Source of the DNA: Lacibacter luteus
GTDB taxonomy: Bacteria; Bacteroidota; Bacteroidia; Chitinophagales; Chitinophagaceae
Length of the DNA: 64,000 nt
Reading direction: 5' to 3'
NCBI RefSeq assembly: GCF_004118265.1
Contig: NZ_SDHW01000001.1
Span: forward strand, 1,054,001-1,118,000
The notes beneath the pieces are model-generated. The model did no database searches and was not told where the DNA came from. It worked only from the letters and a program-made list of their open reading frames with translations. A program made the position numbers and the translations under genes. Positions 1 to 64,000 of this stretch are shown piece by piece. The stretch's first letter is position 1, and the number at the start of each line of letters is the position of its first letter.

Positions 1-239
1 TTACGCCCAACAAAGTAGAGAAAGTAAAATTTGAATTGCCTGATGTAGCGCATACTTTTCAAAAAGGACATCGCATTATGATACAGATACAAAGCAGTTG
101 GTTTCCGTTGGTTGATCGCAATCCCCAACAGTTTGTAAATATTTATGAAGCCGATGCGAAAGATTATATCAAAAGTAAAATTCAGATCTGGCACGATGCA
201 AAAAACAGTTCGAGCATTGTGTTACCTGTCTTAAAATAA
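1..239 (+). CDS. CocE/NonD-type X-Pro dipeptidyl-peptidase-like hydrolase, C-terminal fragment
   Basis: Open reading frame entering from the left edge (codons in frame from base 3) and ending at 239; only about 78 C-terminal residues are present. They match what I know of the jelly-roll C-terminal domain of X-Pro dipeptidyl-peptidase/cocaine-esterase-like (S15) hydrolases: the GHRIMIQIQSSWFPLVDRN stretch, an N-rich segment and a final strand ending in LPVLK. The catalytic alpha/beta-hydrolase part lies outside the window, so substrate and exact family member cannot be judged. A GH20 gene follows 42 bp downstream in the same direction. Confidence 0.7.
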   Translation, partial: TPNKVEKVKFELPDVAHTFQKGHRIMIQIQSSWFPLVDRNPQQFVNIYEADAKDYIKSKIQIWHDAKNSSSIVLPVLK

Positions 240-281
240 AGTCAACTATTCATTATCATAAAACAAAAAACAAACCAGCAG

Positions 282-1952
282 ATGAAAAGGTTTTTATCGA
301 TCATGCTTGCGTGTTGTACGCTTTGGGCTTCGGCACAGGAAATCAGTATTATTCCTCAGCCGCTCGAAGTAAAGCAACCACAAAAAGGAACCTACACCTT
401 AAACAAAAAAATTACATGGAACAGTAATTTTTCAAACAGCAACGGCGATGCGGTGTTCAATTACTTCGCAGAGTACATGAAGAAGTATTATAACACCGAA
501 GTGGTAGCCACAAAAGGAAAAGCAGACATCACTGTTTTGTCTACACGTATGCCTACAGGTGGTGGGTTAGCTTATCGTTTAAATGTTACTAAGAGCGGCG
601 TCCGCATTGAAGCAAATTTTGACGAGTCAGCTTTTCATGCAGTTCAATCGTTAATTCAATTATTACCTGTTGCTCAAAACGCAACTGCAACTATTCCGTT
701 TGTACAGATTTTTGATAAAGCCCGTTTCGACTATCGTGGTGTACATCTTGATGTGGGCCGCCATTACGAACCTGTTTGGTTTATTAAAAAGTATATTGAT
801 TATCTCGCATTGCACAAGATCAATACATTCCATTGGCATTTGACAGAAGACCAGGGCTGGCGTATTGAAATAAAAAAATATCCTGAGTTAACAACTATCG
901 GCAGCAAACGTAACGGAACCATCATTGGCCGTTATCCCGGCAAAGGCAACGATAACAAACCACACGATGGTTTTTATACACAGGATGAAATTAAAGACGT
1001 TGTTGCTTATGCAAAAAGCCGTTTTGTTGAAGTTGTTCCTGAAATTGAAATGCCCGGTCATGGTAGTGCAGCGATTGCAGCCTATCCATGGTTAAGTTGT
1101 TTCCCCAAGAAAACAACTGAAATTCCCTTGAACATGGTATCGTTGAAAACAGTACAGGAAGCACAGCAAGGCCGCATAAAATTTGTACAGGAAACATGGG
1201 GCGTGTTTGATGATGTGTTTTGTGCAGGTAAAGAAGAAACATTTAAGTTCCTTGAGAATGTATTAGATGAAACAATTGCACTCTTCCCGTCGAAGTATGT
1301 GCATATCGGTGGCGATGAATGTCCGAAGACACATTGGAAACAATGTCCGAATTGCCAGAAGCGCATGAAAGATCTGAACCTGAAAGATGAACATGAACTG
1401 CAGAGTTATTTTATTCAGCGTATTGAAAAGTATCTGAATGCAAAAGGCAAAACCATTATTGGCTGGGATGAAATTCTGGAAGGTGGTTTAGCTCCGAATG
1501 CACAAGTGATGAGCTGGCGTGGTGAAGCGGGTGGTATTGCTGCAGCAAAAGAAAACCATTATGTGATCATGACGCCGGGCAGTCACATGTACTTCGATCA
1601 TAAACAAACAGCAAATGAAGATTCAGTAACAATCGGTGGTTTTACAACGGTACAAAAAGTGTACACTTACGAACCTATCCCGAAAGAGTTACCTGAAAGT
1701 CAGTGGAAGTTTGTACGTGGTGCGCAAGCAAATGTTTGGACCGAATACATGAACAATACAAACAAAGTGGAATACATGATCTTACCACGTATGGCTGCAT
1801 TAAGCGAAGTATTATGGACAGCAAAAGACAAACGCAATGCTGCCGATTTTGAAAAGCGTTTACTCGTTCAGTTTAAACGTTACGATCTGTGGGGAGCGAA
1901 TTACAGCAAAGCATACTTTGACCCGAAGTCGACTGTTGAAGTGAAGAAATAA
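282..1952 (+). CDS. Glycoside hydrolase family 20 beta-N-acetylhexosaminidase
   Basis: 556-residue secreted enzyme predicted to release terminal N-acetylhexosamine from glycans or chitin oligomers by substrate-assisted catalysis. A signal peptide covers roughly residues 1-19 (ends ASAQ). A GH20b-like N-terminal domain (about 20-145) precedes the GH20 barrel (from RFDYRGVHLDVGRH, about 148, to about 520). The family's catalytic pair is visible as D345-E346 in HIGGDECP. FHWHLTEDQGWR and the WxE region near 393 (GWDEIL) are also typical. Length is normal for the family. ATG at 282 is the first start after a stop-bounded leader. It probably acts in the periplasm or at the outer surface. A strong intrinsic terminator follows, so it ends its transcription unit. 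Confidence 0.93.
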   Translation: MKRFLSIMLACCTLWASAQEISIIPQPLEVKQPQKGTYTLNKKITWNSNFSNSNGDAVFNYFAEYMKKYYNTEVVATKGKADITVLSTRMPTGGGLAYRLNVTKSGVRIEANFDESAFHAVQSLIQLLPVAQNATATIPFVQIFDKARFDYRGVHLDVGRHYEPVWFIKKYIDYLALHKINTFHWHLTEDQGWRIEIKKYPELTTIGSKRNGTIIGRYPGKGNDNKPHDGFYTQDEIKDVVAYAKSRFVEVVPEIEMPGHGSAAIAAYPWLSCFPKKTTEIPLNMVSLKTVQEAQQGRIKFVQETWGVFDDVFCAGKEETFKFLENVLDETIALFPSKYVHIGGDECPKTHWKQCPNCQKRMKDLNLKDEHELQSYFIQRIEKYLNAKGKTIIGWDEILEGGLAPNAQVMSWRGEAGGIAAAKENHYVIMTPGSHMYFDHKQTANEDSVTIGGFTTVQKVYTYEPIPKELPESQWKFVRGAQANVWTEYMNNTNKVEYMILPRMAALSEVLWTAKDKRNAADFEKRLLVQFKRYDLWGANYSKAYFDPKSTVEVKK

Positions 1953-1957
1953 ACATT

Positions 1958-1985
1958 CAAGGCACAATATACAAGGCACAAGAAA
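1958..1985. repeat. Degenerate heptad tract
   Basis: Four consecutive 7-bp units in the gap between the GH20 stop and its terminator (CAAGGCA, CAATATA, CAAGGCA, CAAGAAA). The 12-mer ACAAGGCACAAG at 1971-1982 recurs on the opposite strand at 46567-46578, inside another tract of this class. Confidence 0.7.
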
Positions 1986-2018
1986 AAGCCGATGTTCGTA
2001 AATGAACATCGGCTTTTT
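1983..2018 (+). terminator. Intrinsic terminator after the GH20 gene
   Basis: Perfect 15-bp inverted repeat (1983-1997 with 2004-2018) around a 6-nt loop, with an A5 run on the left and T5 on the right. It can act in both directions, but lies 30 bp beyond the GH20 stop and 30 bp before the converging lipoprotein stop. Confidence 0.85.
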
Positions 2019-2048
2019 AATTTAGCTGGCTTTATTAAGCCTATTAAA

Positions 2049-2444
2049 CTACTTCTTTACTCGCATTAATTTCGATTCAACAGACTTCATATGTTCATTT
2101 TCTATGACCATCTCTCGATTGGTCAATTTTATAACTTTAAATTTTACAGGTAGGGGAACTTCATCAATCAGTAGAGAGAGTATGCCATTGGTCAAACTCC
2201 ATTTGCCTTTTAGAGTTCCGGTATTATTCCAGCCTTCAGATTGTTTCGGCTGTTGATCTAAGCCCACTAAGATAAAAGTTGAATCGTTGTTAAGTATCAA
2301 ATCTCTAAACCTTGCAACATTAGAATTTCCATTCTGTTCTTGCACAAATGCGTCAACAGGCCGCCAATGACCTACAATAGATATTTCTTGATTACAGGAT
2401 GTTGTACAAACAAATGATACAATTATTGAAATAAAAACTCGCAT
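2049..2444 (-). CDS. Small lipocalin-like hypothetical lipoprotein
   Basis: About 131 residues if started at the ATG at 2444 (a start four codons upstream is possible but gives a worse signal peptide). A hydrophobic leader ends in the lipobox-like VCTTSC, so it should be a lipoprotein. The mature part is beta-rich with the pattern GHWRPVDA...F.DLILNNDSTF...GKWSLTNGILSL, which resembles Bacteroidota lipocalin-like/DUF-type lipoproteins. I do not recognise a specific family and assign no function. It converges with the GH20 gene and lies downstream of the TlpA cluster on the same strand, separated by 68 bp that contain a heptad tract. Confidence 0.7.
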   Translation of the reverse strand: MRVFISIIVSFVCTTSCNQEISIVGHWRPVDAFVQEQNGNSNVARFRDLILNNDSTFILVGLDQQPKQSEGWNNTGTLKGKWSLTNGILSLLIDEVPLPVKFKVIKLTNREMVIENEHMKSVESKLMRVKK

Positions 2445-2476
2445 TCGATCTAGCAAACAAAAGATTAAAAAGTCGA

Positions 2477-2518
2477 TTCCCTTGTTCCTTGGGTTTTCTT
2501 ACTTGCACCTCCTTACTT
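2477..2518. repeat. Degenerate heptad tract running into a stop codon
   Basis: Six 7-bp units in phase, e.g. TTCCCTT, GTTCCTT, CTTACTT, GCACCTC. The last units overlap the stop codon and final codons of the minus-strand TlpA gene ending at 2513. Confidence 0.65.
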
Positions 2519-3637
2519 CAATATCTCTTCCAGCTTCTTCTCCAGCGCTTCGCCTCTTAAATTTCTTGCAACAACAACACCGTTGGGATCAACGATCATG
2601 TTGAATGGAACAGCTAGTACCCCAAACTGCAGAGCTGCAGCATTTTCCCAACCTTTCATATCTCCTACCTGTGGCCAGGTATAGTTATCTTCTTTTACTG
2701 CCTTGAGCCACTTATCTTTTTTTTCATCGAGCGTTACTCCTATGATTTCAAAATTACTGTTCTTGAAACGCTCATAAGCTTTCACCAGGTTTGGACTTTC
2801 TGCACGGCAGGGAACACACCAGCTTGCCCAAAAATCGATCAACACATATTTTCCTTTAAACGAAGAAAGACTGATCATTTTTCCATCTGCATCAGGTTGT
2901 GAAAAATCAGGTGCAGTTGCACCAACCATTGACCTCTTACCTACTTCGATCATCTCTTGTATTTTTTTCCCACTTTCAGTTTTTAGCAAAGAATCACTAA
3001 GCAATGAAAATGCAGGCAGCGCTTTCGTTACATCCATATCATACCCTAAAAAATTCTTTATTAAATACAACGAAATAGGCGAAGTAGTGTGCGCTTTAAT
3101 AAACTCCATCTCTTCCAATGAAACCAAATCAGCATGCTTTTTTATTATCTCACTCAAAATCTGAGCAGGCTCACTTTGAGACGGATAATTTCTTTTCACA
3201 TCATATATTTTCGCCAGCAATTCATTTATACCTATTAATCTTCTTTTATAAGATTGAAAATCATTCACAACATTCGTCCCGTTAACCTCTGCAAGCGATA
3301 ATGTAGTTTTAGTAGTTACTGTTATTGTTCCTTCATCAAGAAACAGCTCTAGTGAATTTTGTGATAGCGTAGAAACAGAAATACTGTTTTCTGCAACCTG
3401 ACCTACTTCACTTATCCTCAGCAAAGCTTTGATTGGAGCATCAATTGACCCAGTAATAACAAACTTCCCATTTGCAATTGCCACTTCCTTTTCTCTTTCA
3501 CCACTACCCCACCTTAATTTTACATGGTATTTTTTTTCAGAAGAAGGTACAGTGCCAATTATCTTAAATTTTTTCTCCTGAGCTGAACTAATTAAACTTA
3601 TCAGCATTAGAGATATGAACAGAAGCTTAGGCCGCAT
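2513..3637 (-). CDS. TlpA/ResA-like thiol-disulfide oxidoreductase, paralog 1
   Basis: 374 residues: signal peptide (1-19, ends SSAQ), a DUF4369-like beta-rich N-terminal domain (about 22-130), a helical linker, and a C-terminal thioredoxin/AhpC-TSA domain (about 240-374). The active site is WASWCVPC, so the usual CGPC/CEPC dipeptide is VP here. The cis-Pro loop reads AVPFNMIV. Such proteins reduce periplasmic disulfides, for example in cytochrome c maturation, but the DUF4369 branch is not assigned to one substrate. It is the last of three tandem copies; its start lies 5 bp after the stop of paralog 2, implying one operon. Its thioredoxin domain is far more similar to paralog 2 than its N-terminal domain is. 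Confidence 0.9.
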   Translation of the reverse strand: MRPKLLFISLMLISLISSAQEKKFKIIGTVPSSEKKYHVKLRWGSGEREKEVAIANGKFVITGSIDAPIKALLRISEVGQVAENSISVSTLSQNSLELFLDEGTITVTTKTTLSLAEVNGTNVVNDFQSYKRRLIGINELLAKIYDVKRNYPSQSEPAQILSEIIKKHADLVSLEEMEFIKAHTTSPISLYLIKNFLGYDMDVTKALPAFSLLSDSLLKTESGKKIQEMIEVGKRSMVGATAPDFSQPDADGKMISLSSFKGKYVLIDFWASWCVPCRAESPNLVKAYERFKNSNFEIIGVTLDEKKDKWLKAVKEDNYTWPQVGDMKGWENAAALQFGVLAVPFNMIVDPNGVVVARNLRGEALEKKLEEILK

Positions 3638-3642
3638 TTCAT

Positions 3643-4773
3643 TTACTTTAATATTTCTTCTAACTTTTTCTCCAACGCTTCGCCTCTTAAATTTCTTGCT
3701 ACAACAACACCATTCGGATCAACGATCATATTAAACGGTATACCCATTACACCAAACTGTCTTGCAGCTGCGTTTTCCCAACCTTTCATATCACCAACCT
3801 GTGGCCAGGTATAGTTATCATCTTTAATTGCTTTCTGCCATTTGTCTTTTGTTTGATCGAGCGACACACCGAAGATTTCAAAGTTTTTATTCTTGAATCG
3901 TTCGTATGCTTTCACCAGGTTCGGACTTTCTGCACGGCAAGGGCCACACCAGCTCGCCCAGAAATCGATCAAAACGTATTTTCCTTTGAACGAAGAAAGA
4001 CTGATCATTTTTCCATTTGCATCGGGTTGTGAAAAATCTGGAGCAGTAACGCCCACCATCGACTTCTTTCCCACTTCGATCATCTCCTTTAATTCTTTCC
4101 CTTTTTCAGATGTACGCAGCTTTTCACTCAACAACAAAAACATTGGCTCTGCTTTAGCAGCATCCCTGTCCATGCCCAACGCCTGCTCTACCATAAACAA
4201 TGCAACAGGCGATGCCGGATTGTTTTGAACAAATTTCAACTGTTCAACATAAATAAGCGACTGATGCAGGTGATACATATCCATCAGCGTGTTGGTTGCT
4301 TTCATGTTTTTTGTCTGGGCATAATCTGCATACACATCACCAATCTTATTTTCAAGATCCTGCAGACTCTTTGTCTGCTGCTGATATTTGTAATAATCAT
4401 TTACCACAGCAGAGCCTTTTACTTCCGCATCATTCAATCCTGTTTTAGAAGTAATGGTAATAGTTCCTTCATCTAAAAACAACATAAGATTGTTCTTACG
4501 ATATTCAGCCATATCAAACTTCTTACCGGGAGCAGGATTTGCTTCTTCAATGCTGATGGTTGCCAGCATTGGACCACTCACTTCTGCATTGATGGTAAAT
4601 TTTCCATCAACCAGTTTCGCTTCTTCTGCACCGTTGCCGTTATTCCAGCTGAGCAATACGTTGTACTTTTTGGTATAAGAAGGCAGGTTGCCACTAATGG
4701 TAACTTTTTTATCCTGCGCCGTTACAGCAACTACTGTAAACAGGCTGCAAACAAACAAGAGCTGTTTTATCAT
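3643..4773 (-). CDS. TlpA/ResA-like thiol-disulfide oxidoreductase, paralog 2
   Basis: 376 residues starting at ATG 4773. The frame is open further upstream, but MIKQLLFVCSLF at 4773 gives a proper signal peptide, and the longer version would overlap the next gene. Order: signal peptide, DUF4369-like domain (about 20-125), helical linker rich in Q and M, thioredoxin domain (about 240-376) with WASWCGPC and cis-Pro GIPFNMIV. The last 27 residues are identical to paralog 1. Predicted periplasmic thiol oxidoreductase. It starts 10 bp downstream of paralog 3 on the same strand. Confidence 0.9.
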   Translation of the reverse strand: MIKQLLFVCSLFTVVAVTAQDKKVTISGNLPSYTKKYNVLLSWNNGNGAEEAKLVDGKFTINAEVSGPMLATISIEEANPAPGKKFDMAEYRKNNLMLFLDEGTITITSKTGLNDAEVKGSAVVNDYYKYQQQTKSLQDLENKIGDVYADYAQTKNMKATNTLMDMYHLHQSLIYVEQLKFVQNNPASPVALFMVEQALGMDRDAAKAEPMFLLLSEKLRTSEKGKELKEMIEVGKKSMVGVTAPDFSQPDANGKMISLSSFKGKYVLIDFWASWCGPCRAESPNLVKAYERFKNKNFEIFGVSLDQTKDKWQKAIKDDNYTWPQVGDMKGWENAAARQFGVMGIPFNMIVDPNGVVVARNLRGEALEKKLEEILK

Positions 4774-4783
4774 GTACGAAATG

Positions 4784-5869
4784 TTATTTGAATAATTCTT
4801 CGAGGCGCATCTGCAGTTCTTCGCCACGTAAATTTTTTCCGATGATAACACCATCGGGTCCAATGAGCAGGTTCTGCGGAATAGAAGTGATCTTGTAAAT
4901 GCGTGCAGCTTCGTTGTTCCAGAATTTAAGATCGCTTACATGTGTCCATGAAAGTTTATCCTGTGCAATTGCTTCTAACCATTTACCACGGTCACGATCG
5001 AGCGACACACCCAACACCGTAAAATTCTTTGCTTTGAATTTGTTGTAAGCTGCAACTAAATTAGGATTCTCCATACGGCAAGGGCCACACCAGCTTGCCC
5101 AGAAATCGACCAGTACATATTTACCACGAAACGATTGCAGTGAAACAGGGTTGCCCGATGTATCGGCCTGTGTAAAATCAACCGCTTCGTAACCAACAGC
5201 ACCAATGCGGTTTTCTTTTACAATGCTTCCAACCAATCGACCAAAATAACTTTGCTGTGCAGAAGCTGTAAGCTGTGTGAACCGTGTATCCAATACTTCG
5301 GCCTGTTGAAAAAAGCTGTACGTAAAATAAAGCAGCAAAGGTGTTACTGCCGAATTATTATTTGCTGCAACATAGGCATCGGCCCTTGTATTGATTTCTG
5401 TTGCAAGATTGCGGATAAGATTGTACAACGAATCCTGTTTCATTTGCATAGCAGGGTTCGATAGTTCTCTGCCCAACTGATCAAGCTTCATAAAATAAGG
5501 ATCGAAGCTGCCACGGAACTGCATAAACTCATCGTGTATTGCCGAGCCTTTTATAACTGCACGGTTCAATGTATCAATATGCCCGTTTACCTCTACATTG
5601 CCTCCATTCAAAAAAATACCCAGCGGTTGCGAAGCTCCATCAATTGTAATTACATAGATCGCTGCCTCCGGAACTTTGCCTTTGAGCTCAAAGCTTCCTT
5701 TTTTTATAACAGATTCCGCAAGCGTTTTACTTTCCGGACTATCCAGCTTTATGCTCACCTTCGCATTTTCCTGCGCCCCCCTGATGTTTCCTTTAATCGC
5801 AAAAGCCTGTTGTGCCTGCGTTTGCACAGCCACCATCATCAACAAACATATCGTTACAATGTACTTCAT
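4784..5869 (-). CDS. TlpA/ResA-like thiol-disulfide oxidoreductase, paralog 3
   Basis: 361 residues, signal peptide ending QTQAQQ, DUF4369-like N-terminal domain, and a thioredoxin domain with WASWCGPC and cis-Pro SIPQNLLI. It is clearly more diverged than paralogs 1 and 2 but keeps the same architecture and the C-terminal NLRGEEL motif, so it is the older duplicate. Its ATG is only 3 bp beyond the stop of hisIE, so translation is probably coupled to the histidine genes. No functional link to histidine synthesis is evident. Confidence 0.9.
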   Translation of the reverse strand: MKYIVTICLLMMVAVQTQAQQAFAIKGNIRGAQENAKVSIKLDSPESKTLAESVIKKGSFELKGKVPEAAIYVITIDGASQPLGIFLNGGNVEVNGHIDTLNRAVIKGSAIHDEFMQFRGSFDPYFMKLDQLGRELSNPAMQMKQDSLYNLIRNLATEINTRADAYVAANNNSAVTPLLLYFTYSFFQQAEVLDTRFTQLTASAQQSYFGRLVGSIVKENRIGAVGYEAVDFTQADTSGNPVSLQSFRGKYVLVDFWASWCGPCRMENPNLVAAYNKFKAKNFTVLGVSLDRDRGKWLEAIAQDKLSWTHVSDLKFWNNEAARIYKITSIPQNLLIGPDGVIIGKNLRGEELQMRLEELFK

Positions 5870-5872
5870 GAT

Positions 5873-6511
5873 TTATCCTTTATGTGCATGGCGTTCTTTC
5901 AGCACATAGATCACATCCTGCAAAGAAACATTTTTAGCCCTTAACAAAACGATAAAGTGAAACATCAGATCAGCCGCTTCGCCTAAAAACAACTCTTCGT
6001 TGTTATCTTTTGCTTCAATTACAATCTCCGTTGCTTCCTCACCTACTTTCTGTGCAATTTTATTAATGCCTTTATCGAACAAACTCTTTACATAGCTTTT
6101 ACCATCGGTGCTCTTACGACGCAGTTCAATGATCTCTTCGAGATACATTAAAAAATCATCGCTGTGATTTTTTTCGCTCCAGCAGGTATCAGCTCCTGTA
6201 TGACAGGTTGGACCTTCCGGTTCAGCTTTTATCAGCAATGTATCCTGATCGCAATCGAGCAGCACCTGTTTTACATTTAAAAAGTTACCACTCTCTTCGC
6301 CTTTTGTCCACAACCGTTGTTTACTGCGACTGAAGAATGTAACCTTTCCTGTTTCTTCTGTTTTAACAAATGCTTCCTGGTTCATGAAGCCCAGCATTAG
6401 CACTTTGCTGGTTTTATAATCCTGGATGATGGCTGGTACCAGCCCGTCTTGATATTTTTTAAAATCCGGTTTCAACGTTGTTGATTTTTTATTTTTAGTT
6501 GATAGAAACAC
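5873..6511 (-). CDS. hisIE: Bifunctional phosphoribosyl-AMP cyclohydrolase / phosphoribosyl-ATP pyrophosphatase
   Basis: About 200-212 residues catalysing steps 2 and 3 of histidine synthesis. The HisI half (about 15-115) shows the zinc and magnesium motifs DCDQDTLL and GPTCHTGADTCW; the HisE half (about 120-212) shows QKVGEEATEIVIEA and a DLMFHFIVLL helix. Start choice is uncertain: no ATG precedes the conserved core. The candidates are GTG at 6511 and TTG at 6475. The GTG lies inside a periodic repeat tract (6505-6543), so the TTG may be the real start. hisF lies 101 bp upstream on the same strand and a TlpA gene starts 3 bp downstream. Confidence 0.93.
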   Translation of the reverse strand: MFLSTKNKKSTTLKPDFKKYQDGLVPAIIQDYKTSKVLMLGFMNQEAFVKTEETGKVTFFSRSKQRLWTKGEESGNFLNVKQVLLDCDQDTLLIKAEPEGPTCHTGADTCWSEKNHSDDFLMYLEEIIELRRKSTDGKSYVKSLFDKGINKIAQKVGEEATEIVIEAKDNNEELFLGEAADLMFHFIVLLRAKNVSLQDVIYVLKERHAHKG

Positions 6512-6590
6512 GGATAACGCTGATTAAAGCTGATTCAACAGATCAATTCTTTATCCGTTATCATCTGTAAACATCCGTGTCATCTGCGAC
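6505..6590. repeat. Inverted pair of 9-10-bp periodic tracts between hisF and hisIE
   Basis: On the plus strand 6553-6590 holds four units beginning ATC(C/T)G (ATCCGTTATC, then ATCTGCGAC at the end). On the minus strand 6543-6505 holds four related units (ATCTGTTGA ... ATCCGTGTTTC). The two halves face each other, so the transcript could fold into a long imperfect hairpin before hisIE. Confidence 0.65.
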
Positions 6591-6612
6591 TCTATTGTTT
6601 TCCCCCGCAAAG

Positions 6613-7371
6613 CTAAACCCTTACTGCAATATTTCTCGCCTTCAAATACGCTTTCAGATCAGCAATTTCAATTTCTTTAAAATGGAAAATACTGGCAGCC
6701 AATCCCGCATCGGCATAAGCCTGCTCAAACACATCAGCAAAATGCTGCATAGTGCCTGCACCACCGCTGGCAATAACGGGGATGGGCAATTCCTGCGACA
6801 AACGTTTGGTAATATCCAACGCAAAACCTGCTTTTGTACCATCGTTGTTCATACTGGTAAGCAATATTTCACCTGCCCCAAGTTCCACACCCTGCTTTGC
6901 CCAATCGATACATTTCATCTCCGTTTTGGTACGTCCTCCATTGAGGTATACATACCATTCACCGTCTTCCTCCTTCTTTGTATCAATGGCCAGCACACAA
7001 CATTGGCTGCCTGCTGCCAATGCAATATCATTGATGAGTTGAGGATTTTTAAAAGCGGCTGTATTCACACTCACTTTATCTGCACCGGAGTTCAGCAACA
7101 CACTCATATCGTCAACAGTACTGATGCCTCCCCCCACTGTAAACGGAATATTTACATGACGGGCAATACGCTTCACTAATTCGCTTAAGGTTTTGCGCTT
7201 TTCTACTGTAGCTGTAATATCAAGGAACACCAGTTCATCTGCACCCTGCTGTGCATACAAAGCACCCAGTTCAACAGGATCACCTGCATCACGCAGGTCA
7301 ACAAAGTTGGTACCCTTTACCGTGCGGCCATCTTTTATATCTAAACAGGGAATAATGCGTTTTGTTAACAT
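6613..7371 (-). CDS. hisF: Imidazole glycerol phosphate synthase cyclase subunit
   Basis: 252 residues, a (beta/alpha)8 barrel that condenses PRFAR with HisH-derived ammonia to IGP and AICAR. The catalytic acids D11 ([11 protein letters not shown]) and D130 (CVLAIDTKK) are present, as are the phosphate loops FTVGGGI and VIASGGAG. Length is normal. In Bacteroidota hisF and hisIE usually end a his operon; here the upstream his genes are not in the window, since an NlpC gene with its own terminator lies upstream. hisF is therefore likely expressed from the 140-bp region that contains a 16-bp inverted repeat. Confidence 0.96.
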
Positions 7372-7385
7372 ATTTTTTTCGTGGT

Positions 7386-7450
7386 TAGGTATGCCATATT
7401 TCCAATAGTCTGTAACCCTTCAATCTACCTGTTTAAATATGGCATACCTA
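7386..7450. repeat. 16-bp perfect inverted repeat upstream of hisF
   Basis: Arms 7386-7401 (TAGGTATGCCATATTT) and 7435-7450 are exact reverse complements separated by 33 bp. The element lies 15 bp upstream of the hisF start on the minus strand. It could be a 5'-UTR structure, a repressor site pair, or a very small palindromic mobile remnant; nothing in the spacer decides. Confidence 0.6.
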
Positions 7451-7462
7451 CTGATGCTTAAA

Positions 7463-7490
7463 TAAAAAAGGCTTCAACTTAATTGAAGCC
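7463..7490 (-). terminator. Intrinsic terminator after the NlpC/P60 gene
   Basis: Minus-strand hairpin with 8-bp stem (7483-7490 with 7470-7477, GGCTTCAA type) followed by T6 and an AT-rich run. It is located 21 bp after the minus-strand NlpC stop at 7512 and separates that gene from hisF. Confidence 0.8.
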
Positions 7491-7511
7491 AAGCTTTTGC
7501 AAAGATAATGC

Positions 7512-8186
7512 TTATGGAAGTGGAACAGTGCCCGCAAGCCGTCCTGCTCCAATTAATTTACGGCTCCAGTAGGTTTCGTTCAGATCACTGATCATGACTC
7601 CCCCCGAAGTGGAAGCATGCACAAACTTATTGTTATGCAGATACACACCTACATGCGATACGCTTCCTCTAGTATTAAAGAACACCAGGTCACCTTCACG
7701 CAAATCGCTCATCGGTATCCAGGTAGTACTTTCTTTTTGTTCTCTTGCAGTTCGTGGTAATTGGAGTGCAAACACACCAAACATCAACGTTTGCACAAAT
7801 GCAGAACAATCGATGCCTCGTTGCGTGGTTCCTCCTAAACGGTAAGGTGTACCCCACCATTCGTCGATGAGATTGTAAAGCGATTTATTCTGTAACGCCT
7901 CAACCGGCACATCTAAACGAATAGCATATTTAAACTGCTGTAACGAAAACAATTCGAGAGAAGCACTGTAACCACTGATTTCTTTTGTTTGAAAAGCGGT
8001 GCTGTTATTAACAGTAGAAGAACTGCCCACTTTTGCCCGTTTGTTCTCGGGCTTTACTTCGGGCATTGGTTCGGAAGCGGGTGCTTGTGAAACTGCTGTT
8101 TGCTTTGGCTGAAGCACACTCTTTACCATACTGCAACTACTGAGCAGAATGATGGCTGAGAGGTATGTAAACAAATGTTTCATCAT
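7512..8186 (-). CDS. NlpC/P60-family cell-wall peptidase lipoprotein
   Basis: 224 residues when started at 8186 (MMKHLF; a second ATG follows at 8183). The lipobox LLSSC puts the lipid on Cys18. The NlpC/P60 domain (about 100-224) carries Cys127 in GIDCSAF, His178 in SVSHVGVYL and His190 in KFVHAST, the papain-like triad expected of gamma-D-Glu-diaminopimelate endopeptidases. Between lipobox and domain is a P/E/K-rich linker. A longer frame reaches to 8297, but a good promoter sits at 8211-8242, inside that extension, which supports the shorter start. Likely outer-membrane or periplasmic murein remodelling. Confidence 0.9.
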   Translation of the reverse strand: MMKHLFTYLSAIILLSSCSMVKSVLQPKQTAVSQAPASEPMPEVKPENKRAKVGSSSTVNNSTAFQTKEISGYSASLELFSLQQFKYAIRLDVPVEALQNKSLYNLIDEWWGTPYRLGGTTQRGIDCSAFVQTLMFGVFALQLPRTAREQKESTTWIPMSDLREGDLVFFNTRGSVSHVGVYLHNNKFVHASTSGGVMISDLNETYWSRKLIGAGRLAGTVPLP

Positions 8187-8210
8187 GATATTGAATCTTT
8201 CAACACGGCG

Positions 8211-8242
8211 CAAAAGTAGCGACGCTGCCCTTTTTGAGCAAG
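8211..8242 (-). promoter_or_regulatory. Bacteroidota-type promoter of the NlpC gene
   Basis: On the minus strand the -7 element TACTTTTG (8218-8211) matches TAnnTTTG exactly, and a CTTG box (8242-8239) lies 20 nt upstream. The predicted leader to the ATG at 8186 is about 20 nt. Confidence 0.6.
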
Positions 8243-8382
8243 AAACGAGCCAAATCGTCAATCGTTTAAAGATAAGCTTCTGCTGAAATGCTGACAAATT
8301 TTCACCCGGCCTTTTTTATAAAACGTTCATTTTGTGGATTTCTTATTCCTGTTTTTTCGAATGAGAACTACGAAATTTGACG

Positions 8383-8466
8383 CCTGAGTTGTCGAAGGAG
8401 AGAGATCGCATCTCGACTCCGCTCGATGCTCCGGGCAACGTCCTTCGACTGCGCTCAGGACTCAGG
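8383..8466. repeat. Palindromic intergenic repeat upstream of dnaE
   Basis: Outer arms CCTGAG (8383-8388) + TCGAAGGA (8392-8399) pair with TCCTTCGA (8441-8448) + CTCAGG (8461-8466). An inner hairpin GCAT..CGA / TCGATGC spans 8408-8429. GC-richer than the surroundings and typical of dispersed intergenic palindromes; it ends 25 bp before the dnaE start. Confidence 0.6.
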
Positions 8467-8491
8467 TGCGATTATTCACCCGTTTATCATT

Positions 8492-11400
8492 ATGAGCAAA
8501 TTTTCCCATTTACACGTTCACACACAATATTCTCTGCTCGATGGTGCTGCCCCCATCGGTTCGTTATACAACAAAGCCATTAATGATGGTATGCCTGCAT
8601 TGGCCATTACCGATCATGGCAATATGTTCGGCGCTTTCCAGTTTGTGGCCGAGGCTTACAAGCATAAGAACGAAGATGGTTCTTTAAAAGTGAAGCCGGT
8701 TGTTGGCTGCGAATTTTACCTTGTTGAGAACAGACACGCCCGACAGTTCACGAAAGAACAGCGTGATAATCGCTTTCACCAGGTATTGTTGGCAAAGAAC
8801 GAACAGGGCTATAAAAATTTAGTAAAGCTTACATCGCTTGGTTTTATTGAAGGCATGTACAGCAAGTATCCACGTATTGATAAAGAACTTATTCATAAAT
8901 ATCATGAAGGTTTGATTGCCACCACTTGCTGCCTTGGTGCCATGGTGCCGCAAATGATTTTGAACAAGAGTGAAGAAGATGCAGAGAACGAATTCAAATG
9001 GTGGTTAAATATTTTTCAGCAGGATTACTATGTGGAAATTCAGCGACATGGCATGGCCGAACAGGATAAAGTAAATGCAGTGTTGTTGAAATTTGCAAAG
9101 AAGTACAATGTAAAAGTAATTGCCAGCAACGATTCGCATTACGTAGATCAAACAGATTTTAATGCGCATGATATTTTGCTTTGCATCAACACAGGTGAAA
9201 AACAAAGCACGCCTGCCCTTCGTGAGTTTAGTGATGATGATGTGAATGTGAAGAACAAACGTTTTGCATTTCCCAACGATCAGTTCTATTTTAAAACAAC
9301 TGCCGAAATGAAAAAGGTATTTGCTGATGTGCCAGAGGCCATCGACAATACCAATGAAATTGTAGATAAAGTTGAAGTACTGAATCTGAAGAAAGATATT
9401 CTGCTGCCTGCCTTTCCTATTCCAAAAGAATTCCAGATTCACAGCGATGCCAACTTAAATCAATGGGAATTTTTAAAACATCTTACCTACATCGGAGCAA
9501 AAGAGCGTTATGGCGAAATAACAGAAGAAGCAAGAGAACGCATCGACTTTGAACTCTTCACGATCCAAACAATGGGCTTCGCCGGTTACTTCTTAATTGT
9601 AAGTGATTTCATTAAAGCCGGTCGTGATATGGGTGTATTCGTTGGTCCCGGTCGTGGTTCGGCTGCAGGAAGTGCAGTGGCCTATTGCATCGGCATCACC
9701 AATATCGACCCTATTAAATACAATCTGCTGTTTGAGCGTTTCCTCAACCCCGATCGTAAATCGATGCCGGATATTGATACGGACTTTGATGATGAAGGTC
9801 GACAAAAAGTAATTGACTATGTAGTTGATAAATACGGTAAGGCACAGGTGGCACAGATCATCACTTATGGTACAATGGCGGCAAAGAGTAGTATTGCCGA
9901 CGTTGCACGTGTAATGGATCTGCCTTTGCCTGAAAGCAGAGCTTTATCGAAACTTGTTCCGGAAAAGCCGGGCATTTCATTAAAGCGTGTATTGCATGCA
10001 CCGCTTGCAGGTGAAAAAAGTTTATCAGAAAAAGAAGCACTCGGTCCTGATGAATTGGAATTGGTAAAACGAATTCGACAAGTGTATGATGGCGATGATC
10101 TGCCTGCAAAAATTTTACACGAAGCAGAGATCCTTGAAGGTTCTGTTCGTAACACGGGCATTCATGCGGCAGGTATCATCATTGCACCAAAAGATTTAAC
10201 TGAATTGATTCCTGTTTGTACATCAAAGGAATCGGATTTGTGGTTAACACAAATTGAAGGAAGTGTAATTGAAGAAGCAGGTGTAATCAAGATGGACTTT
10301 CTTGGTTTGAAAACACTCAGCATCATCAAGAATGCGTTGCAGATGATCAAAGAAAATCATGGTGTGGAAATTTCAATTGATGAGATACCACTCAATGATG
10401 AAAAAGCATACGAACTCTATCAGCAAGGCTCTACCATTGGTACATTCCAGTTTGAAAGCGTGGGTATGCAGAAATACTTGCGTGAACTGAAACCCGATCA
10501 GTTCAGCGATTTGATTGCAATGAACGCCTTGTATCGTCCCGGCCCTATTGCGTATATCCCCAACTTTATCGATCGTAAACATGGCAAGGAAGCCATCAGT
10601 TACGATTTACCGGAGATGGAAGAATACCTCGCCGATACGTATGGTATTACGGTTTACCAGGAACAGGTGATGTTGCTTTCGCAAAAGATCGGTGGCTTTA
10701 GTAAAGGTGATGCCGACGTGTTGCGGAAAGCGATGGGTAAAAAACAAAAAGCTGTACTGGATAAAATGAAAAAACAGTTTGTGGATGGAGCGATGGCTAA
10801 AGGACATCCTGCAGACAAACTGGAAAAAATATGGACCGACTGGGAAGCGTTTGCACAATATGCCTTCAACAAATCGCACTCTACCTGTTATGCATTTGTG
10901 GCGTATCAAACAGCGTATTTAAAAGCACACTACCCCGGCGAATACATGAGTGCGGTGTTAAACAACGCAGGCGCTATTGAAAAGATCACCTTCTTTATGG
11001 AAGAGTGTAAACGTATGGGCATTAAAGTGCTTGGTCCGGATATTAATGAATCGCAAAATGGTTTTGCTGTAAACAAAGCAGGTGAGATCCGTTTTGGTTT
11101 GGGCGGATTGAAAGGTGTGGGTGAAGCAGCGATTGAAAGTATTATTGATGAACGTGCAAAGAAAGGTCCGTATAAAGATGTGTTTGATTTTATTAAGCGT
11201 GTGAACCAACGTACGGTGAACAAAAAATCATTGGAATGTTTGGTGTACGGTGGTGCGTTCGATTGTTTTAAAGAATATCATCGTGCACAATATTTTCATG
11301 TAATGCCCGGCGATACAGTGAATGCACTGGAACGCATCATCAGTTTCGGCAACCGTTTCCAGGCAAATGTGCAAAGCAATACCAACACGTTGTTTGGTGA

Positions 11401-12124
11401 AAGTATGATGATGGAAATACCTACACCTAAAATTGTGAACTGTGAAGAATGGACGTTAACGGAAAAGCTCGATCATGAAAAAGAGATCACCGGTATCTTC
11501 ATCAGTGGTCACCCGCTTGACCATTTCCGTTTTGAATTACAGCATTACAAAATTTCTACACTGGCCGACTTTAATGAATTTAAAGAAGCGATACTGATGC
11601 ATGCCAATCCATTCCAGACATTCCGTTTGGCAGGATTGGTAACAAGCCATCAGCAACGTGTAACCAAAACCGGAAAGCAGTTTGGCATTGCCATGATCGA
11701 AGATTATACCGGCAACACCGAGTTTGCTTTGTTTGGTGAAGACTTTGTAAAATTCAAAGATCATTTTACACCCGGTGCTGTGGTATTTGTTACGGGCGCC
11801 TTTAAAACACGCTGGAACAAGAGCGATGATTTTGAATTCAAGATCAGCCAGGTGCTGTTGCTGGAAACAGTAAAGCGTACCATGACCAAGCAGTTGATCG
11901 TAGATATAGAACCTCGTTTCCTCACCGAAGAGATCGTTGAGTTTTTTGAAAAGAATATTAAGAAGAATCCGGGTAAGATCAATCTCAAGTTTAATCTCTA
12001 CGAACCAAAGGACAATTGGAAGATCAGCATCCGTACTGTAGAAAAAGGATTTGACATGAACGATGACATGAGTGCCTTTTTACTTGAACGTAATGAAATG
12101 AATGTAACAGTTGTAACCGCATAA
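8492..12124 (+). CDS. dnaE: DNA polymerase III subunit alpha
   Basis: 1210 residues, replicative polymerase catalytic subunit. ATG 8492 (MSKFSHLHVHTQYSLLDG) is the start, since the PHP domain begins at once; the frame is open upstream only through the palindromic repeat. PHP domain about 1-280; Pol3 family C core with GRGSAAGSAVAYCIG and the catalytic aspartates in PDIDTDFDD (about residues 425-431); thumb/fingers with ALYRPGPIAYIP and YQEQVMLLS; helix-hairpin-helix region around KGVGEAAIESI; OB-fold beginning near FRLAGLVTSHQQRVTKTGKQFG. Length fits DnaE of Bacteroidota. It converges with the GH30 gene, only 9 bp apart. Confidence 0.97.
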   Translation: MSKFSHLHVHTQYSLLDGAAPIGSLYNKAINDGMPALAITDHGNMFGAFQFVAEAYKHKNEDGSLKVKPVVGCEFYLVENRHARQFTKEQRDNRFHQVLLAKNEQGYKNLVKLTSLGFIEGMYSKYPRIDKELIHKYHEGLIATTCCLGAMVPQMILNKSEEDAENEFKWWLNIFQQDYYVEIQRHGMAEQDKVNAVLLKFAKKYNVKVIASNDSHYVDQTDFNAHDILLCINTGEKQSTPALREFSDDDVNVKNKRFAFPNDQFYFKTTAEMKKVFADVPEAIDNTNEIVDKVEVLNLKKDILLPAFPIPKEFQIHSDANLNQWEFLKHLTYIGAKERYGEITEEARERIDFELFTIQTMGFAGYFLIVSDFIKAGRDMGVFVGPGRGSAAGSAVAYCIGITNIDPIKYNLLFERFLNPDRKSMPDIDTDFDDEGRQKVIDYVVDKYGKAQVAQIITYGTMAAKSSIADVARVMDLPLPESRALSKLVPEKPGISLKRVLHAPLAGEKSLSEKEALGPDELELVKRIRQVYDGDDLPAKILHEAEILEGSVRNTGIHAAGIIIAPKDLTELIPVCTSKESDLWLTQIEGSVIEEAGVIKMDFLGLKTLSIIKNALQMIKENHGVEISIDEIPLNDEKAYELYQQGSTIGTFQFESVGMQKYLRELKPDQFSDLIAMNALYRPGPIAYIPNFIDRKHGKEAISYDLPEMEEYLADTYGITVYQEQVMLLSQKIGGFSKGDADVLRKAMGKKQKAVLDKMKKQFVDGAMAKGHPADKLEKIWTDWEAFAQYAFNKSHSTCYAFVAYQTAYLKAHYPGEYMSAVLNNAGAIEKITFFMEECKRMGIKVLGPDINESQNGFAVNKAGEIRFGLGGLKGVGEAAIESIIDERAKKGPYKDVFDFIKRVNQRTVNKKSLECLVYGGAFDCFKEYHRAQYFHVMPGDTVNALERIISFGNRFQANVQSNTNTLFGESMMMEIPTPKIVNCEEWTLTEKLDHEKEITGIFISGHPLDHFRFELQHYKISTLADFNEFKEAILMHANPFQTFRLAGLVTSHQQRVTKTGKQFGIAMIEDYTGNTEFALFGEDFVKFKDHFTPGAVVFVTGAFKTRWNKSDDFEFKISQVLLLETVKRTMTKQLIVDIEPRFLTEEIVEFFEKNIKKNPGKINLKFNLYEPKDNWKISIRTVEKGFDMNDDMSAFLLERNEMNVTVVTA

Positions 12125-12133
12125 GCTGAAGTG

Positions 12134-13690
12134 CTACAGATCAATCACCAATGTTGTGATTGATCTGGGGCTCAGCTGAAGAGAACGCAACGATTCCTCA
12201 ACAGATGATTTCATGTTCTCTCCTGCATCTGCAGATGTAGTGTAGCGCTTTATTTGTTTCAGCTTCTTTACTCCCGGAAGTGTTACTGCAATATTTTTTG
12301 TTGATGTTGTGTAGTTGACGATCACCACCGTTACTGTCATTTCATTTGCAAATGCAGTCAGCATTATATCCTGTGCCTGCTGCACTAAGCTCAATCCATC
12401 GTTTCGTTCGGTAAAGATCCGTTGCATACCCGGTCTTACAAACCTGCTGTAATGACCGAGTGCCCACAGATTTTTTGTAACGGAGTAATCGGCGTTTTTA
12501 TAATCCGCAATGTTCCGCAATGCAATTAGATTATAACGTGTTTCTGCCTCGGCACGACCGGGTTCCCATGCATTCCAGAAATGCCAGGCAGTTGCATTGG
12601 CTATTGTAAAATCGTGATGAATCATTTTGGCAAGGAACAAGGCGCAGTCCATTGACGATCGTCGCTCTTTCGACCCTTCTTTATATCCATCGCCCAACAT
12701 GCTGTACTCCGATTGCCAGAACGATGTATTGTACTTCGCTGCTGTATCATGCAACTGTTTTCGCACGCTGATGATCGCACTATCGCCATGATCGGTAAAA
12801 TAACTATGCCCTTCAATTACGTTGTGCAGATGTTGTAGGTTTCCAATGTACAATTTGCTATCCTTCGCATAAAACTGTTGCAGTTGTTTTGATGCATGAT
12901 TGTTTCGGCTGTACAGATATGTAAGATCGCCTGCTTCTGTAACAAGAATTTTTGTGGTGAGATGTTGAGCCGTTAATGCACTGTCGAGTTTTACAGCGAT
13001 CTTATAAATGTCTTTGTTATGCCAGGGCGAACCTTCCTGGTTCATACTTCCAAACTTTGCCGACCAATCCCACTGTGGTTCGTTTACCGGGCTGATGTAA
13101 TTGAAACGAATGCCCTCTTTATCAAAATGAGCAAGCACTGTTGCTAAAAATCCAGCATAGTCGTTGTACTTATCATCGCTTAAGTTGGTAACAAAATCTT
13201 TTTGTGTGCGAAAGCCTAAACCGTTTTTTGTGAACTGAACAGGTGGCGTGTTAGAAAAAGCGATCAAGTCTTTTACGCCATACGCTACAGCTTTCTTTGT
13301 AAACCATAGATAACCTTCCTGCTTTGTCCAATCGTATGTGCCGTCTGGCGAAAGAAAACTTTCGACTCTGCGAAATGCATTGCGTATGCCGCTGCTGTCG
13401 CCTTGTTCAAACGTTCCTCCTCCGATATTGAAACGCCATGCAGAAAGACCAATACCCAATGGGTTGCCTGTTGAATCAAACGACTTACTGAATAGCAATT
13501 CTGCCATTCGTTCTTTTTTTTCTGCAAGCCAATACTTTCCTATTCCTTCGCTATACCATGCGCCGGATGCACCGATGTTCTCAATGGTTTGCGCTTTGTG
13601 TTTGAGATCGATGGTAAAAGTTACTGTTTGTCCTTTTGCAAAAAAAGCACCAAGCCAGACACAACAACAAAAAACAATACACTGCTTCAA
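12134..13690 (-). CDS. Glycoside hydrolase family 30 enzyme of the polysaccharide locus
   Basis: 518-residue secreted retaining glycosidase. A signal peptide (1-21) precedes the barrel. The acid/base is E204 in SPVNEPQWDW and the nucleophile is E328 in WQSEYSMLGDG, both on the expected GH30 strands; a C-terminal beta-sandwich (about 420-518) completes the fold. Subfamily, and hence substrate (xylan, beta-1,6-galactan or beta-1,6-glucan), cannot be fixed by eye. The only workable start is TTG at 13690: no ATG lies between the upstream in-frame stop and the signal peptide. It is the last gene of the susC operon, 21 bp after the GH43 stop. Confidence 0.9.
   Translation of the reverse strand: MKQCIVFCCCVWLGAFFAKGQTVTFTIDLKHKAQTIENIGASGAWYSEGIGKYWLAEKKERMAELLFSKSFDSTGNPLGIGLSAWRFNIGGGTFEQGDSSGIRNAFRRVESFLSPDGTYDWTKQEGYLWFTKKAVAYGVKDLIAFSNTPPVQFTKNGLGFRTQKDFVTNLSDDKYNDYAGFLATVLAHFDKEGIRFNYISPVNEPQWDWSAKFGSMNQEGSPWHNKDIYKIAVKLDSALTAQHLTTKILVTEAGDLTYLYSRNNHASKQLQQFYAKDSKLYIGNLQHLHNVIEGHSYFTDHGDSAIISVRKQLHDTAAKYNTSFWQSEYSMLGDGYKEGSKERRSSMDCALFLAKMIHHDFTIANATAWHFWNAWEPGRAEAETRYNLIALRNIADYKNADYSVTKNLWALGHYSRFVRPGMQRIFTERNDGLSLVQQAQDIMLTAFANEMTVTVVIVNYTTSTKNIAVTLPGVKKLKQIKRYTTSADAGENMKSSVEESLRSLQLSPRSITTLVIDL
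12137..12167. repeat. 12-bp perfect hairpin at the dnaE/GH30 convergence
   Basis: 12137-12148 (CAGATCAATCAC) is the exact reverse complement of 12156-12167, with a 7-nt loop. It lies 12 bp after the dnaE stop and within the last codons of the GH30 gene. It lacks a U tract, so it is a possible 3'-end stabiliser or bidirectional terminator rather than a classical one. Confidence 0.6.
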
Positions 13691-13711
13691 ATGATTGATC
13701 TTGATTTTTTA

Positions 13712-15799
13712 TTATTCATTTACAATTACCAATGTAAAACAAGCACCGTCTTTACGATCGGGTCTTGTACCTGCTGCATCAGCAGAAGTCAAGCTTCTTG
13801 CATTCGGGTCTGCAAACAAATATTTATGTGTGGCCAAACTCATCAGCATCAAATCACCTTTCAACATATCCTGCCATTGAAAAAGAGAAGCAGTTCCCTG
13901 CTCTTCTTTTTCAATACGCACCTGTGCCAGTACGCCATCGCCTTTCACTGTCACAAAACCGTTGTTCAAAACAGATTGCAATGCAATACGGCCATTACCA
14001 CGATCGAGCACACGAAACTGTACAGCCTTTGTTTTTGTTAAGGGATCGGCCGCTGCAAACGGACGAACAAAATCTTTCCAGTTGGCAAGAACGGTACCAT
14101 CGGCTAATGAAGTAAGTGTAATAATCTGGTTGTATGGAATAGGCTTGGTTAATCCTTTCGAACGTGGCTCATCTACAACAAAGGAGTTAAAATCGGCATA
14201 ACCTCCTTTTGCATTGCTGCTGTTATAATTGAACAAAGCATAACGCACTCCTTGGAATGTTCTTAATTGAAAAGGCATGATCACTGTATCGCCCAGCAAT
14301 TGAAAATCGTTGCCATTTGTACTGTAAGCAAATCTTGCTTTGTCTGTATCAAAATTGCAATGTGCACGCAGCCATATTTTTTTTCCGTTGAACGAAACAG
14401 TATCGGCTTTACCCGTTTGTTGATTGAATGTTTTTAGCTGCAACCCTTCATTGCTTTTTACAATGCCGATCCATGCATAAGGAAGATTTAATAAAGCCAA
14501 CCCTGCCGCATCACCTGTTTTCAACCCGGCGATTTCAATTTCAGTTGTTGCAATTGATTCCGGCCCGATGGCTCTTTGTGTTAATGAATTTCTTGCTTTC
14601 CAGAAATCTGTTGCAGGTGATGATTGTAACCGCAACGAACCTTTCTTTGCTGTTAACGACCATAACGAATCATTAGGCACATGATTCCATTGCCAGATGG
14701 GTTTCAATACTGTTGCAGAAAAATCATCGCTGCGTTCATAGGTTGCCGTTGGCTTCGATGAAAAACCGGTGTTGGGTTTTATCCATGTGCGTGGCGAACG
14801 TGTAAGATTACCGGGCAAACCAAAATAAGGCCAGCCATCTTTCCATGTTACAGGCGATAAACAGGTAACACGTCCTACAGAATTATAATCCATCATGCTC
14901 CATCCCCACCACTCACCTGTTTGTGTTTGTACAATACCACCCTGATGCATCGGTATACAACCAACATAATTTTCAACAGGTGCAACTAGTTTATACGGAG
15001 GTCCGTTACGTGTATCGTTCAAACGCCAGCCTGTACCAACACCTAAACTTTCTTCAGCACTCATTACATTTACTTCATAAGGACCTTCGGGTTTATCGGC
15101 ACGCAAACAAACCTGGTAACAAAGCGGATCGTAATTGGTATTGGTGATATAATACTTGCCGTTGATCTTGTAAAAATGACAACCCTCTCCTGCGCCGCTT
15201 GATTTGCTGACGATTACTTTCTCTGTGCCGGGTTTTGTATCGGTAAGATCGTCTGTAAGCTCCGCCATCTTCACCTCATCGTAACCCCACACAACATATA
15301 CCTTCCCGTCATCATCAAATAAAACCGACAGATCATGAAATGATTTTTTTAATGCAGTCTGTTTCCATGGTCCTTTTGGATTGGTTGCAGTAAACAATTG
15401 CGTTGTTTGTCCGTTTACATTCGTGAAAATGTAAAACATTCCTTTATAATAACGAAAGCAGGGAGCCCATATTCCCTGGCCGTAAATATCTCTGCCGTTC
15501 TGCAAACGGTATGCCGGGCTGAAATCAAGTTTGTTCACAGCGTAGGTGAGAAAAGTCCAGTTCACAAGATCTTTTGAATGCAGCACAGGTAAGCCCGGCA
15601 TTGCATGCATCGTTGTACCGGTGAGATAATAATCATCACCCACACGAATCAGATCAGGATCAGAAAACTCATCGTAAAACAAAGGATTGGTAAATGTACC
15701 GTTGCCATTATCGGAAATCCATGTTGGCCGTTGTATTGTTTGTGAAAAAACAGAACAACACTGCACAAGCAACAACATCATTAAACTGACACAACGCAT
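13712..15799 (-). CDS. Glycoside hydrolase family 43 enzyme with C-terminal sandwich domain
   Basis: 695 residues, signal peptide 1-20. The five-bladed propeller (about 35-330) shows the family triad: base D47 in SDPDLIRVGDDYYL, pKa modulator D156 in FHDLSVLFDDDG, acid E205 in GAGEGCHFYK. A second domain (about 355-555) resembles the concanavalin-like xylosidase C-terminal domain, followed by about 140 residues that resemble a carbohydrate-binding or beta-trefoil-like module. Activity is probably beta-xylosidase or alpha-L-arabinofuranosidase. It sits between a second GH43 (67 bp upstream) and GH30 (21 bp downstream) in the susC operon and would trim side chains or oligomers in the periplasm. 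Confidence 0.9.
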   Translation of the reverse strand: MRCVSLMMLLLVQCCSVFSQTIQRPTWISDNGNGTFTNPLFYDEFSDPDLIRVGDDYYLTGTTMHAMPGLPVLHSKDLVNWTFLTYAVNKLDFSPAYRLQNGRDIYGQGIWAPCFRYYKGMFYIFTNVNGQTTQLFTATNPKGPWKQTALKKSFHDLSVLFDDDGKVYVVWGYDEVKMAELTDDLTDTKPGTEKVIVSKSSGAGEGCHFYKINGKYYITNTNYDPLCYQVCLRADKPEGPYEVNVMSAEESLGVGTGWRLNDTRNGPPYKLVAPVENYVGCIPMHQGGIVQTQTGEWWGWSMMDYNSVGRVTCLSPVTWKDGWPYFGLPGNLTRSPRTWIKPNTGFSSKPTATYERSDDFSATVLKPIWQWNHVPNDSLWSLTAKKGSLRLQSSPATDFWKARNSLTQRAIGPESIATTEIEIAGLKTGDAAGLALLNLPYAWIGIVKSNEGLQLKTFNQQTGKADTVSFNGKKIWLRAHCNFDTDKARFAYSTNGNDFQLLGDTVIMPFQLRTFQGVRYALFNYNSSNAKGGYADFNSFVVDEPRSKGLTKPIPYNQIITLTSLADGTVLANWKDFVRPFAAADPLTKTKAVQFRVLDRGNGRIALQSVLNNGFVTVKGDGVLAQVRIEKEEQGTASLFQWQDMLKGDLMLMSLATHKYLFADPNARSLTSADAAGTRPDRKDGACFTLVIVNE

Positions 15800-15866
15800 A
15801 ACTGAATTATTTTATAACCAAAGTATTTATTTCGACGCTTACTGACAAATAAGATGATCGTAAGTT

Positions 15867-16856
15867 TTACTTTTTCAGCAACCCTTCACTCGTCATTACA
15901 ATGCGTTTCATGGTTCCGTCTTTGTTGTAATACAAGCGGTCGATACAAACCGAACGGTGAAAACCGCCATGATCGGCCAGCACACCATTGTGATAAATAA
16001 AATACCACTTGCCTCTAAACTCAATAATAGCCTGATGGTTGGTATTGCTGTTGCCTGCCACTTCGTTCAGGATACCTTTGTACTCCCATGGGCCATTGAT
16101 GTTTTTACTCATGGCATAAGCAATCTTCTCCGGAAACTGGTAAGCATACGAAAGATAATACCAGCCGTTGCGTTGATGGATCCACGGCGCTTCTGTAAAT
16201 TTCTGCAAACCTTCCACCACCTGTATCGGCCCATCAAACTCGATCATGTTTTCTTTCAGTTTGGCATAATAACATTTCGTATTGCCCCAGAATAAATAAG
16301 CTTGCCCATCATCATCAATAATAACGGACGGATCAATATCATCCCAGGAAATAGCGGTTGCCTTAGTCATATCATTTGTAACAAGTGCTTTTCCCAATGC
16401 ATCGGTAAACGGACCTGTTGGTCTATCTGATACAGCAATACCGATTGCTTTGCCGCCAATTGTTTTATGTTCAACAGCTGCATACCAATAAAATTTTCCA
16501 TTGCGTTCAATAACCTGCGAAGCCCATGCGTCGGCTTTGGCCCATTCAAATGCTTTTACATTCAACGGCGATGGATGTTCTTTCCAGTTTAACATATCGG
16601 TTGAAGAATAGCAAAGCCATTCATTCATTACATAGCGTGCCTGTCCTCTTGGTGCTTCATCATGCCCGGTGTACAAATAAACAGTATCGTTATAAACCAA
16701 TGCTGCAGGATCGGCTGTAAACTTATTACGGATGATGGGATTGAACGGAACAGAATCGCTGTACTGTGGTTTTGTTTTTTGCGCATGTAACTCTTTACTT
16801 ATTGCACAAACCAAAACTATTGCTGCTGTTAAACAGCCTGCTTTCTTCAACTTCAT
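15867..16856 (-). CDS. Glycoside hydrolase family 43 enzyme, single-domain
   Basis: 329 residues, signal peptide 1-25, one propeller domain. The triad is D49 in KFTADPAALVY, D175 in WDDIDPSVIIDDDG and E222 in KFTEAPWIHQ, with the YLYTGHDEA strand typical of single-domain arabinofuranosidase/xylosidase-type GH43. It is a different subfamily from the neighbouring 695-residue GH43, so the two probably cut different linkages of one polysaccharide. It is separated from the upstream lipoprotein by 180 bp holding a weak hairpin, so its expression may partly be independent of susCD. Confidence 0.9.
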   Translation of the reverse strand: MKLKKAGCLTAAIVLVCAISKELHAQKTKPQYSDSVPFNPIIRNKFTADPAALVYNDTVYLYTGHDEAPRGQARYVMNEWLCYSSTDMLNWKEHPSPLNVKAFEWAKADAWASQVIERNGKFYWYAAVEHKTIGGKAIGIAVSDRPTGPFTDALGKALVTNDMTKATAISWDDIDPSVIIDDDGQAYLFWGNTKCYYAKLKENMIEFDGPIQVVEGLQKFTEAPWIHQRNGWYYLSYAYQFPEKIAYAMSKNINGPWEYKGILNEVAGNSNTNHQAIIEFRGKWYFIYHNGVLADHGGFHRSVCIDRLYYNKDGTMKRIVMTSEGLLKK

Positions 16857-16901
16857 TTATTTTTTTTAACTGCTTAAACAATGATTTTGCATCGAATAAA
16901 G

Positions 16902-16931
16902 AAGGCCCCTTGTGGAAACAATGGAGCCTTT
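16902..16931 (-). terminator. Possible weak terminator or processing hairpin inside the PUL operon
   Basis: AAGGCCCC (16902-16909) pairs imperfectly with GGAGCCTT (16923-16930), followed on the minus strand by TTCTTTATT. It lies after the DUF4998 lipoprotein stop and before the GH43 start, so it could lower expression of the hydrolases relative to susCD. The remaining bases of this 180-bp gap show nothing else. Confidence 0.35.
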
Positions 16932-17036
16932 CTGTCGATTATGACCCTAACAATAGTTGACGGATTCAATTTTTATTTATCCCCTTTTTATTCAAAACGG
17001 CAACTGCTAAGGAGTAAGCTATAATCGCACTTAGTT

Positions 17037-18272
17037 TTAATTCGTACTGAAAAGTTGAATTCGTTTTATCTGGATATAACTACCGGGGTTTCCGCTGCCG
17101 ACAATATTTGCAAGAAAGCCAATTGAAACAACAGACGGACTGCTGAGCGTAAACGTGAAACTTCTTGTATCGGTAGCACTTGGCGAAGTAGCGCCAATGT
17201 TTGCTCCATTATACGCTCCAACATAACCCAACGCAGTAGACAGATTTGCAAGTACAGGAATACCGGCATCTCCCGCTGCTGCTACACAGTAGATCGTTGA
17301 ATTTGCCTGTAGTTCAGAATACTCATCAAATGAAACAACATATTTTCCTGCAGGCAACGGCGATGACGTTGTTTGGTAAACAATACCATTGGTAACAGGT
17401 GTATTATTCCATGTTTCCCAGTTTATAACACCACCTGCATCTGAAGAATAGCCTCCATATAAGCCGCCTTTATTTTTAGCTGCAGCATTGGTGATCCAGG
17501 GAGCAGCAAGTGTTCCCCACCTGCCATCAAATGTAGCACGCTGAAATCCGGGACCTGTATTCGATAAGTACTGACTTGTTATTTCATACTTCACGCCCAC
17601 CGTTTGTTGTTGACAGCTGAACGTATCAATACAAGTTGGTTTCGGCAGATATAAGGTACGCAGTACAACCGATGACCCTGGTTTGAAATTATCAATTGAT
17701 GTTAATGTTTGCGTAAGCGGTACAAATACCGAATCAACCACATCTCCAACTTTTGTAAATCGTACCCATGTACCCAATGCGCCTGAAGCGGCATCAAGAT
17801 TATCCCAGGCCAGTTCTGCTTTGCCGCTTGGCATTAACTCTGCACGGTTCACCACTCTGTTGCTGAGTCCACTTTCATACTTTGCCCCATACGCAGTACC
17901 TGCTGCATTTACTTTCATTGAACTGTTACCAACAGCATCAAACGTTTGAATAGTGAAATTGTAAATACCTTCGGGTATTGCAACTATTTTACTGAAGCTG
18001 TCGATACCGATGCCTTTTGTAATATCATACATAACAGAATCCTTACCATCATTCCATTTGATCTTACATTTTACAATCTTCGGATCTGCAGGAAGTAAGC
18101 CTGTAATTTTTATACGGTTCTTACCCGGAAATGTTTTTACTGAATCCATTTTACCGGAGTAGATCGTTTCGCCTGCCTCTGTGTATTTTTTATAACCATC
18201 CCATTTGGAACAGGCTGCCAATACAAGCACCAGCATTGCAATGAACGAAAGCTTTTTATATTGTTTTTTCAT
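17037..18272 (-). CDS. DUF4998-type surface glycan-binding lipoprotein candidate
   Basis: 411 residues from ATG 18272 (the frame continues nine codons upstream without a better start). The signal sequence ends in the lipobox VLAAC (Cys at about 21). The N-terminal half (about 25-210) looks like the DUF4998 fibronectin-like module (SGKMDSVKTFPGKNRIKITGLLPADPKI...KIKWNDG). The C-terminal half (about 245-411) is a beta-sandwich reminiscent of DUF5013. Such lipoproteins follow susD and are thought to bind polysaccharide at the cell surface. Fourth gene of the susC operon. Confidence 0.8.
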   Translation of the reverse strand: MKKQYKKLSFIAMLVLVLAACSKWDGYKKYTEAGETIYSGKMDSVKTFPGKNRIKITGLLPADPKIVKCKIKWNDGKDSVMYDITKGIGIDSFSKIVAIPEGIYNFTIQTFDAVGNSSMKVNAAGTAYGAKYESGLSNRVVNRAELMPSGKAELAWDNLDAASGALGTWVRFTKVGDVVDSVFVPLTQTLTSIDNFKPGSSVVLRTLYLPKPTCIDTFSCQQQTVGVKYEITSQYLSNTGPGFQRATFDGRWGTLAAPWITNAAAKNKGGLYGGYSSDAGGVINWETWNNTPVTNGIVYQTTSSPLPAGKYVVSFDEYSELQANSTIYCVAAAGDAGIPVLANLSTALGYVGAYNGANIGATSPSATDTRSFTFTLSSPSVVSIGFLANIVGSGNPGSYIQIKRIQLFSTN

Positions 18273-18336
18273 TTGTAAAATTTTTATCTGAAACTGCACG
18301 CTGCAGCAATCATGTTATCAAACAATCAGATTCGTA

Positions 18337-19539
18337 TTAACGGGGATCGCCGTACACTTTCAACTCATTAATACTTTGTGCCGTACCACCTGCAAAATTT
18401 TCGAGGCAGCGGATGCGGATGTATCGCACTTTCGGTGCAGCCAGATCAATTTCCCAGTTAAATCCTGCAGCTGCTGTTGCCTGGTCGTTTGCATCATCAG
18501 TACCATATGCCAGACCCGAAGGTTTCTTCACTGTATAAGATCCAAGCAACTTCCATGAAGCATCCAATGCACCACTCAGGTTTGGATTGTCTGAACCATA
18601 AATTTCAAAACGCTTCATGGTTGTGAGATAGTAATAACGTGTTCCTTCCGGGAATGGGCGAATCCAAATGCGACTGAGTTTTGCCAACGCACCTGTATTG
18701 AATGTGATCATGTGCGGACCACTTCCACCGGGTACCTGGTTGGTAAAGCTTGTATAAGGCCAACCCAGCTTACCATCCCATGCATATTGCAGAGCGGCGC
18801 CATTGGTTACCTGTGGCGCATCGCCAGGTAATACCAACCCGGAGAATTTAGCAGGATCGAGTTGTGTTTCAAAAATCGGGCGAATAACCTTATACATGGT
18901 GTCGGTTTTATTACCCCATCTGTCGGCAACCAAAAAACCAAAACGATAACTACCGGTATCCAATCCACGAATTTTCGACAGCACACTGTCTACATTGGTG
19001 TACACCGTTTTATTGTTATCAATTTCATATTCTTTAAACACATTGGGTTTGGTAACAATAATAGAGATGTTTGCTTTCGATGCATTTACAGCTGTAAGAT
19101 TGTAACCACCAAATGCATCGGTTATTGTAATACTGCGGAACACTTCCCATATTGGTGCTGTAAGCGGCTTAATTTTTACTGTTACGGGTTGCGATTGCAC
19201 TTCGGAACGGCTAACCGAATACAGTTTTACTTCATGCTCCAACGTATCTGCAAAACCTTCTACTGTAAGTGAGTTGTTGTAGTACGATGCTTTTGTTTCG
19301 TACTGCTTACCTGTTGTAATCGTGTAAACGGCTTTTACGTAAAGCAAGTGCGGATCGTTTGGCAGTTTATACGTAATGGTTGCTTTACCACTTCCGTTAG
19401 TAACCGTAACATCTGTTATCTGTGCAGGAACCGTAGGATCGTTGCTGATGGGTGTATGTGTTTCCAGTTCTTTGTTGCACGACGCAATGATGAATGCCGA
19501 AAGCAACAAAGAAGGAATTATTGTTTGAATGAGTTTCAT
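18337..19539 (-). CDS. DUF4959/DUF5126/DUF5000-type surface lipoprotein
   Basis: 400 residues, lipobox FIIASC (Cys at 20). Three regions follow the usual order of this family: an Ig-like DUF4959 segment (VPAQITDVTVTNGSGKATITYKLPNDPHLLYVKAVY, about 40-130), a middle DUF5126-like segment (about 130-235), and a DUF5000/F5-8 type C-like discoidin domain (about 240-400, with KRFEIYGSDNPN and a closing VRYIRIRCLENFAGG). It probably binds glycan on the cell surface as part of the SusCD complex. It begins 30 bp after susD on the same strand. Confidence 0.85.
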   Translation of the reverse strand: MKLIQTIIPSLLLSAFIIASCNKELETHTPISNDPTVPAQITDVTVTNGSGKATITYKLPNDPHLLYVKAVYTITTGKQYETKASYYNNSLTVEGFADTLEHEVKLYSVSRSEVQSQPVTVKIKPLTAPIWEVFRSITITDAFGGYNLTAVNASKANISIIVTKPNVFKEYEIDNNKTVYTNVDSVLSKIRGLDTGSYRFGFLVADRWGNKTDTMYKVIRPIFETQLDPAKFSGLVLPGDAPQVTNGAALQYAWDGKLGWPYTSFTNQVPGGSGPHMITFNTGALAKLSRIWIRPFPEGTRYYYLTTMKRFEIYGSDNPNLSGALDASWKLLGSYTVKKPSGLAYGTDDANDQATAAAGFNWEIDLAAPKVRYIRIRCLENFAGGTAQSINELKVYGDPR

Positions 19540-19569
19540 TGTAATTTTTTTCAGGATTTTTAAATCAGA

Positions 19570-21543
19570 TTACCAACCTGGGTTTTCTACCAGCAATGGA
19601 TTACGACGTGTATCATAATTGCCGATTGGCCAGAAATAATCACGTGGTGCAACAAAACGCTGACTGAAAATAAATTTCTCTTTGTAGTAAGTAGCATCGG
19701 TTTTACCCTGTACACTCCAGCCTGTGATGTCTTTATTCAATTCATCCGGCGCTTCTTTCCATCTGCGCAGATCCCAGAAACGTTGTCCTTCGAACATTAA
19801 TTCGAGTGTACGTTCACGATGAATGATGGAACGCAAACCAGCCTGTGAACTATACTTTGATGGATTACTTGAATAATTAGTCCACGATTCAACAACACCT
19901 TTTAAACCTGCACGCTCACGGATTTTGTCTACATACTGAATAGCGATACCCGATGCAGGATTCACTTCATTCTCTGCTTCTGCATACAACAAGTACAAAT
20001 CTGCAAGACGAACTTCGGGCCACGGATATGAACGCCATACAGGAGCAGCTGTACCCGCAGTTGTAGATTGCCAGCTAACTAATTTTTTAACAAAGTAGCC
20101 TGTTTCGCTCCAGTTGGTAAAATGACCAAAGCCAGCACTTTCAACATTCTTTGCTTTTACATAGTACGTACCGTTATCGCTGCCTGTTGCATTACCATCT
20201 TTCATGTACCAGATACCACCATCAAATCCTAAGTTGGCATAGAAACGTGGTTCTCTGTCGAAGTTTAAACGTGCCGTAACAAAACCCGGTTCAATGTAAT
20301 ATTTCTCTGCTGCTGTTGCAGTACGCAGCTGATCGTAATTGGTAAAGTTGAATGTTTTATCTTCTTCAATAGGTACACCATTGGAGCTGTAAAACATTTT
20401 TGCAATTTTAATAGGCGGTGCCCATACACCCTGCAACTGAAAACGATTGGTATTGCTGCCTCTCGTCATCGGCGGCATACACAATGCTTCGTTCGGGAAA
20501 TACATTTGCGAATTGCCCCATACAGTTTCCGACCCCCAACGTTCTGTTACAGCATTGCGGATGTTGAGCTGTGTTTTGGTTGCGGTATTGAGATTATAAA
20601 TATCATTCTTGTAATAGTAAAGAGCAAAACCATTTGCTTCAGCTGCATCTATTGCTGCCTTTGCTGCATCTCTTGCATCGGCCCACTTATCAGGATCAAC
20701 AGTAGGGTTAAACAAGGCAATGCCATCTTTGTCTTTAAAGTTTACAAAATCAGGATTACCATTAAACAACGGACTTGCAGCCATTACCAGCAATTTTGCT
20801 TTTACGGCTAACGCAATCGGCTGTGTAACTCTTCCCAACTCTGTGTTTTCGTTTTGTATACGTTCGGGTAATAACTTAATCGAACTATCGAGCCATGAAG
20901 TGATGGTGCTTACACACTCATCAACAGGTGCACGTTTTACATACGAGCTTGCAGGATCTGCTTCTACCGGAACATTTTTTGTAATAAGCGGAATGGGCCC
21001 ATACATGCGCAGCATATAATAATGATAGTAGGCTTTCAGGAACAATACTTCACCGATCCAGCGTGAACGTTCTGCCGGATTGATATCGGGTACCTTCGTC
21101 ATATCGGCCATGTTCTCTAAAAAAATATTACAGTTACGGATGGCGTTCCATATTTTCTGATGATCGTAACGGGTATTACCGGTACCACCTTTGCGCCAGC
21201 CTGCCCATTCGTTAAAATACGGATCGGCAACATTCTGTTGACCTTGTGCAATACGGAAAGCAGCATGCCAGTGTGTTTGATCGTCCTGCGGTAACCATAT
21301 CTCATCTGCAGAAGCCATACCTGCATTGTACCAGCCATCGCCATTCTTGGGTAAATAAGAATAACAGGTAAATAAAAACTTCTCTGCTTCCACACGCAGT
21401 TTAAATGCATTGTCGATGGTGGAAATATTATCCGGCACCACATCAAGGTACTTGCGGCAGGAATTAAGTGTTGTTGTAAGTGCAAAGATTGCAGCAAAAA
21501 GCAAACCCCTGTTTACAACTTTATAATTAATGCTTGTCTTCAT
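19570..21543 (-). CDS. SusD/RagB-family nutrient-binding outer-membrane lipoprotein
   Basis: 657 residues with lipobox LNSC (Cys at 29). The TPR-rich SusD fold is evident: an N-terminal segment with YLDVVPDNISTIDNAF, a central ERSRWIGEVLFLKAYYHYYMLRMYGPIPLI helix pair, and a C-terminal AEAENEVNP...RERAGL...ERTLELMFEGQRFWDLRRW signature. It forms the lid that loads oligosaccharides into the SusC channel. The 23-bp gap to susC shows co-transcription. Confidence 0.96.
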   Translation of the reverse strand: MKTSINYKVVNRGLLFAAIFALTTTLNSCRKYLDVVPDNISTIDNAFKLRVEAEKFLFTCYSYLPKNGDGWYNAGMASADEIWLPQDDQTHWHAAFRIAQGQQNVADPYFNEWAGWRKGGTGNTRYDHQKIWNAIRNCNIFLENMADMTKVPDINPAERSRWIGEVLFLKAYYHYYMLRMYGPIPLITKNVPVEADPASSYVKRAPVDECVSTITSWLDSSIKLLPERIQNENTELGRVTQPIALAVKAKLLVMAASPLFNGNPDFVNFKDKDGIALFNPTVDPDKWADARDAAKAAIDAAEANGFALYYYKNDIYNLNTATKTQLNIRNAVTERWGSETVWGNSQMYFPNEALCMPPMTRGSNTNRFQLQGVWAPPIKIAKMFYSSNGVPIEEDKTFNFTNYDQLRTATAAEKYYIEPGFVTARLNFDREPRFYANLGFDGGIWYMKDGNATGSDNGTYYVKAKNVESAGFGHFTNWSETGYFVKKLVSWQSTTAGTAAPVWRSYPWPEVRLADLYLLYAEAENEVNPASGIAIQYVDKIRERAGLKGVVESWTNYSSNPSKYSSQAGLRSIIHRERTLELMFEGQRFWDLRRWKEAPDELNKDITGWSVQGKTDATYYKEKFIFSQRFVAPRDYFWPIGNYDTRRNPLLVENPGW

Positions 21544-21566
21544 TTCTAAAAGGTTGAATGTTTAAA

Positions 21567-24500
21567 TTAAAAGTTGAGCTGCACACCCATGCTGTAAACA
21601 GATTGAATTGGATAGTTTAATCCGTTGCCTCCCATCTCTACATCCCACAGCTTAAAGCCGCTGATGATAAAGAGATTGGTTGCAGAGAAATAAATACGTG
21701 TGCCTTTTAATCGAAGTGCTTTAAAATCGGGCAATGTATAACCCATATCTACACTTTTCAATCGCAGGAACGAACCGTTACGCATCCACCATGTAGAGGT
21801 TTGATTATTTGAATTCACTCTCCATGTGCTGAGGCGTGGCCAGAATGCATAAGGATTCTGATTATCTTCTGACCAGTGATTATCTGCAATAACCTGTAAC
21901 AGGTTATTTTGATAACCACCATTCAAATAAAACGGTTGAATATTCCATGGATTGATAAAGAAAGAGCTGCGTGCAGCACCCTGGAAATAGAAACTGAAGT
22001 CGAAACGTTTAACACCGAATGATGCACCAAAGCCATAAATAATTTCGGGCTGTTGCGGAAAACCAAGCGGCACCATATCATCGTTGTTAATGAGACCATC
22101 GCCATTTACATCTTTGTATTTAATATCACCCGCCAGCAAACCGTTGTCGCCAAATTGTACAGGAGAGTTGGCTACTTCTTTCTGATCGATGAATAAACGT
22201 TCAGCAATTAAGCCCCATGTTTGACTGATGGAATGATTTACTCTTGACAGGTAAGAGATGTTTGAAGGATAAACAATTTCATCCGATACTTTTACTTTAC
22301 TTGTAGCATACGTAAACGTACCTCTGATGTTCATCCATGAATTTTTACCGAGCGAACGTTGATAGTTCATGGCCACATCAATACCTTGTGTTTCTGCTTT
22401 ACCATAGTTTGAAGATGGAATAGCGGAGAAGCCTGCTGCAGATTCAACAGTTGATTTTGCCTGTAAGATCTGCGAACGCCATTGCTTGTATACATCAACT
22501 GTAATGTTGAGATCGCCAAAAAGTTTCATATCCATACCAAGGTTCATCGAACGTGACTGTTCCCATGTAATACCTTCGTTGGCATAACGTGAAATGGAAA
22601 CACCATTTCGGTAATAAGTGCCGGCACCATCGTTACGGCCAAACGATGCACCAAAGCCACCATCGTTAAGATTTACATTTGATAAGTAGAAGAAACGATC
22701 GTTGATATTACCGATCTGATCGTTACCCACCAAACCATAAGTTGCACGGAATTTAAGATCGGTAATTACGTTTTTCAAACGTTCAAAAAAGCGCTCGTTC
22801 GAAATACGGTACGCAACACCTGCAGACGGGAAGAAACCAAAGCGGTTGTTCTTTGCAAAGCGCTCGGAACCGTTGTAACCAAAGTTAAACTCTGCGAGGT
22901 AACGGTTATCAAAACCATATGTAAAACGACCGGAAAGTGTTTGGTTACGTTGCGGTAAAGAAGCAGTTACACTTCCTGCATTACCTGTTTCGTAGTTCGA
23001 TGCAACAGCGATTAATGTGCCGCCAACTGCATGTTGTTTAAATGTGCGGTTATAGTTAACAGAAGCTTCCAGCCAGAAACGGGAATCAACCACTTTGTTT
23101 CCTTCGCTGTAACCTAAATACTCTGTACCAACTGTACCGATAGATGTTGCACTGCCATCGTTCAACACAACAAGATTATAGTCTTGTGTTGTTGGATCAA
23201 TAATAGCAGAATAATAAAACGGATTGTAACTTCTGTCTACTGAGTAATAAGAATATCTTCTCAGGTAACCCATTGCACGGAAGCTTAAACCGGGAGTAAC
23301 AAAATTCAGGTTCTGTTTTAATTCAACCTGTGGTTGCAGGTTTGATGTTTTATAAACCGAATAACCACGCACCATTTGTGCATAAGGATTCACATATAAT
23401 GTTGAAGTTAACCCGTTTGCATCAACTGTACGTGCCGAACCAAACAACGGATGTGTGATGTAAGGAAGTTTCGATTGCGGATATACAGCCGGGAACATTA
23501 CCTGGTTGGACCAGAGTGCATTGTTGAACGTTGCAGAACCACCACCGATCGGTCCGTTGTAATCATCAAACTGTCCGTACATACGAATGATCAATTCGGT
23601 ATTGTTGGAAAGATTGAGGTTAACATTTGAACGGATAGAATAGTTCTTGAGTTTGATATTGCTGTTGAAGTTGTTGATGGGATCAATTTTCAACAAACCA
23701 TTATCCTGGTTATATGTACCTGCAACATAGTAGCGTGTTCTGTTAGTACCACCACTGATGTTGAGGTTATAGCTTTGGTTAACGGTATATTTTTTAATCA
23801 GCTGATCGATCCAGTTATTGTTGGGATAGAGATAAGGATCATCACCGGCTTTTGTATGTTCAATTTTATTTCTTGTGTATGGCTGAATGGCAAGCGGCGA
23901 ACGTGTAAGCGCTGCTTCGTTTGCCAGCTCCATGTAAGTGATATTATCAGCCAGGTTAAAATTTTTGGTGTTCGATGAAACACGGTTCTCTGCACGGAAC
24001 GAAAACTTAGCAACACCTTCTTTACCTGTGCGTGTGTTTACAAGTACCACACCGTTTGCACCACGTGCACCATATACCGATGCAGCCGCAGCATCTTTCA
24101 ACACCGAAAAATCAGAGATGTCATCGGGTTGCAAACGTGCAAGATCAGTTGGAGATGATTCAACACCATCAATTAAAATCAACGGATCCTGTTTACCTGT
24201 ACCAAAGGTTGATAACCCACGAATATAAAACGCCGAGTTATCGGTACCAAGACCGGGCTCACCACTACGTTGAAAAGAAATAACACCGGGAATACGTCCG
24301 GCGATGGCATTGGTAAGATTACCTGTTGGCCCTTTTAATTCCTTTACATTAACAGTAGTAATAGAACTAACCATGCTCTCTTTCTTTTTGGTACCACCAA
24401 AACCAATGATCACCACATCGCCAAGATTTGCACTCGACGACTTCATTAATACATCAATCGTTGTGCGGCCGTTTATGGGAACCTCCTGCGTTTCATAACC

Positions 24501-24752
24501 GATAATGGAAATAACCAGAGTTCCTTTGGATGGTACACGCAACACAAAGTTTCCTTTGTCGTCGGTTTGTGTAGCTTTTTTTGCATCGGTTTTCAGCTGA
24601 ACCGTTGCACTCTGCAACACTGCAGAATCTGAACGTACGATACCACGTACTGTAATTTCATTTTCCTGTGCTGTTACGGCAACAGAAAAACAAAGCATCA
24701 GCACAAATAAAGACCAGGTCCTGCCTGCTTTATTGGTTACAAATTCTTTCAT
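21567..24752 (-). CDS. SusC/RagA-family TonB-dependent outer-membrane transporter
   Basis: 1061 residues from ATG 24752 (a TTG two codons earlier is less likely). Signal peptide to about residue 29 (VTAQE), a carboxypeptidase-regulatory-like beta-sandwich (about 33-110), a plug domain (about 115-235) with NAIAGRIPGVISFQRSGEPG and SDFSVLKDAAAASVYGARGANGVVLV, then a 22-stranded barrel ending in the terminal-aromatic SMGVQLNF typical of outer-membrane insertion. Imports the locus's oligosaccharide in a TonB-driven way. First gene of the operon; no extra N-terminal secretin domain, so no anti-sigma control is expected, consistent with the divergent two-component regulators. Confidence 0.97.
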   Translation of the reverse strand: MKEFVTNKAGRTWSLFVLMLCFSVAVTAQENEITVRGIVRSDSAVLQSATVQLKTDAKKATQTDDKGNFVLRVPSKGTLVISIIGYETQEVPINGRTTIDVLMKSSSANLGDVVIIGFGGTKKKESMVSSITTVNVKELKGPTGNLTNAIAGRIPGVISFQRSGEPGLGTDNSAFYIRGLSTFGTGKQDPLILIDGVESSPTDLARLQPDDISDFSVLKDAAAASVYGARGANGVVLVNTRTGKEGVAKFSFRAENRVSSNTKNFNLADNITYMELANEAALTRSPLAIQPYTRNKIEHTKAGDDPYLYPNNNWIDQLIKKYTVNQSYNLNISGGTNRTRYYVAGTYNQDNGLLKIDPINNFNSNIKLKNYSIRSNVNLNLSNNTELIIRMYGQFDDYNGPIGGGSATFNNALWSNQVMFPAVYPQSKLPYITHPLFGSARTVDANGLTSTLYVNPYAQMVRGYSVYKTSNLQPQVELKQNLNFVTPGLSFRAMGYLRRYSYYSVDRSYNPFYYSAIIDPTTQDYNLVVLNDGSATSIGTVGTEYLGYSEGNKVVDSRFWLEASVNYNRTFKQHAVGGTLIAVASNYETGNAGSVTASLPQRNQTLSGRFTYGFDNRYLAEFNFGYNGSERFAKNNRFGFFPSAGVAYRISNERFFERLKNVITDLKFRATYGLVGNDQIGNINDRFFYLSNVNLNDGGFGASFGRNDGAGTYYRNGVSISRYANEGITWEQSRSMNLGMDMKLFGDLNITVDVYKQWRSQILQAKSTVESAAGFSAIPSSNYGKAETQGIDVAMNYQRSLGKNSWMNIRGTFTYATSKVKVSDEIVYPSNISYLSRVNHSISQTWGLIAERLFIDQKEVANSPVQFGDNGLLAGDIKYKDVNGDGLINNDDMVPLGFPQQPEIIYGFGASFGVKRFDFSFYFQGAARSSFFINPWNIQPFYLNGGYQNNLLQVIADNHWSEDNQNPYAFWPRLSTWRVNSNNQTSTWWMRNGSFLRLKSVDMGYTLPDFKALRLKGTRIYFSATNLFIISGFKLWDVEMGGNGLNYPIQSVYSMGVQLNF

Positions 24753-25064
24753 AAGCAATCAAATACTTGTTTAATTAAAAAATAAATGAACCGTGTATGT
24801 TTTGGTTAAATAGCTGTTGTTTGGCCTGCAGACATAGTAATCCCATCAGCACCATTGTACCTGCTTCGTAAGTATGATGAAGCATAAGTATTTGATACCG
24901 CCAATTACATGAGATATACCTGGAAAGAAATCCTCGGAAAATTTATACCGGTAAAATCTTCAGAAAGGAAACATTGCAGGCAAGCAAAATCGATCAGGTT
25001 GACACAGGGGAATGTGTTGAATAAATCATAGCAAGTTCGTTTTAGGAGTTTAAATTAATAAGTG

Positions 25065-25072
25065 TAAATTTG
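25065..25072 (+). promoter_or_regulatory. Candidate -7 element for the sensor kinase gene
   Basis: TAAATTTG matches TAnnTTTG on the plus strand, 126 bp before the kinase start. No clear TTTG lies about 20 nt upstream, so confidence is low. Confidence 0.3.
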
Positions 25073-25092
25073 ACAAATATTAACGTACTTGA

Positions 25093-25130
25093 TTCAAACA
25101 AAAGTGCCAATATTTCAACAAAAAGTACCA
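25093..25130. promoter_or_regulatory. Direct-repeat operator candidate for the AraC-type response regulator
   Basis: 25093-25109 (TTCAAACAAAAGTGCCA) and 25114-25130 (TTCAACAAAAAGTACCA) agree at 14 of 17 positions and start exactly 21 bp apart, two helical turns, with a 4-bp gap. That is the geometry known for AraC-family dimers on araI half-sites. The location between susC and its cognate regulators fits. Binding itself is inference. Confidence 0.5.
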
Positions 25131-25197
25131 TTTTTAATTGCTGCCAATGATCAATTACCCCGTAAAACTTATTCATCTGTAACAAGTATTAACTGAT

Positions 25198-28100
25198 TTG
25201 CCTTTGCGATTTATTATTGCCATATGTTTACTACTTGCAGCACAGCTGCCTCATTTGCTATTAGCACAACCTTATTATTTTAAACGCTACCAGGTTGAAA
25301 ACGGATTATCGCACAACAGTGTAATTTGTGCGTTGCAGGATAAACGAGGCTTTATGTGGTTTGGCACAAAAGATGGTTTAAACCGTTTTGATGGTTATTC
25401 GTTTAAAACCTTTCGCAAAAACGCTGCAGACAGCAACAGCATCGGCAACAACTTTGTTAATTCGCTTTTCGAGGATAAGCAAGGTACATTGTATGTGGGC
25501 ACCGATAGAGGACTATATAGATACAATGAAAAAACAGAAGGCTTCTTGCTTATGCCTTCCACAAAAGAGCACAGCGTTTTTAAACTTACCGGCGATGCAA
25601 ATGGCAACCTCTGGTTCATCTCAGGTTTTGCATTGTGTAGTTATTCGCCTGCAACTGCAAAGCTCGAGTACTTCGATCATATCAATTTTTTTATTGCAAC
25701 AGCAATTTGCACAACAGGAGATGGTTCGGTATGGGCAGGCACCATTGATGGCGAAATAAAAAAATATATTCCTGGAAGCAGATCCTTTTCTACAATTCCA
25801 CTCTTTGCAAAATCTTCGCCAGCAAAATTCAGGTACATTGAAACATTGGTGGTTACAGCAAACGGCGACTTACTTGCGGGAACCAATAATGCAAGTGTAA
25901 AGCGCATAAACCCAAATCAGGGAACTTATACAGATCTTCCCTTGCCGTTAAAACGTGAAACCCATTTCTACGTTAAACGGATTCTGCAGGTTGCCAACAA
26001 TACACTTTGGCTCGGTACCGCATCCGGCATATTTGTTTATAATCTTGAAACAGGTAAAGGTACACAGTTAGAAAAAAATTACAGCAACCCCTACTCGCTT
26101 TCCGATAATGCAGTTGAAACAATGTGTACCGATAAAGAGGGCGGCGTTTGGGTGGGTACTTATTTTGGTGGCATCAACTATTATCCAAAACAGGTTACAG
26201 CATTTACAAAATTCTTTCCTGCAAAGAACGAAAACTCATTGAGTGGAAATGTGGTGCGGGAAATAAAAAAAGATAAGAACGGAAATCTGTGGATAGGCAC
26301 TGAAGACGCAGGTCTCAACAGGTATAATCCGGCAACGGGAACATTTACACATTACGAAGCAACAGGCAAGCCCGGCAGCCTTTCCTTTTTTAATTTACAT
26401 GGGTTGGAAGTAACCGGCAATGAAGTATGGATAGGTACGTTTGAACACGGGCTGGATGTATTGAATATGCAAAGCGGTAAAGTTGTAAAACATTTTCAAA
26501 ACAGTCCCGGTAGTGTGCTGGCAAGTAATTTTATTTACTGCATCTATGCATTGCATCCCGATTCTGTTTTGATTGGAACAACACTGGGCATTTATTATTA
26601 CGATCGCAAACAGGATCAGTTAAAACGGGTACAGGGTTTTCCTGAATGGGATTGGTATACCGGCATAGTAAAAGATAATTACGGCAAACTTTGGGCAACA
26701 ACATTTGGCAGAGGTATTCATTGTTACAACCCCGCTACAGGAAAAAGCGAAACGTTTGAATACAAAGAAACAGATACAACAAGCTTAAGCAGCAACCGTG
26801 TTAACAGCGTATTTAAAGACAGTCGCAATCATCTTTGGTTTACAACCGAAGATGGTTTGTGTAGATGGAACGAAACGACACACCGCTTCACCCGTTACGG
26901 TACCGCAAATGGCTTCCCCAGCAATTTTATGTTTTCCATACTGGAAGCAAATGCTAATGAGCTTTGGATCAGTACAACCAAAGGTCTTGCACGTTTTAAT
27001 ACTGTTACAGAAAAAGCGGATGTGTTTACTACAGCAAACGGATTGATCAGCGATCAGTTCAATTACAGCTCGGCATATAAAGATGAAGACGGGCGCATGT
27101 ATTTCGGAAGTATGAAAGGACTTGTCAGTTTTCATCCGAAAGAATTCAGGCAATCAACTTTCTCGCCTCCTGTTTATATTACCGGCTTTGAAATTGCCAA
27201 CCAGGAAACAGGTATTGCCAAAAAAGGATCGCCGCTGCAGGCTTCAATTACGTTTACCGACAGTATTGTACTTACGCATAACCAATCAACTTTCAGCATC
27301 GATTTTGCAGCATTGGAATTTTCTGCAACAGAAACCATCCAGTATGCTTACCAGATGAAAGAGTTATCGAACAATTGGGTGAACCTGAAAAAAAACAGGC
27401 GGGTTGATTTTGCAGAGTTACCGGCAGGTACGTATCATTTCCGGTTAAAAGCAATGAACAGTTACGGCATTTCCAGTCCTAACGAAAAATTACTCATCAT
27501 CCGCATTTTGCCGCCGTGGTGGAAGAGCAATTCTGCTTACAGTATTTACTTTCTTGCTGCTTTGTTGTTTGTTGTTTTTGTCATTCGCTATTACTATCTG
27601 CGTATGAAAGAAAAAAACAAACGCCAGCTCGAACAACTGGAAGCGGCGCAGGAAAAAGAATTACTGGAAATGCAACTGGCAAAAAACAAAGAACTGCTCG
27701 ATGCCAAGATCGATTTCTTTACCAATGTAGCGCATGAAATTAAAACGCCGCTAACGTTAATTAAAGTTCCGCTTACAAAAATCACCAAGAAAACAGAAGC
27801 ACTGCCGGAACTGGAAAGAAGCATCAAGATCATGAACCGGAACACCAACCGGTTAATTGAATTAACAAATCAATTATTGGATTTCCGGCAAACAGAAATT
27901 GACAAGTTTCATCTTGACCTTGCGGTATCGAATATTACACAATTAACAGAAGAAGCCTGTAACGACTTTACGGATCTTGCAGAAGAAAACAATCTTTCTT
28001 TTATATGCAACATACCTCAGGAACCACTGTATGCAAAGATCGATGTAGATGCCTTTAATAAAATACTGTACAACCTGATTGGTAATGCTGTAAAGTTTGC

Positions 28101-28395
28101 AGCAAAGCATGTAACCGTTGCATTGCTTCCAAATTATAAAGCCGCAGACTCATTTACCATACAGGTAAAAAACGATGGCTACCTGATACCCGAAGAGTTG
28201 AAAGAAAAAATATTTGAACCATTTTACCGTATTCGTGAAACGGAAACACAAACAGGTTCGGGCATTGGTTTGGCACTTGCTTTGTCGCTTACTCAATTGC
28301 ACAAAGGCGCACTTGTACTTGACCCGCCATCGGAGAACATGAATTGCTTTTCGCTCACATTACCATTGAATAACGATTCAGCAACATCTGTATAG
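25198..28395 (+). CDS. Periplasmic-propeller sensor histidine kinase of the polysaccharide locus
   Basis: 1065 residues. Signal peptide (ends LLLAQ, about 23), then two-component-regulator propeller repeats (NSVICALQDKRGFMWFGTKDGLNRFDG and many copies, to about 690), a Y_Y_Y domain (about 700-770), one membrane span (about 780-800), a HisKA domain with phospho-acceptor His near 846 in NVAHEIKTPL, and an HATPase domain with NLIGNAVKFA and GSGIGLALAL. Unlike the usual hybrid regulators of Sus-type loci it stops after the ATPase domain, without receiver or DNA-binding domains; those are in the next gene. The start must be TTG at 25198: an in-frame stop lies at 25180 and no ATG precedes the signal peptide. 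Confidence 0.93.
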   Translation: MPLRFIIAICLLLAAQLPHLLLAQPYYFKRYQVENGLSHNSVICALQDKRGFMWFGTKDGLNRFDGYSFKTFRKNAADSNSIGNNFVNSLFEDKQGTLYVGTDRGLYRYNEKTEGFLLMPSTKEHSVFKLTGDANGNLWFISGFALCSYSPATAKLEYFDHINFFIATAICTTGDGSVWAGTIDGEIKKYIPGSRSFSTIPLFAKSSPAKFRYIETLVVTANGDLLAGTNNASVKRINPNQGTYTDLPLPLKRETHFYVKRILQVANNTLWLGTASGIFVYNLETGKGTQLEKNYSNPYSLSDNAVETMCTDKEGGVWVGTYFGGINYYPKQVTAFTKFFPAKNENSLSGNVVREIKKDKNGNLWIGTEDAGLNRYNPATGTFTHYEATGKPGSLSFFNLHGLEVTGNEVWIGTFEHGLDVLNMQSGKVVKHFQNSPGSVLASNFIYCIYALHPDSVLIGTTLGIYYYDRKQDQLKRVQGFPEWDWYTGIVKDNYGKLWATTFGRGIHCYNPATGKSETFEYKETDTTSLSSNRVNSVFKDSRNHLWFTTEDGLCRWNETTHRFTRYGTANGFPSNFMFSILEANANELWISTTKGLARFNTVTEKADVFTTANGLISDQFNYSSAYKDEDGRMYFGSMKGLVSFHPKEFRQSTFSPPVYITGFEIANQETGIAKKGSPLQASITFTDSIVLTHNQSTFSIDFAALEFSATETIQYAYQMKELSNNWVNLKKNRRVDFAELPAGTYHFRLKAMNSYGISSPNEKLLIIRILPPWWKSNSAYSIYFLAALLFVVFVIRYYYLRMKEKNKRQLEQLEAAQEKELLEMQLAKNKELLDAKIDFFTNVAHEIKTPLTLIKVPLTKITKKTEALPELERSIKIMNRNTNRLIELTNQLLDFRQTEIDKFHLDLAVSNITQLTEEACNDFTDLAEENNLSFICNIPQEPLYAKIDVDAFNKILYNLIGNAVKFAAKHVTVALLPNYKAADSFTIQVKNDGYLIPEELKEKIFEPFYRIRETETQTGSGIGLALALSLTQLHKGALVLDPPSENMNCFSLTLPLNNDSATSV

Positions 28396-28431
28396 CAAAT
28401 CTTTTATACATTCACACATAAACCGAAACCA

Positions 28432-29196
28432 ATGAAGCCGAAGATACTTTTAGTGGAAGACAACAAAGAGCTGCTGGAAGTAATTGCAGATGAGTTGCAG
28501 GAACAATACGAAGTACTGAAAGCTACAGATGGTGCACAGGCTTTAAAAATGCTCAGCACCGAATCGGTTGAATTGGTCATCAGTGATGTAATGATGCCGG
28601 TGATGGATGGCTTTGAACTGTGTAAAGAAATCAAATCGAATTTCGAATACAGTCATATACCGGTTATTCTGTTAACAGCAAAGAATACATTGCAATCGAA
28701 AATTGAAGGATTAAGCATTGGCGCCGATGCCTATATTGAAAAACCTTTCGAAACAGAATACCTGCTGGCCCATGTTGCAAGCCTGCTCAACAACAGAAAA
28801 AAAATAAGAGAGTATTTCGTTAACACGCCGTTCGTTAACCTGAAATCGGTAGCACATAATAAACCGGATGAGTTGTTTCTTGAAAAACTCAATCAGCATA
28901 TTCGTGAAAACATCGACGATCATGCACTGGATGTTGATAAACTTGCAAAGCTGATGAACATGGGACGTACCAGTTTATTCCGGAAAATTAAATCGGTAAC
29001 CGATCTTACGCCCAACGAGCTCATCAATATTACCCGTTTAAAAAAAGCAGCTGAGTTACTTTCTACCGGCGAATATAAAATTTACGAAGTATCGGATATG
29101 GTTGGCTATGGCTCGCAGACAAATTTTGGCCGCAACTTTTTGAAACAATTCGGCATGACGCCAACTGAATTTCAGAAAAACAAACTGGGAAATTAA
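28432..29196 (+). CDS. Response regulator with AraC-type DNA-binding domain
   Basis: 254 residues: a receiver domain (1-120) with acidic pocket VEDN, phospho-acceptor D52 in ISDVMMPVMDG, Thr in LLTAKN and Lys in IEKPF; a linker; and a C-terminal AraC double helix-turn-helix (about 150-254) with NMGRTSLFRKIKSVTDLTPNELI and GYGSQTNFGRNFLKQFGMTPTEF. The gene starts 36 bp after the kinase stop, so the two form an operon and a cognate pair. It is the cytoplasmic half that in hybrid (HTCS) proteins is fused to the kinase. Its predicted target is the direct repeat near 25093-25130 controlling the divergent susC operon. Confidence 0.94.
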   Translation: MKPKILLVEDNKELLEVIADELQEQYEVLKATDGAQALKMLSTESVELVISDVMMPVMDGFELCKEIKSNFEYSHIPVILLTAKNTLQSKIEGLSIGADAYIEKPFETEYLLAHVASLLNNRKKIREYFVNTPFVNLKSVAHNKPDELFLEKLNQHIRENIDDHALDVDKLAKLMNMGRTSLFRKIKSVTDLTPNELINITRLKKAAELLSTGEYKIYEVSDMVGYGSQTNFGRNFLKQFGMTPTEFQKNKLGN

Positions 29197-29206
29197 TCCG
29201 GCGGTT

Positions 29207-29214
29207 TACCTTCG
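29207..29214 (+). promoter_or_regulatory. Candidate -7 element for the HMA-AraC regulator
   Basis: TACCTTCG, one mismatch from TAnnTTTG, 8 bp before the ATG at 29223. Implies an almost leaderless transcript, or simply chance, since the gene also lies close behind the response regulator. Confidence 0.3.
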
Positions 29215-29222
29215 CATCAATC

Positions 29223-29783
29223 ATGAAACTCTACATCCGCAATATGGTTTGCAGCCGCTGCAAAATGGTGGTTGCTTCTGAACTTGAAAAAACAGGTATT
29301 GTGCCGCTGCATGTAGAACTGGGCGAAGTGGAATTGAAAAAAGAACCCACTGCCAAACAACTGCAGCAGTTCAGCGATAATATTAAGCAGCTTGGATTTG
29401 AACTGATCGACGATAAGAAAAGTAAGATCATCGACAAAATAAAAACAGTCATCATTGAACTGGTTCACCACAGTAATGAAGAGTTGACCGAAAACCTCTC
29501 CCATCATCTTTCAGCTAAACTTCACCACGACTACAGTTATCTCAGTAATCTTTTTTCCGAAGTGGAAGGAACCACCATTGAAAAATATTACATCGCCCAG
29601 AAAATAGAAAAAGTAAAAGAACTGCTGATGTACGATGAACTGTCGCTTTCGCAGATAGCAGTTGACCTGGGTTACAGCAGTGTGGCACATCTTTCCAGCC
29701 AGTTTAAAAAACAAACCGGCCTTACGCCTACTTTCTTCAAATCGCTCAAAGAAAACAAGCGACGCAACATCGAGGAACTATGA
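29223..29783 (+). CDS. AraC-family regulator with N-terminal HMA-like metal-binding domain
   Basis: 186 residues. Residues 1-70 follow the ferredoxin-like HMA pattern (KLYIRNMVCSRCKMVV, Cys10 and Cys13 as CxxC, later PLHVELGEVEL and a closing GFELIDD). Residues about 90-186 form an AraC DNA-binding domain (SYLSNLFSEVEGTTIEKYYIAQKIEKVKELL, LSLSQIAVDLGYSSVAHLSSQFKKQTGLTPTFFK). Because it heads an island of metal-transport genes, it is probably a copper/silver sensor that activates them on binding metal through the two cysteines. This differs from MerR-type CueR, CsoR and CusRS. The domain calls are clear; the metal and role are inferred. No homolog is named here because none has, to my knowledge, a standard symbol. 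Confidence 0.85.
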   Translation: MKLYIRNMVCSRCKMVVASELEKTGIVPLHVELGEVELKKEPTAKQLQQFSDNIKQLGFELIDDKKSKIIDKIKTVIIELVHHSNEELTENLSHHLSAKLHHDYSYLSNLFSEVEGTTIEKYYIAQKIEKVKELLMYDELSLSQIAVDLGYSSVAHLSSQFKKQTGLTPTFFKSLKENKRRNIEEL

Positions 29784-29946
29784 GAAGTTGCTTGAGTCAG
29801 TTGTTCGATATACTAATGGCGATTTTTGGGCTGCAACTGCGTTGAATTTCTCGCCTTAGGCGTTTAGACTATGGCTGCAAAATTCGCCTTGTTTCGCTCC
29901 AAAAATCATCCATTATCTATTCAGAACAACCAACTCAAGCAGCTTC
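29784..29946. repeat. Long imperfect inverted-repeat element
   Basis: The first about 49 bp (29784-29832, GAAGTTGCTTGAGT...) and the last about 50 bp (29897-29946, ...ACTCAAGCAGCTTC) are imperfect reverse complements. The centre carries a second inverted set (AAATTCGCC and GGCG words). It directly abuts the stop of the HMA-AraC gene and contains no gene. It resembles a dispersed intergenic hairpin element. Confidence 0.6.
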
Positions 29947-29970
29947 AAAATCATGTAAATCGTTTCCATA

Positions 29971-30009
29971 ATTGTATAACAATGCCCGCAGCCGGTGCAG
30001 GTAGCTTTG
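29971..30009 (+). promoter_or_regulatory. Promoter and possible operator of the metal-resistance operon
   Basis: TAGCTTTG (30002-30009) matches TAnnTTTG and lies 17 bp before the ATG at 30027. Upstream is a 13-bp palindrome ATTGT-ATA-ACAAT (29971-29983), a plausible site for the adjacent HMA-AraC regulator. No TTTG box is at the ideal distance, which would fit an activator-dependent promoter. Confidence 0.45.
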
Positions 30010-30026
30010 TGTTAAATTAAATTGCT

Positions 30027-30755
30027 ATGACACACAATTACCAACTTACCGGAATGACCTGCAGCAGTTGCGAAGCCAAAGTAAAAAGCAAACTGCTTGC
30101 TGTTCCGGATGTTTTATCGGTTGAAGTTTCGAAAGACAACAACTCTGCTACCATCGAAATGCAGAAACATATTTCAATCAATACCTTTCAAACAGCACTG
30201 GGCGGCAGCGATAGTAAATACAAGATCGATGCAGTTCATCATAACGAAACAGCAGAGCAGGCAAAAGGCTGGCTGGCCACTTACAAGCCCATTTTACTTG
30301 TGTTTGGTTTTATTACAACCATCAGCTTACTCTCTGCTTTTTCGGTAAACGGCTTCAGCAATATGGAGTTCATGCGTGTATTCATGAGCGGCTTCTTCCT
30401 GGTGTTTTCTTTCTTTAAACTACTCGATCTTCAGGGCTTTGCCGACAGCTATTCGATGTACGATATTGTTGCCAAACGTTTCCGCAGCTGGGGTTATATC
30501 TATGCGTTTGTTGAACTTGGTTTGGGTATCGCTTATGCTGTTAACTTCAACCCACTTGTTACAAACATTGTTACATTGGTTGTAATGAGTGTAAGCATCA
30601 TTGGCGTATTGCAAAGTGTACTAAACAAACGAAAGATCCGTTGTGCCTGTCTTGGAGCAGTATTTAACCTGCCCATGAGCACCATCACCATTATTGAAGA
30701 CGGCCTGATGATTAGTATGAGCGTGGTCATGCTTTTACAGCACTTCCTGTTTTAA
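30027..30755 (+). CDS. HMA domain fused to MauE/DoxX-like membrane protein
   Basis: 242 residues. An N-terminal heavy-metal-associated domain (1-72) with TGMTCSSCEAKV (Cys12, Cys15) is followed by four hydrophobic spans (about 88-106, 118-137, 155-175, 180-196) and a last segment near 220-240. The span region resembles MauE/DoxX redox-associated membrane proteins and includes the loop CACLGAVFNLP, which corresponds to the C-x-C-[FL]-G loop of MauE. A soluble CxxC domain coupled to a dithiol membrane protein suggests copper delivery or membrane redox handling. First gene of the metal operon behind the HMA-AraC regulator. Confidence 0.8.
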   Translation: MTHNYQLTGMTCSSCEAKVKSKLLAVPDVLSVEVSKDNNSATIEMQKHISINTFQTALGGSDSKYKIDAVHHNETAEQAKGWLATYKPILLVFGFITTISLLSAFSVNGFSNMEFMRVFMSGFFLVFSFFKLLDLQGFADSYSMYDIVAKRFRSWGYIYAFVELGLGIAYAVNFNPLVTNIVTLVVMSVSIIGVLQSVLNKRKIRCACLGAVFNLPMSTITIIEDGLMISMSVVMLLQHFLF

Positions 30756-30812
30756 TTTTGTTAAGCTATTTTAAGTTGTGCGGATAAATTGTACTTTCGA
30801 TTTCTCATTCAG

Positions 30813-31208
30813 ATGAAAAAGCTCATCATCGCCATATTAGCCATTCTTTATATCGGCACTGCCAGCGGTGCCACTGTACAGTTGCATTACTGTATGGGCA
30901 AGCTGGTAAACATGAGCATTGGTCATGATGACTCCAACACTTGCGACAACTGCGGTATGGAGAAGGATGGCAAAGGCAAAAATGATTGCTGTAAGGACGA
31001 ACAAAAGCAGATAAAGCTGGAAAAAGATCAGAAAGTAGCTGAATCGTTCCAGGCAATGCAATTGATTGCAACAGCTATCCCTGTTTCATCCATTGTTTAC
31101 ACATTGCCGCATGTAACTTCGGTTACAGAAGAAAATCCACGCAGCAACGCACCTCCCCTAACGGATGCTACTTCGCTTTACATCCGTAACTGTACTTTCC
31201 GTATTTAA
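30813..31208 (+). CDS. HYC_CC_PP family protein
   Basis: 131 residues starting at ATG 30813 (the open frame begins 24 bp upstream but MKKLIIAILAILYIG gives the signal peptide). The three family marks are visible: HYC (LHYCMGKL, about 28-30), CC (NDCCKDE, about 64-65) and PP (NAPPL, about 116-117), with extra cysteines CDNC between. These small secreted Bacteroidota proteins are common in copper-resistance neighbourhoods; their biochemical role is unknown to me. Position between HMA-MauE and a metal-binding-repeat protein supports periplasmic metal handling. Confidence 0.8.
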   Translation: MKKLIIAILAILYIGTASGATVQLHYCMGKLVNMSIGHDDSNTCDNCGMEKDGKGKNDCCKDEQKQIKLEKDQKVAESFQAMQLIATAIPVSSIVYTLPHVTSVTEENPRSNAPPLTDATSLYIRNCTFRI

Positions 31209-31226
31209 GATCAGCTTCTTGTTATA

Positions 31227-31270
31227 AGCCGGGCATTGCTATGCCGGGCTCTTGGCATTTCCCTATGCCC
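31227..31270 (+). other. Two adjacent small hairpins between metal genes
   Basis: 31227-31250 folds as AGCC.GGCAT/ATGCC.GGCT with one G-G mismatch, and 31254-31269 as GGCAT/ATGCC. The paired GGCAT...ATGCC words suggest an RNA processing or attenuation element upstream of the metal-binding-repeat gene. No U tract is present. Confidence 0.4.
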
Positions 31271-31302
31271 TGTATTTATTCTTCACCTTTTAATTCTAAA
31301 CA

Positions 31303-31749
31303 ATGAAATCATTGAACGTACTGTTGATGGCAGTATTCTCCATCCTTGCATTAACTGTAACTGCACAAAACAAAGCAGGTAAAAAAGACAATACCAAACA
31401 TACACAGCTGTACACTTGCCCTATGCACGACACTGTAGCTGCAAAGAAACCCGGCAATTGTACTGTATGCGGAATGAAGCTTGAGTTATCGAAAAAAGAA
31501 CAGATGAAAACGGAAGTAACAAAAAGCTACAACTGTCCCATGCATGCAGATGTCAGCAGCGATAAACCCGGAAAGTGCAGCAAGTGCGGTATGGACCTGG
31601 TAAGATCAAAAGAAAAAATGAAAACAGAAGTAATGAATCAATATGTATGCCCCATGCACAGCGATGTCACAAGCAACAAACCCGGCAAATGCAGTAAATG
31701 CGGCATGGACTTAAAGAAAAAAGAAGATCATTCCAATCACAATCACTAA
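31303..31749 (+). CDS. Periplasmic protein with three heavy-metal-binding (CPMH...CGM) modules
   Basis: 148 residues, signal peptide ending TVTAQ (about 21). Three copies of the heavy-metal-binding module occur at about 36-62, 73-99 and 110-137; each has YxCPMH..., KPGxC and CxxCGMxL (CPMHDTV, CPMHADV, CPMHSDV). Such modules, otherwise found at the N-terminus of CusB-like adaptors and P-type ATPases, bind copper or related soft metals through Cys, His and Met. The tail is charged and ends HSNHNH, a further metal-binding candidate. A stand-alone triple protein would act as a periplasmic sponge or donor for the pump encoded downstream. Confidence 0.88.
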   Translation: MKSLNVLLMAVFSILALTVTAQNKAGKKDNTKHTQLYTCPMHDTVAAKKPGNCTVCGMKLELSKKEQMKTEVTKSYNCPMHADVSSDKPGKCSKCGMDLVRSKEKMKTEVMNQYVCPMHSDVTSNKPGKCSKCGMDLKKKEDHSNHNH

Positions 31750-31826
31750 TTAAATAAACAAGCCGCAGAAATACAGAAGCTTTCTTTTCAGGATAGCTGA
31801 GCTTCAGCGGCATAATAAAATAACAC

Positions 31827-32453
31827 ATGAAACAAATAAGCATTGCATTCATCCTCTTAACAGTTGTATTAGCTGCCTGTTCAAACAAAAACAACAAGAA
31901 CGGACACGAAGGCCACAACATGAACAGCACAACAACGGAAAGTACACAACCTGCTGCTGAAGCGGAACAAAACATTCCTGCTGTTGCAGTAACATTTAAA
32001 GATGTAGATGCATCGGTCTCGACTGTTATCAACGAAGTAGTGGATCATTACCTGCATATTAAAAATGCATTAGCGAATGATAATGCTGAAGAAGCAGCCG
32101 ATGCTGCAGCAGCTATGGAAAAAGCAGTTGCAAAAATTGACAAGTCGTTGTTCACAATCGAACAGAAAAAAGTATATGATGAAGTGGGTGATGAACTGAA
32201 AGAACATGCAGAACATATTGCAAAGAAGGGCGATGACATTAAACATCAGCGTTCGCATTTTGCATCGCTTAGCGAAGATGTATACACACTCGTAAAAGCA
32301 TTTGGTGCCGGCCGTTCAGTTTACCACGATCATTGCCCGATGGCAAGAGATAACAAAGGTGCTATGTGGATCAGCGAACTGAAGGAAGTTAAGAACCCAT
32401 ACTTCGGTGCATCCATGCTCACCTGTGGTTCGGTGGAAGAAGTGATCAATTAA
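31827..32453 (+). CDS. DUF3347 domain lipoprotein
   Basis: 208 residues, lipobox LAAC (Cys18), then a short H/N-rich segment (NGHEGHNMN) and a helical DUF3347 domain (about 60-208) ending with the recognisable YHDHCPMARDNKGAMWIS and CGSVEEVIN motifs. The conserved H-x-H-C-P-M suggests direct metal contact. DUF3347 proteins are repeatedly next to CusB-type adaptors in Bacteroidota, so this is probably an accessory of the efflux pump in the periplasm. Same operon, 77 bp after the metal-binding-repeat gene. Confidence 0.85.
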   Translation: MKQISIAFILLTVVLAACSNKNNKNGHEGHNMNSTTTESTQPAAEAEQNIPAVAVTFKDVDASVSTVINEVVDHYLHIKNALANDNAEEAADAAAAMEKAVAKIDKSLFTIEQKKVYDEVGDELKEHAEHIAKKGDDIKHQRSHFASLSEDVYTLVKAFGAGRSVYHDHCPMARDNKGAMWISELKEVKNPYFGASMLTCGSVEEVIN

Positions 32454-32502
32454 TTGACAATAAGCAATTGTAAATAAATCTTGCTTATTGCCAATTGCTA
32501 TT
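32454..32502. repeat. Heptad tract with inverted halves before cusA
   Basis: 7-bp units such as TTGACAA, TAAGCAA, then TTGCTTA, TTGCCAA. 32454-32467 and 32481-32494 are reverse complements at 13 of 14 positions, so the tract can form a hairpin in the gap between the DUF3347 gene and cusA. Confidence 0.7.
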
Positions 32503-32528
32503 GCAAACGCTTATTACAAATTAAACAC

Positions 32529-33821
32529 ATGGTTCGAAAAATAATTGAGATCGCATTACGCAACAGGATCGTTGTGCTGCTGTTTGCAGCTGCACTGTTT
32601 GCGTATGGCATTTACTCTGTACAAAAAAATCCTATCGATGCCATTCCCGACTTAAGTGAAAACCAGGTGATCGTTTTTACGGAATGGATGGGCCGCAGTC
32701 CGCAGGTGATCGAAGACCAGGTTACTTATCCTTTGGTGAGTAATCTGCAAGGCATTCCGAAAATTAAAAACATCCGTGGCTCTTCGATGTTCGGGATGAG
32801 TTTTGTGTATGTGATCTTCGAAGACAATGTTGATATCTATTGGGCACGCACAAGGGTACTCGAACGTTTGAACTATGCACAACGTTTATTACCGCAGGGC
32901 ATCATGCCAACGCTTGGTCCTGATGGTACAGGTGTCGGTCATATCTTCTGGTATCATCTTGATGCGCCTAAACTCGATCTTGGTGAACAACGTGCATTGC
33001 AGGATTGGTACATCAAGTTTGCATTACAAACAGTGCCTGGTGTTGCAGAAGTAGCATCGTTCGGTGGTTTTGAAAAACAATACCAACTGGTGATCGATCC
33101 CGTGAAGCTGCAGTTCTACAACATCTCTCTCATGGATGTAATGAACAAAGTAAAAGCAAACAACAATGATGTGGGCGGACGAAAATTTGAAATGGCCGAC
33201 ATGGCTTACATCATCCGTGGATTAGGCTATCTCAAAAGCAAAGAAGATGTAGAGAACATTGCACTGGCAAATTACAATGGCATTCCTGTTCGTGTAAAAG
33301 ATGTTGGTTCGGTACAAATGGGTGGCGATCTGCGTCTCGGCATTTTTGATATGGATGGTAAAGGTGAAGTGGTTGGTGGTATTGTGGTAATGCGTTACAA
33401 CGAAAACGCCAACAAAGTGATCGCTTCCATTAAAGAGAAAATGAAAGAAGTGGAAAAAGGTTTACCCGAAGGCGTAACCTTTAAAACTTCGTACGATAGA
33501 AGCACGTTGATACAGGAAGCAATCGAATCGGTAAAAGGTACATTGATTGAAGAGATGATCGCTGTATCGATCATTGTACTGTTGTTTTTGTTTCACTGGC
33601 GCAGCGCACTCATCATTCTTATTCAACTGCCCATCTCCGTGGCAGCCGGTTTTATTTTTCTTGAACTGTTTGGTATTTCATCCAACATCATGAGCTTAAC
33701 AGGTATTGCACTTGCAATTGGCGTGGTAGTGGATGATGGCATTGTAATGGTGGAGAATGCGTACAGGCATATCAGCGAAGCGCAGTTGAATAAAGAACAG
33801 GCAATTGGCAACAAGCAATAA
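32529..33821 (+). CDS. cusA: CusA/CzcA-type RND metal efflux pump, N-terminal piece
   Basis: 430 residues from ATG 32529. This is the first part of a heavy-metal RND transporter: cytoplasmic start, TM1 (about 13-30), porter subdomains PN1/PN2 with PQVIEDQVTYPLV and DIYWARTRVLERL, then TM2-TM4 with the proton-relay aspartates in AIGVVVDDGIVMVENAYRHISEAQ. It stops 13 residues later, in the cytoplasmic loop before TM5. The C-terminal half continues in another frame 8 bp downstream. The breakpoint coincides with a 7-bp periodic tract (33796-33830). Either this is a pseudogene or sequencing frameshift, or the pump is made from two polypeptides. Expected role: H+-driven export of Cu+/Ag+ through the periplasm. 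Confidence 0.85.
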   Translation: MVRKIIEIALRNRIVVLLFAAALFAYGIYSVQKNPIDAIPDLSENQVIVFTEWMGRSPQVIEDQVTYPLVSNLQGIPKIKNIRGSSMFGMSFVYVIFEDNVDIYWARTRVLERLNYAQRLLPQGIMPTLGPDGTGVGHIFWYHLDAPKLDLGEQRALQDWYIKFALQTVPGVAEVASFGGFEKQYQLVIDPVKLQFYNISLMDVMNKVKANNNDVGGRKFEMADMAYIIRGLGYLKSKEDVENIALANYNGIPVRVKDVGSVQMGGDLRLGIFDMDGKGEVVGGIVVMRYNENANKVIASIKEKMKEVEKGLPEGVTFKTSYDRSTLIQEAIESVKGTLIEEMIAVSIIVLLFLFHWRSALIILIQLPISVAAGFIFLELFGISSNIMSLTGIALAIGVVVDDGIVMVENAYRHISEAQLNKEQAIGNKQ

Positions 33822-33830
33822 TACTTACAA
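33796..33830. repeat. Heptad tract at the cusA break
   Basis: Five 7-bp units including AATTGGC and AACAAGC. GCAATTGGCAACAAGCAA (33801-33818) matches, with one mismatch, the reverse complement of the tract before cusA (32484-32501). Five units are 35 bp, which equals the +2 frame offset between the two cusA pieces. Confidence 0.65.
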
Positions 33831-35752
33831 TGAAACTATTTAAACGACATAAAGATCCCTTAACAGCTGAAGAAAAGATGAACATCATTGAACGTTCATC
33901 GAAGCAGGTGGGGCCGGGTGTGTTTTATTCCACCATTATTGTAGTGGCGTCTTTTTTACCGGTGTTTCTGTTAACAGGCATGGAAGGAAAATTGTTTCAT
34001 CCATTGGCATGGACGAAAACATTTATCCTGCTGATCGATGCAATCCTTGCCATCACCTTAACACCGGTACTCATCTCCTTTTTCTTAAAAGGAAGATTGA
34101 AACCCGAAAGCGCCAACCCCATTACACGCACACTCGAAAAAATTTACACACCTATATTGAACTTCTGTTTACGCTGGCGAAAAACAACCATTGCCGTAAA
34201 CATTCTTGCATTGGCAACAGGTGTTGTAATGATGACAAGACTGGGTTCTGAATTTATGCCACCGCTTGATGAAGGTTCGTTGTTATTTATGCCCGTAACA
34301 TTACCCGATGTTTCCAACTCGGAAGCAAAACGTTTGTTGCAGGTGCAGGATAAATTGATCCGCACAGTACCCGAAGTAGAACATGTGTTGGGCAAAGCAG
34401 GCAGAGCAAACACCGCAACTGATAACTCTCCCATCAGCATGATCGAAACCATCATTCTGTTAAAACCAAAACACGAATGGCGTGCCGGTAAAACAAAAGA
34501 CGACATCATTAACGAACTGAATGCAAAGCTGCAAATACCGGGTGTTACAAACGGCTGGACCATGCCCATCATCAACCGCATCAACATGCTGTCAACAGGC
34601 ATCCGTACAGATGTTGGTATTAAAGTGTATGGACAAAACCTCGACAGCATTTATGCGTTTGCACAAATCCTCAAAAAACAACTCGATGGTATTGATGGCG
34701 TGAAAGATCTGTATGTAGAACCCATCACCGGTGGTAAGTATATTGATATTGTGGTGAAGCGAGAAGAGATCGGCCGATACGGTTTAAGTATTGATGATGT
34801 GAACACCGTTGTTGAAAGTGCATTAGGTGGTATGAAATTGACAACTACCATTGAAGGCCGTCAACGTTTTTCGGTGAATGCACGTTACGGGCAAGACTTC
34901 CGTAACAATCTGCAGGCATTAAAACGATTGCAGGTACAAACAATGGACTTCGGTCCCATTCCGTTGGAAGCAGTTGCCGACATCCAATTGACTGATGGCC
35001 CGCCGATGATCAATTCTGAAAATGCAATGTTGCGTGGTACCGTTTTATTCAATGTTCGTGAACGGGATCTTGGCAGCACGGTAAAAGAAGCGCAGGAAAA
35101 ACTCAACAAGATGGTGACCAAATTACCCAAAGGTTATTTCCTTGAGTGGAGTGGCCAGTGGGAAAACCAGATCCGTGCAAACAGAACACTTACGATGATC
35201 ATGCCCATTGTTATTCTCATCATCTTCATGGTGCTGTACTTTACGTATCATTCGTTTAAAGAAGCCATTGTTACCATGATCACTGTTCCGTTTGCACTCA
35301 TTGGTGGTGTATTTATGGTGTACTTCTATGGCATCAATTTATCGGTTGCAGTTGCTGTTGGTTTTATTGCGTTGTTTGGTATGGCCATTGAAACCGCCAT
35401 GCTCATGACCATCTACCTCAACGAAGCCATGAATAACATGGTAGCGAAACATGGTAATTCAAAAGCAACATTAACATCCGCCATCATTCGTGCTTATGTA
35501 TTGGAAGGTTCGGTAAAACGTTTGCGACCAAAACTCATGACTGTATCTGTTGGTTTGTTTGGTTTAATTCCCATCTTATGGGCAACCGGCGTTGGAAGCG
35601 ATATTATGCGCCCCATCACCATACCACTTATCGGCGGCACTATTTCATCAACCATTTATGTACTGCTTATTACACCTGTGATCTTTGAAATGATCAAGGA
35701 ACGGGAATTAAAACGTAAAGGCAAAATTGAATTAATCGATGTTAAAGAATAA
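33830..35752 (+). CDS. cusA: CusA/CzcA-type RND metal efflux pump, C-terminal piece
   Basis: 640 residues from ATG 33830, beginning MKLFKRHKDPLTAEEKMNIIERSSKQVGPGVFY, which leads into TM5 (about 30-48, STIIVVASFLPVFLLTG). TM6, the second porter region with LDEGSLLFMPVTLPD and the methionine-rich WTMPIINRINMLSTGIRTDVGIKVYG, and TM7-TM12 follow, ending in a basic tail. All of the family's second half is intact, with no further damage. The ATG is placed where a restart after the upstream stop would be possible. Its last 14 bp overlap the TolC-like gene. Confidence 0.85.
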   Translation: MKLFKRHKDPLTAEEKMNIIERSSKQVGPGVFYSTIIVVASFLPVFLLTGMEGKLFHPLAWTKTFILLIDAILAITLTPVLISFFLKGRLKPESANPITRTLEKIYTPILNFCLRWRKTTIAVNILALATGVVMMTRLGSEFMPPLDEGSLLFMPVTLPDVSNSEAKRLLQVQDKLIRTVPEVEHVLGKAGRANTATDNSPISMIETIILLKPKHEWRAGKTKDDIINELNAKLQIPGVTNGWTMPIINRINMLSTGIRTDVGIKVYGQNLDSIYAFAQILKKQLDGIDGVKDLYVEPITGGKYIDIVVKREEIGRYGLSIDDVNTVVESALGGMKLTTTIEGRQRFSVNARYGQDFRNNLQALKRLQVQTMDFGPIPLEAVADIQLTDGPPMINSENAMLRGTVLFNVRERDLGSTVKEAQEKLNKMVTKLPKGYFLEWSGQWENQIRANRTLTMIMPIVILIIFMVLYFTYHSFKEAIVTMITVPFALIGGVFMVYFYGINLSVAVAVGFIALFGMAIETAMLMTIYLNEAMNNMVAKHGNSKATLTSAIIRAYVLEGSVKRLRPKLMTVSVGLFGLIPILWATGVGSDIMRPITIPLIGGTISSTIYVLLITPVIFEMIKERELKRKGKIELIDVKE

Positions 35753-37001
35753 CCTACTTGCAGCCATGTTGTTTGTTGCTGTAACCGCACAAACACAAAC
35801 CTTAAAACTCGATGCCATCATCGACAGCATTAAACAATCGCACCCGGTTGTAAAAATGTATGAACATGAAATACGCTCCATGGATGAAGCAGCCAAAGGT
35901 GCAAAGAGCTGGATGCCGCCGGAGTTCAGCAGCGGATTTTTTATGACGCCCTACAATCCCATGCGTTGGCAAAAAATGGATGATGGCATGGGCGGTTATA
36001 AAGAAGGCATGGGACAATACATGCTTGGCGGGCAACAAATGTTTCCCAGCAAACAAAAACAAAATGCAGATGCGGCGTATATGCAAGCCATGTCTTCTGT
36101 AGAAAAAGAAAAAAAGAATGCATCACTGAACGAACTCATCAACGATGCCAAACAATTTTATTACGACTGGATCATACTGAAAAAGAAGCTTGTTATACTT
36201 GATCAGAATGAAAAGCTGCTGGAGTTTATGATCAAAAATGCAGAGATCCGTTACAGGAATAATCTTGAAAAGATCAATGCATATTATAAAGCAAAAGCAG
36301 CATTGGGCAATGTGCAGAATATGCGGTTGATGTTTGAAAACGACATCAAAGAAAAACGCATCCGCATCAATGCACTCATGAACCGCTATGCAATGACGCC
36401 GCTTGATATTGATACTTCGTATGAACTGAAAACCTATGCCGGTCTTGTGTTCGACAGCAGTCTGTTCTATACCAGCAGAAGCGATCTGAAAGCAATTGAC
36501 AAAGACATTAACCTTACCTGGCTGAAACAGGAAACAGAAAAGCAAAGTCTGAAACCGCAGTTTGGTATTCGCTACGAGCACATGTTTGGCTTTGGTGGTT
36601 TACCCATGCAGTTTTCGTTGATGGGTATGATGAAGCTGCCGCTTACCAAATGGTCGTCGAAGATGAACAAAGCCAATGTAGAAAGTTTAAAGTGGAAAGC
36701 AGCGGCATTGCAATCGCAAAAAGAAATGCTGCTGAACGAATACAGTGGCATGGCTTATGGCATGCGCAACGAACTGGAGTTAAAACAAAAGCAATTGAAG
36801 CTGTATGATGAAAATATTATTCCGGCCTTGCGCAACAATTACAAAACCATGCAGCTGGCATACGAGCAAAACACCGAAGAATTGTTTATGCTGTTTGATG
36901 CATGGGAAACATTGTACATGACGCAACTGCAGTACAGCGATCTGTTGCAGCAGGCATTGCAACTGCAGGTAACAATTGAAAGACTGATACAAAAGGAATA
37001 A
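35739..37001 (+). CDS. TolC/CusC-like outer-membrane efflux protein
   Basis: 420 residues, signal peptide 1-17 (AVTAQ), then two long-helix repeats typical of TolC-family channels: KQFYYDWIILKKKLVILDQNEKLLEFMIKNAEIRYRNN region (about 140-180) and YGMRNELELKQKQLKLYDENIIPALRNNYKTMQLAYEQN region (about 345-390). A methionine- and glycine-rich stretch (about 70-105, MGGYKEGMGQYMLGGQQMF) is unusual and may bind Cu/Ag. It is somewhat short for the family. Overlap with cusA of 14 bp shows translational coupling in one operon. Confidence 0.88.
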   Translation: MLKNNLLAAMLFVAVTAQTQTLKLDAIIDSIKQSHPVVKMYEHEIRSMDEAAKGAKSWMPPEFSSGFFMTPYNPMRWQKMDDGMGGYKEGMGQYMLGGQQMFPSKQKQNADAAYMQAMSSVEKEKKNASLNELINDAKQFYYDWIILKKKLVILDQNEKLLEFMIKNAEIRYRNNLEKINAYYKAKAALGNVQNMRLMFENDIKEKRIRINALMNRYAMTPLDIDTSYELKTYAGLVFDSSLFYTSRSDLKAIDKDINLTWLKQETEKQSLKPQFGIRYEHMFGFGGLPMQFSLMGMMKLPLTKWSSKMNKANVESLKWKAAALQSQKEMLLNEYSGMAYGMRNELELKQKQLKLYDENIIPALRNNYKTMQLAYEQNTEELFMLFDAWETLYMTQLQYSDLLQQALQLQVTIERLIQKE

Positions 37002-37166
37002 GGTGGAAGGTGAAGAAAGAAGGTTTAAGGTTTAGGATTAAAGGAAGAAGGAAAAGCCAATGACCAAGAAACAAATTCAAAGAAGAAAAAGCAAGTTCCT
37101 CTGTGTACTCTGTGACCTCAGCGTGAGTAACCATTGTAAGCGTAGCGAACAATCAAAAACAAAACA
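37002..37166. repeat. Heptad tract followed by 9-bp periodic tract
   Basis: 37002-37057 holds eight 7-bp units (GGTGGAA, GGTGAAG, GTTTAAG, GTTTAGG and so on), with weaker continuation to about 37092. 37097-37132 then holds four 9-bp units (TCCTCTGTG, TACTCTGTG, ACCTCAGCG, TGAGTAACC). This fills the gap between the TolC-like gene and the first CusB-like adaptor. Confidence 0.7.
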
Positions 37167-38540
37167 ATGAACTACAAATATCTCTACATACCATTTCTCC
37201 TGCTAGTTCTCTTTGCTTCCTGCAAAAACAACAAGGCAAAGCAAACAACAGATGCAGCAAAAGAAATGTACACCTGCCCCATGCCGCAGGATTCGGTGTT
37301 CAGTGATAAGCCGGGCACTTGTCCAAAGTGTGGAATGGAATTGGTGAAAGTTACAAATGAACAACAACATCAACACGGGCATAATGATGTAGCGGCAGCA
37401 TATACCTGTCCCATGCATCCTGATGTGGTGAAAGACAACCCTGGCTCCTGCCCCATCTGCGGAATGGATCTTGTAAAAAAAGAAACAGGTGGTGCTGCAG
37501 TTAAAGAAGTGGAACTCGATGCACTTATCAAACCAACCAATGAATTTGTGATCTCATCAGTACCCGTTACCAGCATTGAAAAAAGAGCCGAGGAAATTGA
37601 GATCGAAGCATTGGGTAGCATAGCTTACGATACAAGAGCTGTTGGCAGCATTTCAGCACGTGTAAGCGGACGTATTGAAAAACTGTATGTGCGTCACCGT
37701 TACCAGAAGATCAATAAAGGGCAACGCATCATGGACATCTACAGTCCGGAGTTACTTACGGCACAACAGAATCTTTTATTCCTCTTGAAGAATGATGCAG
37801 GCAACACAGCTATGATTGAAGCAGCAAAAGAAAAACTGTTGCTGGCAGGTATGAGCAAAGAACAATTGCAACAGGTACTACAAAGCAAACAGGCATCACT
37901 CACCGTTGCGGTGTACAGCAATTACAGCGGACATATTCATGAATCAACAGGAACAGGTATGGACAACAGTTCTGAAAAAATGAAAGATGTTTCGCTGCTC
38001 ACCGAAGAACTGCTATTGAAAGAAGGCATGTATGTGAACAAAGGACAAACTGTATTCCTTGTTTACAATCCTGCAAAAGCATGGGCTGTGCTCAACATCT
38101 TTGGCGATAACAGTGCCTTGTTGCAAAAAGGAAATGCAGTGCGTATTGTTCCTGAAACAGCACCGGGTAAAGACTTTCGTGCAAGGATCGATTTTATTGA
38201 ACCATTCTATCGAAAAGAAAACAAAACGCTTACTGCAAGAGTCTATTTCGATAACAGCAGTTTGAAAATACCCATCGGCAGCCAGGTAAGAGCCATCGTG
38301 TTTGGCAATTCAAAAAATGCATACTGGTTGCCAAAAGAAGCTGTGCTTTCATTAGGATTGGACAAAGTGGTGTTTCAAAAAGTGAAAGATGGTTTTAAAG
38401 CACAGAAGATCAACACAGGCATTTTGCACAAAACACATATACAGGTATTGAGTGGTTTGCATGTAACCGATTCGGTTGCAGCCAATGCACAGTATTTAAT
38501 GGATAGTGAGAGTTTTATTAAGGTGAAGGAGAATGAGTGA
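37167..38540 (+). CDS. cusB: CusB-like RND periplasmic adaptor with two heavy-metal-binding modules
   Basis: 457 residues, lipobox LFASC (Cys19). Two metal-binding modules come first: about 31-58 ([10 protein letters not shown]...CPKCGMEL, in which the usual CPMH has become CPMP) and about 76-103 (YTCPMHPDV...CPICGMDL). Then the adaptor core: beta-barrel and lipoyl halves ([41 protein letters not shown]), a helical hairpin (about 193-245), and a membrane-proximal domain to the end. It links inner-membrane RND pump and outer-membrane channel and passes metal to the pump. In the metal operon after the TolC-like gene. Confidence 0.9.
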
Positions 38541-38636
38541 TAAATGATGAGTGGTTACCGTCTGAGGCCCTCGTCTAACGGATATGAATGAAAAGCAGTG
38601 GATAATGAATAAATGATAATTGACTAAAAAAGTTTT
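38524..38636. repeat. Heptad tracts between the two adaptor genes
   Basis: Two separated runs: about 38531-38557 (TGATAAA, TGATGAG type, partly in the end of the upstream gene) and about 38598-38632 (GTGGATA, ATGAATA, AATGATA, ATTGACT). Between them is a GC-richer 40-bp segment without recognisable function. Confidence 0.55.
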
Positions 38637-39872
38637 ATGATACGACACTATTTAAAGCTATTTAGCACACAAGTGCATGTTTGCCTTTTGCTTATTGCCC
38701 TTTGCCTGTTTGTTTTTTCTTCCTGCAAAAGCAAAACACATGTGCATACAGAAAGCGATGTGTACTACACCTGCTCCATGGATCCGCAGGTGATCGAGAA
38801 TAAGCCGGGCAAATGTCCTATCTGCAAAATGGATCTTACGCCTGTTAAGAAAAGCAACGGTGCTAAGAAAGATGAGATACAATTAAGTGAACAGCAGATA
38901 CAGTTGGGCAATATTCAAACCGATACCATTCGTACAGGTACTATTGGTGATCAGCTCGTGTTAACTGCCAGTTTAAATTTCAACCAGGATAAAACAACTT
39001 CGGTAAGTGCACGTGTGGGCGGGCGCATTGAACGTTTGTATTACCGTAACATCGGCGACCAGGTAAGTAAGGGCGCAGCACTTTACGATCTGTACAGCGA
39101 AGAACTGAACAATGCAAAACAGGAATATGTTTTGGCGGTTGAACGCAAAAGAACATTTGCAACAGAAACAGCTATTGACTTCGATCAACTGCTGCAAAGC
39201 GCAAAAAACAAACTGCTGCTGTGGGGCATGAGTGAAGCACAGATCAACGAACTGGCGAAAACAAAAAAACCAACTCCCATTACCACATTTTACAGTACAG
39301 CATCGGGCACCATTACCACACTCGATATTCGTGAAGGCGATTATGTAATGGATGGTGGTACCATTGTAAAGCTTGCTGATCTCTCCGGCTTATGGGCCGA
39401 AGCACAGCTGTATACATCACAGTTGGCAGTGATTGATGTGAATGGCAGTGCCACTGTTCAGTTTCCCGATATGGATGGGCTTTCGATCAATGGAAAAATT
39501 GAATTTGTAAACCCGGAGATCAATCCTGATACAAGGATCAATTTAATTCGTGTAGCTATTCCCAATAATGGCAACCGTTTAAAGCCAGGTATGCCAGCCT
39601 ATGTTGTATTGAAAAGTAAACAACACAGTTCGTTAAGCTTACCAATTGATGCGGTGATACGTGATGGCAAAGGTGCTACCGTTTGGATACGCACAGGCAC
39701 ACATTCGTTTAAAAGTAAAATGGTGGAAACAGGTTTGGAAAGCGGCGACCGTATTGAAATAAAAAGCGGGTTAAACGCTGGTGATATTGTGGTCATCAGC
39801 GGTGCGTACCTGCTGCACAGCGAATATGTATTTAAAAAAGGAGCCGATCCAATGGCGGGGCATAATCATTAA
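38637..39872 (+). CDS. Second CusB-like RND periplasmic adaptor with a metal-binding module
   Basis: 411 residues, lipobox VFSSC (Cys30). One degenerate heavy-metal-binding module at about 41-66 (YYTCSMDPQV...CPICKMDL: CSMD instead of CPMH and CKM instead of CGM). The adaptor core follows with VSARVGGRIERLYYRNIGDQVSKGAALYDLYSEEL (lipoyl), a helical hairpin (about 160-200), GTITTLDIREGDYVMDGGTIVKLADL and a terminal barrel; it ends in DPMAGHNH. Having two different CusB adaptors behind one RND pump is unusual; they could form a mixed hexamer or serve different metals. Its signal peptide is encoded by a 7-bp periodic tract. Confidence 0.88.
   Translation: MIRHYLKLFSTQVHVCLLLIALCLFVFSSCKSKTHVHTESDVYYTCSMDPQVIENKPGKCPICKMDLTPVKKSNGAKKDEIQLSEQQIQLGNIQTDTIRTGTIGDQLVLTASLNFNQDKTTSVSARVGGRIERLYYRNIGDQVSKGAALYDLYSEELNNAKQEYVLAVERKRTFATETAIDFDQLLQSAKNKLLLWGMSEAQINELAKTKKPTPITTFYSTASGTITTLDIREGDYVMDGGTIVKLADLSGLWAEAQLYTSQLAVIDVNGSATVQFPDMDGLSINGKIEFVNPEINPDTRINLIRVAIPNNGNRLKPGMPAYVVLKSKQHSSLSLPIDAVIRDGKGATVWIRTGTHSFKSKMVETGLESGDRIEIKSGLNAGDIVVISGAYLLHSEYVFKKGADPMAGHNH
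38681..38715. repeat. Heptad tract encoding the signal peptide of the second adaptor
   Basis: Five in-phase 7-bp units TTGCCTT, TTGCTTA, TTGCCCT, TTGCCTG, TTTGTTT lie inside the coding region and encode its hydrophobic core (VCLLLIALCLFVF). They share the TTGCTTATTGCC word with the tract upstream of cusA (32481-32492). Confidence 0.7.
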
Positions 39873-39921
39873 CCGAAAAGCAAGTAACATTGCAACGGTT
39901 TCACTAATAATCATCCAACAA

Positions 39922-40431
39922 ATGAAAACAATCTTCACACTATCGCTTTTACTGCTTGTTGTGTTCACCGGCTGTAAAGAAAAAACAAAGAACGATCAAC
40001 AGGAGAAAACCGCACCTGCAGTAAAAACCAAATCAGACCTCGACAAAGTAAAGCTTACTTCACTTGATGGCGAACCCATTGATCTTAACCAATACAAAGG
40101 CAAAACCATCTTCCTTAATTTCTGGGCAACCTGGTGCAAACCCTGCATACAGGAAATGCCATCCATTGCAAACGCTATGGAAAAAGTAAACAAAGATGAA
40201 GTGGTATTCCTGTTTGCATCAACCGAAGATGCAGCAGAGATCAAAGCATTTCAGCAACAAAAACCTTTTAAGTTTCACTACGTAAAGGTCGACAACTTTG
40301 AGTCCTTAGATATTATGACCATCCCCACCACATTTATCTTTAATACAAAAGGCGAACGTGTATTTAATGAAATGGGTTATCGTAAATGGGACAGTAAAGA
40401 AAACATCAACATCATCACCAACAGTAAATAA
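39922..40431 (+). CDS. TlpA/ResA-like thioredoxin lipoprotein
   Basis: 169 residues from ATG 39922 (the longer open frame upstream overlaps the adaptor gene and lacks a signal sequence). Lipobox VFTGC (Cys18), a K/Q-rich linker, then a compact thioredoxin domain (about 45-169) with active site FWATWCKPCIQEMPS and cis-Pro TIPTTFIF. It has no DUF4369 domain and is therefore distinct from the three TlpA genes near 2.5-5.9 kb. In a copper island it could keep metal-binding cysteines of the adaptors reduced, or protect them. It starts 49 bp after the second adaptor and 3 bp before the next gene. Confidence 0.9.
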   Translation: MKTIFTLSLLLLVVFTGCKEKTKNDQQEKTAPAVKTKSDLDKVKLTSLDGEPIDLNQYKGKTIFLNFWATWCKPCIQEMPSIANAMEKVNKDEVVFLFASTEDAAEIKAFQQQKPFKFHYVKVDNFESLDIMTIPTTFIFNTKGERVFNEMGYRKWDSKENINIITNSK

Positions 40432-40434
40432 AGC

Positions 40435-41646
40435 ATGCAAAAACTAATCATCCTCTTCATCGTTGCAATTTCATTTGCAGCCTGTAACAACGAGCAGAAA
40501 AAAGAAGCAGCTGCAACTACAGCCATCACAACACTCGCCTCTCCTGCTGCCGATTCCTGCGCAGAGCCCTATCTCTTTACCGATGCAAAAGGCATTGTGC
40601 ATTTATCATGGGTGGAGAAGAAAGGGAAAACATCAACCTTGTTCTTTTCTACGTTGCAAAACGATGCATGGTCGAAACCGGTTGCAATCAATACCGGTAA
40701 CAACTGGTTTGTGAACTGGGCCGATTATCCGGTTGTATCATCCGATGCAAACGGCAACATGCTGGCACATTTTTTAGAGAAAAGCGATACAGCAAAATTT
40801 ACCTACGATGTAAAATTGCTTGCATCCAACGATACAGGTAATACATGGAGCACGCCAACCATCTTACATGATGATGGCAAGAAAGCTGAACATGGTTTTG
40901 TATCTATTGTGCCGTACAACGATCAATTCTTAGTGTCATGGCTCGATGGAAGAAAGACAGCCATGGAAGGCGAACACAGCGGTCATGAAGGACATCATGG
41001 TGAAATGACCCTGCGTGCAGCCTTGCTTGATAAGAAAGGAATAAAAACAAAAGAATGGGAACTTGATGGACGCATTTGTGATTGCTGCCAGACAACCATT
41101 GCTGTTACGGCAAACGGACCTGTTGTGGTGTACAGAGATCGTTCCGATGAAGAGATCAGGGATATGTCGATTGTACGTTTGGTGAATGGTGAATGGACCA
41201 CAGCAAAAAGCATTTATGCTGATGAATGGAAAATTGCAGGATGCCCTGTAAACGGACCAAGAGCCGATGCCCTCGGCAACAACTTAGCCATTGCCTGGTT
41301 TTCGATGAAAGAGAACAAAGGCGAAGTGAAAGTTGTTTTCTCAACAGATGGCGGTGCAACGTTCAATCAACCTGTAAAAGTGGATGAAGGTAAAGCCATT
41401 GGTCGTGTTGATCTTGTTATGCTCGATGAACATTCGGCCATGATCAGCTGGATGGAAGGCGCTACCATTAAAGCGATGAAAATACATGCCGATGGTACAA
41501 AAGAACAACCTGTTGTTATTGCCGAATCGTCCGATGCACGTTCAAGCGGTTTTCCGCAAATGACAAAAGCTGGTAATAAACTGATCTTTGCTTGGACGGA
41601 TAGTAAGGCGAAGACGATCAAGATGGCTGCCTTGCAATGGAAGTAA
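40435..41646 (+). CDS. Beta-propeller (sialidase/BNR-like) lipoprotein with CDCC motif
   Basis: 403 residues, lipobox SFAAC (Cys17). The mature part is a six-bladed propeller-like repeat: Asp-box-type turns SSDANGNMLA, SNDTGNTWSTP and STDGGATFNQP. Features not typical of sialidases: an insertion EGEHSGHEGHHGEM (about 182-195), a CDCC cluster (about 215-218) and a later Cys (about 269) in AGCPVNGP. No catalytic sialidase Arg triad or FRIP motif is visible, so a metal-binding or metal-sensing role fits better than glycosidase activity. It is the last gene of the metal operon, 3 bp after the TlpA gene. Function unknown. Confidence 0.8.
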   Translation: MQKLIILFIVAISFAACNNEQKKEAAATTAITTLASPAADSCAEPYLFTDAKGIVHLSWVEKKGKTSTLFFSTLQNDAWSKPVAINTGNNWFVNWADYPVVSSDANGNMLAHFLEKSDTAKFTYDVKLLASNDTGNTWSTPTILHDDGKKAEHGFVSIVPYNDQFLVSWLDGRKTAMEGEHSGHEGHHGEMTLRAALLDKKGIKTKEWELDGRICDCCQTTIAVTANGPVVVYRDRSDEEIRDMSIVRLVNGEWTTAKSIYADEWKIAGCPVNGPRADALGNNLAIAWFSMKENKGEVKVVFSTDGGATFNQPVKVDEGKAIGRVDLVMLDEHSAMISWMEGATIKAMKIHADGTKEQPVVIAESSDARSSGFPQMTKAGNKLIFAWTDSKAKTIKMAALQWK

Positions 41647-41748
41647 AACCTTCATCGCCATTGTGGTTTTAACACTAACAGTTCTTAGCAGCAGGATTAT
41701 CAATAAGTCGCATGATAAAAAAATGACAATAATGTACCTGCAGAAACT

Positions 41749-41779
41749 ACAGTTAAAGCCATTTTAACTGTCAGTTTTG
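41749..41779 (+). terminator. Probable terminator of the metal operon
   Basis: Perfect 9-bp stem (41749-41757, ACAGTTAAA, with 41763-41771) and 5-nt loop, followed by CAGTTTTG. It lies about 100 bp after the last metal gene. The U run is short, so confidence is moderate. The rest of the 253-bp gap to trxA shows only the trxA promoter. Confidence 0.45.
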
Positions 41780-41853
41780 TAGTACAAGCACCTGTTTTTT
41801 ATTTGTGAACAGCTGTGGATAATGACAGTTCATCAGATTCGGCGGAATGGGCT

Positions 41854-41861
41854 TAAATTTG
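41854..41861 (+). promoter_or_regulatory. -7 element of trxA
   Basis: TAAATTTG matches TAnnTTTG; about 30 nt of leader follows to the ATG at 41900, with an AAAAGG Shine-Dalgarno-like run at 41885-41890. Confidence 0.5.
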
Positions 41862-41899
41862 TCCCTTCATTTCACATAAAAATTAAAAGGATATACATT

Positions 41900-42217
41900 A
41901 TGGCACTCCAATTTACAGATGCAAACTTCCAGAGCGAAGTACTCAGCTCAGATAAATTAAGCGTAATCGATTTTTGGGCAGAATGGTGCGGACCTTGCCG
42001 TGCAATCGGACCGGTTATTGAAGAATTATCAAAAGAATACGATGGTAAAGTGAAAGTAGGTAAAGTAAACGTGGATGAAAACCCACAAGTGAGCATGAAT
42101 TACGGTATCACTTCAATTCCTGCTATCCTCTTCGTAAAGAATGGCCAGGTAGTTGACAAACTCGTAGGTGCACAACCAAAAGGTAATTTTGTTAAGAAGA
42201 TCGAACAGCACATGTAA
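41900..42217 (+). CDS. trxA: Thioredoxin
   Basis: 105 residues, cytoplasmic disulfide reductase. ATG 41900 is chosen because [15 protein letters not shown] matches the family start and is preceded by an AAAAGG ribosome-binding site; the longer frame upstream has no homology. Active site WAEWCGPC (Cys30, Cys33), D25 in IDFWAEW, cis-Pro at SIPAILF, and the C-terminal [10 protein letters not shown] helix. It is monocistronic, between its own promoter and a strong terminator. Confidence 0.97.
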
Positions 42218-42238
42218 TAAAACATTACAACGATCATA

Positions 42239-42270
42239 AAAAACCCGTTTCATTTACGAAACGGGTTTTT
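42239..42270 (+). terminator. Intrinsic terminator of trxA
   Basis: Perfect 13-bp stem (42239-42251 with 42258-42270), loop ATTTAC, A5 on the left and T5 on the right. Lies 21 bp after the trxA stop. Confidence 0.88.
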
Positions 42271-42294
42271 GTTTTAGCAGATGATTTTACGACA

Positions 42295-42322
42295 CACCCT
42301 ACTCATCACTCATCTCCCCTTT
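42295..42322. repeat. Heptad tract upstream of the SET/ATP-grasp cluster
   Basis: Four 7-bp units CACCCTA, CTCATCA, CTCATCT, CCCCTTT in the 190-bp gap between trxA and the SET gene. Confidence 0.6.
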
Positions 42323-42340
42323 ATACACATTCATTCAACA

Positions 42341-42371
42341 TTTGTTAAACTAATTCGGCCTTATACGTTCT
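42341..42371 (+). promoter_or_regulatory. Promoter candidate of the SET/ATP-grasp operon
   Basis: TTTG (42341-42344), a 19-nt spacer, then TACGTTCT (42364-42371), close to TAnnTTTG. Located 36 bp upstream of the SET gene start, it would transcribe the whole three-gene cluster. Confidence 0.45.
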
Positions 42372-42407
42372 AATAGTTAATTTCAGGTATTAACACAAAA
42401 TCACCCC

Positions 42408-42902
42408 ATGTCAGTTACCACTCTTTCTGCAACCGTTCTATCGGGCCACTATGGCTTTGCTGAAATTCACAAGCTGCCCGATGTCAATCATCATCTGTTG
42501 GTTTCAACAAAAAGTTTTCAGCCCGAAGAAACCATCTGCACATTCGGTGCAAAAGAAATTCATGCTGCTCCTTCACGCTTTACTGTACAGGTAAACGAAA
42601 CACAACATATTATTCTGCAACCTGAATTTCTGCAATACATTAATCACAGCTGTAACCCCAATGCTTTTTTCAATACCACTACAATGGAATTAATTGCATT
42701 GCGTGCTATTGTACCGGGCGATGAGTTTACCTTTTTTTATCCGAGCACCGAATGGTTTATGGCAGAACCATTCGCATGCCGTTGCGGCGAGGCCAATTGC
42801 ATTGGTACAATAAAAGGAGCGAAAGAGTTAACAAAAGACGTTTTAAAAGATTACCGTTTAACTGATTTTATACAACGTAAAGTGCAGCAACGAAACGATT
42901 AA
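42408..42902 (+). CDS. Stand-alone SET-domain methyltransferase
   Basis: 164 residues made up almost entirely of a SET domain. Visible are the S-adenosylmethionine/knot motif YINHSCNPNAFF (about 78-89), the second motif GDEFTFFYPSTEW with the catalytic-type tyrosine, and a post-SET cysteine cluster CRCGEANCIG (three Cys near the C-terminus that with the NHSC cysteine can bind zinc). The N-terminal SET strand is compressed (SGHYGFAEIHKL). SET enzymes methylate lysine side chains; the substrate here is unknown. It starts a cluster with two ATP-grasp ligases, the second of which has its own SET domain, so a small molecule, peptide or partner protein may be the target rather than histone-like proteins. 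Confidence 0.88.
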   Translation: MSVTTLSATVLSGHYGFAEIHKLPDVNHHLLVSTKSFQPEETICTFGAKEIHAAPSRFTVQVNETQHIILQPEFLQYINHSCNPNAFFNTTTMELIALRAIVPGDEFTFFYPSTEWFMAEPFACRCGEANCIGTIKGAKELTKDVLKDYRLTDFIQRKVQQRND

Positions 42903-42918
42903 TAAGTTACATTTACTT

Positions 42919-44055
42919 ATGCTTCTAAACCCGGTATCATCTCTTCCTGTTACACAACATCCTTTGTTCATTTGGGTACTGGCTCCGCATCTGCAAACCA
43001 ACGATGCCAATATTGATTACTACTACGATTTTTCACAGAGCATCGAAGAATACACAAAGATTTTTGCGCAACTGCAACTCAACTGGAAATGGCAACCTGT
43101 TACACAGGAAAACTATAAATCGATCATTGATGATATTGCAGCCACAACATCATTTCAAACACCTGTTGTATTGAATTTGTGCGATGGAGATGAAGTGAAT
43201 GGAACACCCGGTGTTTCCGTTATTCATTACTTAAAAGAAAAGCAACTCATTTATACCGGAGCTGATGCGGCGTTTTATGATAACACTACTTCAAAGATCG
43301 TTATGAAGAAGATGTTTGATGATGCCGGTATTCCACATGCCAAATGGGTAGCTATTACAAAACGTGATCAGAAACTAAAAGGTATTTGCAATTATGTGGG
43401 CACGCCTTTAATTGTAAAACCTGCAGTAAGTGGTGGCAGTATGGGTTTAGGTGTAAAGAATGTTGTACAGAACGATGAAGAGTTGAATACGTTAGTACAG
43501 GAATTGTTTGAAGGTTACCGTGGCTGGGATTTTTCATTCGGTGGATTGGTAGCTGAACAGTTTATTAACGGGCCAGAATACACGGTGTTTCTTTCCGGTT
43601 CGCATCACGCACCACGTAGCCGAAAAGTATATCCACCTGTTGAGCGTATTTTTCATAAAGACTTACCTGATACTGAAAAATTTCTCTCCTTCGATCGTTT
43701 GTGGGAAACCTATGAACAGGAAAAACCATTGGGCGAATACGAAGATTTTTATCAGTACCATTTACCTCCTATTGCATTGCATAAAAAAATTATGGACCTC
43801 AGCTGGAAAGCTTACTGTGCAGTAGAAGGAACAGGTTATGGACGCATTGATATCCGCATGGATAAAGCAACCGGCAAATTATATGTACTGGAAGTAAATG
43901 CACAATGTGGTTTGAGTGAAGATGAAAATTATACATCCATCGGAGCCATTGTTCGTTTAAGTAATCAACCCTATTCCGGATTGATCCTTCATATTCTGCA
44001 GGATGCTATGCAGCGTCATTACAAAAAACAAAAAAAGACAGTGGCTGTACGTTAA
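42919..44055 (+). CDS. D-Ala-D-Ala-ligase-like ATP-grasp enzyme
   Basis: 378 residues. Pre-ATP-grasp Rossmann part (about 15-110, with VVLNLCDGDEVNGTPGVSVIHYL in place of the Ddl NxxHG region), then an ATP-grasp fold: IVKPAVSGGSMGLGV (phosphate loop), LVAEQFINGPEYTVF, RIDIRMDKATGKLYVLEVNAQCGLSEDE (Mg2+ ligands D and E/N). It makes a carboxyl-phosphate and joins it to an amine. It is not a housekeeping Ddl: it is longer, lacks the Ddl substrate residues that I can recognise, and has an insertion (about 205-275) with RSRKVYPPVERIFHKD. It begins 16 bp after the SET gene and is followed 14 bp later by a second ligase. Confidence 0.88.
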   Translation: MLLNPVSSLPVTQHPLFIWVLAPHLQTNDANIDYYYDFSQSIEEYTKIFAQLQLNWKWQPVTQENYKSIIDDIAATTSFQTPVVLNLCDGDEVNGTPGVSVIHYLKEKQLIYTGADAAFYDNTTSKIVMKKMFDDAGIPHAKWVAITKRDQKLKGICNYVGTPLIVKPAVSGGSMGLGVKNVVQNDEELNTLVQELFEGYRGWDFSFGGLVAEQFINGPEYTVFLSGSHHAPRSRKVYPPVERIFHKDLPDTEKFLSFDRLWETYEQEKPLGEYEDFYQYHLPPIALHKKIMDLSWKAYCAVEGTGYGRIDIRMDKATGKLYVLEVNAQCGLSEDENYTSIGAIVRLSNQPYSGLILHILQDAMQRHYKKQKKTVAVR

Positions 44056-44069
44056 CAGCATGAAGTTTT

Positions 44070-45503
44070 ATGAAGATCTGTGTACTGCAACCCGACTACT
44101 CCACTTCTGCTGTTGATTACCAATATTACGATCCTGCAAGAAATTTATCGGCTTTATTGCCCGATGTTGAGTTTCATCATGTTTTGCTCAACAAACTTAC
44201 TACCTACAAACAACTGTTGCAGTTAAGTAAGCAAGGCTTTGATTGTTTTGTGAATTTGTGCGAAGGTTATCTCGAATGGGAAGTACCATCCATTGATGTG
44301 ATCTATACGTTGGAATTATTGAATCTGCCATTCACCGGACCAAACAGTTTGTTATACGATCCGCCAAAAGAATTAATGAAATATGTTGCCTACACCGAAG
44401 GTGTTGCAACTGCTAATTATGCATTGATCGACACAACAGACAATCTTGAAGAGCAGATCAAACACCTCAACTTTCCTTTGTTTGTAAAACCTGCTAAAGC
44501 AGGCGACAGTTTGGGTATAGACGAGCATTCTGTTTGTGCTACCATTGATGAATTGTATCAGAAAGCAGTTACTGTGTTATTGGATTATCCGCAACTGCTG
44601 GTTGAAGAATACATTGCAGGCAGAGAGTTTACGGTACTTGTTGCTGCCGATGCAAAAGATGAAAAGAAATGCAGAGTGTTTCAGCCCATTGAATTTATTT
44701 TTCCTGAAGGCCGAACGTTTAAAACATACGCACTCAAAACATCGGAGCTTCATCCCGAAAGCAATATTCCTGTTACCGATGCATCCATCAAACAACAACT
44801 AACGGAAGCGGCTCAACGCATTTTCAGAAGTTTTGGCGGCGTGGGTTATGCCCGCATGGATTTCCGTATGAACGATGCAGGCAAACTTTTCTTTTTGGAA
44901 GTAAACTTCACCTGTTCTGTTTTTTATACTGATGGTTACGAAGGCAGTGCCGATTACATTATTAAAGCCGATGGTATTGGCCAGACCGGTTTTCTGAAAC
45001 ATATTATTGAAGAAGGGATAGCCCGGCATAAACGCAGACAAAAGAAGTATGTCATGAAGGGCAACTCCATTGCCGGTTTCGGTATTTATGCCACAACACA
45101 TATTACTGAAGGCGACATCATTTTTAAAGGCGAAGAACGTCCGCAACGAATCGTTACCAAACGCTGGGTTGATGAAAACTGGCTGCCCGAAGAAAAGCTG
45201 CTCTTTAAACATTATGCTGTTCCGCTCAGCACCGAAGTATATGTGCTGTGGGATAATAATCCATCGGAATGGGCTCCGCAAAACCACTCCTGCCGACCAA
45301 ACACTGCTTACAATGGCCTTAATCTGGTAGCACTGCACCCCATTTTGCCCGGCCAGGAGCTTACGCTCGACTACGCCGAACTGCTGAATGAAAGTGCCGA
45401 AACATTTGACTGCCAGTGCGGTACACCCGACTGCCGCAAAATCATTTCCGGCGCCAAAGGCAATTCTGTCACACAGAAGGAACAAATTAACAGGCCCCAC
45501 TGA
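44070..45503 (+). CDS. ATP-grasp ligase fused to a C-terminal SET domain
   Basis: 477 residues. Residues 1-320 form a D-Ala-D-Ala-ligase-like ATP-grasp enzyme (FVNLCEGYLEWEVPSIDVIYTLELLNLPFTGPN, FVKPAKAGDSLGI, LVEEYIAGREFTVLV, RMDFRMNDAGKLFFLEVNFTC). After a basic linker (KRRQKKYVMKG), residues about 330-470 are a complete SET domain: GNSIAGFGIYATTHITEGDIIF, APQNHSCRPNTAY, GQELTLDYAELL and post-SET cysteines CQCGTPDC. The fusion states that ligation and methylation act on the same product. ATG 44070 is used; another ATG 10 bp upstream is out of frame. Third gene of the cluster. Confidence 0.9.
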   Translation: MKICVLQPDYSTSAVDYQYYDPARNLSALLPDVEFHHVLLNKLTTYKQLLQLSKQGFDCFVNLCEGYLEWEVPSIDVIYTLELLNLPFTGPNSLLYDPPKELMKYVAYTEGVATANYALIDTTDNLEEQIKHLNFPLFVKPAKAGDSLGIDEHSVCATIDELYQKAVTVLLDYPQLLVEEYIAGREFTVLVAADAKDEKKCRVFQPIEFIFPEGRTFKTYALKTSELHPESNIPVTDASIKQQLTEAAQRIFRSFGGVGYARMDFRMNDAGKLFFLEVNFTCSVFYTDGYEGSADYIIKADGIGQTGFLKHIIEEGIARHKRRQKKYVMKGNSIAGFGIYATTHITEGDIIFKGEERPQRIVTKRWVDENWLPEEKLLFKHYAVPLSTEVYVLWDNNPSEWAPQNHSCRPNTAYNGLNLVALHPILPGQELTLDYAELLNESAETFDCQCGTPDCRKIISGAKGNSVTQKEQINRPH

Positions 45504-45516
45504 CAAGCCATCGGCC

Positions 45517-45524
45517 TAACTTTG
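45517..45524 (+). promoter_or_regulatory. Candidate -7 element before the ABC membrane-domain gene
   Basis: TAACTTTG matches TAnnTTTG, 110 bp before the ATG at 45634. No good -33 box is seen. Confidence 0.35.
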
Positions 45525-45633
45525 CCCTCCCTACTAATCCATTACGCTGTTTAAAGGAAGTTTTTTGCTCCACTAAACTGCAGCGGTTCTGCACAGTCAA
45601 TTATTGGTACACATAAAAAAGGAAGGAACGGTT

Positions 45634-46518
45634 ATGCCCGGCAAATGGATCATTCAAACAATTATCGGCCGCTATAAATACAAATTGCTGCTAACTTATT
45701 CGCTGTTTGGTATAGAAATGCTGGGCTTGTTATTGCGCCCGTATTTTTTAGGCGAGGCAGTAAACGGTTTAATTAAAGGTTCGTACCAGGGATTGTTTTA
45801 TCTGGCAGGAGCACATTTACTTTGGGTAGTGATGGGTACACTTCGTCATCGTTACGATTCACGTACCTACTCCAACATTTATACTTCGCTGGTGGTAAAA
45901 CTCATGAGCCGTAACCGCAACAGCGATCTTTCGAAACTGAGTGCACACTCAACACTTTCACGTGAGTTCATTGATTTTCTTGAGTTCGATCTTAACTACA
46001 TTATTGAAGCTGCTTACAACATTATCGGTTCGCTTGTATTGTTATTCTTTTATGATACACAGGTTGTATTACTTTGTTTGCTGATGTTGATACCAGTAAG
46101 CATTACCAGCTATTTGTATGGCAAGCGCATGCGTCGTTTAAATAAATTCAAGAACGATGAACTGGAACAGCAGGTAAATATTCTTGCAACAAGAAATCCC
46201 TTACGCATCAGTGAACATTACAACAAACTGCGTAAATGGCAAATCAAGATCAGCGACCAGGAAGCGTGGAATTTTGGTGTTATGGAATTGTTGGTGATGG
46301 TGATTATTACAGCTTCGTTGATCACTGTGTCATCGGTAAATGGCAAGTCGTTGCAGGCAGGTGACATGATCGGCATCTATACCTACATTCTCAAATTTGT
46401 AACAGGTTTGGATACTGTACCATACATGATTCAGCGAACATCAACCTTAAAGGATATTCTGCACCGGATAGAACTTGAACCGGAAGATGAATTGCCGGCT
46501 GCAGTTTCTGCGGCTTAA
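45634..46518 (+). CDS. ABC-exporter six-transmembrane domain protein without ATPase
   Basis: 294 residues from ATG 45634, preceded by a clear GGAAGGA ribosome-binding site (the frame is open 30 bp further up). The sequence is a type-I exporter membrane domain: spans at about 15-36, 50-68, 130-148, 153-172, 225-245 and 255-275, with cytoplasmic loops rich in R/K. The chain ends right where an ATP-binding domain would start (...DILHRIELEPEDE), and no Walker A gene is nearby. It could pair with an ATPase encoded elsewhere or have lost transport function. Following the SET/ATP-grasp cluster by 130 bp on the same strand, it might export the product, but that is only inference. Confidence 0.75.
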   Translation: MPGKWIIQTIIGRYKYKLLLTYSLFGIEMLGLLLRPYFLGEAVNGLIKGSYQGLFYLAGAHLLWVVMGTLRHRYDSRTYSNIYTSLVVKLMSRNRNSDLSKLSAHSTLSREFIDFLEFDLNYIIEAAYNIIGSLVLLFFYDTQVVLLCLLMLIPVSITSYLYGKRMRRLNKFKNDELEQQVNILATRNPLRISEHYNKLRKWQIKISDQEAWNFGVMELLVMVIITASLITVSSVNGKSLQAGDMIGIYTYILKFVTGLDTVPYMIQRTSTLKDILHRIELEPEDELPAAVSAA

Positions 46519-46524
46519 AAAAAA

Positions 46525-46590
46525 GCAGTTAAAGGTTAAGAGTTATGTGTTACGGGGTGCATGAATCTTGTGCCTTGTACCTTACTTCTT
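46525..46590. repeat. Heptad tract overlapping the end of a membrane-protein gene
   Basis: About nine 7-bp units in perfect phase: first GCAGTTA, AAGGTTA, AGAGTTA, TGTGTTA, then CTTGTGC, CTTGTAC, CTTACTT. The right half overlaps the stop and last codons of the minus-strand gene at 46582 and shares a 12-mer with the tract at 1958-1985 in reverse orientation. Confidence 0.75.
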
Positions 46591-46977
46591 CTCAACTACT
46601 TTCATATCAGGTAACACCGTCATCACCAATACAACCAGCGATGCGCCAAAGTAAATGTAAAGCCAGGCAGTTGTTTGCGGACATTCACCATTGCGGCAGG
46701 TAGAAAGTAAAAAGAGATTACGTAAAGCCCATGCAAAATTGATTGCGCCAACGAATGGATTTGCCCGTTTAGCCCATAATTTAGGAATGAGGAAAAATGC
46801 AGTTGTAAGAACAAGCATAATAATATTCATCAAAACGGGTTTTCCGAAGATTGTTACAACATCAGAACCAAAGCCGGTAACATAAGCCGATTTGGAAGGA
46901 ATATAAATCCAGTTAAAAGTTGCAGCAAAAATCATCAACAAACCCGCTACAATACCAATGTAATTTGAATAACGCAT
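46582..46977 (-). CDS. Four-span hypothetical membrane protein
   Basis: 131 residues from ATG 46977 (the frame continues 12 codons upstream through the tRNA terminator, which is unlikely). Hydrophobic spans at about 7-25, 46-64, 75-92 and 105-122. A CRNGEC pair of cysteines lies in a loop near 98-103. I do not recognise the family beyond similarity in layout to small Bacteroidota membrane proteins of unknown function. The last codons (VVEKK) fall in a heptad tract, so its C-terminus may have been reshaped by the repeat. It lies just downstream of tRNA-Cys on the same strand, behind a terminator. Confidence 0.7.
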   Translation of the reverse strand: MRYSNYIGIVAGLLMIFAATFNWIYIPSKSAYVTGFGSDVVTIFGKPVLMNIIMLVLTTAFFLIPKLWAKRANPFVGAINFAWALRNLFLLSTCRNGECPQTTAWLYIYFGASLVVLVMTVLPDMKVVEKK

Positions 46978-46990
46978 AAGCTGTAAACAG

Positions 46991-47020
46991 AAAAAGCGCA
47001 GGAGTGTTTCCAACGCTTTT
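46991..47020 (-). terminator. Terminator after tRNA-Cys
   Basis: On the minus strand AAAAGCG (47020-47014) pairs with CGCTTTT (46998-46992), with an inner GGA/TCC, followed by a T run. It lies 11 nt after the tRNA 3' end and symmetrically could serve in both directions. Confidence 0.65.
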
Positions 47021-47030
47021 CTTTTTTTAG

Positions 47031-47101
47031 AGGTCCCGAGCGGATTCGAACCGCTGTAGGAGCTTTTGCAGAGCTCTGCCTAGCCACTCGGCCACAGGAC
47101 C
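47031..47101 (-). tRNA. tRNA-Cys (anticodon GCA)
   Basis: 71-nt cloverleaf on the minus strand. Acceptor stem GGTCCTG (47101-47095) with CGGGACC (47038-47032), D arm GGCCGAGTGGCTAGGC, anticodon loop CTGCAAA with anticodon GCA, T arm GGTTCGAATCC. The discriminator base is U, as expected for tRNA-Cys; the CCA end is not encoded. No intron or unusual base was noted. Confidence 0.95.
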
Positions 47102-47103
47102 AA

Positions 47104-47147
47104 TTTGTGAGGTGCAAATGTAGTATATTCGAACAAATACTCCCAAA
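47104..47147. promoter_or_regulatory. Interleaved divergent promoters of tRNA-Cys and the nucleoside phosphorylase
   Basis: Minus strand: TTTG (47147-47144), 21 nt, TACATTTG (47122-47115), 13 nt before the tRNA 5' end. Plus strand: TTTG (47104-47107), 16 nt, TATATTCG (47124-47131), 21 nt before the ATG at 47153. The two -7 elements are separated by a single base, so occupancy should be mutually exclusive. Confidence 0.6.
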
Positions 47148-47152
47148 GAACT

Positions 47153-48028
47153 ATGCAAAGAATTGCAGAAAGTGAATTGATCATCAATAGCAGAGGTGCA
47201 GTTTACCATTTAAATGTACGCCCCGATGAACTTGCAAGTACAGTTATTACAGTTGGCGACCCCGATCGGGTAAAAGAAGTTTCAAAACATTTCGATAAGG
47301 TTGAACATACATTACAACACCGTGAATTTATTACACACACAGGCTACATTGGAAAAAAACGAATATCGGTTGTATCAACAGGTATTGGTCCGGATAATAT
47401 TGATATTGTGTTGAACGAATTGGATGCATTGGTGAATATCGATTTTGATAGCCGCACCATTAAGCCGCAACTCGCCCCGCTGCATATTATTCGTCTTGGA
47501 ACATCAGGTTCGTTGCAGGCCGATATTCCTGTTGATGCATTTGTAGTTTCAACACATGGCTTAGGCATCGATAACCTGTTGCATTTCTATCGTCACGATA
47601 ATAACGAAGAAGAAAAACAATTGGTGCATGCCTTTGTAACGCATACACAGGTACAGGATAGTCTTTCGTATCCGTATATCAGTAGTGCTGGATCGCAACT
47701 GCTCAAACATTTTGTGCAAGGCTATCATCATGGCATTACTATTACCTGCCCTGGCTTTTATGGTCCGCAGGGCCGTGTATTACGTCTGGGACTTTCTAAT
47801 CCAACTTTTGTAGACAGATTAACCCAGTTTCAATTTGGCCAACACCGCATTACTAATTTTGAAATGGAAACCTCAGCCATTTATGGCTTGGGTAAAATGA
47901 TGGGGCATCAATGCCTGTCTATCAGTGCCATTGTAGCCAACAGGGTTAAAAAGGAGTTTAGTAAAGATGGCGGGCTGGCAGTTGAAAATCTGATTAAAAA
48001 ATCGCTGGAGATTATTGCCGGAATGTAG
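47153..48028 (+). CDS. Nucleoside phosphorylase (uridine phosphorylase-like)
   Basis: 291 residues of the PNP/UDP phosphorylase superfamily, cleaving nucleosides with phosphate in the salvage pathway. Motifs: ITVGDPDRV (phosphate loop near the start), GIGPDNIDIVLNEL, IIRLGTSGSLQ, and the ribose-binding FEMETSAIYGLG. The layout is that of uridine phosphorylases rather than of trimeric PNP, but base specificity cannot be read with certainty. It has its own promoter, divergent from tRNA-Cys, and a hairpin at 48055-48094 ends it. Confidence 0.9.
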   Translation: MQRIAESELIINSRGAVYHLNVRPDELASTVITVGDPDRVKEVSKHFDKVEHTLQHREFITHTGYIGKKRISVVSTGIGPDNIDIVLNELDALVNIDFDSRTIKPQLAPLHIIRLGTSGSLQADIPVDAFVVSTHGLGIDNLLHFYRHDNNEEEKQLVHAFVTHTQVQDSLSYPYISSAGSQLLKHFVQGYHHGITITCPGFYGPQGRVLRLGLSNPTFVDRLTQFQFGQHRITNFEMETSAIYGLGKMMGHQCLSISAIVANRVKKEFSKDGGLAVENLIKKSLEIIAGM

Positions 48029-48054
48029 TAACGCTTAACTGACTGGCATACCAT

Positions 48055-48094
48055 AAAGTCGCATCACAGTACATAGAGGCTGAGATGCGACTTT
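48055..48094 (+). terminator. Hairpin terminator after the nucleoside phosphorylase
   Basis: Perfect 11-bp stem (48055-48065, AAAGTCGCATC, with 48084-48094), 18-nt loop, short T run. 27 bp after the stop. Confidence 0.6.
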
Positions 48095-48186
48095 GTTGTA
48101 ATTTAGCACAACAATAAAATAACACTTAAAACGAGGAAATTGGTTTAGCCCATTGGCTACTTACCACTCCCCTCTAACAATTCATA

Positions 48187-48966
48187 ATGACAATTCCATT
48201 TTATAAATACCAGGGTACGGGTAACGATTTTGTAATCATCGATAACAGGAACGGTAATTTTACGCAACTCTCTACCGTAGAAATAGCCTTTTTATGCGAT
48301 AGAAGATTTGGCATAGGTGCCGACGGATTGATGCTTTTACAACTGAAAGATGGCTACGATTTTGAAATGGTTTATTACAATGCAGATGGCAACGAAGGCA
48401 GTATGTGTGGCAACGGTGGACGCTGTTTAGTGGCCTTCGCAAAACACTTAGGTGTTATAGACAAAAACGCTGAATTCCTTGCTACAGACGGGTTTCACGA
48501 GGCAAAGGTGCTTGATAACGGATGGATTGAATTAAAAATGAAAGACGTAAACAACATCGAAAAATCGCCGGAATATTCCATTTTAAATACAGGTTCGCCC
48601 CACTACATCAAGTGGGAAAACGACATCGCAAAAACCGCAGTTTTTGATGAGGGAAAACGCATCCGCTACTCCCCCCCATTTTTTCAAGAAGGCATCAATG
48701 TTAATTTTGTTCAGCTTCTCAACGATACGCTAAACGTAAGAACCTACGAGCGGGGTGTAGAAAACGAAACCCTTTCTTGTGGTACCGGTGTAACGGCTGC
48801 AGCAATAGCTGCCAGCAATGACAGCATCGGCTTTCAGGAACGAAAAATTCTTACGCCGGGCGGAGAGTTGAAAGTGAAGTTTGAAAAAAAATCCGAATCG
48901 TCCTTTGAAAACATTTGGCTGTGTGGACCTGCCAAATTGGTTTTCGCCGGTACGATTACTCTTTAA
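48187..48966 (+). CDS. dapF: Diaminopimelate epimerase
   Basis: 259 residues converting LL- to meso-diaminopimelate for lysine and peptidoglycan. Both catalytic cysteines are present: Cys74 in GSMCGNGGRC and Cys198 in ETLSCGTGVTAAA. FYKYQGTGNDFVIIDN opens the protein as in all DapF, and two related halves form the symmetric fold. Start ATG 48187. A probable heptad-like stretch (CATTGGC, TACTTAC, CACTCCC units) lies just upstream, and a definite tract just downstream. A DinB-like gene follows 31 bp later. Confidence 0.96.
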   Translation: MTIPFYKYQGTGNDFVIIDNRNGNFTQLSTVEIAFLCDRRFGIGADGLMLLQLKDGYDFEMVYYNADGNEGSMCGNGGRCLVAFAKHLGVIDKNAEFLATDGFHEAKVLDNGWIELKMKDVNNIEKSPEYSILNTGSPHYIKWENDIAKTAVFDEGKRIRYSPPFFQEGINVNFVQLLNDTLNVRTYERGVENETLSCGTGVTAAAIAASNDSIGFQERKILTPGGELKVKFEKKSESSFENIWLCGPAKLVFAGTITL

Positions 48967-48967
48967 T

Positions 48968-48995
48968 CCCATATCCTAAACCCTAACCCTGCACC
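48968..48995. repeat. Heptad tract between dapF and the DinB-like gene
   Basis: Four units CCCATAT, CCTAAAC, CCTAACC, CTGCACC fill the whole 31-bp gap up to the next ATG. Confidence 0.7.
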
Positions 48996-48997
48996 CA

Positions 48998-49570
48998 ATG
49001 ATTGCAAAACGCTATCATTTAAACAAATTTCAAATCATCAGCCATGCTGAGAATACCATCGAGGATATTCTCAAGCAATGCAGGCAAATGGATGATCATC
49101 TTTTCTTCTACAAATCAGAACAATGGTCGGTAGCAGAAAATCTTGAACATCTATCGCTCACAATGAATAAAGGCTGGCTTAATTTGTTTACTCCGAAAAT
49201 TATTTTGAAATGGAAGTTTGGTAAACCCGAACGCCCTTCTTACTCATACGAAGAACTGGTACAGTTATACTATCAGAAACTGGAAGCCGGTTACGAAACC
49301 GAAAAACGTTTTATACCTACAGTTGTTGAAGAAAAAGATGCAAAGCAACGCTTAATTGCACGCTTTGAACAAATAGCCAATAAGTACCTCGACCAGGTAC
49401 GGTATTATTGGGAAGATGAGACCATGGATCAATACCAGGTGCCTAATTCTTTATTCGGCTTTGTTACCATAAGAGAACTGCTTTATTTTAACCTGTTTCA
49501 TAACACACACCATTACAAAACCATCCGAAACCGAAAAAACGAAGCCATCGAATTTTCAACGGTTGATTAA
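48998..49570 (+). CDS. DinB-like four-helix protein
   Basis: 190 residues with the DinB/YfiT-like four-helix pattern: a first helix with SEQWSVAENLEHLSLTMNKG (His near 51, a usual metal ligand) and the C-terminal LFHNTHHYKTIRN with the other two histidines. The three histidines typically hold a divalent metal. Members are thiol transferases or damage-inducible proteins, and the exact reaction cannot be stated. It probably shares a transcript with dapF; corA follows 26 bp downstream behind its own promoter candidate. Confidence 0.85.
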   Translation: MIAKRYHLNKFQIISHAENTIEDILKQCRQMDDHLFFYKSEQWSVAENLEHLSLTMNKGWLNLFTPKIILKWKFGKPERPSYSYEELVQLYYQKLEAGYETEKRFIPTVVEEKDAKQRLIARFEQIANKYLDQVRYYWEDETMDQYQVPNSLFGFVTIRELLYFNLFHNTHHYKTIRNRKNEAIEFSTVD

Positions 49571-49581
49571 ACTGTGGCGCT

Positions 49582-49589
49582 TACCTTTG
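49582..49589 (+). promoter_or_regulatory. -7 element before corA
   Basis: TACCTTTG matches TAnnTTTG and lies 7 bp before the corA ATG; a TTG at 49563-49565 sits 16 nt upstream. A nearly leaderless mRNA would result. The element overlaps the space after the DinB stop. Confidence 0.45.
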
Positions 49590-49596
49590 CGCCGCT

Positions 49597-50535
49597 ATGT
49601 TGCAATTCTTTAAAAACGAAAACGGCAAACCACTTGCCATCGAGAAACCTGAAACAGGTGCGTGGGTAAATATTGTACCCCCTCTGAAGCAGGAAGAGTT
49701 TACTGAAATTGCAGATGCATTAGATATCCCTCTCGACTTTTTAACCGATTCGCTGGATATTGATGAACGTTCACGTTACGAACTGGAAGACAATGTTAAG
49801 CTCATTGTTATAAAAACGCCTACGGAAAACAATTCGTTTAACGATAGTGATGCTTTTTATATCACCATTCCTATTTGTATTATCCTTACCCATAACCAGA
49901 TTGTAACCGTTAACTCGTTCGATAACGGTGCCATCAAAAAATTCCTGAACACATTTCAAAACCGTCATCCCGATAAACGGAATATGATGGTGTTGAAAAT
50001 ATTTGAAAAGGTGGTGCAGGCGTACATGGAGTTTCTGAAAGAAATCAACCATCGCCGCAACTTACTCGAACAAAAATTGTACGACGCAAACCGTAACGAA
50101 GAATTGCTCGACCTGATGCGTATACAAAAAAGCCTGGTGTATTTTGTTACGGCTTTACGCAGTAATGAAATGTTGTTGATGAAACTGCAACGCACCAACT
50201 TTTTAGCGTTGAACGATGAAGAAGATGAGTTTTTGCAGGATCTGATCGTAGATACCAGCCAGGCATTGGAGATGGCGAACATTTATACCAACATCCTCAG
50301 CTCAACAATGGATGCGTTTGCAAGCATCATCAGCAACAACCAGAACCAGGTAATGAAACGCCTTACTTCTGTTACAGTAATGCTGCAATTGCCAACGTTG
50401 GTTGCCAGTATTTATGGTATGAACGTACCAATTCCCGGTGCTCATTCAAGCTTTGCATTTTACTTCCCTATTTTAATTTCGCTCGGGCTTTCGCTTTTGC
50501 TGGGCATTTATTTTTTAAGAAAGAAATTGTTTTAA
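49597..50535 (+). CDS. corA: CorA-family magnesium/cobalt transporter
   Basis: 312 residues. N-terminal cytoplasmic funnel (about 1-240) with a long stalk helix, then TM1 leading into the pore signature YGMNVPIPG (about 272-280) and TM2 (about 285-306), ending in the basic tail RKKLF. The GMN motif defines the selectivity filter of CorA pentamers. It mediates Mg2+ uptake (possibly Co2+ or Ni2+). Length fits the family. A Nudix gene starts 3 bp after the stop. Confidence 0.93.
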   Translation: MLQFFKNENGKPLAIEKPETGAWVNIVPPLKQEEFTEIADALDIPLDFLTDSLDIDERSRYELEDNVKLIVIKTPTENNSFNDSDAFYITIPICIILTHNQIVTVNSFDNGAIKKFLNTFQNRHPDKRNMMVLKIFEKVVQAYMEFLKEINHRRNLLEQKLYDANRNEELLDLMRIQKSLVYFVTALRSNEMLLMKLQRTNFLALNDEEDEFLQDLIVDTSQALEMANIYTNILSSTMDAFASIISNNQNQVMKRLTSVTVMLQLPTLVASIYGMNVPIPGAHSSFAFYFPILISLGLSLLLGIYFLRKKLF

Positions 50536-50538
50536 ACT

Positions 50539-51000
50539 ATGACGCTTAACGTACGTGTATACGGCATTATCATTAACGAAGAGAAGCAAGTATTGGTGAG
50601 CGATGAATTTATCCGTGGCGCATATATAACAAAATTCCCGGGCGGTGGCTTGGAAATTGGTGAAGGCACAAGGGACTGCCTGAAGCGTGAAATGAAAGAA
50701 GAGTTATTGATTGATGCCGAGATCGGTGATCATATTTATACAACAGACTTCTATCAGCAAAGTGCATTTAATCTTGCTTACCAGATCATTTCCATTTATT
50801 ATTATGTAAAGCCCCTGGAAACAATTACACTTCCGTACAAAACTGTTCCTTTCGATTTTCAACCGCACCAGGTTGCCGATCCAAAAGGTGAAGCAGAAGT
50901 AATCCGTTTAGTTAATTGGGATAAGTTTAATGCAGATGCAGTAACATTGCCCATTGATAAAGTGGTTGCTGACATGCTGAAAGAAAAGCACATCTTCTAA
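50539..51000 (+). CDS. Nudix hydrolase
   Basis: 153 residues with an intact Nudix box GGGLEIGEGTRDCLKREMKEELL (G-x5-E-x7-REx2EE, about 34-55), hydrolysing a nucleoside diphosphate linked to an unknown moiety with Mg2+. The VRVYGIIINEEKQVLVSDEF start is typical of ADP-ribose/MutT-type members, but substrate cannot be told. It follows corA by 3 bp, so it is in the same transcript. The stop overlaps the converging transporter gene by 4 bp. Confidence 0.92.
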   Translation: MTLNVRVYGIIINEEKQVLVSDEFIRGAYITKFPGGGLEIGEGTRDCLKREMKEELLIDAEIGDHIYTTDFYQQSAFNLAYQIISIYYYVKPLETITLPYKTVPFDFQPHQVADPKGEAEVIRLVNWDKFNADAVTLPIDKVVADMLKEKHIF

Positions 51001-51782
51001 TCGTTCATAGCTGCATCCTTCATTTCTTTTGCTAATGCATGACCGAGGTAACGTTCAATTATTCCGTGTATGAAATAGATTACAGGAGTAAGCACTACTG
51101 CTACCGTAAACTTGTAAATATAATTTCCCGTTCCGGTAACAAGTATTTGTTTTAATGTCCACGCATCGCCCTGCCCTTCCTGTATTCTTCTGCCAATGTA
51201 AAAAGCAATAAACAGCACAACAAAACTATCTACCAGTTGCGATATTAATGTTGAACCGGTTGCACGGAGCCAGATGCGTTTTTCGCCCGTTACTTTTTTT
51301 ATACGGTGGAACACCAGCACATCCAATATTTGCCCGATAAGAAATGCCACCATTGATCCGATAATGATCCACAAACCTTGTCCGAAGATGCCTTTAAATG
51401 CATTATTCGCATTATCAATGCCATTGCCAATGGTAAAATACTCCGATGGTTTTAGATAAATAGCACCGGAGAACATCAGGAAAGAATACGTAATTAATGT
51501 TACAGTTAAGTACGAAAGAAACTTCACTCCTCTTGAGCCGTAATATTCATTAATAATATCCGTCATAATAAACACCACAGGCCAAAGCAATACACCCGCA
51601 GTAAGATGAAAACTGAAGTTGCTGCCAAATAAAGGCAGGTTCAAACGTTTGATTCCAACAGTATCTTCCAGCGAAAAAATCTTTACACCTATAAACTCTG
51701 CAATCATGGCATTGGCAATAAAAAAACCGGCCAGCACCAGGAATAATCGGGTTGGTTTATCGCTCAGTATCTGTTTTATCAT
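50997..51782 (-). CDS. Queuosine precursor transporter (YhhQ/VUT family)
   Basis: 261 residues, about six to seven spans. Family marks: FFIANAMIAEFIGVKIF near the start, the DIINEYYGSRGVKFLSY motif (about 90-105) and the GSTLISQLVDSFVVLFIAFYIG segment (about 172-193). It imports preQ0/preQ1 or related deazapurines for tRNA modification. A small membrane gene overlaps its start by 4 bp (51779-51782), so the two are translated in tandem. Confidence 0.92.
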   Translation of the reverse strand: MIKQILSDKPTRLFLVLAGFFIANAMIAEFIGVKIFSLEDTVGIKRLNLPLFGSNFSFHLTAGVLLWPVVFIMTDIINEYYGSRGVKFLSYLTVTLITYSFLMFSGAIYLKPSEYFTIGNGIDNANNAFKGIFGQGLWIIIGSMVAFLIGQILDVLVFHRIKKVTGEKRIWLRATGSTLISQLVDSFVVLFIAFYIGRRIQEGQGDAWTLKQILVTGTGNYIYKFTVAVVLTPVIYFIHGIIERYLGHALAKEMKDAAMND

Positions 51783-52054
51783 AAAAAGAAAAAGATAGAT
51801 TGAATAATGAGTATAGCTGCATTAAAAAAATGAACACTTTTTACTTCAAAAGTCAGCTTTTTACCTGCAAGTAAAATCGCAAACCAGGCCGTTACAGGTA
51901 TGTTTACAAGAAATGCAAGAAACCATCCTGCAATTACTAAAACCGAAACCCAGGAACCAGATAGTTGCACCGGGCTTAAACGTAATACCAGGCATACAAC
52001 AAACAAAAGATTTAAAATAAATGCCAGTTTACTTACAAACAAAAATCCCTTCAT
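51779..52054 (-). CDS. Small three-span hypothetical membrane protein
   Basis: 91 residues, spans at about 5-24, 34-55 and 70-90, with few charges. The ATGA overlap with the queuosine-precursor transporter (4 bp) shows that they form one transcription unit. I do not recognise a family. It may be an accessory or a merely neighbouring inner-membrane protein. The frame has good coding character (Leu/Val/Phe-rich, no rare-codon run). The 196-bp gap upstream, to the divergent YfhO-like gene, has only a weak promoter candidate for that gene. Confidence 0.65.
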   Translation of the reverse strand: MKGFLFVSKLAFILNLLFVVCLVLRLSPVQLSGSWVSVLVIAGWFLAFLVNIPVTAWFAILLAGKKLTFEVKSVHFFNAAILIIQSIFFFL

Positions 52055-52207
52055 CTGTTCATACTGTTTTTCAAATTACCAAGGCATTTGCTTTAAAAGA
52101 TACCGAATAATCCTTCCTGAATATTTCGTACTGTTAAAAATGCCCTCAATCCCCAAAATACCATTATTTTGCCTCACTGAATCTGAAAATTTATTCCTAA
52201 GCGGAAA

Positions 52208-52239
52208 TTGATGCAGGTCTTTTACACTTTATACGTTTA
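52208..52239 (+). promoter_or_regulatory. Promoter candidate of the YfhO-like gene
   Basis: TTG (52208-52210), 21 nt, TACGTTTA (52232-52239), one mismatch from TAnnTTTG, 11 bp before the ATG at 52251. Confidence 0.4.
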
Positions 52240-52250
52240 AACAAGAGTAT

Positions 52251-54764
52251 ATGAAGTTTGATTTCAAGAAACTTTTACCCCATGTAATTGCGGTTGTAAT
52301 TTTTGTTGTTGTAGCATTAGTTTATTGTAAGCCTGCCATACAGGGCATGGTATTGAATGCTCACGATAATATTGGTTGGAAAGGGATGGCACAACAGTCG
52401 ATTGAAGCCAAAGAAAAGTATGGTCATATACCCAACTGGACCAACAGCATGTTTGGCGGTATGCCGGGTTACCAGGTTGCAATGGAAGCAACACACAGTG
52501 TATTGTTCGGACATGTTGAAAAAGTGCTTTCACTTGGTTTGCCTAAACCTGCTAACTTCTTTTTTCTTGCATGTATCTGTTTTTATATACTCGGGCTTGC
52601 ATTACGTTTAAACCCATGGGTAGCCGTGTTGGGAGCTTTAGGTTATGCTTACTCTACCTACGACCCAGTTATTATTGGAGCCGGTCATGATACAAAAATG
52701 CTTGCCATTGCCTACGCACCACTTGTAATTGCAGGTTTGCTTTTACTGTTTCAGAAAAGATGGTGGGCTGGTATAGCTGCCCTTGCAGCTGGCGCAACCT
52801 TACAGATCAGCACCAGTCACCTGCAGATCGTTTATTACACACTGCTTATTTTAGGTGCATTGAGTATTGGATTTTTAATTGACAGTTTTAAAAAGAAAGA
52901 ACTTGCTCATGCAATTAAGAGCCTTTCACTGGCATTACTGATTGGTATACTTGCTTTCAGCAGCAACGCCATTCATACACTTACCAACTGGGATTATGCA
53001 AAAGAAAGTATGCGTGGTGGTGTAAGTGAATTAAAACAAAGTGGCGACAAGAATACAACCAGCGGCGGTTTAGATAAAGATTATGCTTTTAAATATAGTG
53101 TTGGCATTGCAGAAACATACACGTTGTTAATACCCGGTATTTACGGCGGCAGCAATGGTGGCGATGAATACAAAAAATCGCAGTTTGCTGATAAACTAAT
53201 GGAAGTTGGCTATCCGGAAGATCAGGCTTTGCAATTTGCAAACCAAGTTTCTTATTGGGGCGGACAACAACCAACATCGGGACCGGTTTATTTCGGCGCT
53301 ATTTTCATGTTACTCTTTGTATTTGCATTGTTCTTTGAAAAAGGATGGTTAAAGTGGAGTTTGCTTGCAGCAGGTGTGTTTGGTGTTGTACTTGCCTGGG
53401 GTAAACATGCAGAAGCGATCAACTATTTCCTTTTTGATTACATGCCGCTGTATAAAAAATTCCGTGCACCATCGATGGGTTTGGTAATGCCGCAGATCTG
53501 CTTTGTTCTTTTAGGAGCAGTTGCCATTAACAACCTGTTGTTCGGTAACAACGCTGCAGAACAAATAAAAAAGGCATGGAAGAACACTGCAATTGCAACT
53601 GCGGCGATTCTTGCTGTTGCAGCTCTCCTTTATTTCAGCTTCGATTATGTTTCACCTAACGACAGTGGTATTAAGCAGAATATGTCCGGAGCTATGCTGC
53701 AACAATTTGCTCAACAAGGGAAACAACCAACAGCTGAAATGCAGCAACAGGCAGAAACTTTTGGTAAAGGATTTGTTGCAGCTATACAAGCCGACAGAAA
53801 GGGTTTGTTTGGCAGCGATCTGATGCGTACTGCATTTCTTTTAGTGTTAGGCATTGGCTTAATATGGGCTTTTGCTGCAAACAAATTAAAAGCAATGCCT
53901 GCATTAATTGTCTTACTGGTTATTGGTTCATTTGACCTGCTGCTTGTTGACAGGCGTTACCTCAACGATACAAAATTTGTTGAGCAAGGCGATTTTGATA
54001 ATGCTTTTACAATGACTGAAGCTGACAAACAGATCAAACAGGATGCGGGTTACTATCGTGTATTAAACACTACAACAGATTTCACCAACGAATCAAATAC
54101 ATCTTACTATCATAATTCAATTGGTGGTTATCACCCTGCAAAACTGCAGATCTATCAAGACCTCATCGAAAACCAGATCGCTAAAAACAATATGCAGGTA
54201 TTGAATATGCTCAATACAAAATATTTTATTGTGCAAAATCCGCAAACAGGTGCGCCAATAGCGCAAATGAATCCTGCAGCTTTCGGACCGGCATGGTTGG
54301 TGAAGCATGTGCATTTTGTAGCAGATGGCAAAGAAGAAATGAAAGCACTCGACAGCATTAATCTGCGTGATACAGCTGTTATACAAACCAAATTTAAAAC
54401 TGCTGTTGGTGCGCAGCCCGGTGCTGATTCAACTGCAAGCATCCGTTTTATTGAAAACAGGAATGATTATATACAGTACGAGTCATCTTCGTCTGCCAAT
54501 CAGTTTGCAGTTTTCAGCGAAGTGTATTATCCAAGAGGATGGAATGCGTTTATCGATGGGAAAGAAGCTGAGATCATTAAAGTGAACTATGCTTTGCGTG
54601 GATTGGCATTACCTGCAGGTAAACACAAAATTGAATTTAAGTTTGAGCCAAAAGCATTTATCATGGGCGATAAGATAACTATGATTGCATCGATCTTAGT
54701 GTACCTTGTTGTGTTTGGAAGTTTGTTTATGGCATGGAGAAGCAGCAATAAAGCAATTGCATGA
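52251..54764 (+). CDS. YfhO-like large membrane protein
   Basis: 837 residues with about 12-13 spans in the first two thirds (first at about 10-28) and a soluble C-terminal beta-rich part (about 600-805) before a last span near 808-828. Early periplasmic motif NAHDNIGWKGMAQQ and FGGMPGYQVAME resemble the GT-C-type YfhO family (bacterial lipoteichoic-acid or surface-glycan glycosyltransferases/flippase helpers). Length fits the Bacteroidota branch. It overlaps the following GT4 gene by 4 bp, so its role is probably in surface-polysaccharide or protein glycosylation at the membrane. Confidence 0.85.
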   Translation: MKFDFKKLLPHVIAVVIFVVVALVYCKPAIQGMVLNAHDNIGWKGMAQQSIEAKEKYGHIPNWTNSMFGGMPGYQVAMEATHSVLFGHVEKVLSLGLPKPANFFFLACICFYILGLALRLNPWVAVLGALGYAYSTYDPVIIGAGHDTKMLAIAYAPLVIAGLLLLFQKRWWAGIAALAAGATLQISTSHLQIVYYTLLILGALSIGFLIDSFKKKELAHAIKSLSLALLIGILAFSSNAIHTLTNWDYAKESMRGGVSELKQSGDKNTTSGGLDKDYAFKYSVGIAETYTLLIPGIYGGSNGGDEYKKSQFADKLMEVGYPEDQALQFANQVSYWGGQQPTSGPVYFGAIFMLLFVFALFFEKGWLKWSLLAAGVFGVVLAWGKHAEAINYFLFDYMPLYKKFRAPSMGLVMPQICFVLLGAVAINNLLFGNNAAEQIKKAWKNTAIATAAILAVAALLYFSFDYVSPNDSGIKQNMSGAMLQQFAQQGKQPTAEMQQQAETFGKGFVAAIQADRKGLFGSDLMRTAFLLVLGIGLIWAFAANKLKAMPALIVLLVIGSFDLLLVDRRYLNDTKFVEQGDFDNAFTMTEADKQIKQDAGYYRVLNTTTDFTNESNTSYYHNSIGGYHPAKLQIYQDLIENQIAKNNMQVLNMLNTKYFIVQNPQTGAPIAQMNPAAFGPAWLVKHVHFVADGKEEMKALDSINLRDTAVIQTKFKTAVGAQPGADSTASIRFIENRNDYIQYESSSSANQFAVFSEVYYPRGWNAFIDGKEAEIIKVNYALRGLALPAGKHKIEFKFEPKAFIMGDKITMIASILVYLVVFGSLFMAWRSSNKAIA

Positions 54765-55864
54765 ACAAGGTTTTGAGTATTGTCCCCTATCCTTTTCTTC
54801 CTTATTTCTCAGGAGGACAAAAACTCATTGCGCAGTTTAACGCTTACCTTGGAGAGGCATGCGAACTGCATGTTGCAGGCACTGCTAACAACAATGCAGC
54901 ATTAGCAAAACATTATACGTTCTATCCTTTTTTACGAAACAGCCGTGTACGTTTTTTAGACGTAACGGCTTTTTTTCGTTTACAGAAATTGATTCGTTCT
55001 AAAAAGATAGATACGATCATTATTGAACATCCTTACTTCGGTTGGCTTGGATGGTTGTTGCGAAAAGCAACCGGAGCCCGGCTGATTGTGCATACACACA
55101 ATATTGAACATGAACGTTTCCGCAGTGTAGGTAAACCTTGGTGGAAAATATTGAAGTGGTACGAAACTGCAGTGCTTCGATCGGCAGACACTGTTTTTTG
55201 CATTTCTGATGAAGACATGGAATGGATGATTAACAAAATGCAGGTACAGGCTAAAAAATGTGTACTTGTTCCTTATGGCATTACAAACGAAACAGCTCCC
55301 GCAGACAAAGCCATTTGCAAAAAACAGGTTTGTGCTCAACATCAGATCGACCCTTCAAAAAAAATACTTTTCTTTAACGGTTTGCTCGATTACAAACCCA
55401 ATACAGATGCTTTAACAACGATATTGGAAAAAATCAATCCACTCCTGTTGCAAACAGATTTTCCGTATCACATTCTTATTGCAGGTAAACGTTTACCCGA
55501 ATCGTTTAACGGATTGAAGCAATGGAATAATGTAAACGTAAGCTATGCCGGTTTTGTTGATGATATTGATCTCTATACAAAGGCAGCAGATGTATTACTC
55601 AATCCTGTTACAAGTGGCGGTGGTGTAAAAACAAAAATGATTGAAGCACTTGGCATGAATACTGCAGTAGTTGCTACAACAACAGGGGCAATGGGTGTTA
55701 AGAAAGAATTATGTGGTGACAAATTGGTGGTAGTTACCGATGATAACTGGCCGCTGTTTATAGCAGCTGTTATAGCCGCATCAAAACAGGAACATGCTAC
55801 GCCAGATGAATTTTACACTATGTATTCGTGGAAAAATATTACGCAACGGGTTGCAGCACTATAA
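54761..55864 (+). CDS. Glycosyltransferase family 4-like, plus strand
   Basis: 367 residues, GT-B fold. N-terminal Rossmann half with IVPYPFLPYFSGGQKLIAQF and DTIIIEHPYFGWLGWLLR; C-terminal half with SKKILFFNGLLDYKPNTDAL (nucleotide-sugar region), YAGFVDDIDLYTKAADVLLNPVTSGGGVKTKMIEALG. The usual E-x7-E acceptor/donor motif is replaced by the VTSGGGVKTKMIEAL version. Start overlaps the YfhO stop (ATGA). The 3' end overlaps the converging GT4 gene by 6 bp. Donor sugar is unknown. Confidence 0.9.
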   Translation: MNKVLSIVPYPFLPYFSGGQKLIAQFNAYLGEACELHVAGTANNNAALAKHYTFYPFLRNSRVRFLDVTAFFRLQKLIRSKKIDTIIIEHPYFGWLGWLLRKATGARLIVHTHNIEHERFRSVGKPWWKILKWYETAVLRSADTVFCISDEDMEWMINKMQVQAKKCVLVPYGITNETAPADKAICKKQVCAQHQIDPSKKILFFNGLLDYKPNTDALTTILEKINPLLLQTDFPYHILIAGKRLPESFNGLKQWNNVNVSYAGFVDDIDLYTKAADVLLNPVTSGGGVKTKMIEALGMNTAVVATTTGAMGVKKELCGDKLVVVTDDNWPLFIAAVIAASKQEHATPDEFYTMYSWKNITQRVAAL

Positions 55865-56980
55865 ACATTTGTTAATGCTTTGCCACAATAGCTCAGCTGT
55901 TTTTTCCCAGGTAAACTGTTTGCTTCGCTCCACTCCTCTTTGAATTAATTGCTGACGTAACGATTCGTTTGCTGCCAGTTGTTTCATTGCATCTTTAATG
56001 GCAACTGTGTTTGTTGGATCTACAATTAACGCAGCATCACCGGCTACTTCGGGCACAGATGTTACGTTCGATGCAATAACGGGCACGCTGCAACGCATCG
56101 CCTCTATTACAGGAATACCAAACCCCTCGAAAAGAGGAACAAACGCCAAAGCCAATGCCGATGCAAGCACAAGGTTTAATTCTTCGTCCCCTAAACGACC
56201 GGTAAAAACAATATCACTCCCGGATCTTAATGCTTGTTGTGTTGCAAACAGCTCATCTGTTTTATACATGCTGCCCCCAACAATAAGCAGTTTGGAGGTT
56301 GTACCTGTTTCCTGTTTAAACAAGTCAAATGCTTCCATCAGCCGCTGAATATTTTTGCGTGGACTTAATGTGCCAATGAAAATGAAGTAAGGTTCGCCTT
56401 TACTGTATTTATTTCGTGTATTGCGGATAAGCGTTGTATCAATCGGTTTATAAAACGAATTGATGCCGCAATACACCACATCAATTTTTTCGGGGCTGAT
56501 GTGATAGTTGATACAAATATCCTGTTTGCTGTACTCCGACACTGTTGCGATTTGCACCGCCCTCTTTGCAAACTTTGGAAAGAAATAATTGTAATAGTTG
56601 CGGTTGCTGAATTTAAGATCGGCAGGATTATGAAAGAAATTAATATCGTGGATAACTGCAAACTGTTTGCCTTTGTAACCGAGCGACAATATTCCATCGG
56701 GTGAAACAAACAGATCGGGCTTTATTTTATTGAGCAGCCGCTTTGCGCTCCACTCAAACCAAAGTACATTTAATACTGCATGCTTGGCGGGAGGAAACAA
56801 CACATGAACTGTTACGTTCGGTCCGAAAATAAACGAATGATCAGGCATTGAATCGAAAAGAAAATGAAATTCAATCTGCGGATTTTTTTGGACAATATAA
56901 CGCAGCGTGTTAAACGTAAACCACCCGATTCCATCCATCCGGTTTTTACGCAGCAGTCTTGTATTTACGGCTATTTTCAA
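55859..56980 (-). CDS. Glycosyltransferase family 4-like, minus strand
   Basis: 373 residues, GT-B fold. Starts MKIAVNTRLLRKNRMDGIGWFTFN, typical of mannosyltransferase-like GT4, and carries PYFIFIGTLSPRKNIQRLMEAF and the donor motif FVPLFEGFGIPVIEAMRCSVPVIAS (E-x7-E). The start codon is TTG at 56980: an in-frame stop lies four codons upstream and the next ATG is inside the first beta-alpha unit. It overlaps the oppositely oriented GT4 by 6 bp at its 3' end. Likely adds a sugar to a surface glycan in the cytoplasm. Confidence 0.92.
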   Translation of the reverse strand: MKIAVNTRLLRKNRMDGIGWFTFNTLRYIVQKNPQIEFHFLFDSMPDHSFIFGPNVTVHVLFPPAKHAVLNVLWFEWSAKRLLNKIKPDLFVSPDGILSLGYKGKQFAVIHDINFFHNPADLKFSNRNYYNYFFPKFAKRAVQIATVSEYSKQDICINYHISPEKIDVVYCGINSFYKPIDTTLIRNTRNKYSKGEPYFIFIGTLSPRKNIQRLMEAFDLFKQETGTTSKLLIVGGSMYKTDELFATQQALRSGSDIVFTGRLGDEELNLVLASALALAFVPLFEGFGIPVIEAMRCSVPVIASNVTSVPEVAGDAALIVDPTNTVAIKDAMKQLAANESLRQQLIQRGVERSKQFTWEKTAELLWQSINKCL

Positions 56981-57022
56981 AATTTGCTCTCAGCTATTTA
57001 AATAGGCTTCTGAACAGCTGCC

Positions 57023-57030
57023 TATATTTG
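57023..57030 (+). promoter_or_regulatory. -7 element of the first FkbM gene
   Basis: TATATTTG matches TAnnTTTG, 19 bp before the ATG at 57050. A TTCTG lies upstream at an approximate -33 position. Confidence 0.5.
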
Positions 57031-57049
57031 CCATGCAAATAAACGGATT

Positions 57050-57886
57050 ATGAAGAAAATTGTGCGTATTCTGGGATTAATTCAGCAGATCAATCAAAAA
57101 AAACAATTAAGCAAACGCCAAAAACGTCAGCTTATTAAAACATTGCTGTACCTCGAATATAAATCCTACACAAACGCAGGTTATAATGAAATTGTAACAA
57201 TCTCTATCCTTGATTTTACTTTTAGCGGATATGGCTACGAAAACTTATGCATCCTTTTCCGTGAAATTTTTGTGCAGGAAGAATACCAATATTTTCAAAC
57301 AGATTTAAAGAGCCCAGTTATTGTGGATTGCGGCGCTAATATCGGAATGGCTACACTTTATCTTAAATGGAAATTTCCCAACGCAACCATACACTCTTTC
57401 GAACCCGATCCTTCTGCGTACAGTATGCTGGAGCGAAATACAAAAGCAAATAATCTGCAGCATGTTTTTCTTTATAACAATGCAGCAATGGCTGAAGAAG
57501 GTGAACTTGATTTTTATACAGCCGCAAGTCATAAAGCATCGTTGATGATGAGTACAGTTGCAAGCCGCATGGATGAACAAAAGATTACCGTAAAAGGAAT
57601 TGATTTTGCAGCATTTCTAAATAACACAAAGCCTTCCCTTTTAAAAATTGATATTGAAGGGGCTGAGAAAAAAGTATTTCCTAAGTTAAAAGAAACAGGA
57701 GCATTAATCCATCTGCAACAAATTGTAATGGAATACCATCACATGATCGATCGTTCCGGATCAGATTTTTCGAAAATGTTACACACGCTTGAAGAAAGTG
57801 GATTTGAGTATAATCTCATAACGCACTTCAACGAAGCCGGAAAGTTTCAGGATGTTTTATTGTACGCTTTTAAGCCTCGGCAGTAA
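57050..57886 (+). CDS. FkbM-family methyltransferase 1
   Basis: 278 residues. A basic N-terminal helix (QKKQLSKRQKRQ) precedes a class-I methyltransferase fold: IVDCGANIGMATLYLKWKFPNATIHSFEPDPSAYSML (motif I and the acidic end of beta-2), then FLLKIDIEGAEKKVFP (motif typical of FkbM) and MEYHHMID. FkbM enzymes O-methylate sugars or polyketides; in this neighbourhood a methylated sugar of a surface glycan is likely. Its 3' end overlaps the converging glycosyltransferase gene by 17 bp. Confidence 0.9.
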   Translation: MKKIVRILGLIQQINQKKQLSKRQKRQLIKTLLYLEYKSYTNAGYNEIVTISILDFTFSGYGYENLCILFREIFVQEEYQYFQTDLKSPVIVDCGANIGMATLYLKWKFPNATIHSFEPDPSAYSMLERNTKANNLQHVFLYNNAAMAEEGELDFYTAASHKASLMMSTVASRMDEQKITVKGIDFAAFLNNTKPSLLKIDIEGAEKKVFPKLKETGALIHLQQIVMEYHHMIDRSGSDFSKMLHTLEESGFEYNLITHFNEAGKFQDVLLYAFKPRQ

Positions 57887-58727
57887 ACGCATCCGCATCA
57901 TTAATTTTTTTACTCAACCCTAACCAGTCAACATCGGGGCTTACAAGATCCTTTTCCAAATGCGTTCCAATGGCCGGGTATGGTATCCAGAGTTTGTATC
58001 TTTTTCCGGAAAAGAAATAGCGAAGGCTGTATTTCACCGCCATTTTAAGAATATTGAAACTCTCCTTATTCGTAAAAAAGAAACGGATATAGGCAACCGG
58101 ATTTAAAATAAATGTTTTTGTAAGCACGAGCCAAACTGCACAATCGTTATTGCCATTCGAATACGTTAATAACACATCCTTGGTTGCAAGTAATGTTTGT
58201 TTGGTTGTAAGAAAAGTTAAGCAGGTTGAGCTGTCGGTTTTCCAATGCTGCCCGTTTACCATACGTTGCTCTTTCGGATGTTGATGGATTGGATGTGTAA
58301 ACGTATCCATGTGTACATAACAACTTAAAAAGTCAACATCAGTTCCGCTCCTCAACATTTCAAGCATTTTTTTAAACTCTCCCGGGCGGTACAAATAATC
58401 ATCTTCTGCAAAATACACAGCATCAGCATTCTCCTGTTCAAGTAAAATTTCAATTTGCTTTTTAAAAGTGGCCCAGTTGCCAATTGACGGCGTTTCAATA
58501 ATTGTTGTATCTGTTATAGGAAAGATTGAATGAATAAGTTCATTATACGATGGCGGACATCCATCCAGAATAAAAAAATAACGCACCCGCAATCCATCAG
58601 CCGATAAACGAAAAGATTGGAGACAGGTTTTAACAAGTTGAAACTTGTTATCCGGAAAAATGATCGGCGTTTTTGAAACACCGGGATATATGCGCCAGGC
58701 TACTGCCAGATCGTAGTTCTTACTCAT
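57870..58727 (-). CDS. Glycosyltransferase-like protein (GT2/GT-A-type)
   Basis: 285 residues. GT-A-like marks: VAWRIYPGVS near the start, QLVKTCLQSFRLSADGLRVRYFFILDGCP, and an acidic EDDYLYRPGEFKKML (about 106-120, comparable to the DxD donor site with EDD). The second half has LLTYSNGNNDCAVWLVLTK. It is more divergent than the GT2 gene at 59572, so I call it only glycosyltransferase-like. It converges with FkbM 1 and lies behind FkbM 2 in opposite direction, so it must have its own promoter, not seen clearly. Confidence 0.75.
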   Translation of the reverse strand: MSKNYDLAVAWRIYPGVSKTPIIFPDNKFQLVKTCLQSFRLSADGLRVRYFFILDGCPPSYNELIHSIFPITDTTIIETPSIGNWATFKKQIEILLEQENADAVYFAEDDYLYRPGEFKKMLEMLRSGTDVDFLSCYVHMDTFTHPIHQHPKEQRMVNGQHWKTDSSTCLTFLTTKQTLLATKDVLLTYSNGNNDCAVWLVLTKTFILNPVAYIRFFFTNKESFNILKMAVKYSLRYFFSGKRYKLWIPYPAIGTHLEKDLVSPDVDWLGLSKKINDADAFTAEA

Positions 58728-58752
58728 AAAATCAGGACTGAAAGTTATTTAC

Positions 58753-58760
58753 TATCTTCG
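58753..58760 (+). promoter_or_regulatory. Candidate -7 element of the second FkbM gene
   Basis: TATCTTCG, one mismatch from TAnnTTTG, 42 bp before the ATG at 58803. Confidence 0.35.
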
Positions 58761-58802
58761 AATTTTTACAAACATTATTCCCGTTCTTATATCTTAAGCA
58801 GA

Positions 58803-59567
58803 ATGTTACGAAGGCTCGGATACAGTATTATACAATGCATTCTTTTAATCAGAAATTACGGAGCCTGGAAAGGATTTTCAATCTGGAGACAAATCAACCT
58901 TTCGTTTTCACAAACGGCCGTTATACAAAGCCGTTTATTTAAAAACCGTTTACACTTACGCAAAAAAGATTCTGATATTGATATTTTCAACCAGGTTTTT
59001 GCAGAGCTGCAATATAAATGGAAAGATATTGAACAGCTGAATCCTGCTGTTATTGTTGATGCAGGTGCCAATATTGGTTTAGCCGCCGTTTACTTTGCCA
59101 ATTTGTTTCCCGAATCGAAGATCTATTGCATTGAGCCGGTAACTGCCAATTTTAATTTACTTAAACAAAATACTTCAGGCTATGGAAATATTCAGCATTT
59201 GCAGGCTGCAGTATGGTTTAAGAACGAATTGCTGCAAATAGAAAATCCCGAAGGGTTTAGTGCCGGCCTTACTTTAAACAGCAGTAACAAAACAACAGGC
59301 ATACAGGGCTATTCCATTGATGCCATTATGGATCTGCTGAAAATTGAGCACATCGACATTTTAAAAATGGATGTGGAAGGTGCAGAAAAAGAGATCTTCG
59401 GACAAGGCCCTGTTGAATGGTTAAAAAAAGTAACCATTCTTGTTATTGAGCTGCACGATATGTATAAAGATGGGACTGCGAATGCATTCTTCGCTGCCTT
59501 AAACAACAACTTCAGTAAAATGTATTTTCAGGGAGAAAATATTATTTGCTTTCTGAAAAAAAACTAG
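58803..59567 (+). CDS. FkbM-family methyltransferase 2
   Basis: 254 residues with the same architecture as FkbM 1 but low identity: VIVDAGANIGLAAVYFANLFPESKIYCIEPVTANF (SAM site), IDILKMDVEGAEKEIFGQGP and VIELHDMYKDGTA. The KDSDIDIFNQVF part before the fold is typical of the FkbM branch linked to glycosyltransferases. Predicted sugar O-methyltransferase. It ends 4 bp before the stop of the converging GT2 gene, repeating the arrangement of FkbM 1 and its convergent glycosyltransferase. Confidence 0.9.
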   Translation: MLRRLGYSIIQCILLIRNYGAWKGFSIWRQINLSFSQTAVIQSRLFKNRLHLRKKDSDIDIFNQVFAELQYKWKDIEQLNPAVIVDAGANIGLAAVYFANLFPESKIYCIEPVTANFNLLKQNTSGYGNIQHLQAAVWFKNELLQIENPEGFSAGLTLNSSNKTTGIQGYSIDAIMDLLKIEHIDILKMDVEGAEKEIFGQGPVEWLKKVTILVIELHDMYKDGTANAFFAALNNNFSKMYFQGENIICFLKKN

Positions 59568-59571
59568 TGCA

Positions 59572-60522
59572 TTACTGTTTCTTACCCGGGCTGTGCAAAG
59601 CATAATGAATGCTCATACATATTTTTGAATAAGCCCCATATTTTTTCAGCGCATCAACACCCAGTTTCTGCTGCCAGCTGATCATACTTTTAATTACAGC
59701 AGGAACATGGTGCAACTGCACATACTCTTCCAGTTCTACAGTTGTTTTTATTTTCAGGTTCCGCATTAAGCGCCAGTAATAATCGTACACAAAAAAATAA
59801 CTGAGCGCTTGTGCGCCCAATTTGTGTAACAGATAAAAATTCTCCGGCAGCTCAACTTCCCGCTTGCGGAAAGAAGCTTTGGTTATTTGTTCACTGCCAA
59901 TGCCAATATGAATCAACGGTTGTTTAACAGCATAAAACGAATGCTCCCGAAGCACACGGATATAAAATTCAAAATCAACCACCCATTTGATCGATTCATC
60001 AAACCATTGTTTTAATTCGTTTTTGATGAGTGTTGTACTTGGATGTCCTACATAATTGGTACGAAATAAATACAAAGGATTTCGCCGCAACATTTGTTCC
60101 TGTGAGCTGCTGAGTACAAAAGATTGCTGCTCTCCTGTTTCAAGCTGCACATTTACAAAACCACTAAAAATGAATACAGCCTTTGTTTGCATTGTTGCAT
60201 TTGCAAATACAGCCAGACTATGTTCATCTGCAAACCAATCATCGTCGTGCATAATTTTTATCCAGCGGCCTGTTGCATGTGCTATGGCAGCATTCCAGTT
60301 AGCGGGAGAGCCAAGAGGTGTAGCATTTCTGTAATATGAAATTGGCAGAGATGGGCGATACTGATCAATCAGTTTACCTACAGCATCATCTGGGCTGTCG
60401 TCTGTTACAACCACTTCATAGTCCTGAAAGGTTTGCGACTGAATTGATTGAAACAGCCTTTCCAGGTAAACAACATTCTTGTAAGCAGGAATACAGATAG
60501 ATATTAAAGGAGAGGAACTCAT
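59572..60522 (-). CDS. Glycosyltransferase family 2
   Basis: 316 residues from ATG 60522 (a TTG 18 bp upstream is discounted because a -7 element overlaps it). GT-A fold: PLISICIPAYKNVVYLERLFQSIQSQTFQDYEVVVTDDSPDD (nucleotide-binding), the DDDW metal-binding site in WIKIMHDDDWFADE, and an EFYIRVL region for the acceptor. Soluble or peripheral, no spans. Likely acts in the same surface-glycan pathway as its neighbours. Confidence 0.93.
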   Translation of the reverse strand: MSSSPLISICIPAYKNVVYLERLFQSIQSQTFQDYEVVVTDDSPDDAVGKLIDQYRPSLPISYYRNATPLGSPANWNAAIAHATGRWIKIMHDDDWFADEHSLAVFANATMQTKAVFIFSGFVNVQLETGEQQSFVLSSSQEQMLRRNPLYLFRTNYVGHPSTTLIKNELKQWFDESIKWVVDFEFYIRVLREHSFYAVKQPLIHIGIGSEQITKASFRKREVELPENFYLLHKLGAQALSYFFVYDYYWRLMRNLKIKTTVELEEYVQLHHVPAVIKSMISWQQKLGVDALKKYGAYSKICMSIHYALHSPGKKQ

Positions 60523-60537
60523 TTTTGCCTTATGTGA

Positions 60538-60545
60538 CAAATATA
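60538..60545 (-). promoter_or_regulatory. -7 element of the GT2 gene
   Basis: Minus-strand TATATTTG matches TAnnTTTG and lies 15 bp before the ATG at 60522, giving a very short leader and supporting that start. The rest of the 203-bp gap to the LytTR gene shows nothing recognisable. Confidence 0.5.
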
Positions 60546-60743
60546 CAAAGCAGGGCTATAAAAGAAAAAGAACCCACGGACAGCCTATTTTAATTTAACT
60601 GTAGCAGGGGTTCAATGCATATAGATGGGTCATAATGGCTTTCGCAACGGCCTTCGAATACGAAATAAAGACAAACGTTTCGCCCTGCAAAGGGGAACTA
60701 TATAACCGTGCCGCAAAAACTTACAACTGTGTAAAAGCTATGG

Positions 60744-61493
60744 CTAATACCCGATCCGCTTCATAAAATCGTCTTTTCTACGGGTTGCAACTTCCAGGAA
60801 AGTGCCATTTTCCATCTCAACCTCCCCTCCTCTACCCTTATGGTATTTCTTTACTTTATTAAGATTAATGAGGTAGGAATGGTGCAACCGAAAGAAGCTG
60901 TCTTCGGGCAAAATATCTTCATACTCTTTGAGGCTTTTTGAGGAAATAAGTTTTTGACCGTCTACCGTAAAAATATAAGTATATGCACCACTTGCCTCGC
61001 AATATAAAATCGCTTGAAAATCGACAAAATCCAGTTGGTCTTTAAACGTAGGTACCGCAATTTTCTGCAAGCCGCCTGTTGGCTGTTTAATATTCTGCAT
61101 TAAAAACCGCAGTTGTTCATTGATGTTTTTTTGGCCTGCTTTTAATTCAGCTTTCGCTACAACAGCTTTTAATTCATTAATATCAACAGGCTTTAATAAA
61201 TAATCAAGTGCAGAGTATTTAAAGGCTTTTAACGAATACGAATCGAATGCTGTAACAAACACAATTTCAAAATTTACCGGCATAATCTTATCCAGCAGAT
61301 CAAAAGCATTCCCATGCGGCATTTCAATATCGAGCAGCACCAGATCGGGCTTTAGTTCTCTAATTAAATCGTAGGCCGTGTCGATGTTATCAGCTTCGCC
61401 AACATGTTCTGCCTGTGGACAATACTCCTTCAACAATTCTTTTATTATGCGCAAATTCTTCGGCTCATCATCAACGGTTAACACTTTAAGCAT
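60744..61493 (-). CDS. LytTR-family response regulator
   Basis: 249 residues: receiver (1-120) with DDE pocket, phospho-acceptor D55 in LVLLDIEMPHG, Thr in FVTAFDS and Lys in LLKPVD; and a C-terminal LytTR DNA-binding domain (about 145-249) with VDFQAILYCEASGAYTYIF, LKEYEDILPEDSFFRLHHSYLINLNKVKKY and a final ATRRKDDFMKRIGY. It follows the sensor kinase by 61 bp on the same strand, forming a LytS/LytTR-like system. Target genes cannot be inferred. Confidence 0.94.
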   Translation of the reverse strand: MLKVLTVDDEPKNLRIIKELLKEYCPQAEHVGEADNIDTAYDLIRELKPDLVLLDIEMPHGNAFDLLDKIMPVNFEIVFVTAFDSYSLKAFKYSALDYLLKPVDINELKAVVAKAELKAGQKNINEQLRFLMQNIKQPTGGLQKIAVPTFKDQLDFVDFQAILYCEASGAYTYIFTVDGQKLISSKSLKEYEDILPEDSFFRLHHSYLINLNKVKKYHKGRGGEVEMENGTFLEVATRRKDDFMKRIGY

Positions 61494-61554
61494 AAAAGCA
61501 ATTTTAATCTATTAGAATATTAAAAGTAAGCAGCATTTACATGCAACATCATAT

Positions 61555-64000
61555 TTAAACAGGAAACTTTACAGAAACACTTGTGCCACAGGCTTCGCCA
61601 CTTTCATTCGTAAGATCTTTCACTATAATAACAATCTTTCTATCGGCATTTCTGTTTAACAGTTCAACCCGTTCTGCCGTTAAAGACATACCTCTCGATT
61701 GATATTCGATTGGATTAACAGCCTTCAACTTACCTGCCTTGTCACGACCAATGCCGTTATCTTCAACAATACATTCCAACACAGCATTTCGTTCAATAAA
61801 GGAAAGCTGAATGTGCCCGTTCTTATCTTTTAGATAACGAACACCATGCCGCAATGCATTTTCAACATAAGGTTGTAACATCAGCGGTGGCAACCGAAGT
61901 TCCGCAGCAGGAGAAACAGCATCTACTGTTATTGTAAAATCGAATTTGCTTTCCATACGCATGCGCTCTAGCTCAAGGTAATTTTTCAAATAGCCAATTT
62001 CCTCTTCTAAGGTGATTTTTTCTTTCGATGAGAAATCGAGTGTTTGCCGCATCAACTTCGAAAATCCGGAAATAAAACTGTTGGCACCTTGTACATCACG
62101 ATCGATTACATATTGTTGAATTGAATTAAGACTGTTGAAAATGAAATGCGGATTCATTTGCGACTTTAATGCAAGCTGTTCTGTTTCGCTGATCCGGTGT
62201 TGTAAAAGTTCTTTCTCTTGTTGTCGCTTACTTATTTCCTTTTCTCTTTTCTTGTAGTAGAAGAATATGGCGGCAATCAACAACATCGTAAGTATGGCCC
62301 AGAAAACCGGCGTTTTCCACAAAGGGGCTTTGCACTGTATTGAAAGCGAAACTGTGGCAACACGATCGCTCCAATGCTCAAACTCCCGTTTTGCCTGAAT
62401 TTCCAAACGATATTTGCCATATGGTAAAGGATTAAACTGTATCTCGAGATTGTTTGTATAAAACCATGTTGAATCGAAACCTGCCAACCTGTAACGATAG
62501 TTTAATTTGCCAACATTTGAATAACTGAGTGCTTCGTAACGAACAATTAAATTTCTCTTAAAGCTGCTTACATCCAGCAACGCCTCCTCTGAGCTTATTT
62601 GCTCACCTATACGTATAGATGATACATACAACGGTAAGGGTTCGTAGCTTTTTCCGATAAAGGCTTTTTTTGAAAGAAATGAAGCACCGGTATTTGTACC
62701 GGCTATTACATAATCGTTATAGGTGATCAATTCATTTACTTCGTTCGAAAGCAAACCGTCGCTTGCATTGATATTGTTGATTGAAAACCGGAGTGGTGCA
62801 TAAGATGTAAAACGAAGTATCGATATTCCTTTATTACTCGCAACCCATACGTTATCCTCATCAACTAATATGCGCCTGATATTATTACTTATCAGTCCGG
62901 TATTTTCTGTTAACTGAATTAACGAGTCTGCATCTTCTATCAAAAGCCCTTTTCCCCGGGTGCCAACCAAAAGCTGGCCTCCATTAAATTTTGCTATATC
63001 TGTCACCCGGGAAGAGAAGAGCGGTTTTGTTGAATCGTAAGGAACAATTCTTCCATTTCTGTAATACCACAAACCAAACACATTGCCTACAAGCATATCT
63101 CCTTTGTTGTTAACAAATAGCCTCGAGGCTCTGAAAGATTCCTGCGTTATTAACTCAAACCCTTCCTTGTTCTTGGAATTTAGTTTTACAATGTTATTTG
63201 TAATCCCGATGTAGATATTTCCATTCTGTTTTACAAAATTTGACAATCCGATAATTGTTTGAAAGGTCTGCCCATTAACTGTTCGGGCAAAAAAACTTCC
63301 ATCCCTAAGTATATTCGAAATCACACCTCCCACAAAAATCACCTTCGAAGTGTCTTCATAAAACGAATTAACCGATTCTAGGTCCAAGTTGAAATTCTGC
63401 CACAAAGAATGAGGCTTAAAACGTACAACTTCTCCATCACTAAACCCGGCGAGTAATGTTTTGTCCTGTAATTGATAAAGAGCAGAAAACTTCTTCTTTA
63501 GTATTTCATTATTCTTTGAAAGATGAGCAATTCGAGACGGCTGTAAATAAAAAACTCCACTATTTAAACTTGTTAGCCACAAGCCTCCCTCCATATCCTT
63601 AAGTATGGACACCAAATGAATACCCTTTAAATAAGTTGCGACTATTTCACTCCTGCTATTTTCAATTACCAATCCATCTTCGGTTGCATAGTATTTATTA
63701 CCGTCAACGTTAGCAGCGTCGTATACGATCAAATTGAGCTTTTTGGTCTGGTAGTTACCGTTTCGTAAATTAAGATCAACCTGAAATTCTCTCAACAGTA
63801 TCACAACTTCCGAATCAGATATCTGCCGGATCTTAAACCGTTCAGGAACTACAACTACAGGCACTTCAACATGATAGGTCCGTTTGTTCATTTGGATATT
63901 TACAAATGTTGAAATCTCAGGTAATTTTGGTCCCTCATTATATCGTATTGGATATTCGCTTATATAAGTAAAGAAATGCCCTTGCTCCGCCTGCGCCATA
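61555..64000 (-). CDS. LytS-type sensor histidine kinase with propeller sensor, 5'-truncated by window edge
   Basis: The last about 815 residues; the frame is open at the right edge so the true start is outside. The N-terminal portion contains two-component-regulator propeller repeats (e.g. DMEGGLWLTSLNSGVFYL, VDEDNVWVASNKGISIL), then a Y_Y_Y domain (about 490-560), one span (TPVFWAILTMLLIAAIFFYY), a short coiled coil, and a His_kinase/HATPase pair with LKSQMNPHFIFNSLNSIQQYV (phospho-acceptor H) and the ATP site IVEDNGIGRDKAG. It senses extracytoplasmic ligands and phosphorylates the LytTR regulator encoded next. Confidence 0.93.
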   Translation of the reverse strand, partial: MAQAEQGHFFTYISEYPIRYNEGPKLPEISTFVNIQMNKRTYHVEVPVVVVPERFKIRQISDSEVVILLREFQVDLNLRNGNYQTKKLNLIVYDAANVDGNKYYATEDGLVIENSRSEIVATYLKGIHLVSILKDMEGGLWLTSLNSGVFYLQPSRIAHLSKNNEILKKKFSALYQLQDKTLLAGFSDGEVVRFKPHSLWQNFNLDLESVNSFYEDTSKVIFVGGVISNILRDGSFFARTVNGQTFQTIIGLSNFVKQNGNIYIGITNNIVKLNSKNKEGFELITQESFRASRLFVNNKGDMLVGNVFGLWYYRNGRIVPYDSTKPLFSSRVTDIAKFNGGQLLVGTRGKGLLIEDADSLIQLTENTGLISNNIRRILVDEDNVWVASNKGISILRFTSYAPLRFSINNINASDGLLSNEVNELITYNDYVIAGTNTGASFLSKKAFIGKSYEPLPLYVSSIRIGEQISSEEALLDVSSFKRNLIVRYEALSYSNVGKLNYRYRLAGFDSTWFYTNNLEIQFNPLPYGKYRLEIQAKREFEHWSDRVATVSLSIQCKAPLWKTPVFWAILTMLLIAAIFFYYKKREKEISKRQQEKELLQHRISETEQLALKSQMNPHFIFNSLNSIQQYVIDRDVQGANSFISGFSKLMRQTLDFSSKEKITLEEEIGYLKNYLELERMRMESKFDFTITVDAVSPAAELRLPPLMLQPYVENALRHGVRYLKDKNGHIQLSFIERNAVLECIVEDNGIGRDKAGKLKAVNPIEYQSRGMSLTAERVELLNRNADRKIVIIVKDLTNESGEACGTSVSVKFPV

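Follow-up and report, generated by a model that had tools for sequence, protein, structure and literature searches.

Which product or target is served by a cluster in which SET methyltransferase domains and Ddl-like (D-Ala-D-Ala-ligase-like) ATP-grasp ligases are encoded side by side? The question is raised by a locus of Lacibacter luteus, a soil and water bacterium, situated in the window, i.e., the whole analysed stretch of 64,000 nucleotides, with the following features:

42242..42275, + strand: inverted repeat with a T run, 3' of the thioredoxin gene, read directly from the sequence
42408..42902, + strand: lone SET, BurB-like SET methyltransferase, 164 aa
42919..44055, + strand: LIG, Ddl-like ATP-grasp ligase, 378 aa
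44070..45503, + strand: FUS, ATP-grasp–SET fusion, 477 aa, with post-SET cysteines in the SET part
45634..46518, + strand: membrane half of an ABC transporter (PF13748, assigned by Pfam), no ATPase domain

The genes, their order, strand and intergenic gaps (16 bp between lone SET and LIG, 14 bp between LIG and FUS) are as originally predicted. FUS comprises a Ddl-like ATP-grasp part (approximately residues 1–325) and a SET domain with post-SET cysteines (approximately 326–470). The Pfam model Dala_Dala_lig_C matches LIG (E 2e-18) and FUS (E 1e-21); the SET model matches the SET part of FUS over positions 1–104 of 105 (E 5e-9) and the lone SET over positions 62–104 of 105 only (E 9e-9). The mechanical open reading frame of the ABC half begins at TTG 45604; the true start is most likely ATG 45634, 130 bp after FUS. 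The protein matches ABC_membrane_3 (E 7e-40) and contains no ATPase domain, in agreement with the predicted half exporter. The dN/dS ratios (NG86) of the cluster genes against five relatives were 0.04–0.17 where computable, with the ABC half not computable in three of the five comparisons and several dS values near saturation.

The survey for FUS covered Bacteroidota in the GTDB sense, plasmids and phages. One scan revealed 158 relatives of FUS, the best 80 of which were read as loci; 56 of these 80, having 3 kb on both flanks, served for neighbour counts. LIG is present in all 56 loci, the lone SET in 52 and the ABC half in 41, with the complete four-gene set present in 38. This recurrence of LIG, SET and ABC genes, together with the low dN/dS, indicates that the cluster is more than a chance assembly, and the ABC half, present in 41/56 loci, is accessory. 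Conservation extends beyond close relatives, so the proposed refutation by a neighbourhood confined to them does not apply. Full-length FUS is encoded in 15 of 296 Bacteroidota genomes; the lone SET (E <1e-50) was found in 14 of these 15 and in none of the other 281, and all six genomes with LIG contain both lone SET and FUS. In genomes G034 and G267 the cluster genes are unlinked, yet all are retained. Against coupling of the genes count genome G266, which encodes FUS without the lone SET or LIG, and genome G314, with a related SET (E 3e-29) but no FUS. The distribution is family-wide in Chitinophagaceae, but patchy; Lacibacter cauensis, Ferruginibacter paludis and Sediminibacterium soli each encode LIG and FUS. 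One genus of green sulfur bacteria has a variant without LIG, in which SET and FUS are accompanied by a second SET and a full ABC exporter. Gene content, conservation and co-occurrence, as well as the motif integrity and relationships described below, are established here.

The green-sulfur exporter (L149) comprises a membrane half and an ATPase, whereas the window protein is a membrane half only; kinship of the two was not supported, and they are not recognisably of the same family. No plasmid or phage records covering 80% of FUS were found, and a mobile element was rejected, with 0 relatives confirmed in viral contigs. A defence system was also rejected, PADLOC assigning 0 families to the four proteins.

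With a probability of roughly 0.5, judged from the sequences, the cluster encodes a small-molecule pathway combining amino-acid methylation with dipeptide-type ligation, the product of which is probably a small methylated peptide-like compound. All chemical steps and the substrate class are what we infer from the enzymes. The lone SET would methylate a free amino acid or amine, the likeliest single reaction being conversion of methionine, at its sulfur, to S-methylmethionine, and the alternative target being a nitrogen of a basic amino acid or polyamine. LIG, acting like D-Ala-D-Ala ligase, would use ATP to turn a carboxylate into an acyl phosphate and couple this to an amine. Another amide bond would come from the ATP-grasp half of FUS, and the SET half of FUS may methylate the ligation product without release. 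The outcome would be a methylated, likely cationic, di- or tripeptide-like metabolite, exported with participation of the ABC half in some species and by the full ABC exporter in green sulfur bacteria. A metabolite and a conjugated protein had been considered equally; the relatives of both enzyme types, BurB and the ligases encoded beside aminomutases, favour the metabolite.

Among solved proteins the lone SET is closest to BurB, with E 4.7e-19 versus 2.2e-8 for the runner-up, a histone enzyme, in the profile search, and 9.6e-14 versus 1.1e-7 in the single-sequence search. The green-sulfur SET is likewise nearest to BurB (9.6e-13 versus 4e-5), as, more weakly, is the SET of FUS (7e-9 versus 1.4e-5). 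A control SET of the same genome (L001) matched KMT2A at 1.3e-18, BurB being absent from the best 60 of its 102 matches. In the SET tree, the lone SETs group with green-sulfur SET1 (98/99); a wider group (92/89) adds plasmid SETs, two of three adjoining amino-acid enzymes, and L172. The latter, an orthologue of BurB with 77% identity to it over 88 residues, adjoins genes for aminotransferase and aldehyde dehydrogenase. In BurB the methyl acceptor is the sulfur of free methionine, an amino acid bound through the main chain (PMC12542666); therefore, the substrate cannot be read from the sequence. The premise that SET domains methylate lysine amines proved too narrow, and lysine N-methylation is unsupported for the lone SET, since the solved protein closest to it methylates methionine at the sulfur.

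BurB, one of the SET-domain methionine S-methyltransferases (BurB/MSMT; PDB 9l4t, 9l4v), which at 172 aa is similar in size to the lone SET, shares with it the SET fold class, the TxQ block, Y-x-S-T-E and post-SET cysteines. It differs in the SAM-gating loop and in serving DMSP synthesis with BurI, BurD and BurE; such gene kinds do not recur here, no recurrence of DMSP-pathway families being detected in the 80 loci, as judged from first residues. Against the small-molecule reading count the identity of only about 40% over some 85 residues between the lone SETs and BurB, and the SET of FUS, which has a canonical GxG but no YxSTE. The SAM contacts R42, A44, H72, H93, R133 and H138 of BurB (residue list from PMC12542666) align with N, H, F, H, E and R in the window SET, so that one of six, His93, is retained; this test is imperfect, since L172, although a BurB orthologue, also has R at the H138 position. 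By its aligned residues, the lone SET is not filed as a BurB orthologue.

The N-terminal GxG motif is present in 0/59 lone SETs, while NHSC, the TxQ...H block and CxCx4C are found in 59/59, the last bearing out the post-SET cysteines noticed in the stand-alone SET. The lone SET also keeps YPSTE; Y-x-S/T-x-E, a motif of BurB too, is present in 56/59 lone SETs, and DY-x-S/T-x-E in 0/79 FUS. In the SET of FUS, GxG is present in 78/79, and NHxC, [DN]Y and the post-SET cysteines in 79/79. Judging by these and the ligase motifs, the active sites of both ligases and of the FUS SET appear intact, in accordance with the original prediction for the ligases; the description of a complete SET applies to FUS only, because the lone SET lacks GxG throughout. 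The proposed refutation by missing active-site residues is thus borne out in part.

In NCBIfam both ligases come closest to Ddl models, but neither LIG (80 bits) nor FUS (84 bits) reached the curated cut-off (NF002378, 243 bits). The structure models (pLDDT 85.7 for LIG and 79.2 for FUS) match the Ddl fold in Foldseek (E 6e-21 and 1e-18). The ATP/Mg residues of Ddl are present in both proteins, presumably in the same roles. From Ddl itself LIG and FUS differ in their acceptor-side motifs and omega-loop and in scoring far below family cut-offs: LIG contains a long conserved omega-loop insertion (FLSFDRLWE...) and the acidic acceptor-side motif NAQCGLSEDEN. The host also has its own Ddl (L178), whereas the cluster has two copies, one SET-fused. 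LIG and FUS are sister groups in the ligase tree, the long branches of which are flagged by the tools. A SET–LIG fusion was found in L108.

The best-scoring ligase relatives outside this group are found in KamA operons (L151, L152, L154 and L156), which likewise contain two Ddl-like ATP-grasps in tandem, but an aminomutase and an acetyltransferase in place of SET; GNAT was seen in L151, L152 and L154. On eight KamA-linked tandem ATP-grasps the LIG profile scored 62–95 bits versus 16 on the genome's own Ddl, and the FUS profile 73–106 versus 72. These tandem ligases, like single ones from L157 and Thioflavicoccus, lie with genes of KamA-family aminomutase or 2,3-diaminopropionate. Their distance counts against the small-molecule reading, the KamA ligases being split from LIG/FUS at 100/99 support, on long branches.

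The main rival to a small-molecule pathway, which we consider unlikely, is protein modification: FUS would attach an amino acid or a peptide to one of the host's proteins and methylate a nearby lysine, as imagined for tubulin-ligase-like proteins. Consistent with it, SET protein lysine methyltransferases such as KMT2A share the SET motifs, most clearly with the SET of FUS and its canonical set, and the whole-FUS profile matches KMT2A (E 9e-11) nearly level with BurB (2e-11); the lone SET, without GxG, is nearer BurB. Eukaryotic TTLL12 likewise combines a SET-like domain with one of ATP-grasp type (TTL) in a single chain, but lacks critical residues and showed no activity in vitro (PMC3520985). 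Its domain order is the reverse of FUS, matching the SET–LIG fusion of L108, and its ligase type differs; FUS, with an N-terminal Ddl-type ligase and a C-terminal SET, is not TTLL12-like. Against protein modification, the closest models for both ligases are of Ddl and not of TTL or RimK type, no recurrent protein target gene lies beside the cluster, and the enzyme relatives belong to contexts of amino-acid metabolism. Conjugation of a polyamine or gamma-glutamyl peptide, with the SET N-methylating the polyamine part, is rather improbable. It would account for the acidic SED[ED] on the acceptor side of LIG (69/73), for the SET–AdoMet decarboxylase–spermidine synthase fusion of L224, adjoining a second SET fusion, and for the genes of glutathione-synthetase-like, MATCAP/QEGLA, FGase and gamma-glutamyltranspeptidase proteins beside FUS in G266; however, the L224 and G266 contexts are single genomes each, the L224 fusion occurs in 1/92 genomes of its family, and the SET tree leaves out the L224 SETs. 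The partner in the second L224 fusion has no Pfam, NCBIfam or PDB match and was not confirmed as an ATP-grasp, hhalign giving a mere hint (32% and 8%).

That the lone SET is a former enzyme, now a partner or regulator of FUS, is suggested by the absence of GxG in 59/59 and by a dN/dS above that of both LIG and FUS in four of five comparisons, but we regard it as very unlikely: NHSC, TxQ...H and CxCx4C are kept in 59/59, Tyr111 is invariant in 20/20, and dN/dS is still 0.07–0.17. Least probable is a graspetide-like system, with a ribosomal precursor peptide crosslinked by ATP-grasp enzymes. The combination of an ATP-grasp pair with a methylase and half an exporter is similar in outline to such clusters. 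Small ORFs of 18–120 aa, sought over 600 bp before and 250 bp after the core, however, lack wide recurrence, the largest same-strand families covering 9/69 loci upstream and 6/79 downstream, and both ligases are best matched by Ddl models; among genes of 60 aa and more around the 80 loci, no widely recurrent precursor peptide was found. The RiPP reading was rejected near the core, no conserved precursor peptide being present beside the ligase. An opposite-strand small-ORF family of 20 loci reads against the start region of the ABC gene.

No described unit or pathway of this composition was found in the one open literature library searched; the only relevant SET/ATP-grasp fusion there is eukaryotic TTLL12. 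With its recognised motifs all seemingly intact, FUS would be a natural bifunctional ligase-methylase. The annotations examined call bacterial SET proteins protein-lysine methyltransferases, a label that would be wrong for a whole subgroup if the substrates of these SETs are free amino acids or small peptides; the cluster would then offer a directly testable route to a metabolite of many Chitinophagaceae from soil and fresh water, as well as of green sulfur bacteria. More tentatively, drawing on the ATP-grasp–SET, SET–ATP-grasp and SET–AdoMet decarboxylase–spermidine synthase fusions, SETs and Ddl-like ligases might form a recurring, unrecognised bacterial biosynthetic alliance making methylated onium-type amino-acid/polyamine peptides, i.e., a new metabolite class from an enzyme family regarded as chromatin-directed.

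Upstream of the cluster, the string TTTG-N19-TACGTTCT is present at 42341–42371, but is unsupported as the promoter it was taken for, because TTTG is missing in 4/4 aligned relatives and TACGTTCT is retained in the closest one only; a promoter consensus scan, modelled on sigma-70 and not on the Bacteroidota type, gave no support. The inverted repeat at 42242..42275 is absent from the consensus-scan listing; most of its stem is invariant in five aligned loci, and it probably separates transcription of the cluster from the preceding thioredoxin gene.

The cluster in the window consists of four genes:

42408-42902, +, lone SET protein, 164 aa
42919-44055, +, LIG, ATP-grasp protein, 378 aa
44070-45503, +, FUS, ATP-grasp-SET fusion, 477 aa
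45634-46518, +, ABC membrane half, with its ATG at 45634, starting 130 bp past FUS

Pfam gives the cluster proteins the same domains as the original prediction. LIG and FUS match models of D-alanine-D-alanine ligase (Ddl) at 80-89 bits, the curated NCBIfam cut-offs being 243-246, and none of the PADLOC families matches the cluster proteins. The cluster is a real, conserved alliance of known enzyme families whose combination was not found described: searches of one open literature collection brought up no description of a SET/ATP-grasp unit, and 'undescribed' holds within that scope. The same literature gave nothing relevant on S-methylmethionine paired with ATP-grasp; the sole relevant match for ATP-grasp plus SET domain was TTLL12 of eukaryotes, which combines SET-like and TTL-like parts and is inactive in vitro (PMC3520985).

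A scan of species genomes for FUS yielded 158 relatives; the best 80 of 158, which were examined, come from Chitinophagaceae and other Bacteroidota bins, and the protein is of full or near-full length in them. Flanks of 3 kb or more on each side were available for 56 loci: all 56 contain LIG, 52 the lone SET, 41 the ABC half, and 38 all four genes. When ORFs of at least 60 aa were clustered, no further family reached more than 24 of the 80 loci (flanks are short in many of them); the commonest other neighbour families, judged by their first residues, read like ordinary chromosomal neighbours. Ratios of dN/dS are 0.04-0.17 where computable, several dS values being close to saturation. At one locus (L044:4337-5937), two genes lie between LIG and FUS, the first of which reads like a DNA methyltransferase; at another (L094:4967-5959), an opposite-strand gene with a nucleotide-binding motif occupies this place.

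In the genus of the window, full FUS was found in 10 of 13 other genomes and FUS split over two contigs in one more; its absence from the two smallest genomes, G004 and G005 (2.4 Mb), suggests loss with genome reduction. Five of 22 genomes of the family outside this genus contain FUS, as do 0 of 23 in the remainder of the order and 4 of 295 genomes of the class, all four from the window's family. Across Bacteroidota in the GTDB sense, full-length FUS is present in 15 of 296 genomes: 5 Chitinophagaceae, the window's genome among them, 8 from the genus g88, and G266 and G267, one each from two other families. A second search of 296 genomes apparently used the same sample, as the handles recur. 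The lone SET was found at E < 1e-50 in 14 of the 15 FUS genomes and in 0 of 281 others (Fisher's exact p = 5e-23, although the genomes are related and amount to about three lineages). Weaker SET matches exist, the best at E 3e-29 in G314, a genome without FUS, where this 149-aa relative of the lone SET (L225:7071-7520) has no obvious partner gene. LIG at E < 1e-150 occurs in six genomes, all also with the lone SET and FUS. In genome G034, the lone SET lies about 1.7 Mb from LIG-FUS on the same contig, and in G267, FUS is on one contig and SET-LIG on another; since the genes are retained even where unlinked, there is good evidence that the three share a function. FUS is found in 1 of 92 genomes of the family of G266, and in trees the FUS of G267 groups among Chitinophagaceae forms; this grouping and the patchy distribution suggest spread by horizontal transfer.

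Genus g88 most probably falls within the green sulfur bacteria, because genes for BchD and BchI adjoin the cluster in one of its regions (L150). Its cluster comprises SET, FUS, a complete ABC exporter of 604 aa (recognised by Pfam in L149; L150 encodes a similar one) and another small SET. Both SETs and FUS are identically arranged also in L148, L183, L185 and L186, hence in 6 of 7 regions, the seventh, L184, ending at a contig edge. In the class of g88, FUS is present in 9 of 98 genomes and 1 of 9 genera. The second small SET (118 aa, L149:11756-12112), located past the exporter, forms a separate group in the tree.

The ATP-grasp residues K104, K140, E179, R262, D264, E277 and N279 of FUS are invariant in alignment A5 (19 rows, including the green-sulfur, G266 and G267 forms) and in A1 (24 rows), as are N405, H406, C408, Y435, C448, C450 and C455 of its SET domain. 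All 23 LIG sequences aligned share K130, K167, E213, R309, D311, E325 and N327. From alignment to the genome's own Ddl and known Ddl biochemistry, we take the invariant ligase residues to be the Ddl catalytic positions. On its acceptor side, LIG shows an acidic SED[ED] motif in 69 of 73 sequences, and its omega-loop is long and conserved. Model pLDDT is 85.7 for LIG and 79.2 for FUS. Among solved structures, the top 50 matches listed for either model all belong to the Ddl family, as D-alanine, D-lactate or D-serine ligases.

In trees, LIG and FUS branch as sisters (100/99), and they still do so once Ddl and the divergent FUS are taken out, subject to a long-branch warning. Their best outside relatives by profile score are ATP-grasp pairs adjoining a KamA-family aminomutase (loci L151, L152, L154 and L156), with a GNAT gene beside them in the first three; a family search confirmed the neighbour names for L151 only. 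In L157, a single ATP-grasp relative lies beside a confirmed KamA, and the relative in Thioflavicoccus adjoins SbnA (2,3-diaminopropionate), a transaminase and KamA; the Rhizobium relative has no informative neighbour gene. The KamA and SbnA settings deal with amino acids that are unusual and for the most part basic.

All 59 lone SETs examined contain NHSC and CxCx4C, and none contains the GxG motif. The best solved relative of the lone SET by profile is BurB (E 4.7e-19), followed by a histone enzyme (2.2e-8), and single-sequence searches concur. BurB is a SET enzyme converting free methionine to S-methylmethionine (PMC12542666). As a control, another SET encoded in the window's genome, a canonical one, matched KMT2A at 1.3e-18, BurB not being among the 60 matches listed. 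For the FUS SET, the affinity is less clear: the domain alone matches BurB at 7e-9 versus 1.4e-5 for the next, and the whole-FUS profile gives nearly equal values for BurB (2e-11) and KMT2A (9e-11).

In a tree of 37 SETs, the lone SETs join green-sulfur SET1 (98/99) inside a wider group (92/89), and FUS SETs form a separate group (93/96). The wider group includes the BurB orthologue of Eleftheria terrae, which shares 77% identity with BurB across 88 residues; a SET from Sphingomonas adjoining a diaminopimelate-decarboxylase-like gene; one from Tabrizicola with genes for alanine racemase, a PLP enzyme and a GHMP kinase as neighbours; and one from Streptomyces whose surroundings offer no obvious metabolic partner. 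The last three are long branches. The Tabrizicola SET and its neighbours (L175:1124-6128) are located on a small conjugative plasmid, together with a DMT transporter gene. Of 59 lone SETs, 56 have Y-x-S/T-x-E, the counterpart of the Y-x-S-T-E motif of BurB, and DY-x-S/T-x-E occurs in 0 of 79 FUS proteins. Of the six SAM-contact residues of BurB, the lone SET of the window keeps one, and accordingly it was not assigned as a BurB.

SET domains also occur in other alliances. In L108:4261-5931, a SET is fused to the N-terminus of LIG (556 aa), the domain order being the reverse of that in FUS. Genome G258 encodes a 617-aa protein combining SET, AdoMet decarboxylase and spermidine synthase (L224:7465-9318), a frame found in no other genome among 92 of its family. 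The adjoining 483-aa SET fusion (L224:5989-7440) has a partner domain with ATP-grasp-like hints only, relatives of which have as neighbours a DDAH-like gene in L247 and a BKACE/GNAT gene in L231. In G266, FUS is located beside genes for a glutathione-synthetase-like ATP-grasp, a MATCAP/QEGLA carboxypeptidase-like protein, FGase and gamma-glutamyltranspeptidase (L146:4041-12099).

Taken together, these observations favour small-molecule chemistry for the cluster. The lone SET would methylate a free amino acid or amine, LIG would form one ATP-driven amide bond, FUS would make another bond and carry out another methylation, and the product would be exported where a transporter is present. The analysis itself establishes the genes, their conservation and coupling, the integrity of their motifs and their relationships, while the chemistry is entirely inferred. 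The chief rival is protein modification. Several points speak against the small-molecule reading: sequence cannot tell the substrate, the SET domain of FUS has a canonical look, GxG is missing from the lone SET, G266 has FUS by itself, and no LIG accompanies the green-sulfur cluster. The search around the core turned up no precursor peptide that recurs widely. The original prediction, a methylated amide or peptide-like metabolite or lysine-linked conjugation of a protein, was right as to structure and partly so as to meaning, the metabolite being the favoured half.

The cluster probably begins its own transcript, since an inverted repeat with a T run, which follows the thioredoxin gene, is mostly invariant in five aligned loci; a consensus scan did not list this repeat. 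The promoter proposed upstream, TTTG-N19-TACGTTCT, is present as a string at 42341-42371 but is not conserved. Elsewhere in the window, the region 37167-39872 encodes two proteins that read like adaptor proteins of RND-type metal efflux and carry CPMxP...CPICxM motifs of the heavy-metal-binding kind.
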